From assembly GCF_006716065.1 (NCBI RefSeq), contig NZ_VFOL01000001.1:5456001-5520000 (forward strand): a DNA stretch of 64,000 nucleotides, in the 5' to 3' direction. Source of the DNA: Salinispora arenicola (GTDB lineage Bacteria > Actinomycetota > Actinomycetes > Mycobacteriales > Micromonosporaceae). The translations under genes were made by a program, and so were the position numbers. Positions 1-64,000 of the stretch are shown piece after piece. A model generated the notes under the pieces. The model was given only the letters and a program-made list of their open reading frames with translations. It was not told the DNA's origin and searched no databases. Every line of letters begins with the position of its first letter. The stretch's first letter is position 1.

Positions 1-2
1 CC

Positions 3-530
3 GTCGGTCTGGTGTCGCCGTCCAGCGTCGCCTACCAACTCAAGGAGTTGGAGAAGAAGGGCTTCCTGCGCCGCGACCCGAACCGGCCGCGCGCCGTTGA
101 CGTCCGGCCCCCCGGCGACCCACTCGACGACGAGGCGACGCGCTCCCACCGACCGACTCCGGCGTACGTACCGATGCTGGGCCGGATCGCCGCCGGTGGT
201 CCGATCCTCGCCGAACAGGCCGTCGAGGACGTCTTCCCACTCCCCCGCGAACTGGTCGGGGAGGGAGAGGTCTTCATGCTGCAGGTCAAGGGCGACTCGA
301 TGCTGGACGCCGCGATCTGCGACGGCGACTGGGTGGTCGTCCGGCAGCAGCCCACCGCCGAATCTGGCGACATCGTGGCAGCCATGCTGGACGGCGAGGC
401 AACGGTGAAGACCTACCGCCGGCGGGACGGGCACGTCTGGCTGATGCCGCAGAACCCGGCGTTCGACCCGATCCCTGGCGACGACGCCACCATCATGGGC
501 CGAGTCGTCACGGTGCTGCGCCGCATCTGA
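3..530 (+). CDS. lexA: LexA repressor, 5' end outside window
   Basis: C-terminal part of the SOS repressor. The frame is open to the window edge, so the N-terminal helix-turn-helix is mostly missing; the last part of the winged helix ([13 protein letters not shown]) is visible. A GTG at 12 is in frame but is internal to the domain, not the start. The S24-type autoprotease is complete. Counting from that GTG, the Ala-Gly cleavage site is at residues 61-62 (IAAGG), the catalytic serine at 96 in GDSM, and the lysine at 133 in ATVK. LexA represses DNA-damage genes until RecA filaments trigger self-cleavage; recA and a probable LexA site lie 26 kb downstream in this window. The identification is firm. 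Confidence 0.96.
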
Positions 531-665
531 CCGGATCAGGCGTTCCGAACGACCGACCGGGTGCCGCATCTGACCGGAGCGGCGCACCGACCAACCGACC
601 CGATGCCGCGCCTGCCCGGATCACGGTGGCCTGAACGGCCGCCGCGCGGTCGCCCCGTAAGTGCG

Positions 666-2297
666 TCAGTAGCGGTCGCCGTAGTGGCCACGTCCGCCGC
701 CGGTCGCCGGGCCGTGACCGCCGGTCCGGCCCTCGGCCGGTCCGTTCTCGCGGCGCCGCCCGGCACGCGTACCGGGCTCCCCGCCGTCGCGGCGCGGCGG
801 CTGGGCACGACCGCCGCCGTACACGCCACCACCGGCTCCCCCGCCGTACACGCCGCCGCCACGCCCGCCGCCGGTCGCACGCCCGCCCCCAGGTCGACCG
901 CCCCCGGCCGTCGCCGGGTGAGCGCCGCCGCCACCGTCGGACGACCGACTGCCGTAGACGCCAGCGGCGGGTTGACCGCCGTCCGCCGGACGGCCACCGC
1001 CGTTCGCGCTCGTGTCCATCGGAACCGCCGCCCGGCCTGGATCCCGACGCCCGCCGTTGGCACCGGCGACAGGCGCGCCACCGTAGACGGAGCCGCGGGG
1101 ACGGTCGGTGGAGCCGCGAGAACCGTGGTCGGCGCCGGACCTACCCGGGCCCGACCTACCCGGGCCCGACCCGCCGGCCCCCGTACCCCCGGCCGGCCGC
1201 CGCCGAGCCCGCACGACGCCGACCACACCCGCCCCGACCAACGCCATGCCGATCAGGCCCACGGCAGCGATGATCAGATACGCGACCTCCTGCGGGGACA
1301 GGCTGGCGAACCAGGAGGCCGACGACTCCTCCGACCCGTCGGCGTTCGCCTCCGCTCCCACCTTTGTGTCCGCCGTCGGCGAGTACGCCAGAATGTCGAT
1401 CGGCTCGCCGTCGTCGAGTTGGCCGCCGTCGGAGACGGTGAGGAAGGTCGTGCCGTCCGGGGTGTACGCGATCGCCTCACCAAACGGATCCTCGAGTGGA
1501 GTCACCCGCGGTTCCGCCGTGGTCAGCGCCCGTACGATGTCGCCGTCGGCGACGTCGTACTCGAATGCGTCCGCGTAGGTGCGCAGCACCACCCGAGATC
1601 CGTCCGGTGAACGGGCGGCCCCGGTGATCGCCGTACGCCCGATCACCCCGAGCGCGTGCTCGGTCTCGGTCTCCGGTAGCTCGACCTCGCCGAGCCTCTT
1701 CATCCGCCCTGGCGCGGTGTCGCCACTGGGGAGTTCGCCGTCGACGGTGAAGATCTCGGCCTTGCCGGAGGCGACCTTGGTGATGATCAGTGGGGCGTCG
1801 TCATCGTCGATGAGCAGCGCCTCGGCGTCCCGCGGCTGACCATCCGGGTAGGCGAGGCGGTGCAGCACCGGCCTTTCCTCGCCGCTCACCGGCATGCTCC
1901 ACACCGCCACCCGCTCACGGCGGTTGCTGCTGGTCACGTTGTCGCCGGTGTCCGCGATCCAGAGGGTCTTCCCGTCCGGCGACAACGCCAGGTCCTCGGT
2001 GTCCAGCGGGCCACCGACGGAGTAGCGGACCGGCTCCTCGGCGATCTCGCACTCGTCGTCGAGGAAGAAGACCCGCTTGTGGCTCTCCACCTCGCTGCCG
2101 TCATTGATCACGATGTAGCCGGTCTTCGTGGCCACCAGCCCGGACAGCTCCCGGAGCCGGTCATCGGTGACGGTGCAGCGCTTCTGACCCGCCGCCGTGG
2201 CCGGCGGCGGCACCATGACCAGGACCAATCCAACAGCTACGGCGGCTACCCCCAGCAGGCTGAGGGCGCGCGTGGTCAGGGCGAGGAAGCGACGCAT
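666..2297 (-). CDS. Membrane-anchored secreted protein, propeller-like, with Gly-rich tail
   Basis: 543 residues. An N-terminal hydrophobic segment (about 8-35, ending PPPATAA) looks like a cleavable signal. Residues 40-320 are an extracytoplasmic domain with repeated DG and LSPDGK-type turns typical of beta-propeller or esterase-like proteins (for example ALSPDGKTLWIADTGDN). One transmembrane helix at about 335-357 is followed by RARRR. The last 180 residues are low-complexity Gly/Arg/Pro sequence with repeated VYGGG motifs, predicted cytoplasmic. The ATG at 2297 is chosen because the signal peptide begins there; the frame upstream is antisense-like readthrough of hflX. The stop of hflX lies 49 bases upstream. 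No specific function can be assigned; a surface sensor or scaffold is possible. Confidence 0.75.
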   Translation of the reverse strand: MRRFLALTTRALSLLGVAAVAVGLVLVMVPPPATAAGQKRCTVTDDRLRELSGLVATKTGYIVINDGSEVESHKRVFFLDDECEIAEEPVRYSVGGPLDTEDLALSPDGKTLWIADTGDNVTSSNRRERVAVWSMPVSGEERPVLHRLAYPDGQPRDAEALLIDDDDAPLIITKVASGKAEIFTVDGELPSGDTAPGRMKRLGEVELPETETEHALGVIGRTAITGAARSPDGSRVVLRTYADAFEYDVADGDIVRALTTAEPRVTPLEDPFGEAIAYTPDGTTFLTVSDGGQLDDGEPIDILAYSPTADTKVGAEANADGSEESSASWFASLSPQEVAYLIIAAVGLIGMALVGAGVVGVVRARRRPAGGTGAGGSGPGRSGPGRSGADHGSRGSTDRPRGSVYGGAPVAGANGGRRDPGRAAVPMDTSANGGGRPADGGQPAAGVYGSRSSDGGGGAHPATAGGGRPGGGRATGGGRGGGVYGGGAGGGVYGGGRAQPPRRDGGEPGTRAGRRRENGPAEGRTGGHGPATGGGRGHYGDRY

Positions 2298-2346
2298 CCG
2301 CCTAGTGTCGCATGACGGCGGACCGCCGCTGGCCCCACTGAGCAGC

Positions 2347-3831
2347 CTACGAACGCGACCCGGCGCCGGCCGGCGCGGGTCCCGCCGCTGGCACGAGCCC
2401 GGTCGCCTCGGCCACCCGGAAGGGCGCCAACTCGGCGGCGAGCGCCACACCGACCCGGACGTGCAGCAGGGTGCCCTCGGGTAGGTGTGCCGTGCTGAGC
2501 ACCTCGCCCTGCTGGTGTACCCGGGCCACCAGGTCGCCTCGGTCATAGGGCAGGACCGCGCGGGTCTCGACGGCCGGGCGTGGCAACCGGGCCTCGACCA
2601 CGCGGCGCAGGTCGTCGACGCCGTGCCCGGAGTGCGCGGACACGAGGATCGCCTCCGGCCAGAGCCGCTTGAGCCGGAGCAGGGTCTCCTCGTCGGCGGC
2701 GTCGGTCTTGTTGACCACCAGCAGCTCCGGTAGCCGATCGGCGCCCACCTCGGCGAGCACCGCGCGGACGGCACGAACCTGCTCCTCCGGGTCCGGGTGG
2801 GTGCCGTCGACCACGTGCACCACCAGGTCGGCCTCCGCCACCTCCTCGAGCGTGGAGCGGAACGCCTCGACAATCTGGTGCGGTAGGTGCCGGACGAAGC
2901 CGACGGTGTCGGAGAAGGTGAAGTGACGCCCGTCCTGGGTGGTCGCCTTCCGGATCGTCGGATCCAGCGTGGCGAAGAGGGCGTTCTCCACCAGCACCCC
3001 GGCCCCGGTCAGCCGGTTCAGCAGGCTTGACTTGCCGGCGTTCGTGTAGCCGGCGATCGCCACCGCCGGTACCGCGTTACGAGTTCGGCGGGCGCGTTTG
3101 GTCTGGCGTACCGTGCGCATGCCTTTGATCTCCCGGCGCAGCCGGGCGATGCGGTGTCGGATCCGCCGTCGGTCGGTCTCCAACTTGGTTTCACCGGGAC
3201 CACGCAGACCCACACCGCCGCCGGCACCGCCACCCCGACCGGATCCGCCGCTCTGGCGGGAGAGGGTCTCGCCCCACCCACGCAGGCGGGGCAGCAGGTA
3301 CTCCAGCTGGGCCAACTCGACCTGCGCCTTACCTTCCCGGCTCTTCGCGTGCTGGGCGAAGATGTCCAGGATGAGCGCGGTGCGGTCGACGACCTTCACC
3401 TTGGTGCGCTGCTCCAGGTTTCGCAGCTGCGACGGGGAGAGCTCGCCGTCGCAGATCACCGTGTCGGCGCCGGTGGACAGCACGGCCGCCCCCAGGTCAT
3501 CCACCTTGCCGCGGCCGACGTAGGTCGCCGGATCGGGTCGGCTGCGGCGCTGGATCAGCCCTTCGAGCACCTGCGAGCCGGCCGTCTCGGCCAGGGCCGC
3601 CAGCTCCGTGAGGGAGTTCTCGGCGTCCTGCTGCGAGCCCTCGGTCCACACTCCGACCAGAACGACCCGCTCCAGTCGGAGCTGGCGGTACTCGACCTCG
3701 GTGATGTCGGTCAGCTCGGTGGAGAGGCCGGGGACCCGCCGCAGCGCCTGCCGCTCCGACAGTTCGATCTCGCCGGTGGTGCCGTCGAACTCGTCGCCCT
3801 CGTCGGGAAGGAAGGTCTCCTGCTCGCGCAA
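2347..3831 (-). CDS. hflX: GTPase HflX
   Basis: Ribosome-associated GTPase that splits stalled or stressed 70S ribosomes. Numbered from the proposed start, the HflX N-terminal domain covers about 1-200, a Gly-rich linker follows (about 195-210), and the G domain has GYTNAGKS (261-268), DTVGF (308-312) and NKTD (374-377). The start is taken as TTG at 3831 because AGGAGA lies six bases upstream and the protein then begins REQETFLP, as in relatives; an in-frame start at 3894 would add 21 residues without a good ribosome site. It is transcribed toward the secreted-protein gene and is divergent from the malic enzyme gene. Family assignment is certain, the start less so. Confidence 0.95.
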   Translation of the reverse strand: MREQETFLPDEGDEFDGTTGEIELSERQALRRVPGLSTELTDITEVEYRQLRLERVVLVGVWTEGSQQDAENSLTELAALAETAGSQVLEGLIQRRSRPDPATYVGRGKVDDLGAAVLSTGADTVICDGELSPSQLRNLEQRTKVKVVDRTALILDIFAQHAKSREGKAQVELAQLEYLLPRLRGWGETLSRQSGGSGRGGGAGGGVGLRGPGETKLETDRRRIRHRIARLRREIKGMRTVRQTKRARRTRNAVPAVAIAGYTNAGKSSLLNRLTGAGVLVENALFATLDPTIRKATTQDGRHFTFSDTVGFVRHLPHQIVEAFRSTLEEVAEADLVVHVVDGTHPDPEEQVRAVRAVLAEVGADRLPELLVVNKTDAADEETLLRLKRLWPEAILVSAHSGHGVDDLRRVVEARLPRPAVETRAVLPYDRGDLVARVHQQGEVLSTAHLPEGTLLHVRVGVALAAELAPFRVAEATGLVPAAGPAPAGAGSRS

Positions 3832-4115
3832 CCGCGTCTCCTGTCTGTTTGCCTGCCGTCCGGCTGTTGGCCGACCGTCTGCCCGGTATCGCAACCGATC
3901 CGCCCTTGCCGGCCTGCTGATGTCCCGCCGGCGGTAGAACGTTTGCCGCCGCCCGGGGCATCCGACCGCTTACCAGCAATCCTGACATGTGGCAACGTCA
4001 CCCGCACCAGCAATATGCCCGGGGCTACCAGCCGGTAACAGGGCCGGATGTGGGCGGGCCGCTGCGGGCGGGTAGAAATGCGGGCGAGCCGTTCAGCATC
4101 ATCGGAGGGAACCGC

Positions 4116-5588
4116 GTGGCCATCACCCGACTGCCGAGTGCCGGATTCTCGATCACGATCCGGATCGCAGTACCCGCGGACGCCACCTCGATCGGACGGT
4201 TGACCACCTCGGTCGGCGAGGCCGGGGCCATCGTCACCGCGCTCGACGTCGTCGACTCCGACCATACCCACGTCGTCGTCGATCTGACCTGCGACACCGC
4301 CGACGCCAGCCACGCCGACCAGGTGGTTGACGCGCTCACCTCGCTCGACGGCGTGGACGTGCGCAAGGTCTCCGACCGCACGTTCCTGCTACACCTCGGT
4401 GGCAAGATCGAAGTGACCCCGAAGGTCTCGCTGCGCACCCGCGACGAGCTGTCCCGCGCCTACACCCCGGGGGTCGCCCGGGTCTGCCAGGCCATCGCGG
4501 AAAACCCGGCGGACGCGCGGCGGCTGACCATCAAACGCAACACGGTGGCGGTGGTAAGCGACGGCTCCGCCGTGCTCGGCCTGGGCAATCTCGGCCCGGC
4601 GGCGTCGCTGCCGGTGATGGAGGGCAAGGCGGCGCTGTTCAAACGCTTCGGCGGGGTGGACGCCTGGCCGGTGGTGCTGGACACCCAGGACACCGACGAG
4701 ATCGTGGCGATCGTCAAGGCCATCGCACCCGCGTACGGCGGGATCAACCTGGAGGACATCGCCGCGCCGCGCTGCTTCGAGATCGAGGCACGACTGCGTG
4801 CGGCACTGGACATCCCGGTCTTCCACGACGATCAGCACGGCACGGCGATCTGTGTGCTGGCCGCGCTGACCAACGCGCTCCGTGTCGTCGGCAAGCAACT
4901 GGCGGATGTGCGGGTGGTGGTCTCCGGCGCGGGCGCCGCCGGCACCGCAATCATGAAACTGCTGCTGCGCCAGGGCGTGGGCGACATCATCGCGTACGAC
5001 CGGCGGGGCGCGCTGCACCGCGGGATGGCCGCGCTGAACCCGGCCTGGCAGTGGCTGGCCGAGCACACGAATCGGCAGAACTACTCCGGCGACCTGGCCG
5101 GGGCGGTACGCGACGCGGACGTCTTCATCGGCGTGAGCGCCCCCAACCTGCTCACCGGTGACGACGTCGCCGCCATGGCCAAGGACTCGATCGTGTTCGC
5201 GCTGGCCAACCCCGACCCTGAGGTCGACCCACGGGAGGCGCGCAAACACGCCGCCGTGGTCGCCACCGGCCGCTCCGACCAACCCAACCAGATCAACAAC
5301 GTGCTGGCGTTCCCCGGTGTGTTCCGGGGGATGCTCGACGCGCACGCGGAGGGGTTCACGGAGGAGATGGCGATCGCCGCGGCCCGGGCCATCGCCGACG
5401 TCGTCGGCGAGGACAAAATCAACCCGACGGTCATTGTCCCCAGCGTCTTCGACTCCCGAGTCGCCCCGGCCGTCGCCGCGGCGGTTCGTGCCGCCGCACA
5501 GAACCCGTCGACCACCCCGCCGCCAGCCGCCGATCCCGGCCCGACCGACCTGCCCGAGATCGCCGCCAGTGCGAGCGCCACCCCCTAG
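4116..5588 (+). CDS. NAD-dependent malic enzyme with N-terminal ACT domain
   Basis: 490 residues. Oxidatively decarboxylates L-malate to pyruvate (malic enzyme, EC 1.1.1.38/39 type), linking the TCA cycle to pyruvate and gluconeogenesis. Residues 1-90 look like an ACT regulatory domain, suggesting allosteric control by an amino acid or similar ligand. The malic enzyme core starts at YTPGV (106-110), continues with LGLGNLGP, FHDDQHGTA (about 236-244) and the Rossmann motif GAGAAG (about 271). The GTG start at 4116 has GGAGGGA five bases upstream; the longer in-frame ATG at 3987 has none. ACT fusion is known in actinobacterial malic enzymes. Cofactor preference cannot be read from the sequence with certainty. 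Confidence 0.95.
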   Translation: MAITRLPSAGFSITIRIAVPADATSIGRLTTSVGEAGAIVTALDVVDSDHTHVVVDLTCDTADASHADQVVDALTSLDGVDVRKVSDRTFLLHLGGKIEVTPKVSLRTRDELSRAYTPGVARVCQAIAENPADARRLTIKRNTVAVVSDGSAVLGLGNLGPAASLPVMEGKAALFKRFGGVDAWPVVLDTQDTDEIVAIVKAIAPAYGGINLEDIAAPRCFEIEARLRAALDIPVFHDDQHGTAICVLAALTNALRVVGKQLADVRVVVSGAGAAGTAIMKLLLRQGVGDIIAYDRRGALHRGMAALNPAWQWLAEHTNRQNYSGDLAGAVRDADVFIGVSAPNLLTGDDVAAMAKDSIVFALANPDPEVDPREARKHAAVVATGRSDQPNQINNVLAFPGVFRGMLDAHAEGFTEEMAIAAARAIADVVGEDKINPTVIVPSVFDSRVAPAVAAAVRAAAQNPSTTPPPAADPGPTDLPEIAASASATP

Positions 5589-6212
5589 CTGGGGCTGCGA
5601 GACCGTCCGGACGGATCTGTCCGGGGTGGTCCGCACCGGGGTCAGCACCGGGCAGCGCTTCGTTACTGGACGGGGCGTGGAGCGCGACGGCGCGGAGCTC
5701 ACGGTCGGCCCGGGACGCGACTCGTCCACAGGGCATCGCGCTCACCCGAGGATCGGCTTCCCGGGTTGACCGGATGACCGTTGACGCGCTGCGGATCGAG
5801 GTCCGCCCGGACGCCGCGCGCGACCACGACCGCTGACGCTGCGGCGTGTGCGATTGCCGCCGCCAGACCGAGCGAGTGGCCTCTCGTCGGAGACACCGTC
5901 CACGGCTCGTCCGCCCGGCTATCTGGCCTGACGCGCGGCTCCGGCCTTGGGACAGACAGTGCCGTCGTCGGCACGAGCATGAGCCTGCCGTCCCATGGCG
6001 GGCTGGCCGAAACCAGTCGGCGTAGCAGAGCCTTTGCGGCACCCGACAGGCCCGTTCTCCCGGATCTCGCGCCTGTGGGCGCCGCCCTCAGCGCTCCGGT
6101 CACAGTTTCACCAACCCTCTTTTGTACGGACGAAAGCGCAAAAAGGGGGGTTTACATGGTTTATATTCACTTTAGGTCTTGGTTGGTGACGTAGGGCAGG
6201 GAGGGGATCATC
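5589..6212. other. Intergenic stretch without recognisable gene
   Basis: 624 bases between the malic enzyme and the multicopper oxidase. Open frames exist on both strands but none has a ribosome site plus a recognisable or actinobacterial-looking protein. The last 100 bases (about 6110-6210) are strikingly AT-rich for this genome and contain TTTACA, TATATT and CTTTAGG elements, so the oxidase promoter is probably here, but no clean -35/-10 pair could be assigned. The region could also hold an old gene remnant. Confidence 0.5.
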
Positions 6213-8279
6213 ATGGTCAACCGGCGACAACTGTTGATGGCAGGCGCCGCCGCCGGGGGGGCGGCCGTCCTGCTGTCTCCGACCGGCTCCAGCGCCGTGT
6301 CGTTGCCACTGGAGCGTCCGCTGTTGAATCCCAACGTCATCGAGAAGTACCGGACGAACCTGTTGATCCCGGAGGTCATGCCGCCCGCCCGCCGGCATGG
6401 ACGGGGCCGCGGCGACGAGTACCTGATCGGGATGCGGCAGTTCTCGCAGCAGGTCCTGCCGCCGGATCTTCCCCGAACCACAGTGTGGGGATTCGGCGCC
6501 GCCACGCGCCGGGGCACGTTCCAGTTCCCGGGGTTCACCATCGAGGCCCGCGTCGACCGCCCCGTGCAGGTGACCTGGATCAACCAACTCGTCGACCGAC
6601 AGGACCGCTTCCTGCCGCCGCTGTTGCCCGTCGACCCGACGCTGCTCTGGGCCAACCCGCCCGGGGGGATCGCCGAGCGCGACTCCACTCCCACCTTCAC
6701 GCGGACCCCCGGCCCGTACCTCGGCCCGGTGCCGGTCGTCGTCCACCTGCACGGGGGACACACCCAGGCGGAGAGCGACGGCTACCCGGAGGCGTGGTAC
6801 CTGCCAGCGGCGAAGAACATCCCGGCCGGCTACGCGACGGTCGGCAGCTTCTACGACCGGTATCGAGCGTCGTTCGCCGAGCAGTACGGGATCCAGTGGC
6901 GGCCCGGCACCGCGACGTATCGCTACGACAACGATCAACGGGCTACTACCTTGTGGTATCACGATCACGCGTTGGGGATGACCCGTCAGGCGATCTATTC
7001 CGGCCTGGCCGGCTTCTACCTGCTTCGTGGCGGGCAATCCGATCTGCCACCCGGTGTCCTACCCGGCCCGGCCCCCGCCCTGGGCGATCCCCCGGGCACC
7101 CGCTACTACGAGATCCCGATCGTCATCCAGGATCGATCTTTCGAGCGGGATGGTTCGTTGTTCTACCCCGACAGCCGGGCCTTCAACGGTACGTGCACCA
7201 ATCCCGCAGATTACATTCCCAACGGGGACGTCCCACCGATCTGGGTACCCGAGTTCTTCGCCGACACCATGGTCGCCAATGGTCGAACCTGGCCACGCCT
7301 CGAGGTCGAGCAGCGACGGTATCGGCTGCGCCTGCTCAACGGCTGCAACACGCGCACCCTGATCCTGAAGATCGCGGCCAATCCCACTGCCGAACGTCCC
7401 GTCGACCCCGCCCTGCCGATCTGGTTGATCGGCACCGATGGCGGTTTTCTTCCCCAACCCGAACCGCTCGACGAAATCACCCTCGGCGGCGCCCAACGCG
7501 CCGACGTCATCATCGACTTCACCGATGTGCCCACCGGTACCAACCTCTATCTGATCAACGAAGGCCCGGACGAGCCCTTCCAAGGCGGTGTGCCGGGGGT
7601 CGACTTCGCACCTGCCGACGTCAACACCACCGGTCAGGTCATGAAGCTGGCCGTCGTTCCCCGCACCGGGCCGGATACGAGCGTCCCACCGGACCAACTC
7701 CGCCTACCCAAGTTCGTTCCCCTCGGCCCGGCGACCAACACCCGTCGTCTTTCGCTCGACGAGCGGAGGTCTACCACGAGTTGCGGCGTCAACGGCATAT
7801 TCCTCGGTATCGTCGACCCGGACGGGACTGCCGTGCCGCTGAATTGGGACGACCCGGTCACCGAGAATGTCGCGCTCAACGCCACCGAGATCTGGGAGCT
7901 CGACAACCGCACGGACCATGCTCACCCGATCCACGTTCACCAGGTCGAATTTGAGATCATCGGCCGAGGTCCACGTGGCAACAAACCACCTACCGCCCAG
8001 CAACTCGGCTACCATGACACCGTCCTCGCGCTGCCCGGCGAGATCACTCGAATCAAATCCTTCTTCGACCTACCAGGCCGCTATATCTGGCACTGTCACA
8101 TCCTGGAGCACGAAGACCACGAGATGATGCGGCCGATCAACATCGGCCCCGCGACGGACCCAACCCACGCCGAGACCACCACCCCGCCAGCCGGCGAGAG
8201 CCGGCAGCCAAGCGAGTCACCCGATCACAAGCACGACCGGCGACAGAGGAAGCCGGCCCAGCACGACGATCGGCGGTGA
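6213..8279 (+). CDS. Multicopper oxidase (CotA/bilirubin oxidase-like), Tat-exported
   Basis: 688 residues. Exported oxidase that removes single electrons from phenolics, bilirubin-type pigments or metal ions and reduces oxygen to water. The N-terminus (VNRRQLLMAGAAAGG) is a twin-arginine signal. All four copper motifs are intact: HLHGGH (178-183), WYHDHALGM (248-256), HPIHVHQ (from 571) and HCHILEHED (from 627, with the type 1 copper Cys at 628). The tail after about 655 is polar and His/Arg-rich. A GGGAGGGG ribosome site precedes the ATG. The gene stands alone, with convergent dapF 22 bases after its stop. A second oxidase-like protein at 54.4 kb lacks these ligands. The physiological substrate is unknown. 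Confidence 0.93.
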   Translation: MVNRRQLLMAGAAAGGAAVLLSPTGSSAVSLPLERPLLNPNVIEKYRTNLLIPEVMPPARRHGRGRGDEYLIGMRQFSQQVLPPDLPRTTVWGFGAATRRGTFQFPGFTIEARVDRPVQVTWINQLVDRQDRFLPPLLPVDPTLLWANPPGGIAERDSTPTFTRTPGPYLGPVPVVVHLHGGHTQAESDGYPEAWYLPAAKNIPAGYATVGSFYDRYRASFAEQYGIQWRPGTATYRYDNDQRATTLWYHDHALGMTRQAIYSGLAGFYLLRGGQSDLPPGVLPGPAPALGDPPGTRYYEIPIVIQDRSFERDGSLFYPDSRAFNGTCTNPADYIPNGDVPPIWVPEFFADTMVANGRTWPRLEVEQRRYRLRLLNGCNTRTLILKIAANPTAERPVDPALPIWLIGTDGGFLPQPEPLDEITLGGAQRADVIIDFTDVPTGTNLYLINEGPDEPFQGGVPGVDFAPADVNTTGQVMKLAVVPRTGPDTSVPPDQLRLPKFVPLGPATNTRRLSLDERRSTTSCGVNGIFLGIVDPDGTAVPLNWDDPVTENVALNATEIWELDNRTDHAHPIHVHQVEFEIIGRGPRGNKPPTAQQLGYHDTVLALPGEITRIKSFFDLPGRYIWHCHILEHEDHEMMRPINIGPATDPTHAETTTPPAGESRQPSESPDHKHDRRQRKPAQHDDRR

Positions 8280-8301
8280 ACGGTCACAACCGCTGGCGCC
8301 G

Positions 8302-9138
8302 CTACCAGCCGGGGCTCACCTCGCCGGTCGCCACCAGCACGGCTGGCCCGGACAGCCAGCAACTCCGGGCGGTCAGGGTCACCACCAGGCGACCGCCGGG
8401 CACGTCAACAGCGACCACGCCGGTGTCCCGGCCCCCGTCCCGCAGCGCGACCGCGGCCACCGCGCACGCACCCGTGCCACAGGAGTGGGTCTCCGCGCTG
8501 CCCCGCTCGTAGACCCGCATCCGGACGTGACCGTCGGCGCCGTCCACCGGATCACCGACGGTAACGAACTCGACATTCACCCCGGCCGGGAAGACCACCG
8601 GGTCGAACTCCGGGGCCCGGGTGAGATCGAGAGCGGACAGTTCCAAACCGGCCGGCACCGGGCAGACCAGGTGCGGGTTCCCGACGTCGACGGCCGTGCC
8701 CGGCAGCGCCAGACCGCCGAGCCCCGCGACCGAAGCGCCGGCCAACCGGGGCCGACGCATCTCGACGGCCACCCCCTCACCCTCGACCCGCGCCCGCACG
8801 ACGCCAGCCCGGGTGGCCACCGGCAGCACCGCACCGGAGGGCGCGGCCAGCCCGGATTCCAGTAGGTAACGCACGAAGACCCGGGCGCCGTTGCCGCACA
8901 TCTCGGCCGCGGAGCCGTCAGAGTTCCAGTAGTCCATGAACCACTCGGCCTCGTCGGCGAGGGCCACTCCGTCGGCGTGGTGCGCCGCGCGGACCACCCG
9001 CAGCACGCCGTCCCCGCCGATCCCCCGCCGCCGGTCGCACAGCGCCGCGACCAGACCGGGGGTCAGTTCGAGCGTGCCGTCCGGATCGGGCAGGATCACG
9101 AAGTCGTTGCCGGTGCCGTGCCCCTTGGTGAACTCCAC
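8302..9138 (-). CDS. dapF: Diaminopimelate epimerase
   Basis: 278 residues. Converts LL- to meso-diaminopimelate for lysine and peptidoglycan synthesis in the cytoplasm by a two-cysteine, cofactor-independent mechanism. Both catalytic cysteines are visible, in EMCGNGARVF (about residue 77) and SCGTGACAVA (about 218). The GTG at 9138 gives the standard N-terminus (EFTKGHGTGNDF). Longer frames upstream are readthrough from miaA. It lies 7 bases downstream of miaA and is probably cotranscribed with it and with the LigB-like gene. Convergent with the oxidase. Confidence 0.97.
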   Translation of the reverse strand: MEFTKGHGTGNDFVILPDPDGTLELTPGLVAALCDRRRGIGGDGVLRVVRAAHHADGVALADEAEWFMDYWNSDGSAAEMCGNGARVFVRYLLESGLAAPSGAVLPVATRAGVVRARVEGEGVAVEMRRPRLAGASVAGLGGLALPGTAVDVGNPHLVCPVPAGLELSALDLTRAPEFDPVVFPAGVNVEFVTVGDPVDGADGHVRMRVYERGSAETHSCGTGACAVAAVALRDGGRDTGVVAVDVPGGRLVVTLTARSCWLSGPAVLVATGEVSPGW

Positions 9139-9145
9139 GCCCCCA

Positions 9146-10174
9146 TCATCGCGCAGCGGTCCGGACCGCCCGCAGTGCGTCCGCCACCAGCCCCGAACCG
9201 GCCGATTCGAGCCAGGCGATCCGTGGGTCGCGCCGGAACCAGGACCGCTGGCGGCGGACGAACCGGCGGGTGGCACGGATCGTCTCCTGATGTGCCTCGG
9301 TCTCGGTCAGTTCCCCGGCCAGAAACCGCAGTACCTGTTGGTAGCCGAGGGCGCGGCTGGCCGTACGCCCCCCGGCCAGGCCCTGGGCGGCCAGTGCCCT
9401 GGTCTCGGCCACCAGGCCGTCGGCCCACATCCGGTCCACCCGCAGTGCGATCCGCTCGTCGAGTTGGGCGGTGTCCAGGTCGACGCCGACCTGGACCGAG
9501 CGGTAGTACGGGCTGGGGTCGGGCAGCGCGGCGGTGAACGGTGCGCCGGTCAACTCGATCACCTCCAGGGCGCGAACGATCCGCCGGCCGTTGCCGGGCA
9601 GGATGCTCGCCGCCGCGTCCGGGTCCGCCGCGCGCAGTCGCGCGTGCAGGGGCGCCGGGCCAGCCTGGGCCAACTCCGCTTCCAGTCGGGCCCGGACCGC
9701 CGGGTCCGTGCCGGGAAACTCGAACCGTTCCAGCACGGCGCGGACGTAGAGCCCCGAACCGCCGACCAGCAGCGGCACCCGACCACGGGCCAGGATGTCG
9801 TCGACCGCCGCACGGGCGAGCCGCTGGTACTCGGCGACGCTCGCCGGCTCGGTCACCGGCCAGATGTCCAGCAGGTGGTGTGGCACCCCCTCGCGCTCAC
9901 CGGCGGTCAGCTTGGCGGTGCCGATGTCCATGCCACGGTAGAGCTGCATCGAGTCGGCGTTGACCACCTCACCGTCGAGCGCGTGGGCGAGAGCGATACT
10001 CAATGCTGACTTGCCGGCTGCGGTCGGCCCGACCACGGCAACCACCGTGCCCGCCGCTCCACCGCCACCAGCCGGGACGGCCCGGCCACCACCAGCCGGC
10101 ACCGCCTGACCAGCACCAGCCGGCACCGCCCGGCCACCGTCAGCCGGTTCGGCGGCGGGGCCATTGGCGCTCAC
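9146..10174 (-). CDS. miaA: tRNA dimethylallyltransferase
   Basis: 342 residues. Transfers a dimethylallyl group to A37 of tRNAs that read UNN codons; MiaB, also encoded in this window, then methylthiolates the base. The P-loop GPTAAGKS is at 49-56 and the substrate motif NADSMQLYRGMDIGTAK follows. The GTG start at 10174 overlaps the stop of the upstream gene (GTGA), so translation is coupled. Oddly, the first 40 residues form an extra tail with three 8-residue repeats (AVPAGxGx), absent from typical MiaA. Alternatively the real start could be nearer the P-loop, for example at a GTG close to residue 44. Confidence 0.96.
   Translation of the reverse strand: MSANGPAAEPADGGRAVPAGAGQAVPAGGGRAVPAGGGGAAGTVVAVVGPTAAGKSALSIALAHALDGEVVNADSMQLYRGMDIGTAKLTAGEREGVPHHLLDIWPVTEPASVAEYQRLARAAVDDILARGRVPLLVGGSGLYVRAVLERFEFPGTDPAVRARLEAELAQAGPAPLHARLRAADPDAAASILPGNGRRIVRALEVIELTGAPFTAALPDPSPYYRSVQVGVDLDTAQLDERIALRVDRMWADGLVAETRALAAQGLAGGRTASRALGYQQVLRFLAGELTETEAHQETIRATRRFVRRQRSWFRRDPRIAWLESAGSGLVADALRAVRTAAR
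10058..10129 (-). repeat. Three 24-base tandem repeats in the miaA 5' end
   Basis: Three in-frame copies of 24 bases encode AVPAGAGQ, AVPAGGGR and AVPAGGGG, residues 16-39 of the proposed MiaA. They lie before the P-loop and probably form a flexible, non-essential tail that can vary in copy number. Confidence 0.8.
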
Positions 10175-10977
10175 CGGGCCGCTCCCGCCGGCGTCCAGGA
10201 GGCGACGAGGTAGGTCACCCCGAAGGGTGCGCCGGCGTAGGCCAGCTCGCCATGCCAGGGGCCACCGGTCGCCCGGACGGCGCCGGCCAGCACCTGCCAG
10301 GACGCACGGCCGGCGGCCTTCAGCCCCGTTGACAGCTCCGCGTCCAACCCGAGGAGGCCAGCCGCGTCGGCGTCGGCCAGCGCCCGAGCGACCGCCTGGT
10401 CGTACGGCTCGGCCCGCGGGTCGTCGTAGCCGGGCGAGCGTTCTCCCCGGCAGGCCGACCCATCGCCCAGGGCGAGCAACGCGATCCGGTCCGACGCGCC
10501 GCCGAACAGGCTCGCGCTGAGCAGGCCCGCGCCGAGGGCGGCGCAGCGATCGGCGGACTCGTCGGCCGCGACCGCCACGGCGGAGCGGGGTAGCTCCGTG
10601 CCGGAGCGGCCAAGCAGCCACGCCCCGAGCGTCAGACTCAGCGGCAGCGCGTCACCGACGGCGTCCGCACCCGTGACGCCGACAGCGTCGGCACCAGCGG
10701 CCTCGACGGCATCCGCGCCGGCCGGCGACAGCGGCACCCGCAGGTCCACCCCGTACCCGCGCAGTGACCCATGCTCCGCCGCGCCGAACGTCGTGGTCGC
10801 CGGTCCGCCCCCGACGAGGACGATCCGATCCGGCTCGGCGGCGAGCAGTCTGGCGACGACAGCGTCACAAGCAAGACGTAGGTCGTCCAACTCGGCGACG
10901 GCGGCACCGGCCACCTCGGGGACGAGCAGCGGCGGATGCGGGCAGACAGCGGCGGCGACCAGGGGCACGAGGGCCAC
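10171..10977 (-). CDS. LigB/MEMO-like class III extradiol dioxygenase-family protein
   Basis: 268 residues. The N-terminus (VAAAVCPHPPLLVPEVAG) with the PHPP motif matches the class III extradiol dioxygenase LigB-like fold that actinobacteria conserve beside miaA and dapF. A further piece, DRIVLVGGGPATTTF, fits the fold. A low-complexity insert around residues 90-110 repeats GADAV. Enzymatic activity is not established for this subgroup, and I cannot confirm a full set of metal ligands. It is first in the probable operon with miaA (4-base overlap) and dapF. It starts with GTG and is divergent from the DUF349 gene. Confidence 0.8.
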   Translation of the reverse strand: MALVPLVAAAVCPHPPLLVPEVAGAAVAELDDLRLACDAVVARLLAAEPDRIVLVGGGPATTTFGAAEHGSLRGYGVDLRVPLSPAGADAVEAAGADAVGVTGADAVGDALPLSLTLGAWLLGRSGTELPRSAVAVAADESADRCAALGAGLLSASLFGGASDRIALLALGDGSACRGERSPGYDDPRAEPYDQAVARALADADAAGLLGLDAELSTGLKAAGRASWQVLAGAVRATGGPWHGELAYAGAPFGVTYLVASWTPAGAAR

Positions 10978-11244
10978 GGTATCGGCCGGTCCGCGCGCAC
11001 CGCCGCGCGCCGTCCCGGGAGCTGAGCCCCGGAAGCCGACTTCCGACGGGTACGTCGGACGGAGGTTCCGACACTCGCCCCCTGAACGCCCATCTGGGCG
11101 CTAGGACACCGTATGGTCACGGTCGGCGATAGGCGCTCGACGGGGCCGGGGGCGCACCTGTGACAATGCCGTGAGAACGTTGAGCTGCGCCGTGGCGGTG
11201 CTCGCGGGGCTGACCCGCGACACCGGGAGAACGAGGATGGGCAC

Positions 11245-12453
11245 ATGAGTGACTGGACTGCCTTCGGACGGGTGGACGCGGACGGCACCGTGTACGTCAA
11301 GACCGCTGAGGGTGAGCGGGTTGTCGGTTCCTGGCAGGCGGGTGCGCCGGAGGAGGGGTTGGCCCACTTCGCCCGCCGTTTCGCGGACCTGGTCACCGAG
11401 GTTGAGTTGACCGAGGCCCGACTCAACTCGGGCGCGGCGGACGCGAACCACTCGCTCAGCACGATCCGCCGGCTGCGCGCCTCACTGGCCGAGGCGCACG
11501 TCGTCGGCGACATCGACGGGCTGGCCACCCGGCTGGACCGGCTCGCCGGCCTGGCCGAGGAGAAGGCCGGGGAGGCTCGCGCCGCCCGCGACGCCGCCCG
11601 CACCGAGGCCCTCGCCCGGAAGACCGTGCTGGTCGAGGAGGCCGAGAAGCTGGCTGCCGAGTCGACCGGCTGGAAGACGGCCGGCGACCGGCTCAAGGAG
11701 ATCCTCGGGGAGTGGAAGACCATCCGCGGGGTCGACCGGAAGACCGACGGTGAGCTGTGGAAGCGGTTCGCGGCGGCCCGGGACGGCTTCACCCGCCGGC
11801 GCGGCGCCCACTTCGCCTCTCTGGACGCGCAGCGTAAGCAGGCGCAGTCGGTCAAGGAGGAGCTGGTCGTCGAGGCCGAGAAGCTCAAGGATTCGACCGA
11901 GTGGGCGAACACCGCCAGCCAGCTCAAGGAGCTGATGAACCAGTGGCGTGCCGCGCCGCGGGCGTCGAAGGAGGCCGAGCAGCGGCTCTGGGAGAGGTTC
12001 CGGGCCGCGCAGGACGCCTTCTTCACCCGGCGCAGCGAGGTCTTCTCGGCCCGGGACAACGAGCAGCGCGCCAACCTGGAGCGCAAGCAGGCGTTGTTGG
12101 CGGAGGCCGAGGCGCTGGACATCGACGGCGACCCGAAGGGGGCGCAGGCGAGGCTCCGGGGGATTCAGGCGCAGTGGCACGAGGCCGGGCGCGTGCCCCG
12201 GGAGGCGGCGGGGGGCTTGGAGCGTCGGCTACGCGCGGTCGACGACAACGTTCGCGAGGTGATGGATTCGGCGTGGCGGCGCACCTCCCCGCAGGACAAT
12301 CCGCTGCTCGCGCAGATGCGGGCGCAGGTCGCCGAGGCCGAGGAGCGGCTCGCCCGAGCCAAGGCCGCCGGGGATGCCCGGCGGGTCCGCGACGCGGAGC
12401 AGGCTCTGAGTTCCAAGCGTCAGTTCCTCAACCTGGCCGAGCAGTCCAACTGA
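11245..12453 (+). CDS. DUF349 coiled-coil protein
   Basis: 402 residues, almost entirely alpha-helical and charged. A short N-terminal beta region (WTAFGRVDADGTVYVKTAEGERVVGSW) precedes three or more DUF349-type helical repeats, recognisable by recurring W-K/R-x-x-P/G and LWERFRAAQDAFFxRR or LWKRFAAARDGFxRRR blocks at about 145-190, 220-265 and 290-340. No signal or membrane segment, so it is cytoplasmic. Function of the family is unknown. The 267-base gap upstream is shared with the divergent LigB-like gene. A strong hairpin follows its stop. Confidence 0.88.
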   Translation: MSDWTAFGRVDADGTVYVKTAEGERVVGSWQAGAPEEGLAHFARRFADLVTEVELTEARLNSGAADANHSLSTIRRLRASLAEAHVVGDIDGLATRLDRLAGLAEEKAGEARAARDAARTEALARKTVLVEEAEKLAAESTGWKTAGDRLKEILGEWKTIRGVDRKTDGELWKRFAAARDGFTRRRGAHFASLDAQRKQAQSVKEELVVEAEKLKDSTEWANTASQLKELMNQWRAAPRASKEAEQRLWERFRAAQDAFFTRRSEVFSARDNEQRANLERKQALLAEAEALDIDGDPKGAQARLRGIQAQWHEAGRVPREAAGGLERRLRAVDDNVREVMDSAWRRTSPQDNPLLAQMRAQVAEAEERLARAKAAGDARRVRDAEQALSSKRQFLNLAEQSN

Positions 12454-12463
12454 TCGGTCAGGC

Positions 12464-12509
12464 CACGCACGGGGCCCCGGTTTCTCATGAACCGGGGCCC
12501 CCGTGCGTG
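12464..12509 (+). terminator. Strong intrinsic hairpin after the DUF349 gene
   Basis: A 19-base inverted repeat, left arm 12464-12482 and right arm 12490-12509 with one bulged C, encloses a 7-base loop. It lies 10 bases after the DUF349 stop, before convergent miaB. There is no T-tract, which is usual for actinobacterial terminators; it could act in both directions. Confidence 0.85.
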
Positions 12510-12706
12510 ATGGTCAGCCGTGGGGCGTGGAGCCCCGTCAACGGGTCTCCGTGCGACAGGCGAGGGACCCGGGCGGCAGGCGAGAGGCCTCACCCTGCGA
12601 CAGGTGAGAGCCCCCTTCCACCGGTCACCGTTGCGACATGCGCGCCGCCCGCCACCTCGCCGCCCGGCCCGACCTCGACGAGGCCGAGCAACACGCCCTG
12701 CACCGG

Positions 12707-14215
12707 TCAGCAAGCGCAGGCAGACGAGGCCGCGGGGGGCACCGGTGACGGTGGGGCACCGACCGTGGGCAGCCCGAGTGACACCCCGGCGGTACGGGGT
12801 CGACGCCCCGCCTCGGCCGCGTCCCCGGCCGGGGTGCGCCGGTGGGCGAGCGGCTCGCCGTCGGCGTTGAGGTGGTGCGGGGCGGCATAGGTGACGGTGG
12901 TGTGCACGATGTCACCGGGTCGGATCTGCCCGGCGAGGCTGCCGGCGTCGAAGTGCACCAGCCGACCGTCGCGTGCCCGCCCGGACAGCCGACCGGTGCG
13001 TTCGTCCTTGCGCCCCTCACCGACGGCCACCAGCACCTCGACGGTCTCCCCCACCAGGCGCCGGTTCTCCGCCCAGGTGATCTCCTCCACGCAGGCGACC
13101 AGCCGCTCGTAGCGCTCCTGCACCACCGGCTTCGGAAGCTGATCGGCCATTGTCGCGGCGGGCGTGCCGGGGCGTTTGGAGTACTGGAAGGTGAACGCCG
13201 AGGAGAACCGGGCCGCGCGAACCACGTCGAGGGTGCGTTCGAAGTCCGCCTCGGTCTCGCCCGGGAACCCGACGATGATGTCGGTGGTGATCGCCGCGTC
13301 CGGCATCGCCGCCCGCACCTTCTCGATGATGCCCAGGTACCGCTCCGAGCGGTACGAGCGGCGCATGGCCCGCAGCACGTCGTCGGAGCCGGACTGCAAC
13401 GGCATGTGCAGCGAGTGGCAGACGGTCGGTGTCTCGGCCATGGCGGCGATCACGTCGTCGGTGAAGTCCTTCGGGTGTGGGCTGGTGAACCGCACCCGTT
13501 CCAGGCCGTCGATGTCGCCGCAGGCCCGCAGCAGCTTGCCGAACGCGTACCGGTCGCCGAACTCGTCGCCGTAGGAGTTGACGTTCTGTCCGAGCAGGGT
13601 CACCTCCAGCACGCCCTCGTCGACCAGGGCGCGTACCTCGGAGAGGACGTCGCCGGGGCGGCGGTCCCTCTCCTTGCCGCGTAGCGCGGGCACGATGCAG
13701 AACGTGCAGGTGTTGTTGCAGCCGACCGAGATCGACACCCAACCGGCGTACGTCGATTCGCGGCGGGTGGGCAGGGTACTCGGGAAGACGTCGAGGGACT
13801 CCAGGATCTCCACCTCGGCGGCGGCGTTGTGCCGGGCCCGTTCCAGCAGCACCGGCAGCGACCCGATGTTGTGCGTGCCGAAGACCACGTCGACCCAGGG
13901 CGCCCGACGGACGATCTCGCTGCGGTCCTTCTGGGCCAGGCAGCCACCCACCGCGATCTGCATCCCCGGGTGCCGGTCCTTGCTGGGACGCAGCTGGCCG
14001 AGGTTGCCATAGAGCCGGTTGTCGGCGTTCTCCCGCACGGCGCAGGTGTTGAAGACGACCACGTCGGGGGCGTCGTCGGCGTCCCCGGCCCGCAGGTAGC
14101 CGGCCTGCTCGAGGAGGCCGGCGATGCGCTCGGAGTCGTGTACGTTCATCTGGCAGCCGTACGTGCGCACCTGGTAGGTGCGTGGGCTGCTCGCCGCTGC
14201 GGTAGTCATGACCAC
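12707..14215 (-). CDS. miaB: tRNA-2-methylthio-N6-dimethylallyladenosine synthase
   Basis: 502 residues. Radical-SAM methylthiotransferase that adds the 2-methylthio group to i6A37 after MiaA. Three N-terminal cysteines for the auxiliary cluster sit in [16 protein letters not shown] and GGCLAQ; the radical-SAM triad is CNNTCTFC; a C-terminal TRAM domain spans about 385-455. The last 45 residues are Pro/Ala-rich and probably disordered. The frame can start at GTG 14215 or ATG 14209; both are close and neither has an ideal ribosome site. The LLM oxidoreductase gene ends 47 bases upstream on the same strand. Confidence 0.96.
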
Positions 14216-14262
14216 GACAGCCTATCCGGGGCACCCGGATGGACCGGAGTCGAGCCACCGCC

Positions 14263-15144
14263 TCACAGTTCGGACAGAATACCGGCTACCTGTTCGAGTA
14301 CCTCCATGTTCGTGTCAAAGGGCGCCTGCCCGGGGAAGGGCACGACCATGTCGGTGATTCCGACCCGACGGTACGTGTCGACGGTCTCTCGGAACACGTC
14401 CAGGGAGGCGAGCGCCGACGGCTCCTTGTTCACGTGCATCAACAGCCGACGTTGGGTCGACGGATCACGGCCGACGGTCTCGCAGATGTTCTCCAGCTGG
14501 CGTACCTGTCCCGCGACGTCGTCGGGACTGGCCACCGGGGGGATGACCCCGTTGCGCGGCGACCGGCCGTTGGTCACCCAGATGTCCCCGTGACGTGCCG
14601 CGAGGGCCATGCCGCGTTTCCCGTTGGCGGCGACCGCCAGCGGTATGTGTGTGGGGGTGGCGTCCACCGGTGTGATGGGCGCCTGTCGTGCCTGGTAGTA
14701 CTTGCCATCGGCACCGGTGATGGGGTTGGACAGCAGGCTGGCCATCAGCTCCACGAACTCGGCGAACCGCTCGGCGCGCTCGATGGGCGTCCATTCCTGG
14801 TCCTGACCGAGGCAGGTGGCGTCGACTCCACTCCCACCGGCACCGATGCCCAGGATGAAACGCCCACTACTCATCTCATTGACGGTGACGACCTCTTTGG
14901 CGTACGGCACCGGGTGTCGGAGGTTCGGCGACGAGACGAGGGTGCCGAGCTTGATCCGACGGGTGACGACCGCTGCGGCGGCCAGTGTCGGCACCGCCGA
15001 ATACCACTCCTTACCGATCATGTCCTGCCAGGCGATGTGGTCGCTCGTCCAGGCGTGGGCAAACCCCATGTCGTCGGCGGTTCGCCACATGTCCTGGGCC
15101 TTGACCCAGGGCGCGGACGGCAGGATGAGCACTCCGATCCGCAT
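14263..15144 (-). CDS. LLM-class (F420-dependent type) oxidoreductase
   Basis: 293 residues. Luciferase-like TIM-barrel oxidoreductase of the bacterial-luciferase/F420 group. Seen: MRIGVLILPS start, FAHAWTSDHIAW, IKLGTLVSSPNLRHP, and RFILGIGAGGSG, which are the usual LLM core motifs. Actinobacteria of this kind make F420, so that cofactor is likely, but FMN cannot be excluded. The ATG at 15144 is chosen as the natural strand-1 start; the frame extends 20 residues upstream without a better ribosome site. The substrate is unknown. It may be cotranscribed with miaB downstream. Confidence 0.88.
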   Translation of the reverse strand: MRIGVLILPSAPWVKAQDMWRTADDMGFAHAWTSDHIAWQDMIGKEWYSAVPTLAAAAVVTRRIKLGTLVSSPNLRHPVPYAKEVVTVNEMSSGRFILGIGAGGSGVDATCLGQDQEWTPIERAERFAEFVELMASLLSNPITGADGKYYQARQAPITPVDATPTHIPLAVAANGKRGMALAARHGDIWVTNGRSPRNGVIPPVASPDDVAGQVRQLENICETVGRDPSTQRRLLMHVNKEPSALASLDVFRETVDTYRRVGITDMVVPFPGQAPFDTNMEVLEQVAGILSEL

Positions 15145-15344
15145 GGTCAACAACCAGACCCTGAGGTCTCCGGCGCCAGGGCCGGTGGCTTCAGGCGATC
15201 CCACCAGGTCGGGTGGGACCGGCGGGTACGGCTCGTGGATTGCAGCTGCTGCACCACGTCAGCCTAACCATTTCACCCCATTCTGGGCGGGTCATCAGAT
15301 AATGACGATCACGTAAAAGCACTCACATAACAAACCGGATTCAA

Positions 15345-15373
15345 TTGACCAAATCTCATGTTCAGCCCATAAT
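15345..15373 (+). promoter_or_regulatory. Sigma70-like promoter of the VHL-beta gene
   Basis: TTGACC (15345-15350) and CATAAT (15368-15373) are separated by exactly 17 bases, in a stretch (about 15290-15380) much richer in A and T than the rest of the window. The predicted transcript would start near 15380, leaving a leader of about 44 bases before the ATG at 15424. Confidence 0.65.
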
Positions 15374-15423
15374 CGATCTCGCGTCGTCACCCACGATCAC
15401 CCCAATACCCAGGATCGGAGCCC

Positions 15424-16311
15424 ATGACCGAGTCATCCACGTCCGGCGACATCCCTGCGGACAAGACCGCTGTCGGCCCACCGAAGTGGTCACCGCCGGG
15501 CACCAGCCGGCACGAGGAACCCGCCGAAGCACCACCAGACGACACCACGAAGGCGGGCACGACGTGGTACTCAGGCGCGGAAGTCGACAACGTACCGGAC
15601 CATGTGGGCGACCCACCCCACCGTGGTGGCCCAGGGCAGCCGAAAGACGCCGATCGCAGTACCCCACGCCATCGCCGCTCGCGGCCAAGGGCTCGCCGGT
15701 CGGCCCCGACGCGGCTGCGGCGTCAACACGTCGTTGCCGCGGGCTCTTTGGCGGTCATCCTGGCCGCACTCGCCGTTAGCGCAGTCCAGCGCTCACCGGC
15801 GGAATCGTCGCCTTCCGTCGCCCCCGACGCGGCCCCCGATGCGACCCCCAGCGCCGAATCTACGCTGATCACGGTGTCACCCGCGCCGTCGCCGCCCCCA
15901 TCCCCATCCCCGTCCCCAACTCCGACACCAACTCCGACTCCGACTCCCACCAAGGCAGCGGCGGCCACCCGACCTGCGCCGTCCACGACTCCGCCGCGGA
16001 CCTCCCCGGCGCCGGCATCGCCGACGCCAAGTGGGCTGCCGGCACTTCCCACCTCCAGCGAGGCGTGCCAGAAGTCGGTGAGCGGCGGCGCCGCGACGGC
16101 CCTGATATTTCGCAACGAACGGAAGGCGACGGTCCGGGTGTACTGGGTCGACCACAGCGGGGAACTCCAGAACTATGGGGACGTCAGCCCCGGGAACTCT
16201 CGCCGTCAAGGGACCTACCTCGGTCATCCATGGGTGGTGACCACCGAGGACGACACGGGGCTGGTCTGCTTTCTGCCGACGGCAGCGGAGGCTACGGCGG
16301 TGGTCCGCTAG
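15424..16311 (+). CDS. Single-pass membrane protein with extracytoplasmic VHL-beta-like domain
   Basis: 295 residues. A polar, Pro/Arg-rich cytoplasmic part (1-100) ends in basic residues, one transmembrane helix follows (about 102-121), then a Pro/Thr/Ser linker (140-212, with SPSP and TPTP runs) that should span the wall. Residues 218-286 match the von Hippel-Lindau beta domain pattern: ALIFRNERK, VRVYWVDHSGELQNYG, SPGNSRR, TYLGHPWVV. In human VHL this fold binds hydroxyproline peptides; in bacteria the role is unknown. Cysteines at 215 and 282 could form a disulfide. A good promoter lies upstream and the ART-like gene is convergent 46 bases away. Domain call by eye, fairly confident. Confidence 0.82.
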   Translation: MTESSTSGDIPADKTAVGPPKWSPPGTSRHEEPAEAPPDDTTKAGTTWYSGAEVDNVPDHVGDPPHRGGPGQPKDADRSTPRHRRSRPRARRSAPTRLRRQHVVAAGSLAVILAALAVSAVQRSPAESSPSVAPDAAPDATPSAESTLITVSPAPSPPPSPSPSPTPTPTPTPTPTKAAAATRPAPSTTPPRTSPAPASPTPSGLPALPTSSEACQKSVSGGAATALIFRNERKATVRVYWVDHSGELQNYGDVSPGNSRRQGTYLGHPWVVTTEDDTGLVCFLPTAAEATAVVR

Positions 16312-16357
16312 CCGGGCGCCTGGCCAGCGACACCGCACGGACCCGTCGGTCAACCGG

Positions 16358-18076
16358 TTACTCCGACCGATACGGTCGCCCTGTCTCGTCACAACCCGGC
16401 AGCTCACCACTGACCGCCCAGCCAGGATCGGACGCGGCCTGACGTCCCACGCGCGCGCCAACCGCCGTCAACGCCTCGAGTCGCTTGTGGATACGGCGGT
16501 TTGTCGTCCCCTCGGTCTGCCCGGGCTCAGCAGGGACGTCACGGAGGAACACCGCAGCGGAGCAGTCTCTCCCCGCCGGCCGGTGGCCGAGCACGACAAA
16601 GCGGGACCGAGCGGGGAACACCACGCGGTGGTGGTCTCCCCCACCAACGAATCCGCCGACGTGCCGACCATTGGTGGACCACACGATGAGATCCGTCATC
16701 TCGGCACCCGCGGCAACCCGAGTTGTGGACGCCTCCAGAAATGTGGGCTCCCAGATGGATCGGCCGTCCGGATAGACGCGCGATGCGTGCTCTGTCGGCA
16801 CAGAGGAATACACCACCCCGTGATAGCTGGGTAGCCGCCTGAGGCCGGATGCCAGACAAATGAGGAAGGCCGGGTCACCCACGTCCGACATCGAACGCAG
16901 TGCGGCCGTCACGGACGAGCGGTCACCCATGAGGAACGCCCGCACCGCGACCAGGTCTGTCATCAACGCATGGGGCTCATCCCCGGCGGGGAGCACGCGC
17001 AGCCCCGGGTGCTGAGCCAACAGTCGCGCCACCACCCGCGCATGGAGATCGTAGTACGCCCCGAGCGCCCCACGCAGCCGATGGCGTTCCGGTGCGGCGC
17101 TGCGCTGGTCCGGCCGGACCCGGACCGGCGGCAACGGCGCCTCCGCCGCAATGTCCGTGGCGGAGGTCCCCGCCGGCCATTCGTCCGGCGAAGCGCTTGG
17201 TCCGTCGCGCAATGCTGGTCGCCCCTCGGTCTCTTCCGGGGCCTGAGCGAAGGTCCGAGCACATTGGCGCGGCCCACGCCGGCCATCCGCGGCCACGGCT
17301 CGGACAACGATCTCGCCGGCCGGGCCGTACCCGGGCAGTCCGTCGGCACCGTAGACGCGGACGCCGAACGTGGCAGCCAGCGCGGGGGCGGCATCGTCCT
17401 GCTCCGGGCCGTAGGCCACGACGAGGAGCCGCTCCCGCACGGGCGCCGGCAGGTCAGCCACGCTGGCCAGTAGCGTCTCCCGAGCCACCGGGGGCTGATC
17501 GGGCGCACCCACCACCATCGTGAACAACGAGTCGTGGCGCGGTACCGCGAGAACGAGGTCGTCGGGCACCGCGGCGTCCGGCCGCTCGCCGCCGGGCAGC
17601 CACCCACCGGCCGGAATGGTCACCCAGTCGGTGGCCGTGGTGGGCCGATGCTCGGCCCACCACGGAGTGGGGTGGTGCGGCCCGACCTGCCGCGCCGCCG
17701 CGCCTGCCTCGATGATCCACCAGGACGCGTCGGGGCCGAGCACGAACATGCTGCCGTCGCGGGCCGGTAGGAGCGGCCCGTCGGGGGCGACCACCTCGAT
17801 GCCCAGTTGGTCGCCCAGCCGACGCGCGGACGCTATCGACGGCGGGTTCATCGCCGGCGGCGACACCAGGCGCACCGAGGTGCCCACCTCCGACGTGTGC
17901 GCGGCGAGGGTCGGGGCGAGCTGTTCCCAGTCACGTAGGTCGTCGCCGATAACCTGCACGGTGGTCCGGCCGGGTTCGGCGGGAGGTTGGGTGAGGTGTG
18001 CGGCGGCCCGAGCGACCGCCGCCTCGGCACCGACCATCAGGACCTGACCAACCCGGTGCGCCGACACTTCGATCAT
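16358..18076 (-). CDS. Unknown protein with degenerate ADP-ribosyltransferase-like C-terminus
   Basis: 572 residues, no signal or membrane helix. The N-terminal half has two alpha/beta-looking units, including RLGDQLGIEVVAPDGPLLPA and a Trp-containing WWIIEAG block, seen in large actinobacterial proteins near specialised secretion or toxin loci. A polar linker spans about 290-340. Residues about 350-530 follow the order of an ART fold: PSYHGVVYSS, FLEAST, LIVWSTNGRHVGGF, HHRVVFPARSRFVVL. In active R-S-E enzymes the first motif carries Arg and the last an ExE; here these are Ser and DHH, so catalysis is doubtful. The ATG at 18076 is preferred over the frame start at 18130. Function unknown. 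Confidence 0.6.
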   Translation of the reverse strand: MIEVSAHRVGQVLMVGAEAAVARAAAHLTQPPAEPGRTTVQVIGDDLRDWEQLAPTLAAHTSEVGTSVRLVSPPAMNPPSIASARRLGDQLGIEVVAPDGPLLPARDGSMFVLGPDASWWIIEAGAAARQVGPHHPTPWWAEHRPTTATDWVTIPAGGWLPGGERPDAAVPDDLVLAVPRHDSLFTMVVGAPDQPPVARETLLASVADLPAPVRERLLVVAYGPEQDDAAPALAATFGVRVYGADGLPGYGPAGEIVVRAVAADGRRGPRQCARTFAQAPEETEGRPALRDGPSASPDEWPAGTSATDIAAEAPLPPVRVRPDQRSAAPERHRLRGALGAYYDLHARVVARLLAQHPGLRVLPAGDEPHALMTDLVAVRAFLMGDRSSVTAALRSMSDVGDPAFLICLASGLRRLPSYHGVVYSSVPTEHASRVYPDGRSIWEPTFLEASTTRVAAGAEMTDLIVWSTNGRHVGGFVGGGDHHRVVFPARSRFVVLGHRPAGRDCSAAVFLRDVPAEPGQTEGTTNRRIHKRLEALTAVGARVGRQAASDPGWAVSGELPGCDETGRPYRSE

Positions 18077-18160
18077 GGGCGCTGATCGTACGGCGCTGGC
18101 TGGCGGGCGTCGATGGTCGGCGATTCTCATGGCACCCGAACACCTCGCGCTTCGCTCAGG

Positions 18161-18640
18161 TCAGGCGGCGGCGAGGGCGGGGAGCACCGAGTCGGGGGCC
18201 CAGCGGGAGCGGTGGCACCGGGACCAGCCGCGGCAGCCCGGGTTGGCCTCGGTACAGAGTCGTTGGCCGCTGAGCGCCTCTCCGTCGTCGGTTTCCCGGA
18301 CGTCGAAGTGCACCGGGCGGATCGTCCCGTCCGGGGCCACCAACAGGTGTCGGGTCTCGTCGAGGGTGTCGTCGCGCAGCACGCAGTTGCGGTCCAGCAG
18401 ACGGGCCAGGGTCGCGACGCTGGGCAGCTCGGCGAGGGTGTCCGGCACGCCGTAGCAGTCAACGATCGTGGCGAACTCGCCCGGCGCCTGCCAGATGTCG
18501 CAGACCACGGCGTATCTCGGCAGGCGTGCCGGGTCGGCGACGGCCAGCGGCATCACCACCCGGCCGAGCGCCTCGGCCAGCGCCGGCCAGACCTCCGTCG
18601 GCCGCACCTGGTCGATTCTCCAGTTCCACAGCTCGGTCAT
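18161..18640 (-). CDS. Small conserved-looking hypothetical protein
   Basis: 159 residues, soluble, with no motif I can name. It begins MTELWNWRIDQVRPTEVWPALAEALG and contains a Cys/Trp-rich end (LCTEANPGCRGWSRCHRS). The start is well supported: GAGGAGG sits five bases before the ATG at 18640. It lies 84 bases upstream of the ART-like gene on the same strand, so the two may form an operon, and a role as its partner or immunity-type protein is conceivable but only inferred from position. Confidence 0.65.
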   Translation of the reverse strand: MTELWNWRIDQVRPTEVWPALAEALGRVVMPLAVADPARLPRYAVVCDIWQAPGEFATIVDCYGVPDTLAELPSVATLARLLDRNCVLRDDTLDETRHLLVAPDGTIRPVHFDVRETDDGEALSGQRLCTEANPGCRGWSRCHRSRWAPDSVLPALAAA

Positions 18641-19026
18641 GCCGCCTCCTCGCTGCGATCGTCCCACCGGCCCCGGATCGGGCCTTACTGACGATGGTGG
18701 GGGGCATATGACCCCAGCCGGGGGCAAGTTACCGGTCTGTGACCATTCCGGGCAAAATTCCTCGGGGTGATGGTGCCGCAACTAGCGAGAAGATGACACT
18801 TTATCGGGTATAGGGCGGCAATCAGGCGTCCGACACGGAAGCACCGCGACCCTGCGTGCGCGCAGCGGCACGATGAGGGTCAAATCAGGCCACCCCGACC
18901 CCGTCACCGGAGGGTGTTACCGCTCCGTGACCATCTAGGTTGCCTTCCGCCACATCCCCCCGCCTAGAGTTTGCCAACCGGAGGTCGTTCGGCCTCCCAT
19001 CCGCGACGACAGGGACGGTGGACGAC
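18641..19026. other. Divergent intergenic region upstream of the glu operon
   Basis: About 386 bases separate the small hypothetical gene (minus strand) from gluA (plus strand). No gene is seen. Both promoters should lie here. The octamer GTGACCAT occurs twice (about 18737 and 18926). A weak -35/-10 pair for gluA is TTGCCT (18940-18945) with TAGAGT (18965-18970), but the 19-base spacing is long. Confidence 0.4.
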
Positions 19027-19773
19027 GTGACGACGGGCGAACCGCTCATCGTGCTGGAATCGGTCAACAAATGGTTCGGGCCGCTGCACGTACTGGACAA
19101 CGTCTCGCTGTCGGTCGGGCGCGGCGAGGTCGTCGTGGTGATCGGGCCGTCCGGCTCCGGTAAATCGACGCTCTGCCGCACCATCAACCGGTTGGAGCCG
19201 ATCACCTCCGGCAGCATCACCTTCGACGGCCGGCCGCTGCCGGCTGAGGGCCGGGCCCTGGCCAAGCTGCGCAGCGAGGTCGGGATGGTGTTCCAGTCGT
19301 TCAACCTCTTCGCGCACAAGACGATCCTGGAGAACGTGACCCTCGGCCCGGTCAAGGTCCGCCGGGAGAAGTCGGCGGCAGCCCGGGAACGCGGCCTCGC
19401 CCTGCTGGACCGGGTCGGCATCGCCAACCAGGCCGACAAGTTCCCCGCCCAGCTCTCCGGCGGCCAGCAACAGCGGGCGGCGATCGCCCGGGCGTTGGCG
19501 ATGCAGCCCAAGGCGATGCTCTTCGACGAGCCGACCAGCGCCCTCGACCCGGAGATGGTCGGCGAGGTGCTGGACGTGATGACGTCCCTGGCCCGCGAGG
19601 GCATGACGATGGTCGTCGTCACCCACGAGATGGGCTTCGCCCGACACGCGGCCAACCGGGTGGTCTTCATGGCCGACGGGCAACTCGTCGAGGACGCGCC
19701 CCCGACGGAGTTCTTCGCCAACCCGCGTAGCGAGCGGGCCAAGGACTTTCTGTCCAAGATCCTCACGCACTAG
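19027..19773 (+). CDS. gluA: Glutamate-type ABC transporter, ATP-binding protein
   Basis: 248 residues. Cytoplasmic ATPase of a polar amino acid importer. Walker [10 protein letters not shown] (40-48), Q-loop VFQSFNLF, signature LSGGQ (143-147), Walker B MLFDEPT (164-170), and the H-loop VVTHEMGF are all present. The GTG at 19027 gives the normal N-terminus ([12 protein letters not shown]); in-frame starts at 19018 and 18940 are less likely. The next three genes encode the binding protein and two permeases in the order gluABCD, as in Corynebacterium, so glutamate or a related amino acid is the likely substrate. Confidence 0.95.
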
Positions 19774-19830
19774 TGCGTCCGTAGCGGGCGTGCCGTCCCC
19801 CGGTGCGTCCAATCGAAGAAGGAGACAGTT

Positions 19831-20715
19831 ATGCGTACCAAGCGCACGGCGGTGCTCGCCGCGGTCGCCGCACTGGCGCTCGGCCTGACCGCATGCGGTG
19901 GCGACGACGCTGGTGAGGACACCGGCAACGGCGGTGGCGACAAGTCCTTCGCCGCCGGCAGCACCATGGAGCGCCTCAACGAGGCCCAGGCAATCAAGAT
20001 CGGCACCAAGTTCGACCAGCCGGGCTTCGGCCTCAAGGGTCTGTCGGGCGAGCCGGAGGGCTTCGACGTCGAGGTCGCCAAGATCATCGCCAAGGAGCTC
20101 GGCATCCCCGAAGACAAGATCGAGTGGGTCGAGGCACCCTCGAAGGTCCGTGAGGACGTGATCGTCAACGAGACCGTCGACCTCGTCGCCGCGACCTACA
20201 CGATCAACCCCAAGCGCAAGGAGCGCATCGCCTTCGCCGGGCCGTACTACGAGGCCGGCCAGAACATCATGGTGCGCAAGGACGACACGTCGATCACCGG
20301 GCCGGACTCGTTCGCCGACGGCACCAAGAAAGTCTGCTCGGTGACCGGATCGACTCCGGCCGAAGAGATCAGGAAGTACGTCAAGGACGTCAGCTCCCAG
20401 CTCGTCCTCTTCGACACGTACGACAAGTGCCGGGACGCGCTCAACGGCGGCCAGGTCGACGCGGTCACCACGGACAACGTGATCCTGCTCGGCTACATCG
20501 CCAAGGACGAGGCATCCTTCAAGCTGGCCGGCGAGAACTTCACCAAGGAGCCCTACGGCATCGGGGTGAAGAAGGACGACGCCGAGTTCCGCGACTTCGT
20601 CAACGACGTGCTGGAGAAGGCGTTCGCCGACGGCAGCTGGCAGAAGGCCTGGGACGACACCGCCGGCAAGTTCGGTGCCGAGTTGGGCACGGCGCCGACC
20701 GTCGACCGTTACTGA
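19831..20715 (+). CDS. gluB: Glutamate-type ABC transporter, substrate-binding lipoprotein
   Basis: 294 residues. Extracellular family 3 solute-binding protein. The signal peptide ends in a lipobox LTAC with the lipid-modified Cys at 22, followed by a Gly/Asp-rich linker. Binding-fold motifs include GFDVEVAKIIAKELG and the TINPKRKERIAFAGPYY block common to amino acid binding proteins. A strong GAAGGAGA ribosome site precedes the ATG. It is the second gene of gluABCD and delivers the amino acid to the GluC/GluD permease. Confidence 0.95.
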   Translation: MRTKRTAVLAAVAALALGLTACGGDDAGEDTGNGGGDKSFAAGSTMERLNEAQAIKIGTKFDQPGFGLKGLSGEPEGFDVEVAKIIAKELGIPEDKIEWVEAPSKVREDVIVNETVDLVAATYTINPKRKERIAFAGPYYEAGQNIMVRKDDTSITGPDSFADGTKKVCSVTGSTPAEEIRKYVKDVSSQLVLFDTYDKCRDALNGGQVDAVTTDNVILLGYIAKDEASFKLAGENFTKEPYGIGVKKDDAEFRDFVNDVLEKAFADGSWQKAWDDTAGKFGAELGTAPTVDRY

Positions 20716-20755
20716 CCTGACTGGCTGATCTGGAGGGTGGGGAGAGAGACCGACC

Positions 20756-21463
20756 GTGAGTGTGCTCATCGACAAGTTCGACGTCTTCGCGGGTGGATTC
20801 TGGCTCACCCTCCAGATCTGCGTCCTCGCCGCGATCGGTGCCCTGATCCTGGGCACCATCGTGGCGGTGCTACGAATTTCCCCGGTGCCACCACTGCAGG
20901 CGGTCGGCACCGCGTACGTCAACATCTTCCGGAACATGCCGCTGACCATCGTCATGTTCTTCGCCGCCTTCGGGCTGCCCGCGCTCGGTTCCAACGCGGA
21001 CTTCCTGCGCATCCCCGGGCTCGACATCGTGTTCAGTCGGCTCGGCACCGACCTGCCGTACTTCCGCTTCGGGCTGATCGCACTGGTGCTCTACACCGCG
21101 GCGTTCGTCTGTGAGGCGCTGCGCTCCGGCGTGAACGCGGTGCCCGCCGGCCAGGCGGAGGCGGCCCGGTCACTTGGGCTGACCTTCACCCAGAACCTGC
21201 GGCACGTGGTGCTGCCACAGTCGTGGGCGGCGTCGGTGGTTCCGCTCGGCTCAGTGATCATCGCAATGATCAAGAACTCGGCACTGATCGGCTTCTTCGG
21301 TGTCGTGGGTGACCTGTCCCAGACCGCGGACCAACTGACGTCGGCCGGGGGCGAACCCTTCATCCCGGTCGCCATCGGCATCTCGATCGGATACCTGATC
21401 ATGACTGTGCCTCTGGGCGTGCTCCTCGACCGGATCGAACGGCGGCAGGCGGTGGCCCGATGA
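20756..21463 (+). CDS. gluC: Glutamate-type ABC transporter permease
   Basis: 235 residues with about five transmembrane helices. The start GTG at 20756 follows GGTGGGGAGAGAG. The cytoplasmic coupling loop with the EAA-type motif (AVPAGQAEAARSLGLTF, about residues 130-147) contacts the ATPase. It belongs to the HisM/GlnP permease type and pairs with GluD, whose gene overlaps it by four bases (ATGA), so the two are translationally coupled. Confidence 0.94.
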   Translation: MSVLIDKFDVFAGGFWLTLQICVLAAIGALILGTIVAVLRISPVPPLQAVGTAYVNIFRNMPLTIVMFFAAFGLPALGSNADFLRIPGLDIVFSRLGTDLPYFRFGLIALVLYTAAFVCEALRSGVNAVPAGQAEAARSLGLTFTQNLRHVVLPQSWAASVVPLGSVIIAMIKNSALIGFFGVVGDLSQTADQLTSAGGEPFIPVAIGISIGYLIMTVPLGVLLDRIERRQAVAR

Positions 21464-22437
21464 CCCAGCAGAGCAGCGTCCTCTACGACGTCCCCGGGCC
21501 CCGGCAGCGCCGGATCACCCTGGTCGGTAGCGTCGCCGCCACCATCGGGCTGCTGGTCGGCGCGTACTTCCTGGTCTACCGGCCGCTGGACGAGAAGGGC
21601 CAGCTCTCGATGGAGCTGTGGGGTCCGCTGATCGACCCCGGCAACGAGAACTTCGGCCTGGTCTGGGAACGGCTCGGCATCGGATTCAAGAACACCCTCA
21701 CTGCGGCCGTGCTGGCCATCCTCACCTCGCTGGTGGTCGGCACCCTGCTGGCGGTGCTGCGGATCCAGCTCAAGGGCTTGGCCCAGCGCCGGTACACCGG
21801 TCTCAGCGCACCGCTGGCCTACCTGCTGCGCGGGCTGAACCTCACACTGTCGGTCGTCACCCGGTTCTGCGTCGAGGTCTTCCGAGGTCTGCCCGTCGTC
21901 ATCACGATCTTCTTCGTGGCGCGTGGCTTTCCCGAGTTCGGGGTCACCTTCGACACACTCTGGTATCTGGTCATCGGCCTTACCATCTACAACTCCGTGG
22001 TGATCGCCGAGATCCTCCGCTCCGGCATGGAGGGACTCCCCGGCGGGCAGGCCGAGGCCGCCGCCGCGATCGGCCTCTCCCCGCTGCAGACCACCCGAAT
22101 GATCATGCTTCCCCAGGCATTCCGGATCATGCTGCCCGCGCTGATCAGCCAGCTCGTGGTGGTCCTGAAGGACACCTCCCTCGGGTTCATCATCAGCTAC
22201 GAGGAGACGCTCAACATCGGCAAGCAGATCATCGGCGTGTTGGACAACCCGATCCAGGTCTACACCGTGCTCGCCGTGCTGTTCATCGTCGTGAACTACT
22301 CGCTGTCGAAGCTGGCCCAGGCCGTCCAGAACCGCCTCTCCCGCGGCCGGCGCACCGCCAACACGCCGCCGGTGCCGCCCGCCGCCCTCGCCTCGCAGGC
22401 AGGGAGTGGTGGTGTTGCTGTCAGTGGCGGCACCTGA
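21460..22437 (+). CDS. gluD: Glutamate-type ABC transporter permease
   Basis: 325 residues, longer than GluC because of an N-terminal extension with an additional hydrophobic segment (about 20-42) and an extracellular loop before the core. The EAA loop is GLPGGQAEAAAAIGLSP. The C-terminal 35 residues are Arg, Pro and Ala-rich, probably cytoplasmic. It overlaps gluC by four bases and ends the operon; a long hairpin follows within 10 bases of the stop. Confidence 0.94.
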   Translation: MTQQSSVLYDVPGPRQRRITLVGSVAATIGLLVGAYFLVYRPLDEKGQLSMELWGPLIDPGNENFGLVWERLGIGFKNTLTAAVLAILTSLVVGTLLAVLRIQLKGLAQRRYTGLSAPLAYLLRGLNLTLSVVTRFCVEVFRGLPVVITIFFVARGFPEFGVTFDTLWYLVIGLTIYNSVVIAEILRSGMEGLPGGQAEAAAAIGLSPLQTTRMIMLPQAFRIMLPALISQLVVVLKDTSLGFIISYEETLNIGKQIIGVLDNPIQVYTVLAVLFIVVNYSLSKLAQAVQNRLSRGRRTANTPPVPPAALASQAGSGGVAVSGGT

Positions 22438-22446
22438 TCGACCCAC

Positions 22447-22481
22447 GCGACGGCCGGCCCTGACTCTGGGTCGGCCGTCGC
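22447..22481. terminator. Hairpin after gluD, probably bidirectional
   Basis: Left arm 22447-22460 and right arm 22468-22481 form a stem of about 14 pairs (one G-T) with a 7-base loop. It lies 9 bases after the gluD stop and 112 bases beyond the convergent RNase Y stop. Confidence 0.75.
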
Positions 22482-22592
22482 GCCGTCCACACGGCTCGGC
22501 GAGCACACCAACGCGTGAGCAGCGAACCGGTTTCGGCGACACCAGACGCTGGCGTGAGCGGACATGCTCCGACGCGGCGGGTGCACCGCGGC

Positions 22593-24359
22593 TCAGCGGG
22601 CGATCTCGGTGACCCGGGATTCGCGGACCACGGTTACCCGGATCTGCCCCGGATAGGTCAGCTCCTCCTCGATCTGCTTGGCCACGTCACGGGCCAGCAC
22701 GGAGGCGCTGATGTCGTCCACGTCCTCCGGCCGGACCATCACCCGGACCTCCCGGCCCGCCTGCATCGCGAAGACCCGCTCCACGCCGAGCTTGCCCGCG
22801 GCGATCTCCTCGATCCGCTCCAGCCGCCGCACGTACGCCTCCAGGCTCTCCCGACGGGCCCCCGGCCGACCGCCGGAGCAGGCGTCCGAGGCCTGGGTCA
22901 GCACCGCCTCGATGGTCTGCGGCGGCACCTCGTTGTGGTGCGCCTCGATGGCGTGCACGACGTCCTCGCTCTCGCCGTACTTGCGGGCGACGTCGGCGCC
23001 GACGATGGCATGACTGCCCTCGACCTCGTGGGTGAGCGCCTTACCGATGTCGTGCAGGAAGGCGCACCGCTTGATCGCCGGTACGTCCAACCGCAGTTCG
23101 GCCGCCATGATCCCGGCGATATGGGCGGTCTCGACGAGGTGCTTGAGCACGTTCTGCCCGTACGAGGTGCGGTAGCGCAGCCGGCCCAGCAGGCTGACCA
23201 ACTCGGGGTGAATCTCGGTGATGCCGACCTCGACGAGGGCGTCCTCGGCGGCACGCTGGCAGAGCTGCACCACCTCCTGCCGGGCCAGGTCGTGCACCTC
23301 CTCGATCCGGTGTGGATGGATGCGGCCGTCCAGGACGAGCTTTTCCAGGGTGAGTCGGCCGACTTCCCGACGTACCGGGTCGAAGCAGGACAGCAGCACC
23401 GCCTCCGGGGTGTCGTCGATGATCAGGTTGACGCCGGTCACGGATTCGAAGGCGCGGATGTTGCGCCCCTCCCGGCCGATGATCCGACCCTTCATCTCGT
23501 CACCCGGCAGGTGCAGCACGCTGACCACACTCTCCGCGGTCTGCTCGCTGGCCACCCGCTGGATGGCGTCAACCACGATGTGCCGGGCACGCTCCTCGCC
23601 CGTGTTGCGCGCCTCCGACTCGATCTCGCGTACCAGCAGGGCGGCCTCCCGCTTGGCCTGCGCCTCGATCGCCTCGACCAGTTCGCCACGGGCGGCCTCC
23701 GCGGTGATCCCCGCGACCCGCTCCAACTCGCGGCGGCGCCGATCCTCCGCCTGCGCCAACTCCCGGTCCCGGTCGACGAGAGTCGACTCACGGGCGGCCA
23801 GGGCGGCGCTGGCGGCGCTGAGCTGACGATCCCGCTCGGCGAGCCGCTCCACCTCCTCGCTGTGCAGCCGCTCCCGATCGTCCATCCGGGCGGCACGCCG
23901 CTCCACCTCGGCCGCCTGTTCCCGGGTGGTCGTGGCGAGAACAGCTGCCTCCCGCTCCCCGCTGCGCCGGGCGGCGGTTCGCAACTGTTCGGCGTCGGCC
24001 TCGGCCTGCTTGTGTACCCGTTCCAGGATGGTGTCCGCTTCGGCGCGGGCGCCGTCGAGCACCCGCCGGGCCTCGGCGCGGGCGGCCTTCGCCTCAGCTC
24101 GGGCGGCAGCGGCCTCGGTGCGGGCCGCCGCGGCGGCGGACTTCGCCGCGTCGACTGTGCTGTTCGCCTCGTCGGCGGCGGACCGCAGGGCGGCGAGGGA
24201 CTGTTCCTGGCGGTCTTTCTCGGCGATGAAGGCCGGGTCCTCGGGCCGGGGCGCGCCGGCGATGCCGCGCACGGCTCGGACACCAACCAGCACCGCGCCG
24301 AGCACGATGAGGGCGAGCAGCAGCACCGCCACGAGAAGGACCGCGTCGAACCCGCTCAT
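22593..24359 (-). CDS. rny: Ribonuclease Y
   Basis: 588 residues. Membrane-anchored endoribonuclease that starts mRNA decay. An N-terminal transmembrane helix (about 5-28) is followed by a long Ala/Glu/Arg coiled coil (about 40-280), a KH RNA-binding domain with GRIIGREGRNIR (about residue 290) and an HD domain with HDIGKALTHE (about 434), which supplies the metal ligands. ATG 24359 is chosen because the anchor helix begins there; the open frame continues 81 residues upstream but with low-complexity sequence. RNase Y is typical of Firmicutes; it occurs in some actinobacteria that also use RNase E and J. Confidence 0.92.
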   Translation of the reverse strand: MSGFDAVLLVAVLLLALIVLGAVLVGVRAVRGIAGAPRPEDPAFIAEKDRQEQSLAALRSAADEANSTVDAAKSAAAAARTEAAAARAEAKAARAEARRVLDGARAEADTILERVHKQAEADAEQLRTAARRSGEREAAVLATTTREQAAEVERRAARMDDRERLHSEEVERLAERDRQLSAASAALAARESTLVDRDRELAQAEDRRRRELERVAGITAEAARGELVEAIEAQAKREAALLVREIESEARNTGEERARHIVVDAIQRVASEQTAESVVSVLHLPGDEMKGRIIGREGRNIRAFESVTGVNLIIDDTPEAVLLSCFDPVRREVGRLTLEKLVLDGRIHPHRIEEVHDLARQEVVQLCQRAAEDALVEVGITEIHPELVSLLGRLRYRTSYGQNVLKHLVETAHIAGIMAAELRLDVPAIKRCAFLHDIGKALTHEVEGSHAIVGADVARKYGESEDVVHAIEAHHNEVPPQTIEAVLTQASDACSGGRPGARRESLEAYVRRLERIEEIAAGKLGVERVFAMQAGREVRVMVRPEDVDDISASVLARDVAKQIEEELTYPGQIRVTVVRESRVTEIAR

Positions 24360-24918
24360 GCCAAAGGTCCTGTCGGGCCCTGCCGCCTCACCATCGCGCG
24401 CCTCCCCTTGACCGTCGCGCCGCCGGCGCCGTTGCCGTGGACGCGCTCCCGCGGCTCTGGACGCCCGACCGGAGCAGCTGGCCGAAAGGGAAGCCCTCCC
24501 CCCGGCGGCGCCGGGAGGCACCGTCGACAGCAGGTGCAGTTGTCGCGTCGACCCCGGACCGGCCTGGTCCGGAGCTGACACCAGGGCCAATGGATCGGCC
24601 AAAGTGATGCTGTTCTGTTACGCGATCTATGTTGTGCGCTTTGCCTGCGCTGGTCGGGCAACGTGAGCCTTATGGCGAGGCTAGGTGCCCGGAGGGCATC
24701 CGGTCAAGGAAACCATGATCAATGCATCCGAACGGAGAGGATTGACGGAGTGACACAACGCTGACCAATAACTGGACGATAGGCAATAAACAGGACAGCA
24801 CCCACCCGCTGGCAGGGCGACGAGCGTTCCGGCCGCGACACCGGCCTGGGTGGTATCAACTCGGGCCGAGACCGGCTATGCCGCGACCAGCACCGGCCAG
24901 GACCAGCCTGGGCGGTGC
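24360..24918. other. Intergenic region between recX and rny
   Basis: 559 bases on the recX-to-rny path, both genes on the minus strand. The part near rny (24360-24600) is GC-rich and open in the rny frame, so it is either a long leader or, less likely, coding. The part from 24604 to 24815 is AT-richer and probably holds the rny promoter. No RNA gene or clear terminator was recognised. Confidence 0.45.
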
Positions 24919-25599
24919 TCAGGTGTCGAGCGGGCTCTCCCGGTCGAGGTCGCTCCCGGCGTCGCTGAGGGCCTCGGTGTCGATGCGCTCCGCGAACTCG
25001 GCCGCCTCGGCGCTCTGCGCCGCGAGGGCCTCCTTCGCCGCCCGGATCGCCACCCCCGGTGAGTAGCCCCGACGGGCGAGCATGCCGACCAACCGCCGAA
25101 ACACCGCATCCGGCTCGCCCCGGGTGGCGCGCAGTTTCCGGTCCGCCAGGGCACGGGCTGTCTCCGCCTCGGTCTCGTCGTCCAGCTCGCCGAGCGCGGC
25201 CTTCGCCACGTCACCATCGACGCCGCGCTGACGCAGCTCGGTGGCGAGGGCACGGCGGGCAAGTCCGCGGCCGGCGTGCCGGCTGGAGACCCAGGCCCGG
25301 GCGAAGGCCGCGTCGTCGATCATGCCGACCTCGTCGTAGCGGTCGAGGACCGCCGTCGCGACCTCCGCGGAGATACCCCGCCGCGTCAGCGCGCGGGCCA
25401 GCTCGACCCGGGTGCGGGGACGCCCGGCGAGCTGGCGCAGGCAGATATCCCGGGCCAACTCGGCCTCGTCCACGGACGAGCTGGTCGCGGCGTCGGCCCG
25501 GCTCCGACGGGAGGCCGACGGGGTGGCGTCACCCGTGCGGGGCTGGCGGGGTGGGCTGGCGTCCCACCCCCGCCCCGTACGGGCTCGTCGTGACGTCAC
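24919..25599 (-). CDS. recX: Regulatory protein RecX
   Basis: 226 residues. Small helical protein that caps RecA filaments and inhibits recombinase activity. The RecX three-helix repeats are visible: ICLRQLAGRPRTRVELARALTRRG, DEVGMIDDAAFARAWVSSR and the C-terminal GYSPGVAIRAAKEAL. The first 45 residues are polar and disordered. The start GTG at 25599 lies 11 bases after the recA stop codon; there is no clear ribosome site, so expression is probably coupled to recA. Standard actinobacterial recA-recX order. Confidence 0.95.
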   Translation of the reverse strand: MTSRRARTGRGWDASPPRQPRTGDATPSASRRSRADAATSSSVDEAELARDICLRQLAGRPRTRVELARALTRRGISAEVATAVLDRYDEVGMIDDAAFARAWVSSRHAGRGLARRALATELRQRGVDGDVAKAALGELDDETEAETARALADRKLRATRGEPDAVFRRLVGMLARRGYSPGVAIRAAKEALAAQSAEAAEFAERIDTEALSDAGSDLDRESPLDT

Positions 25600-25610
25600 A
25601 GGGTCGTTGA

Positions 25611-26657
25611 TCAGAAGTCGACCGGCGGCAACTCCGGACCGCCGGTGGCGTCACCCGCGCCGGCGCCGACACCGAGCTTCTCCAGGATCTTCTTCTCGAT
25701 CTCGGCGGCCACGTCCGGGTTCTCCCGAAGGAACTCGCGGGCCTTCTCCTTGCCCTGGCCGAGCTGGTCGCCCTCGTAGGTGTACCATGCGCCGGACTTC
25801 CGGATGATCGCCTGCTCGACGCCAACGTCGATCAGCGACCCCTCGCGGGAGATGCCCTTGCCGTACATGATGTCGAACTCGGCCTGCTTGAACGGCGCGG
25901 CCACCTTGTTCTTCACGACCTTGACCCGGGTGCGGTTACCGACCACGTCGGTGCCGTCCTTGAGGCTCTCGATGCGACGCACATCGAGCCGGACCGAGGC
26001 GTAGAACTTCAGCGCCCGCCCACCGGTGGTGGTCTCAGGGCTGCCGAACATGACGCCGATCTTCTCGCGGAGCTGGTTGATGAAGATCGCCGTCGTGCCG
26101 GTGTTGCTGAGCACACCGGTCATCTTGCGCAGGGCCTGGCTCATCAGCCGGGCCTGGAGACCCACGTGGCTGTCGCCCATCTCCCCCTCGATCTCGGCGC
26201 GGGGCACCAACGCGGCCACCGAGTCGATGATGATGATGTCGAGCGCGCCGGAGCGGACCAGCATGTCCGCGATCTCCAGGGCCTGCTCACCGGTGTCAGG
26301 TTGGGAGACCAGCAGCGCGTCGGTGTCAACGCCGAGGGCCCTCGCGTATTCCGGGTCGAGCGCGTGTTCGGCGTCGACGAAGGCGGCGATACCGCCGGCA
26401 CGCTGGGCGTTGGCCACCGCGTGCAGCGCCACCGTCGTCTTACCGCTGCTCTCCGGGCCGTAGACCTCGATGACCCGACCCCGGGGCAGGCCGCCCACCC
26501 CGAGGGCCACATCCAGCGCGATGGACCCGGTCGGGACCACCGCGGTCTGCACGACCGGGCGCTCCCCCAGCCGCATCACCGAGCCCTTGCCGAACTGTTT
26601 GTCGATCTGAGCGAGAGCAAGGTCGAGTGCCCTCTCCCGATCAGGCACTGCCGCCAT
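25611..26657 (-). CDS. recA: Recombinase RecA
   Basis: 348 residues, the usual length. ATP-dependent strand exchange protein; its filament on single-stranded DNA triggers LexA self-cleavage. Walker A GPESSGKT is at 67-74, followed by the Walker B region [10 protein letters not shown] and the L2 loop. ATG 26657 gives the typical start [21 protein letters not shown]; a frame start at 26702 would add 15 residues. Upstream lie an SOS box and two DnaA-box-like sequences, listed separately. recX follows in the same transcript. Confidence 0.98.
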
Positions 26658-26708
26658 CGTTGCCACCCCTGCCTTCGCCGACTTCGCTGAGCTTCGCGTC
26701 ACGCGGAC

Positions 26709-26730
26709 ACGCTAGGCACATGGTCCGACA
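26709..26730 (-). promoter_or_regulatory. Possible RecA-NDp-type (ClgR-dependent) promoter of recA
   Basis: Reading toward recA, CTGTCGG (from 26731) and TAGCGT (26714-26709) lie 10 bases apart, resembling the mycobacterial damage promoter pattern TTGTCRGTGG-N8-TANNNT, which ClgR activates. Only part of the upstream element matches and the spacing is one base short. ClgR itself is encoded at 60 kb. Confidence 0.3.
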
Positions 26731-26755
26731 GAAAACCAGCGACCATGCCGCAAGC

Positions 26756-26782
26756 TGTGGACAAGCGCCTCGCCGTGGACAA
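26756..26782 (-). promoter_or_regulatory. Two DnaA-box-like sites upstream of recA
   Basis: TTGTCCACA (26764-26756, the actinobacterial DnaA-box consensus) and TTGTCCACG (26782-26774, one mismatch) are in direct orientation 18 bases apart, between the SOS box and the recA start. They could bind DnaA or simply be part of promoter elements. Confidence 0.45.
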
Positions 26783-26785
26783 TAG

Positions 26786-26801
26786 CCGAACAGATGTACG
26801 A
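26786..26801. promoter_or_regulatory. SOS box (LexA site) of recA
   Basis: CCGAAC-AGAT-GTACGA on the plus strand matches the actinobacterial LexA operator TCGAAC-N4-GTTCGA at 10 of 12 positions. It lies 129 bases upstream of the recA ATG and 37 bases after the DUF3046 stop, the expected place. Confidence 0.75.
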
Positions 26802-26838
26802 GCGTAGGCACGACCCGCGGACGTAACGAAAAGGCTGC

Positions 26839-27039
26839 TCAACGTAGCCGGGCGGGCACCCGGTCCGGGTACGCGGCGACCACCGCCCGCCACACGACGT
26901 GCGTCTCCTCACCGGCGGCGAGGGCCTGCTCGATCGTCCGCCCGCCAAGCTGTGCCAAGATCTGGTCGCTGGCGATGCTGGCCGCGTAGCCAGGCCCGAA
27001 CGCCTCCTCCAGCCGCGTCCAAAAGTCGGTCAGCCGCAC
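26839..27039 (-). CDS. DUF3046 small protein
   Basis: 66 residues. Matches the short actinobacterial DUF3046 family that is conserved next to recA: it opens MRLTDFWTRLEEAFGPGYAASIASD and ends RAVVAAYPDRVPARLR. Soluble and helical, function unknown. It overlaps the end of the upstream MFS gene by 10 bases on the same strand, suggesting coupled translation. Context says it is an old recA neighbour rather than part of the transporter. Confidence 0.9.
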   Translation of the reverse strand: MRLTDFWTRLEEAFGPGYAASIASDQILAQLGGRTIEQALAAGEETHVVWRAVVAAYPDRVPARLR

Positions 27040-28388
27040 GTGTCAATCCTCCCGGTCGGGCGCCGCGACGGGCCCCGACGTAACGCTAGCGCCACCAGCG
27101 GAACCGCCACGATCGCCGCCAGCAGGGTGAGCACCGGATAGCCGGCCGCCCGCATGACGAACCCGCTGATCGCGGCGGCGCTGGCGCCGGCCAGTCCCAT
27201 GGTCAGGTCGGAGAACCCCTGCACGCTGGGTCGCACCGTCGCCGGCACCGACTCCGACAGCAGCGTGGAGCCGCCCACCATCGTGCCGGACCAGCCCAGC
27301 CCGAGCAGGACGAGACCCACCGTGAGCTGCGGTGTGTGGTGGTCGGCAGTGCCGGCGATGGCGCACGCGGCGAGCAACAGCGCGACGCCGCCGAGGATGA
27401 CCGCTCGCCGGCCGAGCCGGTCGGCGAGCCAGCCCACCAGCGGGGCCAGCGCGTACATGCCGGCGATGTGCAGGCTCAGCACGATCCCGACCACCCGGAG
27501 GACGTCCGCGTCGCCGTGTGACTCGCCGAGCCGCACCGGAGTCATCGACATCACCGCCACCATCACCGCGTGTCCCACCGCCACCGCCGCGACGCCGAGC
27601 CGGGCCGGCGGGCGGTCGCGTACCACCTGCCAGGCGGCCCGCATCCCTGCGCCACGGCGGGCCACCGACGTCGGGGCCACCGTGAGTCCGCCGGCCGGAG
27701 GTTCGGTCGTCGGGGGCGGCGAAGCGACCGCGGTGTCGGTCGCCTCCAGTCGGCGCGCGGTGAGCAACGGGTCGGGCCGCAGCAGCGCGAGGAGTACGCC
27801 GGCGGCCAGCACGAAAGCGGCGGCGCTGAAGGCGTACGGACCGGCCAGCGGCGGCAGCCCCCACCCGTCGGTGACCGTGTCGGCGAGCGCCGCGAAATTC
27901 GGCGCGGCCACCGCACCGATGGTGGTGGCCCAGACGATCAGGGCGAGCTGCCGGCCTCTGCGGGCCGGCTCGGCGAGGTCCACTGCGGCGTACCGGGCCT
28001 GGAGGTTCGCCGCGGCGCCACCCCCGAACAGCAGACTGCCGAGCAGGAGCAGCGGCACGGAACGGGTGGCCGCGGCGAACACCACCAGCACCGCGCCGAT
28101 CGCACCGACCAGATAGGCGACAGCCAGCCCCGGGCGGCGCCCGTGCCCGTTCGTGATCCGGGTGATCGGGATGGCGAGCAGCGCGGCGCCCACCACGGCG
28201 GCGCTCTGGGTCAGTCCGGCGACCGCGGTGCCGGCGATCCGTGCGGCGAGCAGCGCCCCGACCGCGACGCCGATGGTGACGCCGATACCGCCGATGATCT
28301 GGGTGCCGAACAACAGACTCAGGGTCCGTCGCTGGATCGGCGCCACGTCCGGGCGAACCCGGGCCGACGCGGTCAGGTCGGTGGTCAC
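27030..28388 (-). CDS. MFS transporter
   Basis: 452 residues, about 12 transmembrane helices, major facilitator superfamily. The loop between helices 2 and 3 carries the conserved basic motif in the form RITNGHGRRPG, and the second half repeats it as GWLADRLGRRAVILGG. The central cytoplasmic loop (about 205-250) is Pro-rich. Such single pumps usually export drugs or small metabolites, but no substrate can be read. The GTG start at 28388 has GGGAG about 9 bases upstream. Last 10 bases overlap the DUF3046 gene. Confidence 0.88.
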   Translation of the reverse strand: MTTDLTASARVRPDVAPIQRRTLSLLFGTQIIGGIGVTIGVAVGALLAARIAGTAVAGLTQSAAVVGAALLAIPITRITNGHGRRPGLAVAYLVGAIGAVLVVFAAATRSVPLLLLGSLLFGGGAAANLQARYAAVDLAEPARRGRQLALIVWATTIGAVAAPNFAALADTVTDGWGLPPLAGPYAFSAAAFVLAAGVLLALLRPDPLLTARRLEATDTAVASPPPTTEPPAGGLTVAPTSVARRGAGMRAAWQVVRDRPPARLGVAAVAVGHAVMVAVMSMTPVRLGESHGDADVLRVVGIVLSLHIAGMYALAPLVGWLADRLGRRAVILGGVALLLAACAIAGTADHHTPQLTVGLVLLGLGWSGTMVGGSTLLSESVPATVRPSVQGFSDLTMGLAGASAAAISGFVMRAAGYPVLTLLAAIVAVPLVALALRRGPSRRPTGRIDTCG

Positions 28389-28506
28389 AGACGAACTCCC
28401 GCCGGTAAGGGGTGAACGACCCTCCTATCCTTGCGCATCCGGCTCGCCCGGCGCCGCAGGGGTTCGCCGACGGCAGCGCGAACCCCTCACCCTGGCGTGC
28501 GCTCGG

Positions 28507-30762
28507 TCACCTGGCCTCGAGGATCGGGCCGTCGACCGGCGGAAGCCCATCGGACGCTTCGCCGACCGGCGGGAGCCCGTCGGGCGTTTCCCCGGCCGAG
28601 GGGTGAGCCTCCAGATCGACCCGTGGCATGATCCGCTCCAGCCAGCGGGGGAACCACCAGTTGGCACGGCCGAGCAGCACCATGATCCCCGGCACCAGGA
28701 ACCCGCGGACGACCACCGCGTCGAGCAGCACCGCCAACCCGAGCCCCACCCCGAACATCTTGATCACCGGGTTGTCCTGGCCAGCAAAGCTGATGAAGAC
28801 GCTGAACATGATCAGCGCCGCCGCGGTGACGACCCGCCCCGCCGAGCCGAGCCCAGTCACCACCGCACGCCGGTTGTCCCGCTCCGCACGCCACCGCTCG
28901 GCGATCGACGAGACCAGGAAAACCTCGTAGTCCATGGATAGTCCGAACAGGACCGCGAAGAGGATCAGCGGGATGTAGCTCTCGATCGGCACCGGCCCAT
29001 CCAGTCCGAGCAGCGCCGTAAGGTGCCCCTCGGCGAAGGCGAAGGTGAGGATGCCGTACGCGGCACCGACGGAGAGCAGGTTCATCAACGCGGCGGTCAG
29101 CGGGATCACGACTGATCGGAACAAGATGACCAGCAGCAGGAAGCTCAGCGCGATCACCACCGCCAGGACCAACGGCAGCCGGTCCGCCACCTGATCGGTG
29201 AAGTCGATCTTCGCGGCAGTCTGGCCGCCGACGTGCAGCTGCGTACCGTCGGTTGCCAGCGGTGGCAGGATCTCCTCGCGGAGCTCGGTGACCAGGTCAC
29301 CGGTGGCCGGATCGCTGGGCGCGGTCGTCGGCACCACCTGCCAGAGCGCGGCACTGCCGTCGTCGGAGACCTGTGGACCCTGCACGGAGCTCACGCCGGG
29401 CACGCTGGCCAGGGCGGAGTTGACAGCAAGGGCCTGCTGCTGCATCGCGGCCCGGTCGCCCCCAGCGGCGTCGCCCAGGTCGGCGACCACCAGCAGCGGT
29501 CCGTTCACTCCCGCACCGAACGCCGACTCCAGCAGGTCGTAACTCTGCCGGGTGGGCGTGCCTGCCGGGTCGTGGCCGTCGTCCTGCTGCCCAAGCGTCA
29601 GGCCAGCCACCGGAGCGATGAACACCGCCAGCACCATGAGTGAACCGACCACCGCCAGCCAGGGCCGCCGGGCCGTGCCCTCGCCGATCCGGCGCCACCA
29701 GCCAGCCTTCGGGGCGTTCGACCGATGCCGCGGCAGTGCCCCGGCACCGAGTCGCGAGCCGACGATCCCGAGTACGGCCGGCAGCACACCGACCGCGGCC
29801 AGCACCGACAGCCCGACCGCCACGGCGGCGGTCCACCCCAGCGAGGTCAGCAGCGGCAGCCCGGCCAGCAGCAGGCCGCCCAGGCCGACGGCGACGGTGG
29901 CGCCGGCGAAGAGCACGGCCGCGCCTGCGGTGGCCACCGCGACACCCAGCGCCCGCTCGTGCGAGTCGCCTTCCTGCCGGGCCGCGCGGTAGCGCACGAC
30001 GATGAACAGCGCGTAGTCGATGCCGACGCCGAGCGAGATCATGCTCGCCACCGTCGTCGCGAGGTCCGGGATCGCCCCAAACTGGCTGAGCAGCCCGATG
30101 GCGGCGAGCCCGAGGACGAGGCCGACCAGCGCGGAGATGATCGGTAGGGCCATCGCCGCGGCCGCGCCGAGGGCTACCAACAGGACGACGGCGGCCACCG
30201 CCAGGCCGATCAGCTCGCTGCGGTGCCCGGGATCGCCGGCCGCCGCCTTGGCGAGCTGGCCACCGGGTAGTACCTCCAGCCCGGCGTCCGTGGCCGGAGC
30301 GGCGGCGGCCAACACGCGGTCGGCGGCCTGCTCGTCGAGGGCGGCGGAGGGCACGTCGAAGTAGACCCGCGCGTACGCGGTGTGCCCGTCGGCGCTGACC
30401 CGCGGCGCGGGCTGGCCGGGCTGCTGCGGAAACGGTGACACCACCTGCGTCACCTCATCCAGTTCCTGCACCGCGCGGAGCGACGCCTCGATGGCCGTCC
30501 GATCCTCGGTGGAGGTGACAGACCCGTCCGCGTTGTGGAACACCAGGGTGCCGTTGCCGAGCGCGGAGGCGGGGAACACCGCAGCCTGGACCTCCTGGGC
30601 GCGGTTGCTGTCGCTGCCGGGAATGCGGACGTCGTCGTCGATGGTGGTGCCCACCACCGACCAGGCGCCGACGATGGCCGCGGCCACCAGCAGCCAGGCG
30701 GCGAGCAGCTGCCAGGGCCGGCGGGCGGCCAGCCGGCCGTACGAGTACAGGGCGTTACGCAA
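28507..30762 (-). CDS. MMPL-family RND transporter
   Basis: 751 residues with 11-12 transmembrane helices in the MmpL/RND pattern: helix 1 (about 15-37), a large external domain (40-180), five helices with GVGIDYALFIVVRYRAARQEG, a second external domain (400-530), and a repeat with GLSMDYEVFLVSSIAERW. Such pumps move lipids, siderophores or peptides across the membrane using the proton gradient. Start TTG at 30762 has GGAG six bases upstream. It follows the DUF2993 gene by 51 bases and is probably in its operon. The two-component system beyond may control it. The C-terminal tail has repeats of the form SDGLPPV. Confidence 0.92.
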   Translation of the reverse strand: MRNALYSYGRLAARRPWQLLAAWLLVAAAIVGAWSVVGTTIDDDVRIPGSDSNRAQEVQAAVFPASALGNGTLVFHNADGSVTSTEDRTAIEASLRAVQELDEVTQVVSPFPQQPGQPAPRVSADGHTAYARVYFDVPSAALDEQAADRVLAAAAPATDAGLEVLPGGQLAKAAAGDPGHRSELIGLAVAAVVLLVALGAAAAMALPIISALVGLVLGLAAIGLLSQFGAIPDLATTVASMISLGVGIDYALFIVVRYRAARQEGDSHERALGVAVATAGAAVLFAGATVAVGLGGLLLAGLPLLTSLGWTAAVAVGLSVLAAVGVLPAVLGIVGSRLGAGALPRHRSNAPKAGWWRRIGEGTARRPWLAVVGSLMVLAVFIAPVAGLTLGQQDDGHDPAGTPTRQSYDLLESAFGAGVNGPLLVVADLGDAAGGDRAAMQQQALAVNSALASVPGVSSVQGPQVSDDGSAALWQVVPTTAPSDPATGDLVTELREEILPPLATDGTQLHVGGQTAAKIDFTDQVADRLPLVLAVVIALSFLLLVILFRSVVIPLTAALMNLLSVGAAYGILTFAFAEGHLTALLGLDGPVPIESYIPLILFAVLFGLSMDYEVFLVSSIAERWRAERDNRRAVVTGLGSAGRVVTAAALIMFSVFISFAGQDNPVIKMFGVGLGLAVLLDAVVVRGFLVPGIMVLLGRANWWFPRWLERIMPRVDLEAHPSAGETPDGLPPVGEASDGLPPVDGPILEAR

Positions 30763-30813
30763 GATGGGCTCCGAATCGGGTATGGGGGTGGGCCTTGGTC
30801 ACTGGATCGGGTG

Positions 30814-31608
30814 TCACCGGCGACAGTCGCCGGCGGCGGACGTGAGCTCGTCGGTGTCGAGGCTGGCGTGCAGGACCAGGCCGTCCGGGCCGGCGGTGAC
30901 GGTGTCGGGTGCCAGACCGTGCGGGAGGTCCGGCAGGGCGACGTGGCGCGGATCCAGCTGCCCGGCAAGCTCCGAGTCGCCACCGGCGAGCATCGGGGCG
31001 ACCAGGGCCACCGGCAGTTGCCGCCCGGCCACCTCGACCGTGGTCGGGGTGAGCACCAGTTCCTCGCCGGCCAACGCGAGGTCCATGAGCACTCGTAGGT
31101 CGCCACCCCACGCAACGCCCGGCCGGACCACGGCGAGTTGGTCACCGGCGTTCTCGAACCGCTGCTGGCCTGTTTCCGTGCCGGGCATCTGGTCGTACGG
31201 CATGGTCACCGTCGCCTCGGCGCCGGCGACATCGACCGGTTCGTTCGAGAACGGCCGGGCGTGTACGTCCCGCAGGGTCAGCTGGAGGTGGGTTTCGCCG
31301 CCGGCCGCGGTGGCGATGGTGCCCTGCACGGTCACGGTGCCGAGGTCTCCGGTCAGCAGTCGCGGAGTGACCAGCGGGCCGGGCAGCGAGGTGGTCAGCT
31401 CGGCGCCGTCGAGGCGGCAGCCGACGGTCGCGGACACGCGCCGTTCGACGGCCGCCGCGAGGAACCGATCGGTGCCGTACGCCAGCACCAGGACGATGGC
31501 GACCAGCGCCAGCGGCAACCGCAACCGGCGGGCCATCGGGCGGCCGGCACGGGGGGTCCTGGTCCGGCGCTGCGAGCGGGCCTTGGTCGGCGAATGGGTC
31601 CGGCTCAT
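30814..31608 (-). CDS. DUF2993 (LmeA-like) membrane-anchored lipid-binding-type protein
   Basis: 264 residues. A basic N-terminus is followed by one hydrophobic segment (about 28-45), then an exported beta-rich domain with ERRVSATVGCRLDGAELTT and a conserved-looking GGDLRVLMD stretch. This matches DUF2993; the mycobacterial relative LmeA binds phospholipids and supports lipoglycan elongation. Here its position just before an MMPL pump suggests a shared lipid-handling role (inference). ATG 31608 and an in-frame start at 31626 are both possible. Confidence 0.8.
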   Translation of the reverse strand: MSRTHSPTKARSQRRTRTPRAGRPMARRLRLPLALVAIVLVLAYGTDRFLAAAVERRVSATVGCRLDGAELTTSLPGPLVTPRLLTGDLGTVTVQGTIATAAGGETHLQLTLRDVHARPFSNEPVDVAGAEATVTMPYDQMPGTETGQQRFENAGDQLAVVRPGVAWGGDLRVLMDLALAGEELVLTPTTVEVAGRQLPVALVAPMLAGGDSELAGQLDPRHVALPDLPHGLAPDTVTAGPDGLVLHASLDTDELTSAAGDCRR

Positions 31609-31706
31609 ATCCCCAGGCAAGCGCACCGACCTGCCGGCTCCCTCCGGCGCACCTTCCCGTTTGCTGACGATCTGGTCCGGGGCGCTGCCCCGGGCGCCTT
31701 CAGCTC

Positions 31707-31806
31707 ACCGTCGGTCGCGTCTCCAGCGAACCGTCGGTCGTGCCGTCAACTCACGCCCACTCGTGCCGTCAGCCCACGTCAATCGCGTCTTCAGCAAACC
31801 GTCAGT
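31707..31806. promoter_or_regulatory. Phased direct repeats between DUF2993/MMPL and the two-component system
   Basis: Five copies of RCCGTCRRY begin at 31707, 31730, 31742, 31765 and 31798. Spacings of 23, 12, 23 and 33 bases are close to whole DNA helical turns. Longer 17-base repeats (CAGCNNACCGTCNGTCG) surround three of them. Direct repeats in phase are typical OmpR/PhoB-type operators, and such a regulator is encoded 56 bases downstream. Confidence 0.55.
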
Positions 31807-31861
31807 CGTTCGGCAGGCGATCTGCAGGTTCTCCGGTCCCTGCGCCGGACATACTGGTGCC

Positions 31862-32620
31862 ATGGCCAGACCGACAGGGCGTTCCGCCCGGCAACCACGG
31901 CCGGGGTCCACCGCCGAGCTCAGCTCGGTCTGGCGGGCCCGCGTGCTGGTGGTCGACGACGAGCCGGCGCTGGCCGAGCTGCTGCTGCGAACGTTACAGG
32001 TCGCCGGGTTCGACGCCCGCTCCGCCGGGTCCCGGGCCGAGGCGCTGGTGGTGGGCGGTGAGTTGGCTCCGGAGTTGGCGATCGTGGACGTGATGCTGCC
32101 CGACGGCTCCGGCTTCGACCTGGCCCACGACCTGCGCCGCCCGCTCCCGGACCTCGCGGTGGTCTTCCTGACGGCGAGGGACTCGCTGGAGGACCGACTC
32201 ACCGGGCTGAACCTCGGTGGCGACGACTACATCACCAAGCCGTTCAGCGTGGCCGAGGTGGTCGCCCGGGTGAACGCGGTGCTGCGCCGTCTCGGCGGCC
32301 GGCCTGATGCCTCCCACCGGCTCACCCTCGCCGACCTGGCACTCGACGAGGACGCGCACACCGTCACCCGGGCGGGCGTAGCGGTCGAGCTGTCGCCGAC
32401 CGAGTTCCGGCTGCTGCGACATCTGCTGGAGAACGCCGGTCGGGTGTTGTCCAAGCAGCAGATCCTCGCCCAGGTCTGGCAGTACGACTTCCCCGGCGAC
32501 CCGGGGGTGGTGGAGAAGTTCGTCAGCCAGCTCCGCCGCAAGATCGACGCATCGGGTCCGCCGTTGCTGCACACGGTGCGGGGCTTCGGCTACGTCCTGC
32601 GGGAACCACGGCCCGAATGA
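31862..32620 (+). CDS. OmpR/PhoB-family response regulator
   Basis: 252 residues. Receiver domain about 27-140 with the acidic pair VDDE, phospho-acceptor Asp76 (AIVDVMLPDG), conserved Thr in FLTARD and Lys in ITKPF. Winged-helix DNA-binding domain about 155-250 with LSPTEFRLLRHLLENAGRVLSKQQIL and VVEKFVSQLRRKID. The first 26 residues are a basic, disordered tail. ATG 31862 is the first good start; the frame upstream is noncoding. It overlaps the histidine kinase gene by four bases. It probably autoregulates and controls the divergent MMPL/DUF2993 pair through the repeats in between. Confidence 0.95.
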   Translation: MARPTGRSARQPRPGSTAELSSVWRARVLVVDDEPALAELLLRTLQVAGFDARSAGSRAEALVVGGELAPELAIVDVMLPDGSGFDLAHDLRRPLPDLAVVFLTARDSLEDRLTGLNLGGDDYITKPFSVAEVVARVNAVLRRLGGRPDASHRLTLADLALDEDAHTVTRAGVAVELSPTEFRLLRHLLENAGRVLSKQQILAQVWQYDFPGDPGVVEKFVSQLRRKIDASGPPLLHTVRGFGYVLREPRPE

Positions 32621-34032
32621 GGCGGCCGGCCGTTCGGAGTCTGCGCGGCAGGCTGCTGGTGGGCACGGTCGCGCTGCTGGTGGTCGGGCTGCTGGCCGCC
32701 GACATCAGCGCCTATCTGGCGTTGCGCCGGTTTCTCAGCGAACGGGTCGACAACACCATCGAGCTGGTCCTCGACCGGGGCTTGGCGCGCGCCCGCCTCG
32801 CCGGGCAGGTCATGCCCGGCGCCGGCGTGGAACAACTCGTGCCAGCAAACGCCTATGTGGCCCTCTACGACTCCGAGGGCCAGCTGGTGCTGGCCCGGCT
32901 GCCGCTGCGGCACGGTGACACGCGGCCACCGACGGTACCGCCGATCAGCGCGCTGCCGGCGCACCCGGTGACGATCGGTGATGATCCGGAAACGGCGCTG
33001 CGGGTGCGGCGCGAGCTGCTTCCCCCAGAGCAGGCCCTCCCAGTGGAGATCAACGGTCAGGTTCACTCGGTGACGGGGCTGGTGGTCGGGGTATCCCTGG
33101 CGGACAACGCGGCGACGCTGCGCCGGCTGGTCCTGGTCCAGGCGGTCGCGGGACTGCTCATCGTCGTCCTGGGGGTGGCGCTGGCCCGGCTGGTGCTCAA
33201 CAACGGTCTACGACCACTGCGTGCCGTCGCGGACACCGCCCGCGAGATCGGTCGCGGCAACCTACGCCAACGCGTCCCCGTGGGCGACCCACGCACCGAG
33301 ATCGGCACTGTCGCCACCGCACTGAACGAGGCGTTCGACCAGCGTGAACGCAGCGAGGCACTGACCCGGACGTTCGTCGCCGACGCTTCGCACGAGCTGC
33401 GTACCCCGCTGAGCGCGGTGCACGGATGGGCCGACCTCTATCTCAATGACGGAATCACCGACTGGGACGGGGTGGACGAGGCGATGCGCCGGATCCGCAC
33501 CGAGACCACCCGGATGGGCGCCCTCGTCGAGCAGCTGCTCACCCTGGCCCGGCTGGACGCGCACCAGCCACTGGCACGCGACGAGGTCGACCTGGGCCGG
33601 GTCTGCGCGGACGTGCTGGACAGTCTGCGGGTCACCGCTGCCCATCATCGACTCACGCTCGCCGTGGACGAACGGGTGACCGTCACCGGCGACCCGGCCG
33701 CGCTCCGCCAGGTGGTGCAGAACCTGGTCGGCAACGCGGTTCGGCACACCCCGCCTGGCCCGCCGGTCGAGGTCCGCGTCCACCGCGACGACGGCGAGGA
33801 TGCCGTTCTCGTCGTGCACGACGAGGGGCCCGGGCTCGACGCCGAGGGGCTCGCGCACGCCTTCGACCGGTTCTGGCGCGCCGACCCCGGGCGGGCCGCA
33901 CCCGGCGGCACCGGATTGGGCCTGGCCATTGTCCGTGACATCGTCGGAGCGCACGGCGGTACCGTGGCGCTGGATTCGGCACCAGGGCAGGGACTGACGG
34001 TCACCGTACGACTGCCAGCGACCACCGCGTAG
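32617..34032 (+). CDS. Sensor histidine kinase
   Basis: 471 residues. Helix 1 (about 10-32), an extracytoplasmic sensor loop of about 130 residues, helix 2 (about 168-190), HAMP (192-245), HisKA with the phospho-acceptor His259 in SHELRTPLSAVHGW, and HATPase_c with the N box QNLVGNAVRHTPPG, G1 DEGPGLD and G2 GTGLGLAIV. The ATGA overlap with the regulator gene shows tight coupling. The signal is unknown; the nearby transporter suggests membrane or antimicrobial stress. Confidence 0.95.
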   Translation: MRRPAVRSLRGRLLVGTVALLVVGLLAADISAYLALRRFLSERVDNTIELVLDRGLARARLAGQVMPGAGVEQLVPANAYVALYDSEGQLVLARLPLRHGDTRPPTVPPISALPAHPVTIGDDPETALRVRRELLPPEQALPVEINGQVHSVTGLVVGVSLADNAATLRRLVLVQAVAGLLIVVLGVALARLVLNNGLRPLRAVADTAREIGRGNLRQRVPVGDPRTEIGTVATALNEAFDQRERSEALTRTFVADASHELRTPLSAVHGWADLYLNDGITDWDGVDEAMRRIRTETTRMGALVEQLLTLARLDAHQPLARDEVDLGRVCADVLDSLRVTAAHHRLTLAVDERVTVTGDPAALRQVVQNLVGNAVRHTPPGPPVEVRVHRDDGEDAVLVVHDEGPGLDAEGLAHAFDRFWRADPGRAAPGGTGLGLAIVRDIVGAHGGTVALDSAPGQGLTVTVRLPATTA

Positions 34033-34402
34033 TCGTCCCGGGCCGAGAACAGCCAGCATGGACGGATCCTCGCGTCCATGCCCGGTCCCCTGACGCCATC
34101 CCTCGGGGCGATACGGTCCACGATGGAGTGCACTATTTCAAGGGCTACAGCGCCTCTGGCGTTGCATAAGTTGAATACCGCCCCCGGGATGACTAAGCCG
34201 GCGGGGACCTCGGCCAGCACCGGGGCTCCTCGCCTGTCTCCGGCCGTGACGACACCAGATGCCGCCGGTCGCTTCCACCGCTGGGTCGGCGCCGCTGCCG
34301 GCCGGACACCCGGCACGGTCAGACAGACCGAACCCCCAAACTGGCGACGGCCGGGTTGGGGGTTCAGTGCTAGGGGCTGGTCGGGGCTGCCCGTGGGCGG
34401 GG
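34033..34402. other. Convergent intergenic region with one hairpin
   Basis: 370 bases between the histidine kinase and the convergent DUF397 gene. No supported gene. It contains the hairpin at 34330-34365. Confidence 0.5.
34330..34365. terminator. Hairpin between convergent genes
   Basis: A perfect 10-base inverted repeat, GAACCCCCAA (34330-34339) and its complement (34356-34365), with a 16-base loop. It lies 38 bases after the DUF397 stop on the minus strand and about 300 bases after the kinase gene, so it more likely terminates the DUF397 transcript. Confidence 0.6.
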
Positions 34403-34594
34403 TCAGGGCTGCCCGGGGAGTTGGGCGACGAACGCCCGCCACGCCGCCGGCCCGAACACCAGTGCCGGCCCGGTCGGGTCCTTGGAGTCCCGGACACCCA
34501 CGACGCCGGGAAGGTTGCCGGCAACCTCGACGCAGTCGCCGCCGTTGTTGCCGCTCTTGCTGCTCTTGCGCCACTGCGCGCCGATCAGGTCCAT
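34403..34594 (-). CDS. DUF397 protein
   Basis: 63 residues. The family signature is complete: WRKSSKSGNNGGDCVEVA, VGVRDSKDPTGPALVFGP, AWRAFVAQL. DUF397 proteins are small partners of XRE/DUF5753 regulators in Streptomyces and relatives, where the pairs influence development and antibiotic production, and one member (the Scr1/Scr2-type system) behaves like a toxin-antitoxin pair. Its start overlaps the end of the regulator gene by 10 bases, so the two are translationally coupled. Confidence 0.93.
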   Translation of the reverse strand: MDLIGAQWRKSSKSGNNGGDCVEVAGNLPGVVGVRDSKDPTGPALVFGPAAWRAFVAQLPGQP

Positions 34595-35352
34595 GATCTT
34601 GCCGCTTCCCTGAGCAGGTCTCGGGACTGCGCCCGGGAGAGAGCCTCCCCGCGGATGCGTTCCCACCGTCGACTCAGCGTAGCAATATCCGTGACGCCAT
34701 CGACCAGTTGCGCTTTGGCCTGGCTGTCCACATGCGCCACTGTGGTGCCCTTCTCCAACTCGGCGAGCGTGAACGGCCCGCCCAGACCGGGGTGCATGCC
34801 GACCGTGAGCGGCACGACGTGGATCGACACGTTCGGTAACTCCGCGGAGGCCGCCAACTGCTCGCACTGCTCCCGCATCAACGCGCGGTCGCCGTAGGCG
34901 GACCGGCGGAGGATCAGCTCGTCGAGCACGGCGATGAACATCGGCGCGCGGTCCCGGCGCAGGATCGCCTGACGTTTGATCCGCACGTCGATCAGTTCCT
35001 CGACCGCCTCGGGGCTCAGCGCCTCCCCGGCGAGGGTCGCCCGCGCGTACGCCGCGGTCTGTAGCAGGCCCGGCACCCACGCTAGTTGAAAGGCGCGGAG
35101 CGACACCGCCTCGCGTTCGATGTCGGCCCACGGGCGAAACCACGCCGGCTCGCGGCGCCGCACCGCATCCGGCCACAGATCCTCCACCTCCCGCTTGAGG
35201 ATCGCGGCCACCTTCGCCCGATGCCGGGTCTGCGGAATCCGGCCACGGCTCGCCCACTTCGCCGCGGTCTTCGGGTCGACACCGATCTGAGCGGCGAGGC
35301 TTTCGGCGGTCTCGCCCACCTCCGCCATCGCCGCGATGACTGCGTGGTTCAT
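34585..35352 (-). CDS. XRE-type regulator with DUF5753 domain
   Basis: 255 residues. N-terminal helix-turn-helix (about 5-55: AAQIGVDPKTAAKWASRGRI) and a C-terminal DUF5753 ligand/partner domain (about 75-245: LRAFQLAWVPGLLQTAAYARA, FIAVLDELILRR, VHVVPL-like core). It regulates or is neutralised by the DUF397 protein encoded right after it. GGGAGG lies near the ATG. A GAACGTTC palindrome 16 bases upstream of the start may be its own operator. A three-gene operon starts divergently. Confidence 0.93.
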   Translation of the reverse strand: MNHAVIAAMAEVGETAESLAAQIGVDPKTAAKWASRGRIPQTRHRAKVAAILKREVEDLWPDAVRRREPAWFRPWADIEREAVSLRAFQLAWVPGLLQTAAYARATLAGEALSPEAVEELIDVRIKRQAILRRDRAPMFIAVLDELILRRSAYGDRALMREQCEQLAASAELPNVSIHVVPLTVGMHPGLGGPFTLAELEKGTTVAHVDSQAKAQLVDGVTDIATLSRRWERIRGEALSRAQSRDLLREAARSWT

Positions 35353-35367
35353 GCTCCAACCTCCCTC

Positions 35368-35375
35368 GAACGTTC
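35368..35375. promoter_or_regulatory. GAACGTTC palindrome in the XRE leader
   Basis: A perfect 8-base palindrome, flanked as TC-GAACGTTC-CA, 16 bases upstream of the XRE ATG. A candidate autoregulatory operator; the short length makes chance occurrence possible. Confidence 0.35.
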
Positions 35376-35486
35376 CAGACGTCCCAAAAACCTAGTGCTA
35401 CGCGGTGTGTTGACCCCACAACTGTCGGAAAGCTGCACGAAGACGGCGTGAGCCGGTGGAGGGCCGAACCCGCCGGAGGCGCTGTC

Positions 35487-35517
35487 GGACCGCCCCAGGG
35501 TGTTGGTGGGGCGGTCC
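35487..35517 (+). promoter_or_regulatory. Hairpin in the leader of the three-gene operon
   Basis: Perfect 10-base stem, GGACCGCCCC (35487-35496) with its complement at 35508-35517 and an 11-base loop, 44 bases upstream of the first gene. It could be an attenuator or an operator. Confidence 0.45.
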
Positions 35518-35561
35518 ACCACTACCGCACCCAGCGACCACCACGACCCGGGAGACGAGCC

Positions 35562-35777
35562 GTGCCGACAACCACCGCACCACCACCCCTGCCTCGACGG
35601 ACGCGACGTACCGCGCTCGCCGACACGATCGACCCCCACCGCGCGGCGGCCGTGTCCGACGTGGAACCGGAGCGGCTGTTGTCCGGTGGGCGGGCGGCCG
35701 GGCGGACCCGAGTCGTCCACCACCGTCCCGGCGACGACATCCTCGCCGCGGTACTCGCGGGGCTGCGGAGACTGTGA
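35562..35777 (+). CDS. Small hypothetical protein, first of a coupled three-gene operon
   Basis: 71 residues, soluble, basic, with no recognised domain (middle: ADTIDPHRAAAVSDVEPERLL; end: DDILAAVLAGLRRL). GTG 35562 has GGGAGAC about six bases upstream; a longer frame from 35448 lacks this. The stop overlaps the next start as TGATG, so it is translated together with the following small membrane protein. The gene order beside XRE/DUF397 suggests it is under that regulator, an inference from position only. Confidence 0.55.
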   Translation: MPTTTAPPPLPRRTRRTALADTIDPHRAAAVSDVEPERLLSGGRAAGRTRVVHHRPGDDILAAVLAGLRRL

Positions 35778-36034
35778 TGGCCGACGACAACCCGCCCGCC
35801 GACCAGCGCGCACACCCCGAACGCCCCCACCAACAGGCATACCCCGACCGGCAGGCACACCCCGACCCGCACGGGGCACCCCCACTGCCCGACGGCGACC
35901 GGGTGCGGCCGAGACCGCACACCATGTCGGCGGCGCCAGCCAGGCCCGCACCGCCTGCCACCAGACCCACGGTGATAGCGGCGCTCGTGCTGGTGATCGT
36001 CGTGGCCGCCATCGTGATCCGAGTGCTGCGATGA
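35777..36034 (+). CDS. Small single-pass membrane protein
   Basis: 85 residues. A Pro/His/Asp-rich polar part (1-60) ends in one transmembrane helix at the extreme C-terminus (about 64-84: TVIAALVLVIVVAAIVIRVL), i.e. a tail-anchored arrangement with the polar part in the cytoplasm. Start ATG overlaps the previous stop (TGATG) and its own stop overlaps the next start (ATGA). Function unknown. Confidence 0.6.
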   Translation: MADDNPPADQRAHPERPHQQAYPDRQAHPDPHGAPPLPDGDRVRPRPHTMSAAPARPAPPATRPTVIAALVLVIVVAAIVIRVLR

Positions 36035-36300
36035 CGACGTGCCCGAGGCCCCCACGCCCACGTCCGGGCGACACGACCGCTGACCAGCCACACCTGCCGA
36101 TGCGACCGCTGTGGGGGTGCGGCACCTGCCAGGCGGAATGGCCCTGCCCGCCAGCCCGGCTCGCCCTCCGGGCCGAATACGGCAACGACCGTACCGCGTT
36201 GCGGGTCTACCTGGGCGCGCTCATGTCCGAAGCGGCCGAGCAGCTAGCCCAGGTCCACCCGGCATCCGATTTGTACCGCCGGTTCCTGCTGTGGGTGTAG
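36031..36300 (+). CDS. Small CxxC protein typical of XRE/DUF397 loci
   Basis: 89 residues. Contains PLWGCGTCQAEWPCPPARLALRAEY and LRVYLGALMSEAAEQLAQVHP, matching a short actinobacterial family with a CxxC...WPC motif that often sits beside XRE/DUF397 genes and is sometimes mislabelled flavin reductase; no flavin-binding fold would fit in this length. The cysteines may bind zinc. Last gene of the coupled operon, followed by a strong hairpin. Confidence 0.7.
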   Translation: MTTCPRPPRPRPGDTTADQPHLPMRPLWGCGTCQAEWPCPPARLALRAEYGNDRTALRVYLGALMSEAAEQLAQVHPASDLYRRFLLWV

Positions 36301-36363
36301 CGACACCGACGTCGGCCCCCCACCGAGGCGGCACCGGAGCGACACAGTGGCTGTCACACGACA

Positions 36364-36412
36364 AGGGCGAGTGGCCCGCCCCGGGGGAGGATCGGGAACG
36401 GCCACTCGCCCT
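36364..36412. terminator. Hairpin after the three-gene operon
   Basis: A perfect 13-base inverted repeat, AGGGCGAGTGGCC (36364-36376) with its complement at 36400-36412, and a 23-base loop. It lies 63 bases after the operon stop and 44 bases beyond the decayed minus-strand gene. Confidence 0.75.
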
Positions 36413-36455
36413 CGCCGTCGGATCCGCGACGATCACGGATCAACGGTTCGGCCAG

Positions 36456-36732
36456 TCAGCGTCTGACCCGGTCGAACTGGAAGTAGTCGAGGTTGAAGTT
36501 CTGGTAGGCCGCGTCGTCCATCCGCACCTCGAACTCGTGCGTACCCCGGCTCAGGTGCTGGATCCCCTCGATCAACGGTGTACCTGACCCACTCACCACC
36601 ACGGATCCAACACATCACCACCGCGCCGTTGCTGTCGCAGATGTCCACGCCCTCGTACTCGCGGGCCACCGCCGGGGTAGGCACCAGCTGCTCGACCGGC
36701 CCGCACAGCTGCCAGCGCAGCCACCGCCTCAT
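36456..36732 (-). pseudogene. Decayed CBM6-like carbohydrate-binding fragment
   Basis: Two pieces of one domain lie in different frames. The first, from ATG 36732, reads VAREYEGVDICDSNG then GGEWVRYTVD. The frame then shifts, and the other frame continues HLSRGTHEFEVRMD, YQNFNLDYFQFDRVR to a stop at 36456. Both pieces fit a CBM6/CBM35-type beta-sandwich (WVRYTV strand, GTHEFEV strand, NLDYFQF end), but the middle of the domain is missing. No catalytic domain is left. A small real protein of 102 residues from the unshifted frame is possible but looks unlike a fold. Confidence 0.5.
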
Positions 36733-36813
36733 CGTGCCCACCTCCTCGGCCAGCCGGGCTACCCAGCGGCGACAAGGTCGCGAGCAAAATCGCGAATCCT
36801 GATGCTGGCCGAT

Positions 36814-37551
36814 TTACCCAGCTATCAGCAACCATGTGCTGAACCCACCAGCCACCAGGAGCGTTGGCACCACCAGCGCCACCTCCACCACCGACCCGGT
36901 GCGGAACCGCAGCGGACCCCACATGCCCAGGGCCGCCCACCGGCAGCCGTGCACCCGGATCGGCCACAGCAGCGGAACCCGTGCATGGGTCAACGCGTCG
37001 CCGAGGGAATGCACCAGGCAGCCCAGCCCCAGCGGGACGCCCAGCCACCACCAGCCGCCCCCCGGGCCGGGTAGCGCCGTGGCCATCGCCCCGACGAGCA
37101 GCCCCACCACTGCCGCCCCGAACGTCCCACGGGTACGTCTGCGCAGCATCCCCCGAGTCGCCAACGCCGCGGCCAGCCCGGCGACGACCGCCGCGGCCAG
37201 GTCGCCACCGAGCCAGCACAGCAGCGACACCACCGCGCCGGCGGCCACCGCGAACACCAGCGTGTGCGTCACCGCCCGATGCCCGCCCCGGTCCGGGCAG
37301 CAGCCGCAGGACGACTGCCGCAACGCCGCCGCCCCCGCAGCCGCGCCCCGGGCGATCAGGCGGGTCACCGGGCCCATCGACCGGGCGACAACCGACCCAG
37401 GATGGTCGATGTCCGGCAGCAACGCGGCACCGGCGGCGACTGCCGCGCCAACCACGACCGTCCCGGCGGTGGGCCGCGCTCCCCACGCGGCGGCCGCCGC
37501 GCAACCACCCAGCCACGCCACCGCCCCGGACAACGCGTGCGACCGCCCCAT
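36814..37551 (-). CDS. YdjM-type membrane-bound metal-dependent hydrolase family protein
   Basis: 245 residues with about six hydrophobic segments. The N-terminus MGRSHALSGAVAWL and the motifs LLPDIDHPGS and HRAVTHT match the YdjM/DUF457 inner-membrane family, thought to be metal-dependent hydrolases; E. coli ydjM is LexA-controlled, but no SOS box is seen here. A further Asp/His set is HSLGDALTHARVPLLWP. A frame start at 37653 would add a 34-residue leader; ATG 37551 is preferred because the family begins there. Confidence 0.82.
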   Translation of the reverse strand: MGRSHALSGAVAWLGGCAAAAAWGARPTAGTVVVGAAVAAGAALLPDIDHPGSVVARSMGPVTRLIARGAAAGAAALRQSSCGCCPDRGGHRAVTHTLVFAVAAGAVVSLLCWLGGDLAAAVVAGLAAALATRGMLRRRTRGTFGAAVVGLLVGAMATALPGPGGGWWWLGVPLGLGCLVHSLGDALTHARVPLLWPIRVHGCRWAALGMWGPLRFRTGSVVEVALVVPTLLVAGGFSTWLLIAG

Positions 37552-37831
37552 CACCGGGACCACCCGCCCTCCACACCAGACCACGGCAGGAAGAGCATCG
37601 CAGGAAGCACCGACACTCTCCAGGTCGAGACCGCTGGCGACCCATCGGATCACCCACGAAATTTAGTACAATCCGGGCATGAGTCTGATGTGACCATAGC
37701 CTGGCATCAGGGCGAGGCGGGTCAACCGCCTCGGCCGTCCACTGCCTGCGCCAGGGCACGTACGCACCGTTCGACCCGCAACCGGCAGGGCTCAACCGCA
37801 TCTCGGTGCGGGGCTGTCTCAAGATCAGGCG

Positions 37832-39277
37832 GTGAGGATGTCGCGGTCGAAAGCTCCGGCGGGGGCGGGGCCCGCCCAACGGTGGCACATCCTCAACGTC
37901 GCGCTGGTCGTCTCGTTCATCAGCCTGTTCGATCTGAGTGTCATCACCGTGATGCTGCCCTCGATCGACCGCGCGCTGGGCGTCGGCAACGGCGCTGTCC
38001 AATGGGTCGTCTCCGGCTACTCGCTGATGTTCGCGCTCGCCCTCGTCCCCGCGGGTCGGCTCGGTGACGCCAAGGGACGACGGTACGCCCTGCTCCTCGG
38101 CCTCGCCTTGTTCGTCGGCGCCAGCACGATGGCCGGACTGGCCAACTCCGGCACCACGCTGGTGGCCGCCCGGCTCCTCCAGGGTGCAGCGGCCGGCGCC
38201 CTCGTACCCCAGATCACCGCCCTGGTGGAGGAGTTGTTCAGCCCCGGAGAGCGGGGCCGCCCCTTCGGGGCGCTCGGTGCCACGTCCAGCGTGGCCACCG
38301 CGGTCGGGCCGGTGCTCGGCGGGCTGATCATCGCCCTGGGCGGGGCGGAGAACGGCTGGCGGCTGGTCTTTCTCATCAACGTCCCCGTCGGCATGGTCAC
38401 GGCGGTGCTTGTCTGGCGGCTGTTTCCGACGAAACCAGTGGACAGCCGGACAAGCCATCGACCCGACCTGATCGGCACGCTGCTGCTGGGCGCCGGGATC
38501 CTGTTGGTGATCCTGCCCGCGCTGCAACGGGAACGGTGGACGGGGCTGCTGCCGTGGCTGTTGGTGCCGGTCGGGATCGGTGTCCTCGTCGCCTTCCGGT
38601 CCTGGGAAACCTCCACGCTGCGACGCCACCCGCCGGTCTTCGACTTCCGCCTGCTCACCCACCGGACGTACCGCCTGGGGCTGCTGCTCGGGTTCCTCTA
38701 CTACGCCGGCTTCACCTCGCTACCGGTGATCTTCAGCTTCCACCTGCAGTACGGCCTACACCGCAGTCCCCTGCACACTGGCCTCACCATCGCGCCATTC
38801 GCGATAGGCTCCGCGATCGGCGCCCTGCTCGGCGGACGGAACGTCGACCGTTACGGCCGTCCACTGCTGGCCATCGGACTCGCCATCGTCATGGCCAGCC
38901 TCACCATGATGATGGCCCTCACCGGCCTGCACGGGACGACCTTCTCGATCGCGAACGCGTTCCCGCTGCTGCTGGCCGGGATCGGCAGCGGCCTCGTGAT
39001 CACACCGAACAACACCCTGACCCTCCAGCAGGTGCCCCGGGCTGACGCCGGCAGCGCCGCCGGCATGTACCGCACCATGCGGCAGGTCGGATCCGCGATC
39101 GGGTTGGCGATGATCACCGCGACCCTGCTCGCGGCGGTCGCGGCCAACGACGGACGCTGGTCGACCGCACTTCGCTACGCGCTCGCGGTGGAGGTCGGCA
39201 TCGTCGCCGCCGCCCTGCTCACCAGCCTCGTCGACATCCTCGGCAGCCGCCGCCACGGACGGAGCCGGGCCTCCTGA
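37832..39277 (+). CDS. MFS transporter, DHA2 (EmrB/QacA) type
   Basis: 481 residues, about 14 transmembrane helices. Seen: LDxxVITVMLPSI-type helix 1 end, QWVVSGYSLMFALALVPAGRLGDAKGRR (motif A), and the motif C region ALGATSSVATAVGPVLGG in helix 5. This is the proton-driven multidrug pump family. Start could be GTG 37832 or ATG 37838. It stands between the YdjM-type gene (divergent) and a LysE exporter. No adjacent regulator, so substrate and inducer are unknown. Confidence 0.92.
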   Translation: MRMSRSKAPAGAGPAQRWHILNVALVVSFISLFDLSVITVMLPSIDRALGVGNGAVQWVVSGYSLMFALALVPAGRLGDAKGRRYALLLGLALFVGASTMAGLANSGTTLVAARLLQGAAAGALVPQITALVEELFSPGERGRPFGALGATSSVATAVGPVLGGLIIALGGAENGWRLVFLINVPVGMVTAVLVWRLFPTKPVDSRTSHRPDLIGTLLLGAGILLVILPALQRERWTGLLPWLLVPVGIGVLVAFRSWETSTLRRHPPVFDFRLLTHRTYRLGLLLGFLYYAGFTSLPVIFSFHLQYGLHRSPLHTGLTIAPFAIGSAIGALLGGRNVDRYGRPLLAIGLAIVMASLTMMMALTGLHGTTFSIANAFPLLLAGIGSGLVITPNNTLTLQQVPRADAGSAAGMYRTMRQVGSAIGLAMITATLLAAVAANDGRWSTALRYALAVEVGIVAAALLTSLVDILGSRRHGRSRAS

Positions 39278-39391
39278 CCCCGCCGCGGACCCCGTGCGGG
39301 TCGGCGCCACGCCCTCAACCCTCACCTCGCAGTGGCCAAGGGCACAGGTCAGAGCACGGGAAAGACCTCGCCCGGCGGCGAGGACGCAGGC

Positions 39392-40060
39392 ATGATGTCC
39401 GGCGTGCTGGGGATCACCGACATCTGGACGTACGTGCTGGGCACCGTGGCCATCATCCTGCTGCCCGGGCCCAACTCGCTCTTCGTGCTCGCCACCGCCG
39501 CCCGGCGTGGCGTGGGCGCCGGCTACCGCGCGGCCAGTGCGGTGTTCGTGGGCGACGGAGTCCTGATGTTCCTCTCGGCCGCCGGGGTGGCGTCCCTGCT
39601 CCAGGCGTACCCGCCGATCTTTCTGGTGATCAAATATGCCGGCGCCGCGTACCTGGGCTACCTCGGCCTGGGGATGCTGCGTGGGGCCTGGCAGCGCTGG
39701 CGGACCCGCCACGACCCGGCCGCACCACGACTCATCGACGCCGACGACCCCGCCCAGACGCAGGGCCCGTTCCGCCGGGCACTGGTGATCAGCCTGCTCA
39801 ACCCGAAGGCGATCCTCTTCTTCGTCTCGTTCTTCATCCAGTTCGTCGACCCGAGCTACCCGTGGCCGGCGCTGTCGTTCCTGCTGCTCGGGCTGGTCGC
39901 ACAGGTGACCAGCGCGCTCTACCTGACCGTGCTGATCTTCGCGGGTACCTTCCTGGCCGCCCAGTTCCGCCAACGCCGCCGCTTGGCCGCGGGCGCGACG
40001 ACCACGGTCGGTGCGCTCTTCCTCGGCTTCAGCCTGAAACTCGCCACCGCCAGCGGCTGA
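39392..40060 (+). CDS. LysE/LeuE-family amino acid exporter
   Basis: 222 residues, about six transmembrane helices. The family motif ILLPGPNSLFVLATAARRGVGAGYRAA is near the N-terminus, and the second half carries SLLNPKAILFFVSFFIQFV. Such proteins export amino acids or small metabolites. Start at ATG 39392 (or 39395); the frame from 39332 adds an unlikely leader. A run of CACGTG repeats follows. Confidence 0.9.
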   Translation: MMSGVLGITDIWTYVLGTVAIILLPGPNSLFVLATAARRGVGAGYRAASAVFVGDGVLMFLSAAGVASLLQAYPPIFLVIKYAGAAYLGYLGLGMLRGAWQRWRTRHDPAAPRLIDADDPAQTQGPFRRALVISLLNPKAILFFVSFFIQFVDPSYPWPALSFLLLGLVAQVTSALYLTVLIFAGTFLAAQFRQRRRLAAGATTTVGALFLGFSLKLATASG

Positions 40061-40080
40061 CCTACCCCCGGGCCCAGGGG

Positions 40081-40155
40081 CACGTGCCATCCCGCCACCG
40101 GTCACGTGCCGTCCCCACTACCCGTCACGTGCCAGCCCCGCTACCCCGTCACGTG
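40081..40155. repeat. Four CACGTG-centred repeats
   Basis: CACGTG occurs at 40081, 40103, 40126 and 40150, each within a 22-24-base unit of the form GTCACGTGCCATCCCC-NCTACC. They fill the space between the LysE gene and the convergent spo0M-like gene, and the last one runs into the Gly-rich 3' end of the latter. Confidence 0.75.
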
Positions 40156-41075
40156 CCATCCCCACCACCACCGCCACCGACGCCCGCGCCGCCGGCCGTA
40201 CCGCCCAGCCCGTAGCCGGGGCGCAGTGGTTCATCCGGGGGCCGGCTCACGTGGACGGACTCGTTGATCGGGGCCGACCAGTTGGCGTGCGCCACCGCCG
40301 CCGCGTGCCGGTTGATCGCCATTCGCAGCCACCCGTCCACGATCGCCACCCAGTCCTGTCGCTCGGCGGCGGCATGCCAGACCTGGAACCGGCTGATGCT
40401 CTGGTGCGTGATCCCCGCCAGCGCCAGCCGCCGGTCACACCAGAGCAGCACCTCAAGGCCAGCGGAATCGGCGATGAAGATCACCTCCAGTTCGGTGATC
40501 GGCCCGGCGTACAACGGTGCGACCCAGTAGCCCAGCCGTTGGTGCAGCGAGAGGGTCTGCGCGACGCCGGGCAACCGGGCGGCGACCGACCCGGCCTGCC
40601 GCAGGCTGAACCCGAGGCTGTCCAGGGCGGCGAGAACATACGCCTGGGTGGTCAGCGGGTGCACGAACAGCGGCAGCATCGCACCCTGGTCGCTCCGGGG
40701 CTCGATCGCCACCTCGGTACGCAGACCCATTCGCAGGCTGAGCAGCGGCATCCCGCCGACGACGGTCACCGGGGTCTCCCAGGGCACCGGAAACCGGAAC
40801 GGGATACTGCGCACCCTCCCCGCGCGCAGCACGAACCCGCCGGAGATCTCGGCCTGATGGAACTGCACCAGCTGACGGGGGGCCTCCGGGTCGTCCGGCT
40901 CGGCCGACGTGACCAGGCCGAGCCGGACATGCAGCACCGGCACGTCAGCCCGGCCAGCGGTGACGAGCACCCGCCCCGGAAGAGCCAGACCAGGGCGGGT
41001 GCTCGGGTTGGCCAACACCGTCCGGACGGTCAGCCCCGTCCGGCTCGACCCCGGCGACAGCCCCATCCACCGCAC
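40149..41075 (-). CDS. Spo0M-family sporulation-control protein
   Basis: 308 residues. Arrestin-like beta-sandwich protein related to Bacillus Spo0M: VRTVLANPSTRPGLALPGRVLV, VQFHQAEISGGFVLRAGRVRSIPFRFPVPWETPV and RTEVAI match the core (about 15-130); the second half also carries helical and beta segments (AALDSLGF). Role in Gram-positive cell division or sporulation control, cytoplasmic. The last 15 residues are almost all Gly, encoded by the repeat region. Start GTG 41075 or ATG 41066. Confidence 0.88.
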   Translation of the reverse strand: MRWMGLSPGSSRTGLTVRTVLANPSTRPGLALPGRVLVTAGRADVPVLHVRLGLVTSAEPDDPEAPRQLVQFHQAEISGGFVLRAGRVRSIPFRFPVPWETPVTVVGGMPLLSLRMGLRTEVAIEPRSDQGAMLPLFVHPLTTQAYVLAALDSLGFSLRQAGSVAARLPGVAQTLSLHQRLGYWVAPLYAGPITELEVIFIADSAGLEVLLWCDRRLALAGITHQSISRFQVWHAAAERQDWVAIVDGWLRMAINRHAAAVAHANWSAPINESVHVSRPPDEPLRPGYGLGGTAGGAGVGGGGGGDGT

Positions 41076-41098
41076 CCGGCCCGCTTACCCAGACCCGG

Positions 41099-42163
41099 TC
41101 AGCGCAACCGCCGCCCCCGAGGAACCGGATCCGTCTCATCGTCGAACTCGCCGATGACCTCCTCCAGCAGGTCCTCCAGCGCGACGAAACCGACCGGACG
41201 GGCCGGCCCCCCGCCGTTACGGACCAAGGCCAGCTGCGAACGTCGGGCCCGCATCGCCGCCACCGCCTCGGTGACCGTCGCCGACGCGGGCAGGGTGAAC
41301 GCGGCCGTCATCAGCTCCCCGGCGGTCGCCGTCGGACGGCTGACCGCGGCCCGGACCGCCTCCCGCACGTGCACCAGCCCACACACGTCACCGGCCTCGT
41401 CGAGCACCGCCAGGCGGGACCGCCCGCTGTCGCGGCTGACCTGCTCGATCCGGCCTACGTCCGCGTGCCGTCGCACGGTGACGATCCGATCGAACGGCTC
41501 CATCACCTGGGCCACCGTCGTGCCCTGCAGCTCCAGCATGCTGGTCAGCAACTCGTGCTGCTCGGCACCGAGCAGCCCGTGTTCACGGGACTGCTCCAGC
41601 AGGATGCGCAGTTCCTCCGGGCCGTGCACCTGGGCCAGTTGATCCTGCGGCTTGACCTTAAACAGGCGCAGGATGCCGTTCGCCATCGAGTTCAGTGCCG
41701 ACAACACCGGCCGGGACACCCGGGCGAAAGCGCGGAACGGCAGCGCCAACAAGACCGCGGACCGTTCGGCGTCGCTGATCGCCCACGACTTCGGCGCCAT
41801 CTCCCCCACCACCAGATGCAGGAAGGTAACCAGGCTCAGCGCGAAGATCAGCGCGATGACGTGGCTCGCCGCGGTGGGCAGCCCGACGGCGTGCAGCAAC
41901 GGGCTGAGCAGACGCTCGATCGCCGGTTCGGCCAGCGCGCCCAGGCCCAGCGTGCACAGGGTGATGCCCAGTTGCGCGCCGGCCAGCATGAGCGACAACT
42001 CCCGTACGCCGTCCAGTGCGGCTCGGGCTGCCCGGCCACCACCGGCGGCGGCCTGCTCCAGCCGGTAGCGCTTGCTCGCCACGAGGGCGAACTCGGCGGC
42101 GACGAAGAAGCCGTTCAACGCCAGCAGAACCACCGAGGTGACGAGTGCGACCCCGACGCTCAT
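41099..42163 (-). CDS. CNNM/CorC-type membrane protein with CBS domains (second of pair)
   Basis: 354 residues. CNNM transmembrane domain (about 1-180) with four hydrophobic segments and the family motifs GFFVAAEFALVASKRYRLEQ, SLMLAGAQLGITLCTLGLG, VVGEMAPKSWAI; then a CBS pair (about 205-340). This family transports or regulates magnesium or related divalent ions and is often called hemolysin-like. The C-terminal CorC domain found in its partner is missing. Its start overlaps the partner stop by four bases (ATGA). Confidence 0.92.
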   Translation of the reverse strand: MSVGVALVTSVVLLALNGFFVAAEFALVASKRYRLEQAAAGGGRAARAALDGVRELSLMLAGAQLGITLCTLGLGALAEPAIERLLSPLLHAVGLPTAASHVIALIFALSLVTFLHLVVGEMAPKSWAISDAERSAVLLALPFRAFARVSRPVLSALNSMANGILRLFKVKPQDQLAQVHGPEELRILLEQSREHGLLGAEQHELLTSMLELQGTTVAQVMEPFDRIVTVRRHADVGRIEQVSRDSGRSRLAVLDEAGDVCGLVHVREAVRAAVSRPTATAGELMTAAFTLPASATVTEAVAAMRARRSQLALVRNGGGPARPVGFVALEDLLEEVIGEFDDETDPVPRGRRLR

Positions 42164-43518
42164 GAGGGCACCTCCGGGTCACCATCCGACTCATGCAGGA
42201 ACAGCCGGACCGAGTCGGCGACGTGCCGGTCGACCCCGAGCACCTCGATCAGCACCCGGGTACCGGCCACCGCCTCGTCCGCGTCCTCCGGCACGGTGAC
42301 CTCCAGCCGGTCGCCGACCTCGGGTACCCGGCCCAGCTCCCGCATGACCAGGCCGGAGAGCGTGTCGTACTCCGGGGCCACGGGCAACGAGATGCCGGTG
42401 CTGTCGGCGACCTCGTCGATCCGCCAGCGGGCCGGCACGATCCAGGAGCCGTCGCTCTGCCGGGTGGGGATTCGCTCCGGTGGGTCGTCCTCGTCCCGGA
42501 TCGGCCCCACCAACTCCTCGGCGATGTCCTCCAAAGTGATCACCCCGGCGAAGCCGCCGTACTCGTCCACCACGCAGGCGAGCTGCCGGTGGCTGGAGCG
42601 CAACCGGTCCAGCACCGTCGGCAGCGGCAGGGTCTCGGGCACCAGCAGCGGGGGGACCGCCACCGTACCGACCGGGGTGGTGGCCCGGCGCTCCAGTGGC
42701 ACGCCGAGCACGTCGGCGATGCCGGTCACACCGATCACGTCGTCCACGCCCTCGGCGCCCTGGACGGGAAACCGGGAACGGCCGGTTTCCAACAGCTCGA
42801 CGACACGGCTGACCGGCTCGTGGGCGCGGACGGTGTGCACGTCCACCCGGGGCACCATGGCCTCCCCCGCGGTGAGCTGGCGGAAATCCAGCCCACGGTC
42901 GAGCAGGGTGGACATCTCCGCGGTCAGGTGCCCGCCCTCGCGGGACTCGGCGATGATCTGCTCCAGGTCCTCCAGGGTCGCCCCACTGGGCAGTTCCTCG
43001 ATGGGTTCGACGCCCGCCCGGCGCAGCAGCCGAACTGCGGCCCGGTCGAAGAGTTTGATCACTGGGCCGGCGACCTTGAGGTAGACCAGGGTGGAGGCGG
43101 CGAGTGCCCGGGCGAGCGGCTCGGCGCGGGCGATGGCGAGGTTCTTGGGTGCCAGCTCACCGAGCACCATCTGCACGATGGTGGCGATGACCAGGGCCAG
43201 CGCGACGGACAACGGCCGGCCGACCGCGTCGGACATCCCGGCCACACCGAGCAGGTCGGCCAGGCCGGCACCCAGATAGGGCTCAGCGACGTAGCCGACC
43301 AGCAGCGCGGTGACCGTGATGCCGAGCTGGGCGCCGGAGAGCATGAAAGACAGCCGCCCGGTCACCTCCAGGGCCCGGGACGAGGCCTTGTCGCCATCGG
43401 CGGCACGCTGCTTGAGCTTGCCCCGGTCCACGGCGACGTAGCCGAACTCCTGGGCCACGAAGTATCCGGTGGCCGCGGTGAGAACAACGATGAAGAGGAG
43501 CCCAACGACGATCAACAC
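42160..43518 (-). CDS. CNNM/CorC-type membrane protein with CBS and CorC domains
   Basis: 452 residues. Transmembrane domain (about 1-190: GYFVAQEFGYVAVDRGKLKQ, FMLSGAQLGITVTALLVGYVAEP, VLGELAPKNLAIARAEP), a CBS pair (about 215-340; DEYGGFAGVITLEDIAEELVG) and a CorC/HlyC transporter-associated domain (about 355-440). Predicted Mg2+/Co2+ efflux or homeostasis protein in the cytoplasmic membrane. The GTG start at 43518 is the last base of a hairpin; its only Shine-Dalgarno, GGGAG, is inside that hairpin. It is coupled to the next CNNM gene. Confidence 0.92.
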   Translation of the reverse strand: MLIVVGLLFIVVLTAATGYFVAQEFGYVAVDRGKLKQRAADGDKASSRALEVTGRLSFMLSGAQLGITVTALLVGYVAEPYLGAGLADLLGVAGMSDAVGRPLSVALALVIATIVQMVLGELAPKNLAIARAEPLARALAASTLVYLKVAGPVIKLFDRAAVRLLRRAGVEPIEELPSGATLEDLEQIIAESREGGHLTAEMSTLLDRGLDFRQLTAGEAMVPRVDVHTVRAHEPVSRVVELLETGRSRFPVQGAEGVDDVIGVTGIADVLGVPLERRATTPVGTVAVPPLLVPETLPLPTVLDRLRSSHRQLACVVDEYGGFAGVITLEDIAEELVGPIRDEDDPPERIPTRQSDGSWIVPARWRIDEVADSTGISLPVAPEYDTLSGLVMRELGRVPEVGDRLEVTVPEDADEAVAGTRVLIEVLGVDRHVADSVRLFLHESDGDPEVPS

Positions 43519-43600
43519 GGGAGCTTCAGGGCTCCCGTCCGCCTCGGGGTCAGGGATAGCCGGGCATCACCCGGCTCGCTACTGCTGCCCTCCTGGGCAG
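43518..43600 (-). promoter_or_regulatory. Structured leader with three hairpins before the CNNM pair
   Basis: In the transcript direction: hairpin 1 43600-43585 (6 bp), hairpin 2 43576-43558 (7 bp), hairpin 3 43537-43518 (7 bp, loop 6). Hairpin 3 holds the GGGAG ribosome site in its 5' arm and ends at the GTG start codon. I recognise no Rfam class such as M-box or yybP-ykoY with certainty. Confidence 0.55.
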
Positions 43601-43654
43601 ACGAGTCGATCATTCGCTCATTTTATCGGGATCGCCGGGAGGTCCGCTGACGGT

Positions 43655-43690
43655 GCCGGAAGGGTCTCGGCGCACCCGGACCCTTCCGGC
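43655..43690. terminator. Terminator hairpin of the aminopeptidase gene
   Basis: A perfect 12-base inverted repeat, GCCGGAAGGGTC (43655-43666) with its complement at 43679-43690 and a 12-base loop. It lies 7 bases after the stop of the minus-strand aminopeptidase gene and upstream of the CNNM leader promoter region (about 43620). Confidence 0.8.
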
Positions 43691-43696
43691 GCACGG

Positions 43697-45328
<1,632 letters not shown>

Positions 45329-45414
45329 CTATCACAGGGTGCCCTGACGCTCCCCGTACGGCAAGACGTGAACCGACCTGAAGGAAACCGGCGGAGTGGC
45401 GGTCTCGGTGTCGG

Positions 45415-45807
45415 TCAGCGCGGCGGGCGCCCGGGCCGACAATCCCAACGCGCCTCGACCAGCAGGTCAGGGCGCCCGAGGTCGAGCACGACGCGGTTGA
45501 CGACCCGTTGGGCGGCGGTCAACGAACGCACCGAAAGCAGCCGCCCCCGACTCTCCCGGCGCAGGACGAAGTAGTGCACGGCCGCGCGCACCCGACCCCG
45601 GTCCGCGGCACTGGCCCGAGCCGTGGAGACGACCAGCTCGCGCAGCACGTGGGCGAGCCGCTCGGCGAGCTCCAACTCGGGCTCGGCCAGCCCTGCTCGG
45701 ACGGCGGCGAGGTGACCGTCGACCTTCCGGATCAGCACATCGGTGCCGGCCCGGGCCGCCCGCTTACTCGCCGTCGGCACCACCGCGGGCGCCTTCTCGA
45801 CCACCAT
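45415..45807 (-). CDS. Small hypothetical helical protein
   Basis: 130 residues, soluble, basic, mostly helical, with no recognised domain. It reads AAVRAGLAEPELELAERLAHVLREL and AAVHYFVLRRESRGRLLSVR. The start is well supported by GGAGGG 6 bases upstream of ATG 45807. A perfect inverted repeat lies directly upstream of that ribosome site, which suggests autoregulation or leader control. It lies alone between the aminopeptidase and lhr. Confidence 0.6.
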   Translation of the reverse strand: MVVEKAPAVVPTASKRAARAGTDVLIRKVDGHLAAVRAGLAEPELELAERLAHVLRELVVSTARASAADRGRVRAAVHYFVLRRESRGRLLSVRSLTAAQRVVNRVVLDLGRPDLLVEARWDCRPGRPPR

Positions 45808-45815
45808 CCGCCCTC

Positions 45816-45837
45816 CACTCGCGCTACATCGCGAGTG
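45816..45837. promoter_or_regulatory. 8-base inverted repeat next to a ribosome site
   Basis: CACTCGCG and CGCGAGTG flank CTACAT, perfect over 8 bases each side, directly upstream of the GGAGGG and ATG of the minus-strand small gene. As RNA it folds into a hairpin whose loop reads AUGUAG, a start codon followed at once by a stop. It could be a protein operator or an RNA switch. Confidence 0.55.
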
Positions 45838-45980
45838 AAGTTACTTTATGTTGTGGGTCACAATCAAGCAGTTAACTAAGACTTAAGCAATCCATCGTGA
45901 CATTCAACGCTTTCGGCCTGTAGCGGACAGAACACCATAGCCTTCCGGTGCGTGTCGGACCGTGGGGGCACGATGGGGAC

Positions 45981-50810
<4,830 letters not shown>

Positions 50811-50864
50811 CGGTCGGCCCGGCCGTCCCCTCCGTGCGGGGAAGACCCAGCTAGCCTTTCGTCC

Positions 50865-51650
50865 ATGGCGTCGACGCCCTGGATCTCCTTCACCACCGAC
50901 TACGGCCTCGCCGATGGCTTCGTGGCCGCCTGCCACGGAGTGCTTGCCCGGCTGGCGCCCACCGCCCGGGTGATCGACGTGACCCACCTGGTCCCACCCG
51001 GCGACGTCCGGCGCGGCGCGGCGGTGCTGGCGCAGACCGTGCCGTACCTGCCGGCGGCCGTCCACGTCGCCGTGGTCGACCCCGGCGTGGGCACGGCCCG
51101 CCGGGCGATCGCCCTCACCGCGGGGAACGGACTGCTGGTCGGGCCGGACAACGGGCTGCTGCTGGACGCGGCGACGGCGCTCGGCGGGGTGGACGCCGCG
51201 GTGGAGCTGACGAACCCGGACTGGCTCGGGGCACGGATGTCCGCGACCTTTCACGGCCGGGACGTCTTCGCGCCGGTCGCGGCCCGGCTGGCGCTCGGTG
51301 CGCCGCTCGCCGACGCCGGCCCGGCCGTCGAACCGGGCGCCCTGGTCCGGCTGCCGACCCCGCTGGTCCAACCGGAGACCGACGGGTTCACCGCCGAGGT
51401 GCTGACCGTGGACCACTTCGGCAACGTGCAGCTCGCGGCGACGGGCGCCCTGCTGAAATCACTACCCCGGTCACTTCGGGTCGCGCACCGGCCGGCGGTG
51501 CACGCCCGAACGTTCGACGACGCACCGCCGGGAGGGCTGTTGGTGCACGTGGACTCGGCCGGCCTGGTCGCGGTCGCGGTCAACGGTGGCCGGGCCGCCG
51601 ACCTGCTCGCGGTGACGCCGGGAGACCAGCTCCACGTCACCGCCGGCTGA
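50865..51650 (+). CDS. SAM hydroxide adenosyltransferase (DUF62 family)
   Basis: 261 residues. Member of the chlorinase/fluorinase fold; most family members split S-adenosylmethionine with water to adenosine and methionine. Motifs: FTTDYGLADGFVAA at the N-terminus, VDPGVGTARRAIAL, GPDNGLLLDA, SATFHGRDVFAPVAA, and the C-terminal VDHFGNVQLA. No halogenase-specific residues can be judged by eye. It lies 54 bases after lhr and 39 bases before nei2 on the same strand. Confidence 0.92.
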   Translation: MASTPWISFTTDYGLADGFVAACHGVLARLAPTARVIDVTHLVPPGDVRRGAAVLAQTVPYLPAAVHVAVVDPGVGTARRAIALTAGNGLLVGPDNGLLLDAATALGGVDAAVELTNPDWLGARMSATFHGRDVFAPVAARLALGAPLADAGPAVEPGALVRLPTPLVQPETDGFTAEVLTVDHFGNVQLAATGALLKSLPRSLRVAHRPAVHARTFDDAPPGGLLVHVDSAGLVAVAVNGGRAADLLAVTPGDQLHVTAG

Positions 51651-51689
51651 CCGGCAGCGCCGACGCCGCCCGAGCGGGAGGATGGGGAG

Positions 51690-52499
51690 GTGCCCGAAGG
51701 CGACACGGTCTGGAACACCGCCCGCGTACTTGAGCAGGCGCTGGCCGGCGACCGGCTGACCGGCAGCGAGTTCCGCGTACCGCGGCTCGCCACGACGAAC
51801 CTCGCCGGCTGGACGGTCCACGAGTCGGCCAGCCGGGGCAAACACCTGCTGCTGCGCCTCGCGTCACCGCGCACCGACCACGGCGACGGCGAGCGCTGGA
51901 CGCTGCACTCGCACCTGCGGATGGACGGCACCTGGCGAACGTATCCGCCCGGACGGCGCTGGTCCGCCCGCCCGGCACACCTGATCCGGGCGGTGCTGCG
52001 CGGCCCCCGGGCGGTGGCCGTCGGGTATCACCTGCACGACCTCGCCCTCGTGCCCACGGCCGAGGAGCAGCGCCTCGTGGGCCATCTCGGCCCGGACCTG
52101 CTCGGCCCGGACTGGGATCCGGTCGAGGCGGTCCGGCGCCTCACCGCCGACCCCGAGGCCACCATCGGCACCGCCCTGCTCGACCAACGTAGCCTCGCCG
52201 GCGTGGGCAACCTCTACAAGTGCGAGGTGCTGTTCCTACGCGGAGTGTCGCCGTGGACGCCGGTACGCGCCGTACCCGACCTGATCGGCGTGGTGACCCT
52301 GGCGCAGCGGCTGCTCGCCGCCAACCGTGGGCACGGGACCCAGAGCAGCACCGGATCCCGACACCGGGGACAGACCACCTACGTGTACGGCCGGTGGGCC
52401 CAGCCCTGCCGCCGCTGCGGCACCGCGATCCGCCGGCAGGAGCAGGATGAACGGGTCACCTACTGGTGCCCGACCTGCCAACCTGAACGTCCCGGCTGA
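51690..52499 (+). CDS. nei2: Endonuclease VIII-family DNA glycosylase (Nei2)
   Basis: 269 residues. Fpg/Nei base-excision enzyme that removes oxidised pyrimidines and cleaves the backbone. Pro2 and Glu3 (PEGDTVW) are the catalytic residues. The H2TH region (LLDQRSLAGVGNLYKCEVLFL) and the C-terminal zinc finger CRRCGTAI...YWCPTCQ are present. GGGGAGG overlaps the region just before GTG 51690. In Mycobacterium lhr and nei are neighbours; here a SAM hydrolase gene is inserted between them. Confidence 0.94.
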   Translation: MPEGDTVWNTARVLEQALAGDRLTGSEFRVPRLATTNLAGWTVHESASRGKHLLLRLASPRTDHGDGERWTLHSHLRMDGTWRTYPPGRRWSARPAHLIRAVLRGPRAVAVGYHLHDLALVPTAEEQRLVGHLGPDLLGPDWDPVEAVRRLTADPEATIGTALLDQRSLAGVGNLYKCEVLFLRGVSPWTPVRAVPDLIGVVTLAQRLLAANRGHGTQSSTGSRHRGQTTYVYGRWAQPCRRCGTAIRRQEQDERVTYWCPTCQPERPG

Positions 52500-52532
52500 A
52501 CGGCCGTCGAGACGGGTGGCGGGCGACCGGGG

Positions 52533-53312
52533 TCAGTCCCGCAGGTGCAGTCCGAAGCTGGTACGGCCCGCGGGCTCCACCCCCTCCTTCAGCCGCAACG
52601 AGGGGATCTCGTAGTCGCCGGAGTTCTGCTGTCGGAACGCGATCGGCTCGGTCGACTCCAGGGCGAGCAGGCGCTGCGTCCAGGCTTTGGCGATGTCCGG
52701 GTAGTCCTCGTCGGTCAGCCGATCGGCGCCGTACAGCACGAACGGCGGCAGCACCTCCATACCCGGGTAGTAGAGGATGCCGTGCTGGATCGGGAACAGC
52801 AGGTCCTCGATGGGTCCGTTGATCCCGCGATCCGAGTAGTGCGGCTCCGATCCACCGGCAGTCACCGACAGCAGTGCCTTCCTGCCGGCCAGGGTGCCTT
52901 CGCCGAAGCGGTCACCGAACCTGGTGGCGCTGTACTCGCCGACGCCGTACGCGAAGTGGAAACTGAACACCCGGTCCACCCAGCCCTTGAGGATCGCGGG
53001 CATGGTGAACCACCACAGCGGAAACTGAAGGATGACCATGTCGGCCCACCGCAGCTTCTCCTGCTCGGCGAGGACGTCCGGGGTGAGTGTCCCGGCGTCG
53101 AAGGCTCGGCCCGAGTCCAGGGCGACCTTCAGCCGACCGGAGGCGTCGGGGTCGTGGTCCGTGCTGTCCACGACCGCCTTCCAGTTCATCGCGTACAGGT
53201 CGCTGACCCGCACCTCGTGCCCGGCGGTGCGCAGGGTGGAGACGGCGAGGTCCTTCAGCGAGCCGTTGAGCGACTTCGGCTCCGGGTGGGCATAGACGAT
53301 CAGCGTCTTCAT
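52533..53312 (-). CDS. NAD(P)H dehydrogenase (quinone)/flavodoxin-like oxidoreductase
   Basis: 259 residues. Flavodoxin-fold reductase of the NQO1/ModA type that transfers two electrons from NAD(P)H to quinones or related electrophiles. Motifs: LIVYAHPEPKSLNGSLKDLA (phosphate loop), DMVILQFPLWWFTMPAILKGWVDRVF, and KALLSVTAGGSEPHYS. AAGGGAG precedes the ATG at 53312. It is divergent from a regulator gene 135 bases away with a palindrome between, so its expression is probably controlled by that regulator. Confidence 0.9.
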   Translation of the reverse strand: MKTLIVYAHPEPKSLNGSLKDLAVSTLRTAGHEVRVSDLYAMNWKAVVDSTDHDPDASGRLKVALDSGRAFDAGTLTPDVLAEQEKLRWADMVILQFPLWWFTMPAILKGWVDRVFSFHFAYGVGEYSATRFGDRFGEGTLAGRKALLSVTAGGSEPHYSDRGINGPIEDLLFPIQHGILYYPGMEVLPPFVLYGADRLTDEDYPDIAKAWTQRLLALESTEPIAFRQQNSGDYEIPSLRLKEGVEPAGRTSFGLHLRD

Positions 53313-53397
53313 GAGGGCTCCCTTCGGATCGGTGTCTCGATCCTGGGCGCCGGGGCGCCCGACATTCAGGGGCGCCGCTTCCTCGGACGGGATGTCC

Positions 53398-53414
53398 TGG
53401 TACCAGCAGTACCA
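53398..53414. promoter_or_regulatory. TGGTAC-N5-GTACCA operator-like palindrome
   Basis: A perfect 6-base inverted repeat around CAGCA, 34 bases upstream of the regulator ATG and 86 bases upstream of the reductase start. It lies in front of GATACT (53436-53441), a possible -10 of the regulator promoter, so binding could block transcription. Confidence 0.55.
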
Positions 53415-53447
53415 CCCACCCGGCAACGACCCAGCGATACTGGGAGG

Positions 53448-54296
53448 ATGGACAGTCTCGCGGGCTTCCTGCGGACCCGGCGTTCCCGGGTCGACCCGAC
53501 GGCCGTCGGCATCCCCATCGACCGGCACCGCCGGGTCCAGGGGCTGCGCCGCGAGGAGGTCGCGCACCTGTCCGGAGTCAGCGTCGACTACTACGTACGC
53601 CTGGAGCAGGGCCGCGCGACCCAGCCCTCCGACCAGGTCCTCGACGCGCTCGCCCGCGTTCTCGGCCTCGACGAGACCGAAAGCGAGCACCTCCACCGGC
53701 TTGCTCGACAGCGCCGCCACCGGGCGAAGACACCGGGCGGGCGGGTCCGACCCGAGCTGCTCCGCATCCTCGACCTGATGGCCGACGCGCCCGCGCTGAT
53801 CATGAACCATCGGCTGGACGTACTCGCCGGAAACCGCCTCGCCCGGCTCCTCTACGGCCTGCCGATGCCGGGCCTGAACACCGCTCGGCACATCTTCCTC
53901 GAGGAGGACGAGCGCGGCCTGTACGCGGACTGGGAGGCGTGCACCCGCAACGTGGTCGGGCATCTGCGCCTGGCTGCCGGCAAGTACCCCGAGGAGCCCC
54001 GCCTCACCTCGCTCATCGGCGAACTGGCGATGGGTAGCGAGCGTTTCCGCGGCCTCTGGGCCCGCGCGGACGTCCGCGCCCGCACCCACGGACGGCGAAC
54101 GTATCGGCATCCGCTGGTCGGGCTCCTGGAACTGCACCAGGAAAGCCTCATGCCACCGGACGAATCCGGCATGGAACTACTGATCCTGTCCGCGGCGCCC
54201 GGCAGCCCCAGCGAGGATGGGCTACGCCTGCTCGCGGGCCTGGGCACGGACGAAACGGCGGGCCGGCCCAGAAAGGGACGATTGGGCACTTCCTAA
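53448..54296 (+). CDS. XRE/MmyB-type transcriptional regulator
   Basis: 282 residues. N-terminal helix-turn-helix (about 10-75: LRREEVAHLSGVSVDYYVRLEQGRA) and a C-terminal MmyB-like ligand-binding domain (about 100-270: LMADAPALIMNHRLDVLAGNRLARLLY, WEACTRNVVGHLRLAAGKYP). Members often control adjacent oxidoreductases and may sense fatty acids or acyl-CoA. ATG 53448 with GGGAGG two bases before; the frame upstream is noncoding readthrough. Divergent from the reductase gene. Confidence 0.92.
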   Translation: MDSLAGFLRTRRSRVDPTAVGIPIDRHRRVQGLRREEVAHLSGVSVDYYVRLEQGRATQPSDQVLDALARVLGLDETESEHLHRLARQRRHRAKTPGGRVRPELLRILDLMADAPALIMNHRLDVLAGNRLARLLYGLPMPGLNTARHIFLEEDERGLYADWEACTRNVVGHLRLAAGKYPEEPRLTSLIGELAMGSERFRGLWARADVRARTHGRRTYRHPLVGLLELHQESLMPPDESGMELLILSAAPGSPSEDGLRLLAGLGTDETAGRPRKGRLGTS

Positions 54297-54405
54297 CCCA
54301 CCCTCACAGGTCGCATGCTGCAGTTGAGCGCTCACAGACCGTTCGTTTCGCGCGTCCACCGCCACGCCGAGGTGGTCGGTGCGCGCGCCCGACGCCGGGA
54401 GAGCC

Positions 54406-57400
54406 ATGGACCTGTTCCGCAGACTCCGGATCCCCTGGGCCGAGCGACCCGCCACCAACCACATGGATGCCACCGATGACGACAGGCCGCTGGTGCCGGC
54501 GACACGGAGCGCGCAGGACACCGCGACGAGCCCGCCAGCGGAGGCCCCGAACCCGCCACCACCGACACTCCTGGACCCGGTGGCACCACCGACGGCCCTG
54601 GACCCGGCGGCACCACCAACGGTCCTGGACCCGATGGCACCACCGACGGCCCTGGACCCGGCGGCGCTGCCCCGCTGTTTCGGCCCGGTGCCGAACCACG
54701 CGCACAGCCCGCTGCCGGCCCTGAACGCCGACGGCGAGGTGATTCCCGGCACCGGCATCCGAAAGTTCGTCGACCCGCTGCCCACGCTCGACTCGGGCTA
54801 CCACCCAGCCGGCGGCCTGCCGGTGGCGGTCCCGGACACCATCACCTACCCGGGCTGCGACTACTACGAAATCGGTCTCCAGGAGTACGCGCAGCGGCTG
54901 CATCGGGACCTTCCGGCAACCCGGCTGCGCGGGTACCGGCAGCTCAACCTCGGCACCGACCCGACCGGACACAACACGGTCGCACCACCGGAGCACCCGG
55001 TTCACCTCGGCCCGGTGATCGTCGCGCGGCGCGGCCGGCCGGTGCGGGTCAAGTTCATCAACCAGCTTCCCACCGGGCAGGCCGGTGAGCTGTTCCTACC
55101 CGTCGATCTGAGCATCGACGGCGCCGGCCGGGGACCGCTCGACGGACCGGCACCGTACCCGCAGAACCGGGCGGTGCTGCACCTCGCGGGCGCACAGACC
55201 GGTTGGGTCAGCGCCGGAACCCCATGGCAGTGGATCACACCCGCCGCAGAGGTCACCCCGTACCCGACCGGTCCTGGCCTGGCCCACGTGCCGGACATGC
55301 CGCCGCCCGGCATCGGGGCCACCACGCTGTACTACCCGAACGAACAGAGCGGGCGGCTCCTCGCGTTCCACGACAACACCGCCGGACTCGCCCGACTCAC
55401 GATCTACTCTGGTCAGCTCGGCCTTTACCTGCTCACCGATCCCGCCGAAGCTGGCCTGGTCGCCGACGGCGTGCTGCCCGCCGACCAGATCCCCCTGGTC
55501 TTCGAGGACAAGACGTTCGTGCCCGACGACAGCCAACTGGCCGACACCGACCCGACCTGGGACCGGGACCGGTGGGGCGCCCGAGGCAGCCTCTGGCACC
55601 CGCACGTCTACCAACCCCGGCAGAACCCGTACCGAGACGACGGCATCAACCCGACCGGACGCTGGGACTACGGACCGTGGACGCGCACCGCCGAGGAGAT
55701 GGGGGTGAACGGCGCGACCGGGGCGGACGGCACCGGAGCGGGCCCGGTGCCGAACCCACACCACGACCCGGTCGGTGACACGCCGGATGAGCCACCGATG
55801 ACACCAGGCGTACCGCACCCGTCGGCGGTACCCGCCGCATACGGCGATACCGTGCTGGTCAACGGGGTGGCGTACCCGTGGCTGACGGTCGAACCGCGCA
55901 CCTATCGGTTCCGCGTCCTCAACGCCTGCCTGGACCGCAGCCTGAACCTTCAGCTCTATCGGGCGCGCGGCACCGGACCGATGTGGGACCGCAACGGCGA
56001 ACTGGCCGACCCGGACGCCGGCGAGGTTCCGATGGTGGCGGCGACACGGACACCAGACCGACCCGCCCGATGGCCGACAGACGGACGGGAAGGCGGAGTG
56101 CCGGACCCGCTCGCCGCCGGCCCCGACCTGGTGCAGATCGGCAACGAAGGAGGCCTCCTGCCGGCCCCGGCGGTACTCCCCAGCCAACCGGTGACCTACC
56201 GACACGACCGGCGCGACCCCACCGTCCTCAACATCGACCGGCACGCGCTGCTGCTCGCCCCCGGAGAACAGGCCGACGTGCTGGTCGACTTCGCCACCGT
56301 CACCCCCGGCAGCACCGTGCTCCTCTACAACGACGCCCCGGCCCCGCTCCCCGACTTCGACCCCCGGTACGACCACCACACCGAAGCCCCGGACCACACC
56401 GCCGAAGGTGGGACACCACCGAGCCGACCCGGGTACGGGCCGAACACCCGCACCCTGCTGCAGTTCCGGGTGGCCGGCACCCCGGCGCCCCACTACGACC
56501 TGGCCCGGCTCCGGGAGCGGCTACCCCGGGCGTACGCGGCCGGTCAGCTTCCTCCGATCGTGCCGCAACCCGCCTACGACGCGGCGTTCGGCACCCGCAC
56601 CGCCCGCGAGACCACAGTCCCGGTGCACGCCACCACAGTCGGTTTCACCCCGGCCGGGGGTACCGATCCCGTCCTGCTGCCGCTCGCCGTGAAGGCCGTC
56701 CAGCAGGTCTTCGAACCCGCACACGGCCGGCTCGCCGGCCGGCTCGGCGTCGGGCCCCCACCCGGTGGCCCGCTCGCCCCCGCCGTGGTGTCGCTCAACC
56801 CCACCGACCCGGCCACCGAGATGGTGCAGGTCGGTGAGCCGACGGTCCCGATGGGCCCGGCCGTCGACGGCACACAGCTGTGGCGGATCCGTGGCGCCAG
56901 CCGGCAGACCCAGCCGATCCGCCTCGACGGTGTCGACCTGCAACTGATCAACCGGGCCGGGTGGGACGGCACGCTCCGCCCTCCGGACCCGAACGAGGTG
57001 GGCTGGAAACAGGTCATCCGGGTCAACCCGCGCGAGGACGTGGTGGTCGCGCTGCACCCGGTCGCGCCGCCCCTCCCATTCAAGATCGCCGACAGCGTAC
57101 GGCCACTGGATCCGAGCCGGCCGGGCGACGTCCACACCGGAGGATCCTCGCTGACCTGTCGCGCCGCCCCGGCGGTCAACCAGCCCGTCAACCTGGGCTG
57201 GGAATACCGCTGGCACAGCCAGCTCGCCGGATACCGGGACCAGGGCATGTGCCGACCACTGGTGTTGCGGGTCGCCCCACAGGCTCCGACCGGGTTGACC
57301 GCGACCCCGGGCCCCGGCTCGGCCACCGCCCTGCCGGCCATCCTGCTCGCCTGGACCGGCAACGGCAACCCGCCCGCCGCCACCAGCCACCTGCTGCAAC

Positions 57401-58149
57401 GGGCCACCGACCCGACGTTCACCGACGGGCTGACCGCGATCACGGTGGCAGCCAGCGCCACCCACTACACCGACGCGACCGTCACTCCGGGAGTGACCTA
57501 CCACTACCGCATCCGGGCGGAGAACGCGGTCAGCTGCTCGGCATGGTCGAACTGTGCGCCCGCGTCGGTGCGGCTCGCCGCACCGACCAGCCTGGCCGCG
57601 GTGGTGCCGCCGACGGCCCCGCTGCGGGTGGCGCTGCACTGGCGTAACTGTTCCTTCGCCACCGGCGTCGACGTGCAGCGCGCCACCAACCCCACTTTCA
57701 CCAGCGGGCCCGGCACCACGGCCATCAGCGTGGGCGACAGCCACCTCGACCCCGCCGTCACACCGAACACCCGCTACTACTACCGGGTCCGCACCACCTA
57801 CCTAGGGGCGGCGTCACCGTTCTCCACTGTGGCGCAGGTGACCACACCGCCCCGCCCCGGCACACCGGAGGCGGTGACCGTCACCGCGACCGCGTCCGCC
57901 CCGGACACCGCGACCGTCATCCTGGGCTGGGCCGCGAACGCCCCCGCCGGGCCGGGCGGCGGATTCACCGTGCAGCGGGCCGCGGACCCGAACTTCACCC
58001 GCGAGGTCGCCACCTTCACCGTCAACGGGCGGGGGTTCACCAACACCGGCCTGGCCCGCAGGGCCACCTACCACTACCGGATCCGCGCGTTCAACGTCGT
58101 CGGGACGTCCCCCTTCACCAACCCGGTCGCGGTGACGACGCCGGACTGA
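54406..58149 (+). CDS. Multicopper oxidase-like protein lacking copper ligands, with C-terminal FnIII-like repeats
   Basis: 1247 residues. Residues about 115-955 align in order with a CotA-type oxidase, but each copper motif is changed: HLHGGH becomes HLAGAQ (from 259), HDHA becomes FHDNTA (His322), HPIHLH becomes QPIRLD (from 836), and HCHILEHED becomes WHSQLAGYRDQGM (His937; the type 1 Cys is Ser). No Cu site could form normally. Residues about 961-1247 hold three FnIII-like beta repeats with YHYRIRAFN-type strands. The N-terminus has no signal peptide and contains a 9-residue Pro-rich repeat (LDPxAPPTx). GGGAGAG precedes ATG 54406. A catalytically inert structural or binding protein is the best guess. 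Confidence 0.8.
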   Translation: MDLFRRLRIPWAERPATNHMDATDDDRPLVPATRSAQDTATSPPAEAPNPPPPTLLDPVAPPTALDPAAPPTVLDPMAPPTALDPAALPRCFGPVPNHAHSPLPALNADGEVIPGTGIRKFVDPLPTLDSGYHPAGGLPVAVPDTITYPGCDYYEIGLQEYAQRLHRDLPATRLRGYRQLNLGTDPTGHNTVAPPEHPVHLGPVIVARRGRPVRVKFINQLPTGQAGELFLPVDLSIDGAGRGPLDGPAPYPQNRAVLHLAGAQTGWVSAGTPWQWITPAAEVTPYPTGPGLAHVPDMPPPGIGATTLYYPNEQSGRLLAFHDNTAGLARLTIYSGQLGLYLLTDPAEAGLVADGVLPADQIPLVFEDKTFVPDDSQLADTDPTWDRDRWGARGSLWHPHVYQPRQNPYRDDGINPTGRWDYGPWTRTAEEMGVNGATGADGTGAGPVPNPHHDPVGDTPDEPPMTPGVPHPSAVPAAYGDTVLVNGVAYPWLTVEPRTYRFRVLNACLDRSLNLQLYRARGTGPMWDRNGELADPDAGEVPMVAATRTPDRPARWPTDGREGGVPDPLAAGPDLVQIGNEGGLLPAPAVLPSQPVTYRHDRRDPTVLNIDRHALLLAPGEQADVLVDFATVTPGSTVLLYNDAPAPLPDFDPRYDHHTEAPDHTAEGGTPPSRPGYGPNTRTLLQFRVAGTPAPHYDLARLRERLPRAYAAGQLPPIVPQPAYDAAFGTRTARETTVPVHATTVGFTPAGGTDPVLLPLAVKAVQQVFEPAHGRLAGRLGVGPPPGGPLAPAVVSLNPTDPATEMVQVGEPTVPMGPAVDGTQLWRIRGASRQTQPIRLDGVDLQLINRAGWDGTLRPPDPNEVGWKQVIRVNPREDVVVALHPVAPPLPFKIADSVRPLDPSRPGDVHTGGSSLTCRAAPAVNQPVNLGWEYRWHSQLAGYRDQGMCRPLVLRVAPQAPTGLTATPGPGSATALPAILLAWTGNGNPPAATSHLLQRATDPTFTDGLTAITVAASATHYTDATVTPGVTYHYRIRAENAVSCSAWSNCAPASVRLAAPTSLAAVVPPTAPLRVALHWRNCSFATGVDVQRATNPTFTSGPGTTAISVGDSHLDPAVTPNTRYYYRVRTTYLGAASPFSTVAQVTTPPRPGTPEAVTVTATASAPDTATVILGWAANAPAGPGGGFTVQRAADPNFTREVATFTVNGRGFTNTGLARRATYHYRIRAFNVVGTSPFTNPVAVTTPD
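54571..54666 (+). repeat. 27-base tandem repeats in the oxidase-like gene
   Basis: Three full copies and a partial copy of 27 bases encode LDPxAPPTx. They make a Pro-rich linker in the N-terminal tail (residues about 56-87). Confidence 0.85.
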
Positions 58150-58181
58150 GTACGGAGGTAGCAGGTGGGGTTGTGGCTCGG

Positions 58182-58961
58182 TCAGGAGGTGCGGACGGTG
58201 GGGTCGGTGGCGCGCAGCTCAGCCAACGCCGACGCCACTCCGTGCAACAGGTCGGTCGCCTCGGTGAGCCGGGCCGCCGCCGGATGCTCGACATCGGGCC
58301 GGGCGTTCTCGGCCACATAACCGGCGGCGGCCACCACCAGCCGCTCGTACGCCGCGACACCACTGTCAAGCTGGCCGGAGAGGGCCACCCGCGCCTCCTG
58401 AAGCGGACGGCGGGTCTCGGGCGGCGCGAGCCGAATCGCCCGTTCGACGTCGGCGACCCGGGCGGCGAGGTCTCGCAACGAGCGGTCCGCCGCGGTGGCC
58501 TCGGCGACCGCGGGCTCCGCCACCCCGGTCAGCCGGCCCCGCAGGCCCGTGAACGTCGCCCCAGCCCGATCCAGCCGGGCCCACGGCTCGGCGGCGCTGG
58601 TGCCGCGAAGCGCGACCCGGGACCGAATCCGTCGTACCTCCGCGAGCACGCCAGGGCCGATCGGAAGGCGCTCCACCGCCGCGACCAGCCGGGCCCGCGA
58701 ATGGGCCGCCGCCTGCGCCGGGTCCACCGGAGGCGGCGCCGGCTGGGCGGCCAGCGCCCGCAGGTCGACCCAGCGCCAGGTGGCGAGCACGATCGCCCCG
58801 CCCGCACCGGCGGCCCACGCCGCGTCCGCCAGCCCCAGACCGGCGTACGGCGTCAGCACCGCCGCCGCGCCACCGAGCCCACCGGCGGTGACGCTCCACC
58901 GGCGGGCAGACCGCCGCAGCCGGCTCAGCCGCCGAAAGTATCGCGTTCGCTCGTCCGCCAC
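58182..58961 (-). CDS. pspM: PspM-like PspA-associated membrane protein
   Basis: 259 residues. Two transmembrane segments (about 26-43 and 48-66) near the N-terminus, then a long helical cytoplasmic part. Position right after pspA and this layout match actinobacterial PspM, which tethers the stress protein to the membrane. GGGGAGG lies five bases before GTG 58961. The gene is 23 bases after pspA and its own stop is convergent with the oxidase-like gene. The sequence is not strongly conserved in this family, so the call leans on context. Confidence 0.75.
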   Translation of the reverse strand: MADERTRYFRRLSRLRRSARRWSVTAGGLGGAAAVLTPYAGLGLADAAWAAGAGGAIVLATWRWVDLRALAAQPAPPPVDPAQAAAHSRARLVAAVERLPIGPGVLAEVRRIRSRVALRGTSAAEPWARLDRAGATFTGLRGRLTGVAEPAVAEATAADRSLRDLAARVADVERAIRLAPPETRRPLQEARVALSGQLDSGVAAYERLVVAAAGYVAENARPDVEHPAAARLTEATDLLHGVASALAELRATDPTVRTS

Positions 58962-58984
58962 GTCGCCTCCCCAACCCCGCCCGC

Positions 58985-59860
58985 TCAACCGGCGGCGGCA
59001 CTGCCCCCGGTGCCGCGCTCCCGGCTCAGACTGGACCGGATCTCGTCGAGCCGGGCCACGGCCGCCGGGTCGGTGACCGGGACGTCCTGCTGCTCGGGCT
59101 GCGCCACGGCCGGCCGCTGGGCGGCGCCGCCGAGCTGTTCACCGGTCATGCCGGCGCGGATCTGGTCGAGCCGGGCGGAGCCGGCCGCGTCGAGGGCCGC
59201 CTGCTGGATGTCCAGCATCTGCCCCTCGACCGAGTTGCTGGCGAGTTCGGCCCGGCCCATCGCGTTGGCGTACCGGCGCTCGATTCGCTCGCGCACCTCG
59301 TCCAGGGTGGGGGTGGTGCCCGGCGCAGTGATCGCCGACATCGACTCCAGCGAGGCGGCGACGGACTCCTGCATCTTGGCCTGCTCCAGCTGGCTGAGCA
59401 GCTTCGCCCGTTCGGCGAGCTTCTGCTGGAGGATCATCGAGTTGTTCTCGACCGCCTTACGCGCCTGCGCCGCCGCGCCGAGTGCCTGGTCGTGCAGGGT
59501 CTTCAGGTCCTCGGTGGCCTGCTCGGCGGAGACCAACTGGGTGGCGAGGGCCTGGGCGGACTGCTCGTAGCGGGTGGCCTCGGCCTCGCTGCCCTTGGCC
59601 CGGGACTGGTCGGCCAGCACCAGGGCTTGGCGCGCGTTGCCCTGCAGCCGTTCGACCTCGGACATCTGCCGGGACAGCTTCATCTCCAGCTGCCGCTGGT
59701 TGCCGATCACCGCTGCGGCCTGCTGGACGAGCGTCTGGTGCTGGCGCTGCGCCTCCTCGATGGCCTGCTGGACCTGCACCTTCGGATCTGCGCGCTCGTC
59801 GAGCTTGGTGCCGAAGAGCGCCATCAGATATTTCCAACCCTTGACGAACGGGTTCGCCAT
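58985..59860 (-). CDS. pspA: Phage shock protein A (PspA/IM30/Vipp1 family)
   Basis: 291 residues. Peripheral membrane protein that oligomerises on damaged membranes and protects the proton gradient. Start [26 protein letters not shown] gives the amphipathic helix, then a long coiled coil (about 25-220: [27 protein letters not shown]). The C-terminal tail (230-291) is Pro/Gln-rich with a repeat of RLDQIR and RLDEIRSSL. It follows clgR by 132 bases and precedes pspM, the mycobacterial clgR-pspA-pspM order. An inverted repeat lies in the gap upstream. Confidence 0.95.
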
Positions 59861-59883
59861 CTCCGCGGTATCCCCTCAGTAGC

Positions 59884-59901
59884 GTCGCGGCCGACCGCGA
59901 C
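59884..59901. promoter_or_regulatory. Inverted repeat upstream of pspA
   Basis: GTCGCGG-CCGA-CCGCGAC, perfect over 7 bases, 24 bases upstream of the pspA ATG. It may be an operator or part of a leader hairpin. It does not have the CGC-N5-GCG spacing expected of a ClgR site. Confidence 0.35.
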
Positions 59902-59992
59902 GGCAGTGGCTCCATCGTCTCAGGCGGGCGCCAGTCGGGCAGCCACCGTCGACGTAGCGGCGCCACCGCGCCACGATCAACCCTACGCTCGG

Positions 59993-60445
59993 TCAGGCGG
60001 CGCAGACCACGTCGCGGTCCGTCGCCCGCACCCGGGCACGCAGGGTGGCCTTGAGCGCCGAATCCTGGCGAACCTGCACCGACACCGAGCCGTCCGAGGA
60101 GACCTGGCGGACCGCCCGGCCCGCCGCTTTGCCGTGGGCGGACGCCGGGACCGAGGCGGGCTGTTGTCCGGCCGGCTCGTCCTGGACCGGCACCAGCACG
60201 CCCGGCATCTGCTCGGCGAGCGCCACAGTGTCGCTCACCTCCCGCAGCAGCTCGGACAGGCGGGCGCCGAGCGCGTCACAGATCGCCGCCAGCAGCTCGC
60301 TCGACGGCTCCTTGTGCCCACGCTCGATCTCAGAGAGGTAACCGAGACTGACATTGGCGGCGGAGGAGACCTCGCGCAGGGTGCGGTGCTGCCCCTGCCG
60401 GCGTGTCCGCAGCGCGTCACCGATCACCCGGCGTAGCAGGACCAT
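59993..60445 (-). CDS. clgR: ClgR-type XRE regulator
   Basis: 150 residues. Helix-turn-helix (about 8-62: [30 protein letters not shown]) matches actinobacterial ClgR, which activates clp protease, pspA and some recA promoters. The C-terminal tail is short and ends DRDVVCAA; the terminal small residues would suit Clp degradation, as known for ClgR. GGGGAGG precedes ATG 60445, whereas the longer open frame has no support. Followed by pspA and pspM. Confidence 0.92.
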
Positions 60446-60646
60446 CGCACCTCCCCTGGAGGAACACTCCGGGCCCCGACGACCCGAGGAATCCGGGCCC
60501 CGACCACCGGAACCTTCCCGCAACCGTACCCGGTGCCGGCTCGGCCGACATACCGCCCCGCTTGCCGAACCGGGCGGCTGACCGACAAACCCACCCACCA
60601 GCAACGGCATCGACAGGGAGTGCCGACGGTATCACGGGTGGTGTTG

Positions 60647-61180
60647 CTACGCACCACCCGTGGCACCCGAGGGCGCCCCGGCGGCGGCGACCCGCTCGGC
60701 GAGCAGCCGAAGTGCCTGCACCACCGTGGCGGACCGGATGAGATCACGGTCCCCACCCAGTCCCAGCCGCCGGACCACGCTGCCGTTCGGACCGGCCGCC
60801 GCCACGTACACCAGGCCGACCGGCTTACCGTCCTGCGGCCTGGGCCCGGCCACCCCCGTGGTGGCCAGGCACCAGTCAGCGTCACACCGTCGCCGGCCAC
60901 CCTCCGCGAGCGCCACGGCGACGTCCCCGTCGACCGGCCCGCGCTCGGCAAGCAGTTCCTGCGGTACGCCCGCCAGCCGCGACTTGAGCTCGGTCGCGTA
61001 GACCACGAGCCCACCGCGGTAGACGCTGCTCACCCCGGCGACCTCCACGATCGCGGCAGCAAGCAGGCCACCAGTCAGCGATTCGACGGTGGCGAGCGTC
61101 TCCCGCCGCGTTGCGAGACCATGCACGACGCCGGCGGCCGGGCCGTCTGCCGGCCCCTCACCGTCCGCCCCAAGCCCCAT
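60647..61180 (-). CDS. cinA: CinA C-terminal domain protein (nicotinamide-nucleotide amidase type)
   Basis: 177 residues. Stand-alone CinA C-terminal domain (PncC type): TVESLTGGLLAAAIVEVAG, YRGGLVVYATELKSRLAGVP, TTGVAGPRPQDGKPVGLVYVA. Such enzymes deamidate nicotinamide mononucleotide in NAD recycling. The first 25 residues are polar. AGGGAG precedes ATG 61180. It lies between pgsA and clgR, a common actinobacterial order. Confidence 0.92.
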   Translation of the reverse strand: MGLGADGEGPADGPAAGVVHGLATRRETLATVESLTGGLLAAAIVEVAGVSSVYRGGLVVYATELKSRLAGVPQELLAERGPVDGDVAVALAEGGRRRCDADWCLATTGVAGPRPQDGKPVGLVYVAAAGPNGSVVRRLGLGGDRDLIRSATVVQALRLLAERVAAAGAPSGATGGA

Positions 61181-61267
61181 GCTGCTCTCCCTTCCGCCGC
61201 CGGGCACGCTGCCCGCCCTCAGGCCGCTGCGCCACGCCCCCGCCCGCGGCCGTCACGGCGACGCCGG

Positions 61268-61855
61268 TCAGCGTGCGGGCCGCCGCAGGCGCAGCGCCCG
61301 CACCACGTAGTCGAAGCCAGTGACCACCGTAACCACCACGGCGGCACCCATGACCCACGGACCGACCGCGACCAGAGCCGCGGGCACGGGCCAGAGGTAC
61401 CAGACAATCGCGAGGATCTGCAGGGCCGTTTTGATCTTCCCGCCCCGGCTGGCCGCCAAGACGCCGTGCCGGATCACCCAGAACCGCAGCGCGGTGATGC
61501 CCCACTCCCGGACGAGGATCACCACGGTGACCCACCACGGAAGCCGGTCGTAGAAGGAAAGCAACAGCAGCGCGGCCCCGGTGAGTGCCTTGTCCGCGAT
61601 CGGGTCGGCCACCTTGCCCACCGAGGTGACCAGCCCGAAGCGGCGAGCGATCCACCCGTCCACCAGATCGGTGACGGAGGCCAGGGCGAAGATCAGGCAG
61701 GCCGCGACCCGCCAGCCGACGTGGGTCATCGCAGAGGTCACCACCGACGCCGCGAAGACCGGCACCAGCACCAGACGCAGCAGGGTCAGTGCGTTGGCCG
61801 CATTGAGCACCGGGACCTGGGGGGCCACCGGGACCGACTCCGCCGCCCCCGTCAT
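61268..61855 (-). CDS. pgsA: CDP-diacylglycerol-glycerol-3-phosphate 3-phosphatidyltransferase
   Basis: 195 residues, about five transmembrane helices. Makes phosphatidylglycerophosphate for phosphatidylglycerol and cardiolipin. The CDP-alcohol phosphotransferase motif D-x2-DG-x2-AR-x8-G-x3-D-x3-D is complete, with Asp63, Asp66, Gly67, Arg71, Gly80, Asp84 and Asp88. ATG 61855 gives the family start; the frame upstream is a rimO shadow. cinA follows after 87 bases; rimO lies upstream on the same strand. Confidence 0.93.
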   Translation of the reverse strand: MTGAAESVPVAPQVPVLNAANALTLLRLVLVPVFAASVVTSAMTHVGWRVAACLIFALASVTDLVDGWIARRFGLVTSVGKVADPIADKALTGAALLLLSFYDRLPWWVTVVILVREWGITALRFWVIRHGVLAASRGGKIKTALQILAIVWYLWPVPAALVAVGPWVMGAAVVVTVVTGFDYVVRALRLRRPAR

Positions 61856-61920
61856 CGCCGTGCCCCGGCACCGACCCGGCACCTCACCACATCGACCCCT
61901 CGCTCCGTCCGGCCCTGCCG

Positions 61921-63444
61921 TCACCGTGCCACGCCAGGCGCCGCCGAGATCATCCCATCCGGTACGGCAACGAGATCCACACCCTCGGTCGCGGTGACCG
62001 TGCACCGGACCAGATCGCCTGGACGCAGCGCAGCCAGGTCCACGCCGCCCCCGGACGGCGCGACCAGGGTGGTCGAGCCGTCGACCTCGGGCGCCTGGTG
62101 TGCGGCGCGACCCTCCACCACGCCGTCGTCGACCGAGTCGACCAGCACCTGCACCGTCGAGCCGAGCCGCTGCTCGGCCCGCTGCGCGCACAGCTCGTCG
62201 GCGAGCGCACCGAGCCGGTCGTAGCGGCGCTTGACGGTGGTGGCCGAGACCTTGCCGGACAGGCCGGCGGCCTCGGTGCCGTCCTCGTCGCTGTAGTCGA
62301 ACACGCCGATCGCGTCCAGCCGCGCCTCGTTCAGGAACCGGACCAGCTCAGCGACGTCGGCCCGGGTCTCACCGGGGAACCCGACGATGAAGTTGCTCCG
62401 CGCGCCCGCCTCCGGGGCCAGCGCCCGAACGCTGGCCAGCAGATCCAGGAACCGCTCGGTGGACCCGAACCGACGCATCCGACGCAGCACGGGCTCACTG
62501 GAGTGCTGGAACGACAGGTCGAAGTACGCGGCCACCCCCGGTGTGGTGGCGATCGCCTCGACCAGACCGGGACGGGTCTCGGCCGGTTGCAGGTAGCTCG
62601 CCCGCACCCGGACGATCCCGTCGACCGCGGCGAGTTGGGGCAGCAGCTTCTCCAACGCTCGCGGGTCGCCCAGATCCTTGCCGTAGGAGCTGGAGTTCTC
62701 GCTGACCAGCACCAGCTCCCGCACCCCGGTCCTGGCCAGCCACTCCGCCTCGGCGAGTAGTTCCTCCGGCGGGCGGGAGACGAACGCGCCACGGAAGGCG
62801 GGGATGGCGCAGAACGCGCACCGCCGGTCGCAGCCGCTGGCCAGCTTGAGCGACGCTACCGGCCCGGTGTCGAGCCGACGGCGCAGCACCGGGCGCAGGT
62901 GCGCCGGCGTGTGCTCGTCGACCTCGACCGGAGCGGACCGCCCGCCAGGACCAGCCGCAGCGGCCCGGGTGCCGTGGCCCGGCAGCGACACCGCCGCCTC
63001 TCGACGCCGCACCGGGGTGAGCGGCAGCAACTCCCGCCGATCGCGCGGGGTGTGTGCGTCGATCGCGGTTCCGGCGAGCACCGCACCCAGTCGGTCGGAG
63101 ATGTCCGGGTAGTCGTCGAAGCTCAGCACCGCCTGCGCCTCGGGCAGGCTGTCTGCCAGCTCCCGCCCGTACCGCTCGGCCATACACCCGGCCGCCACCA
63201 CCTTGGCACCGGTTTCGGCGGCGGCCAGCAACGTCTGGATCGAATCCTGCTTGGCCTTCTCGACGAACCCGCAGGTGTTCACGACCACCACCTCGGCGCC
63301 CTCACCGTCGGTGGTCACCTGCCAGCCGTCGGCGTGCAGGCGGGCAGCCAGTTCCTCCGAGTCGACCTCGTTGCGGGCGCAGCCCAGGGTCAGCAGGGCG
63401 ACGCGGCGGCCGTCGGCGGGTGAAGAGGAGGTGGCAGACACCAT
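61921..63444 (-). CDS. rimO: Ribosomal protein S12 methylthiotransferase
   Basis: 507 residues. Radical-SAM enzyme that methylthiolates Asp88 of ribosomal protein S12. Cluster ligands: [28 protein letters not shown], and the radical-SAM triad [12 protein letters not shown] domain about 425-500. A linker of about 60 residues between the N-terminal domain and the SAM core is rich in Pro, Arg and Gly. ATG 63444 gives the start [13 protein letters not shown]; a frame start at 63510 would add 22 residues. No strong ribosome site. Confidence 0.96.
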
Positions 63445-63547
63445 CCGAGGGTACCGGGCGGAACGCGGCCCACCGGCAGCCACCAGCGGACGACATCGAC
63501 CGATCCGCATCCATGCTGGCCGCCCTGCCCGGCGCCAGCGGGTCGGG

Positions 63548-64000
63548 TCAGGTCGTCGCCGCGACCCGGACCATGCGATCGAGCAGGAAGACCTCGGTGC
63601 CGGCCAGGCCGGTCGAGCAGAAGGCGGAGATCTGGTCCGCGCTGGTCCGACCGGGCACCGCCCCGGCCAGGACCGCGCCCAGGTCGCGCAGCCGTCCCGC
63701 GTACGGAGGCAGGGCGGCGAGCATCGGTGGGGTGTACCCCACCGCTTGGGCCGGTGAGTCGGTGGCCAGCACCTCGGCCCGGTCCAGCAGGTCGGGTCCG
63801 AACTCGTGCCGGTCGACCTGCTTGAAGCCGACCGCGTTGACGTGTGCGCCCCGCGCGAGGTCGGCGGCGTCCACCACCGGGGTGGTACTGGTGGTGGCGA
63901 TCACCACGATGTCCCGGTCGGCGACGGCCGCCGCGGCCGAGCCGACAGCCCGGGCCGGGACGCCCAGTTCGGCACGGATCCGGTCGGCGAACGCCGTACG
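63548..64000 (-). CDS. Ornithine cyclodeaminase/mu-crystallin family protein, 5' end outside window
   Basis: The last 150 residues are visible; the frame is open to the window edge. The Rossmann part reads [26 protein letters not shown], followed by [17 protein letters not shown] and [33 protein letters not shown], which match the OCD/mu-crystallin core. Family members remove ammonia from ornithine to proline or reduce imino acids. The exact substrate cannot be read from this piece. The stop is 103 bases upstream of the rimO start on the same strand. Confidence 0.88.

What the first reader, a model, noticed from the sequence alone, without database searches (positions are those of the whole stretch)
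54406..58149. Multicopper oxidase-like protein with all copper sites eroded, fused to FnIII-like repeats
Seen: the oxidase scaffold is retained from about residue 115 to 955, but the four copper motifs read HLAGAQ, FHDNTA, QPIRLD and WHSQLAGYRDQGM, and the type 1 Cys is Ser. Known: copper ligands are essential for the family. Inferred: the reading frame is intact over 3.7 kb with normal codon use, so the protein is kept for another role, for example binding, with three FnIII-like repeats as a surface. The intact paralogue at 6.2 kb makes a good comparison. It also lacks a signal peptide.
Basis: partly seen in the sequence, partly recalled or inferred. Interest (0 to 1): 0.75.

Follow-up and report, generated by a model that had tools for sequence, protein, structure and literature searches.

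The report
Copper-less multicopper oxidase, conserved across genus
A large bacterial protein descended from a copper enzyme has lost most of the residues that held its copper, yet every genome searched in its genus still carries it, and related lineages lost the copper residues separately, so the protein appears to have been reused for a non-enzymatic job that is still unknown.

Summary
The ORF at 54406-58149 (1247 aa) aligns over residues 88-962 with the three-domain CotA/PhsA type of multicopper oxidase (MCO) and ends in three FnIII repeats. It keeps 4 of 12 canonical copper positions (H259, H322, H937, M948); the type 1 Cys is Ser938.

It is not a dying gene. All 61 genomes searched in its GTDB genus (window genome included) carry it, 57 as one near full-length open frame. 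dN/dS in the MCO part is 0.18-0.30 over 15 pairs, similar to some neighbouring genes.

The gene sits between nei and pspM-pspA-clgR. Of 80 named loci, 77 have at least one of nei, pspM or pspA, and all 77 lack at least one ligand; the other 3 are second copies elsewhere and keep all 12. Twelve loci of other genera show nei beside pspM without the gene. So one insertion was probably followed by parallel ligand loss in at least three lineages, one of which (mostly Plantactinospora) lost trinuclear ligands while mostly keeping the type 1 Cys.

Best reading: a copper-free pseudo-oxidase kept as a binding or scaffold protein, like SufI/FtsP and insect MCORP but a separate family. The missing signal peptide predates ligand loss. 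The role itself is inferred, not shown.

The parts
54406..58149 (+). Copper-less FnIII multicopper-oxidase-like gene (P0001, 1247 aa)
   Evidence: Open frame; full-length homologues; GGGAGAG 54397-54403 before ATG 54406
54406..54441 (+). N-terminal basic/hydrophobic motif MDLFRRLRIPWA, shared by the eroded family
   Evidence: F[RK][RKI] in the first 12 residues of 99 of 117 rows with lost ligands, 0 of 32 rows with 12/12 ligands
54667..57291 (+). Multicopper-oxidase region, residues 88-962
55180..55197 (+). Former copper motif 1 HLAGAQ (H259 kept, second His now Ala261)
   Evidence: CotA HLHG
55366..55383 (+). Former copper motif 2 FHDNTA (H322 kept, second His now Asn324; Asn in 145 of 147 eroded rows)
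56911..56928 (+). Former copper motif 3 QPIRLD (all three His lost: Q836, R839, D841)
57211..57249 (+). Former copper motif 4 WHSQLAGYRDQGM (H937 and M948 kept; type 1 Cys is Ser938, H939 is Gln, H943 is Tyr)
57280..57564 (+). FnIII repeat 1
   Evidence: Internal alignment
57565..57846 (+). FnIII repeat 2
   Evidence: Internal alignment; related Ig-like Pfam models match its end below cut-off
57847..58146 (+). FnIII repeat 3
   Evidence: Pfam fn3 31.1 bits, cut-off 25
54268..54345 (+). Conserved non-coding block upstream of the gene, promoter/operator candidate
   Evidence: Alignment of 77 upstream regions (window and 76 loci) and of 18; first half found only here in the genome at up to 3 mismatches
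51690..52499 (+). nei/fpg-type DNA glycosylase, conserved upstream neighbour
   Evidence: Pfam; found in 74 of 80 loci
58182..58988 (-). pspM (Rv2743c family), convergent downstream neighbour
   Evidence: Pfam PF25587; found in 69 of 80 loci
58985..59860 (-). pspA
   Evidence: Pfam PF04012; found in 62 of 80 loci
59993..60445 (-). clgR-like HTH regulator
   Evidence: Pfam HTH_3; the name clgR is inferred from context; found in 62 of 80 loci
6213..8279 (+). Distant intact MCO paralogue with Tat-like N-terminus (12 of 12 ligands)
   Evidence: (TAT model 12.4 bits, under its cut-off 16.7)

Best explanation
A three-domain CotA-type multicopper oxidase without signal peptide, fused to three FnIII repeats, came to lie between nei and pspM, probably by one insertion, in an ancestor of Micromonospora (with Salinispora), Plantactinospora and relatives. 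There it gained a short basic N-terminal motif (FRRLR-like) and took on a role that does not need copper. Copper ligands then fell away separately in at least three lineages while fold, FnIII tail and genomic place were kept.

In the window's organism the protein cannot form a normal type 1 site or trinuclear site, so it is very unlikely to be an oxidase. It most likely works as a binding or scaffold protein made in the cytoplasm, with the cupredoxin body and FnIII repeats as interaction surfaces and the N-terminal motif as an anchor or targeting tag.

Shown: ligand loss, conservation, genomic place, loci of other genera without the gene, different losses in different lineages, N-terminal motif. 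Inferred: a single insertion, the order of recruitment and loss, no activity, scaffold role, envelope or spore placement, function of the motif.
For: 4 of 12 ligands kept. 61 of 61 genus genomes searched carry it, 57 as one near full-length open frame. dN/dS of the MCO part 0.177-0.303 in 15 eroded pairs. In 147 eroded rows the ligand columns have mean entropy 1.26 against 0.67 for all columns, while 272 other columns invariant in intact relatives have 0.29; 0 of 100,000 draws of 12 such columns reach 1.26. Eight of 12 ligand columns, but 38 of those 272, are replaced in most eroded rows. All 77 loci with a nei, pspM or pspA neighbour lack at least one ligand; all 3 without are 12 of 12. Twelve of 30 pspM loci, from 8 other genera, show nei beside pspM without the gene. 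The eroded rows put in the tree form one clade (97/96) with three separately eroding lineages (same pattern). Precedent: SufI/FtsP keeps 2 of 12, binds no metal in its crystal, scaffold role favoured by its authors (passages of PMC2661564).
Against: No direct evidence of any role. Selection is weaker than on pspA (0.055-0.158) and on the radical-SAM neighbour (0.032-0.212). H259 and H322 are kept in 137 and 139 of 147 rows, so a residual metal site is not excluded. The structure model is poor (mean pLDDT 49.7), so the pocket was not seen. In 12 of 80 loci a stop lies 2-31 codons before the end of the matched stretch, taken as a shorter C-terminus and not checked. P0103 keeps the type 1 Cys while losing 8 other ligands. 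The proposed R839-D841 replacement pair is not supported when relatedness is counted. Absence in other genera could also be repeated loss instead of a single gain.
Confidence: 0.72

Rival explanations
1. A decaying pseudogene that happens still to be open.
For: Most copper ligands are gone; one genome of the genus, G014, has it in several frames, and G005, G016, G029 hold it in pieces; 12 of 80 loci have a stop 2-31 codons before the end of the match.
Against: 57 of 61 genomes hold a near full-length open frame; MCO dN/dS 0.18-0.30 in 15 pairs; conserved upstream block and ribosome-site-like sequence; most of 272 other invariant columns stay conserved.
Confidence: 0.03
2. A metalloprotein of another kind: a residual mononuclear site (type 2-like His pair plus H322) or a new metal site makes it an enzyme or metal sensor.
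For: H259 and H322 are nearly always kept and M948 in 132 of 147 rows; H398, H453, H471, H658 are newly conserved in the eroded clade; 67 of 147 eroded rows keep both type 2 His, 259 and 839. MCORP keeps two type 2 His and its recombinant form held about one copper per 17 molecules (passages of PMC4203857).
Against: The window's protein lost H839; position 839 is H, R, Q or C in the clade. The new His lie far apart in sequence and no confident model shows whether they meet.
Confidence: 0.15
3. A CotA-like spore or cell-envelope structural protein specifically: the fold was kept as a building block of the spore wall.
For: Closest solved relative by sequence is spore coat protein CotA, which I recall also lacks a signal peptide; the carriers are spore formers (recalled); no signal-like stretch in 117 of 117 rows with lost ligands.
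Against: No sporulation signal was identified upstream; the conserved block matches no Rfam family and its first half has no second site in the genome. 58 of 71 family genomes, also mostly spore formers (recalled), lack a match at E 1e-60.
Confidence: 0.25
4. A partner of the neighbouring ClgR-PspA-PspM envelope-stress system.
For: It lies between nei and pspM or pspA in 57 of 57 loci with enough flank that carry an eroded copy.
Against: The gene is convergent with pspM, not in its operon; pspM is found in 60 of 71 family genomes, most without the gene; the nei-pspM junction exists without it, so the place looks inherited. In the 2024 PSP survey the words copper, fibronectin and Micromonospora do not occur in the main text.
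Confidence: 0.08

Closest known systems
CotA laccase / spore coat protein A (Bacillus; PDB 1gsk)
   Same: Three-domain MCO fold, best sequence match in the PDB, no signal peptide (recalled for CotA)
   Different: CotA keeps all copper ligands and is an oxidase (recalled; motifs seen); no FnIII tail (513-residue chain)
SufI / FtsP of E. coli (PDB 2uxt)
   Same: MCO fold with nearly all copper ligands lost (2 of 12 kept, passages of PMC2661564); listed in the fold matches
   Different: SufI is a periplasmic Tat substrate at the septal ring (abstract, passages); score for its NCBIfam model 30.5 against cut-off 581; no FnIII tail
Insect MCORP and plant SKU5
   Same: Conserved MCO relatives lacking many copper ligands; MCORP has no detected oxidase activity and is essential (abstract and passages of PMC4203857)
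   Different: Eukaryotic, secreted (recalled), keep both type 2 His; separate origins (inferred)
Intact FnIII-MCO second copy of some Micromonospora (L084, L087, L088)
   Same: Same architecture, 53-54% identity, no signal-like stretch in the P rows of this clade
   Different: 12 of 12 ligands, different genomic place, no FRRLR-type N-terminus

Membership tests
Multicopper oxidase (CotA/PhsA type), as fold family | Three-cupredoxin-domain sequence and fold | tested here: met
Multicopper oxidase, as enzyme | 10 His, 1 Cys and axial Met binding four coppers | tested here: not met
   4 of 12 positions kept, Cys is Ser
Multicopper oxidase, as enzyme | Copper content and oxidase activity | not testable with these tools
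   Needs purified protein
SufI/FtsP | MCO fold with copper ligands lost | tested here: met
SufI/FtsP | FtsP sequence family (NCBIfam PRK10883) | tested here: not met
   30.5 bits against cut-off 581
SufI/FtsP | Tat signal, periplasmic | tested here: not met
   No hydrophobic stretch in the first 60 residues
O-aminophenol oxidase PhsA | NCBIfam model NF045554 at cut-off | tested here: not met
   60.7 bits against 950
Fibronectin type III protein | fn3 domain above Pfam cut-off | tested here: met
   31.1 bits against 25 for the third repeat
Spore coat protein (CotA role) | Located in the spore coat | not testable with these tools
   Needs spore proteomics
Copper-less MCO-like proteins (SufI, MCORP, SKU5), as a kind | Conserved orthologue set under selection with copper ligands lost | tested here: met

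The most novel reading that the evidence does not exclude
A multicopper oxidase was recruited to a new, copper-independent core function before it lost copper, and at least three descendant lineages shed their copper sites in parallel and by different routes. The branch that is mostly Plantactinospora is a living intermediate: trinuclear ligands lost, type 1 Cys kept in 8 of the 10 rows in the tree and the whole type 1 set in 5 of 10. The present copper-less protein is a genus-wide, perhaps essential, structural protein of an unknown system marked by its FRRLR-type N-terminus.
Probability: 0.5. Interest if true: 0.7.

Novelty: new variant of a known kind. Interest (0 to 1): 0.58.

Why it matters
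The copper-free MCO-fold proteins I know of (SufI, MCORP, SKU5) are end products. This family shows the path in living species: 12/12, 11/12, 9-10/12 with the type 1 Cys and Met kept, down to 2-5/12, with a marked genomic place and repeated parallel loss. That makes the order of events in turning an enzyme into a non-enzyme directly testable. It is also a practical warning: public records call several of these proteins 'laccase' or 'multicopper oxidase' although they lack most copper ligands (for example P0043 and P0059, with 4 and 5 of 12).

Tried and rejected
A job on the intact relative (A3) and one on a deeper alignment (A5) were never accepted because the machine was busy. Foldseek's own listing was not obtained; one search is the VIA-align second look.

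Salt bridge R839-D841 as a filler of the empty site: frequent (49 of 147 rows), but on independent branches it goes the same way in 1.2 and the other way in 1.1 of 6 pairs, so rejected as evidence. H937 with Gln or His at 939 goes the same way in 2.6 and never the other way of 5 pairs (median p 0.25): too few to use.

Regulon of the upstream block: the palindromic half gave only chance-level other sites in the genome (14 forward and 3 reverse including its own, against control 9 and 4), the other half only its own site; no Rfam match. No sigma-factor assignment was possible.

Functional tie to Psp: the nei-pspM junctions without the gene suggest the place is older than the gene.

Irreversible-loss counts are inflated where a single row has the ligand back (P0077; probably L089 too), so only the type 1 Cys is used (5 losses on the full tree, 4 after collapsing weak forks), as a rough guide.

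Rows dropped: P0150 (8 of 12, last motif unlike its relatives) was in neither tree; trees used 61 and 34 chosen rows of 149 family P rows plus loci. In the dN/dS work, one search stopped at the pair L026/L044 (no synonymous change in a piece); that pair, L042/L025 and the N-terminal piece were not carried into, which uses 17 pairs that partly share sequences.

Search for prior description: in the held open-access library listed no paper on this family; that is not proof that none exists.
Full report
OBSERVATION. The open frame 54406-58149 encodes 1247 residues without an internal stop. Of the 12 canonical positions, H259, H322, H937 and M948 are kept; the others read A261, N324, Q836, R839, D841, S938, Q939 and Y943. 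So the type 1 site has lost its Cys and both His, and the trinuclear centre keeps 3 of 8 His (assignment of positions to sites follows CotA, recalled). Pfam sees fn3 above cut-off and MCO domains only below cut-off (13.9 and 12.7 bits against 20.4 and 21).

FAMILY. A protein search scored 8000 candidates and found 969 relatives at E up to 0.001; the 120 best are listed. Where a listed hit carries an organism name it is Micromonospora, Salinispora, Verrucosispora or Plantactinospora. The closest named loci to the window are Salinispora species at 79-83% (one Micromonospora, L082, also 79%), so the window is probably a Salinispora; this is inference. Within the GTDB genus of the window, 61 of 61 genomes (60 sampled plus the window's own) have the gene: 57 as one open frame covering at least 1094 query residues, 4 in pieces (G005, G014, G016, G029). 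Only G035 and G050 show a second copy, at about 55%. In the wider family, 13 of 71 genomes match an intact FnIII-MCO query at E up to 1e-60, in 7 of 44 genera, two of them (G061, G079) only in part.

LIGANDS ACROSS THE FAMILY. Among 121 rows (P0001 and 120 hits) the type 1 Cys is kept in 14 and the second His of HDH in 11; six rows keep all 12. A second search with an intact member (6325 relatives of 8000 scored, 120 listed) added 28 sequences, 26 of them with 12 of 12. In the eroded genus clade (147 distinct rows) ligand columns have mean entropy 1.26 bits against 0.67 for all MCO columns; in 34 intact rows the same columns have 0.00, as the rows were chosen by them. As a control, 272 other columns invariant in the intact rows have a mean entropy of 0.29 in the eroded clade; 24 of the 272 reach 1.26 singly, but no draw of 12 did in 100,000. 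Against random MCO columns, 687 of 100,000 draws reached it. Eight of 12 ligand columns, and 38 of the 272, are replaced in most eroded rows. The pocket is therefore released from constraint more than the scaffold. Not all ligand columns drift: N324 is fixed (145 of 147), Ser or Thr replaces the Cys (145 of 147), and H259 and H322 stay in 137 and 139 of 147.

SELECTION. Counting (NG86-type) dN/dS of the MCO part is 0.177-0.303 in 15 eroded pairs, 0.202 in a Plantactinospora pair and 0.379 in an intact second-copy pair. FnIII values for the eroded pairs are 0.113-0.355. Neighbour controls: pspA 0.055-0.158, pspM 0.102-0.305, nei 0.139-0.373, SAM hydroxide adenosyltransferase 0.170-0.534, radical-SAM gene 0.032-0.212. 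The protein is constrained, but less than pspA. The proline-rich N-terminal stretch is hardly constrained: 0.11-1.47 in 7 pairs on 45-74 codons (which then stopped). In 12 of 80 loci a stop lies 2-31 codons before the end of the matched stretch; I took this as a shorter C-terminus without checking.

PLACE IN THE GENOME. Of 80 named loci (the best 80 of 442 confirmed stretches), 60 have at least 2.6 kb upstream and 2 kb downstream. In 57 of these nei lies upstream and pspM or pspA downstream; the 3 others (L084, L087, L088) have none of these genes and are the ones with 12 of 12 ligands. Overall, 77 loci with at least one such neighbour score 2-11 of 12, and the 3 without score 12. Gaps count as losses there, so L079 and L083, cut by contig ends, score too low, but both lack ligands in the part they hold. 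In other genera of the family, 12 of the 30 pspM loci fetched (L127, L132, L133, L135, L137-L140, L142-L145; 8 genera) show nei 2-503 bases from pspM with no oxidase gene between; of the other 18, 11 carry the gene and 7 show neither it nor nei. The simplest reading is a single insertion into an old nei-pspM junction; repeated loss elsewhere is not excluded.

ORDER OF EVENTS. Trees made without the ligand columns (61 rows; 34 rows with a mixture model) place intact sequences at the base, then the intact second-copy clade, then one clade (97/96) with all eroded rows used. Inside it three lineages lose ligands by different routes. One (P0097, P0098, P0100, L095) loses H937 (to Q), C938 (to G) and M948 (to L) but keeps both His of HDH and H939. 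A second, mostly Plantactinospora, has 10 rows: all 10 lack H939, 9 lack H324, 8 keep the type 1 Cys and 5 keep the whole type 1 set; L089 is 11 of 12 and may be a reversal. (Two Plantactinospora sequences fall elsewhere: P0112 in the intact second-copy clade, P0121 with 2 of 12 on a long branch.) The third leads to Micromonospora and Salinispora. Six loci from three other unnamed genera (L095-L100) show 7-10 of 12 with the same patterns, with pspM beside them in 6 of 6 and nei in 4 of 6. No ligand is lost throughout all three lineages, so their ancestor probably still had all 12; the split of the first and third lineage has only 85/87 support. Loss of a signal peptide came earlier: by a rule-of-thumb hydrophobicity test 9 of 32 intact rows have a signal-like stretch in the first 60 residues, 0 of 117 rows with lost ligands do, and the intact second copies do not. 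An F[RK][RKI] motif in the first 12 residues is present in 99 of 117 rows with lost ligands and 0 of 32 intact ones.

WHAT IT PROBABLY DOES. Copper is required for oxidase activity in this superfamily (abstract of PMC4203857), so it is very unlikely to be an MCO enzyme. SufI/FtsP, with 2 of 12 ligands, shows no metal in its crystal, and its authors favour a scaffold role in cell division (passages of PMC2661564). MCORP has no detected oxidase activity and is essential in insects (abstract and passages of PMC4203857). By analogy I commit to a copper-free binding or scaffold protein (0.72 for the whole statement; a spore or envelope place specifically about 0.25). The psp neighbours are more likely inherited surroundings than partners.

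LITERATURE. Searches for MCO with FnIII and Micromonospora (one unrelated paper), pseudoenzyme MCO (45 papers, 20 listed), Salinispora proteomics with FnIII (none), inactive MCO with copper-binding residues (none) and Micromonospora core genome with MCO (one unrelated paper) listed no paper on this family in the held library; only listings and abstract starts were seen for these. Passages only were read of PMC2661564, PMC4203857 and PMC11237479.

Noticed in passing
52533-54296: A Flavodoxin_2-family reductase gene (minus strand) and an MmyB/MLTR-type regulator gene (plus strand; Pfam) lie between nei and the oxidase gene; among 80 loci this pair was found only in 4 of the 5 Salinispora loci (L011, L012, L013, L072, not L014). 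The regulator's stop codon falls inside the conserved upstream block.
   Followed up: partly
54268-54345: A strongly conserved non-coding block with a TGAGCGCTCA palindrome about 60-140 bases before the start codon, its first half without a second site in the genome, and without an Rfam match.
   Followed up: partly
58182-58988: The Rv2743c-family gene (pspM) matches in 60 of 71 Micromonosporaceae genomes at E up to 1e-10, although a 2024 survey describes PspM as restricted to mycobacteria and corynebacteria (passage of PMC11237479).
   Followed up: no
L084, L087, L088: The intact FnIII-MCO second copies share their own surroundings (an EamA-like transporter upstream in all three and a subtilisin-like protease in two, named by eye from sequence), so they seem to form a separate conserved locus.
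   Followed up: partly
   Followed up: no
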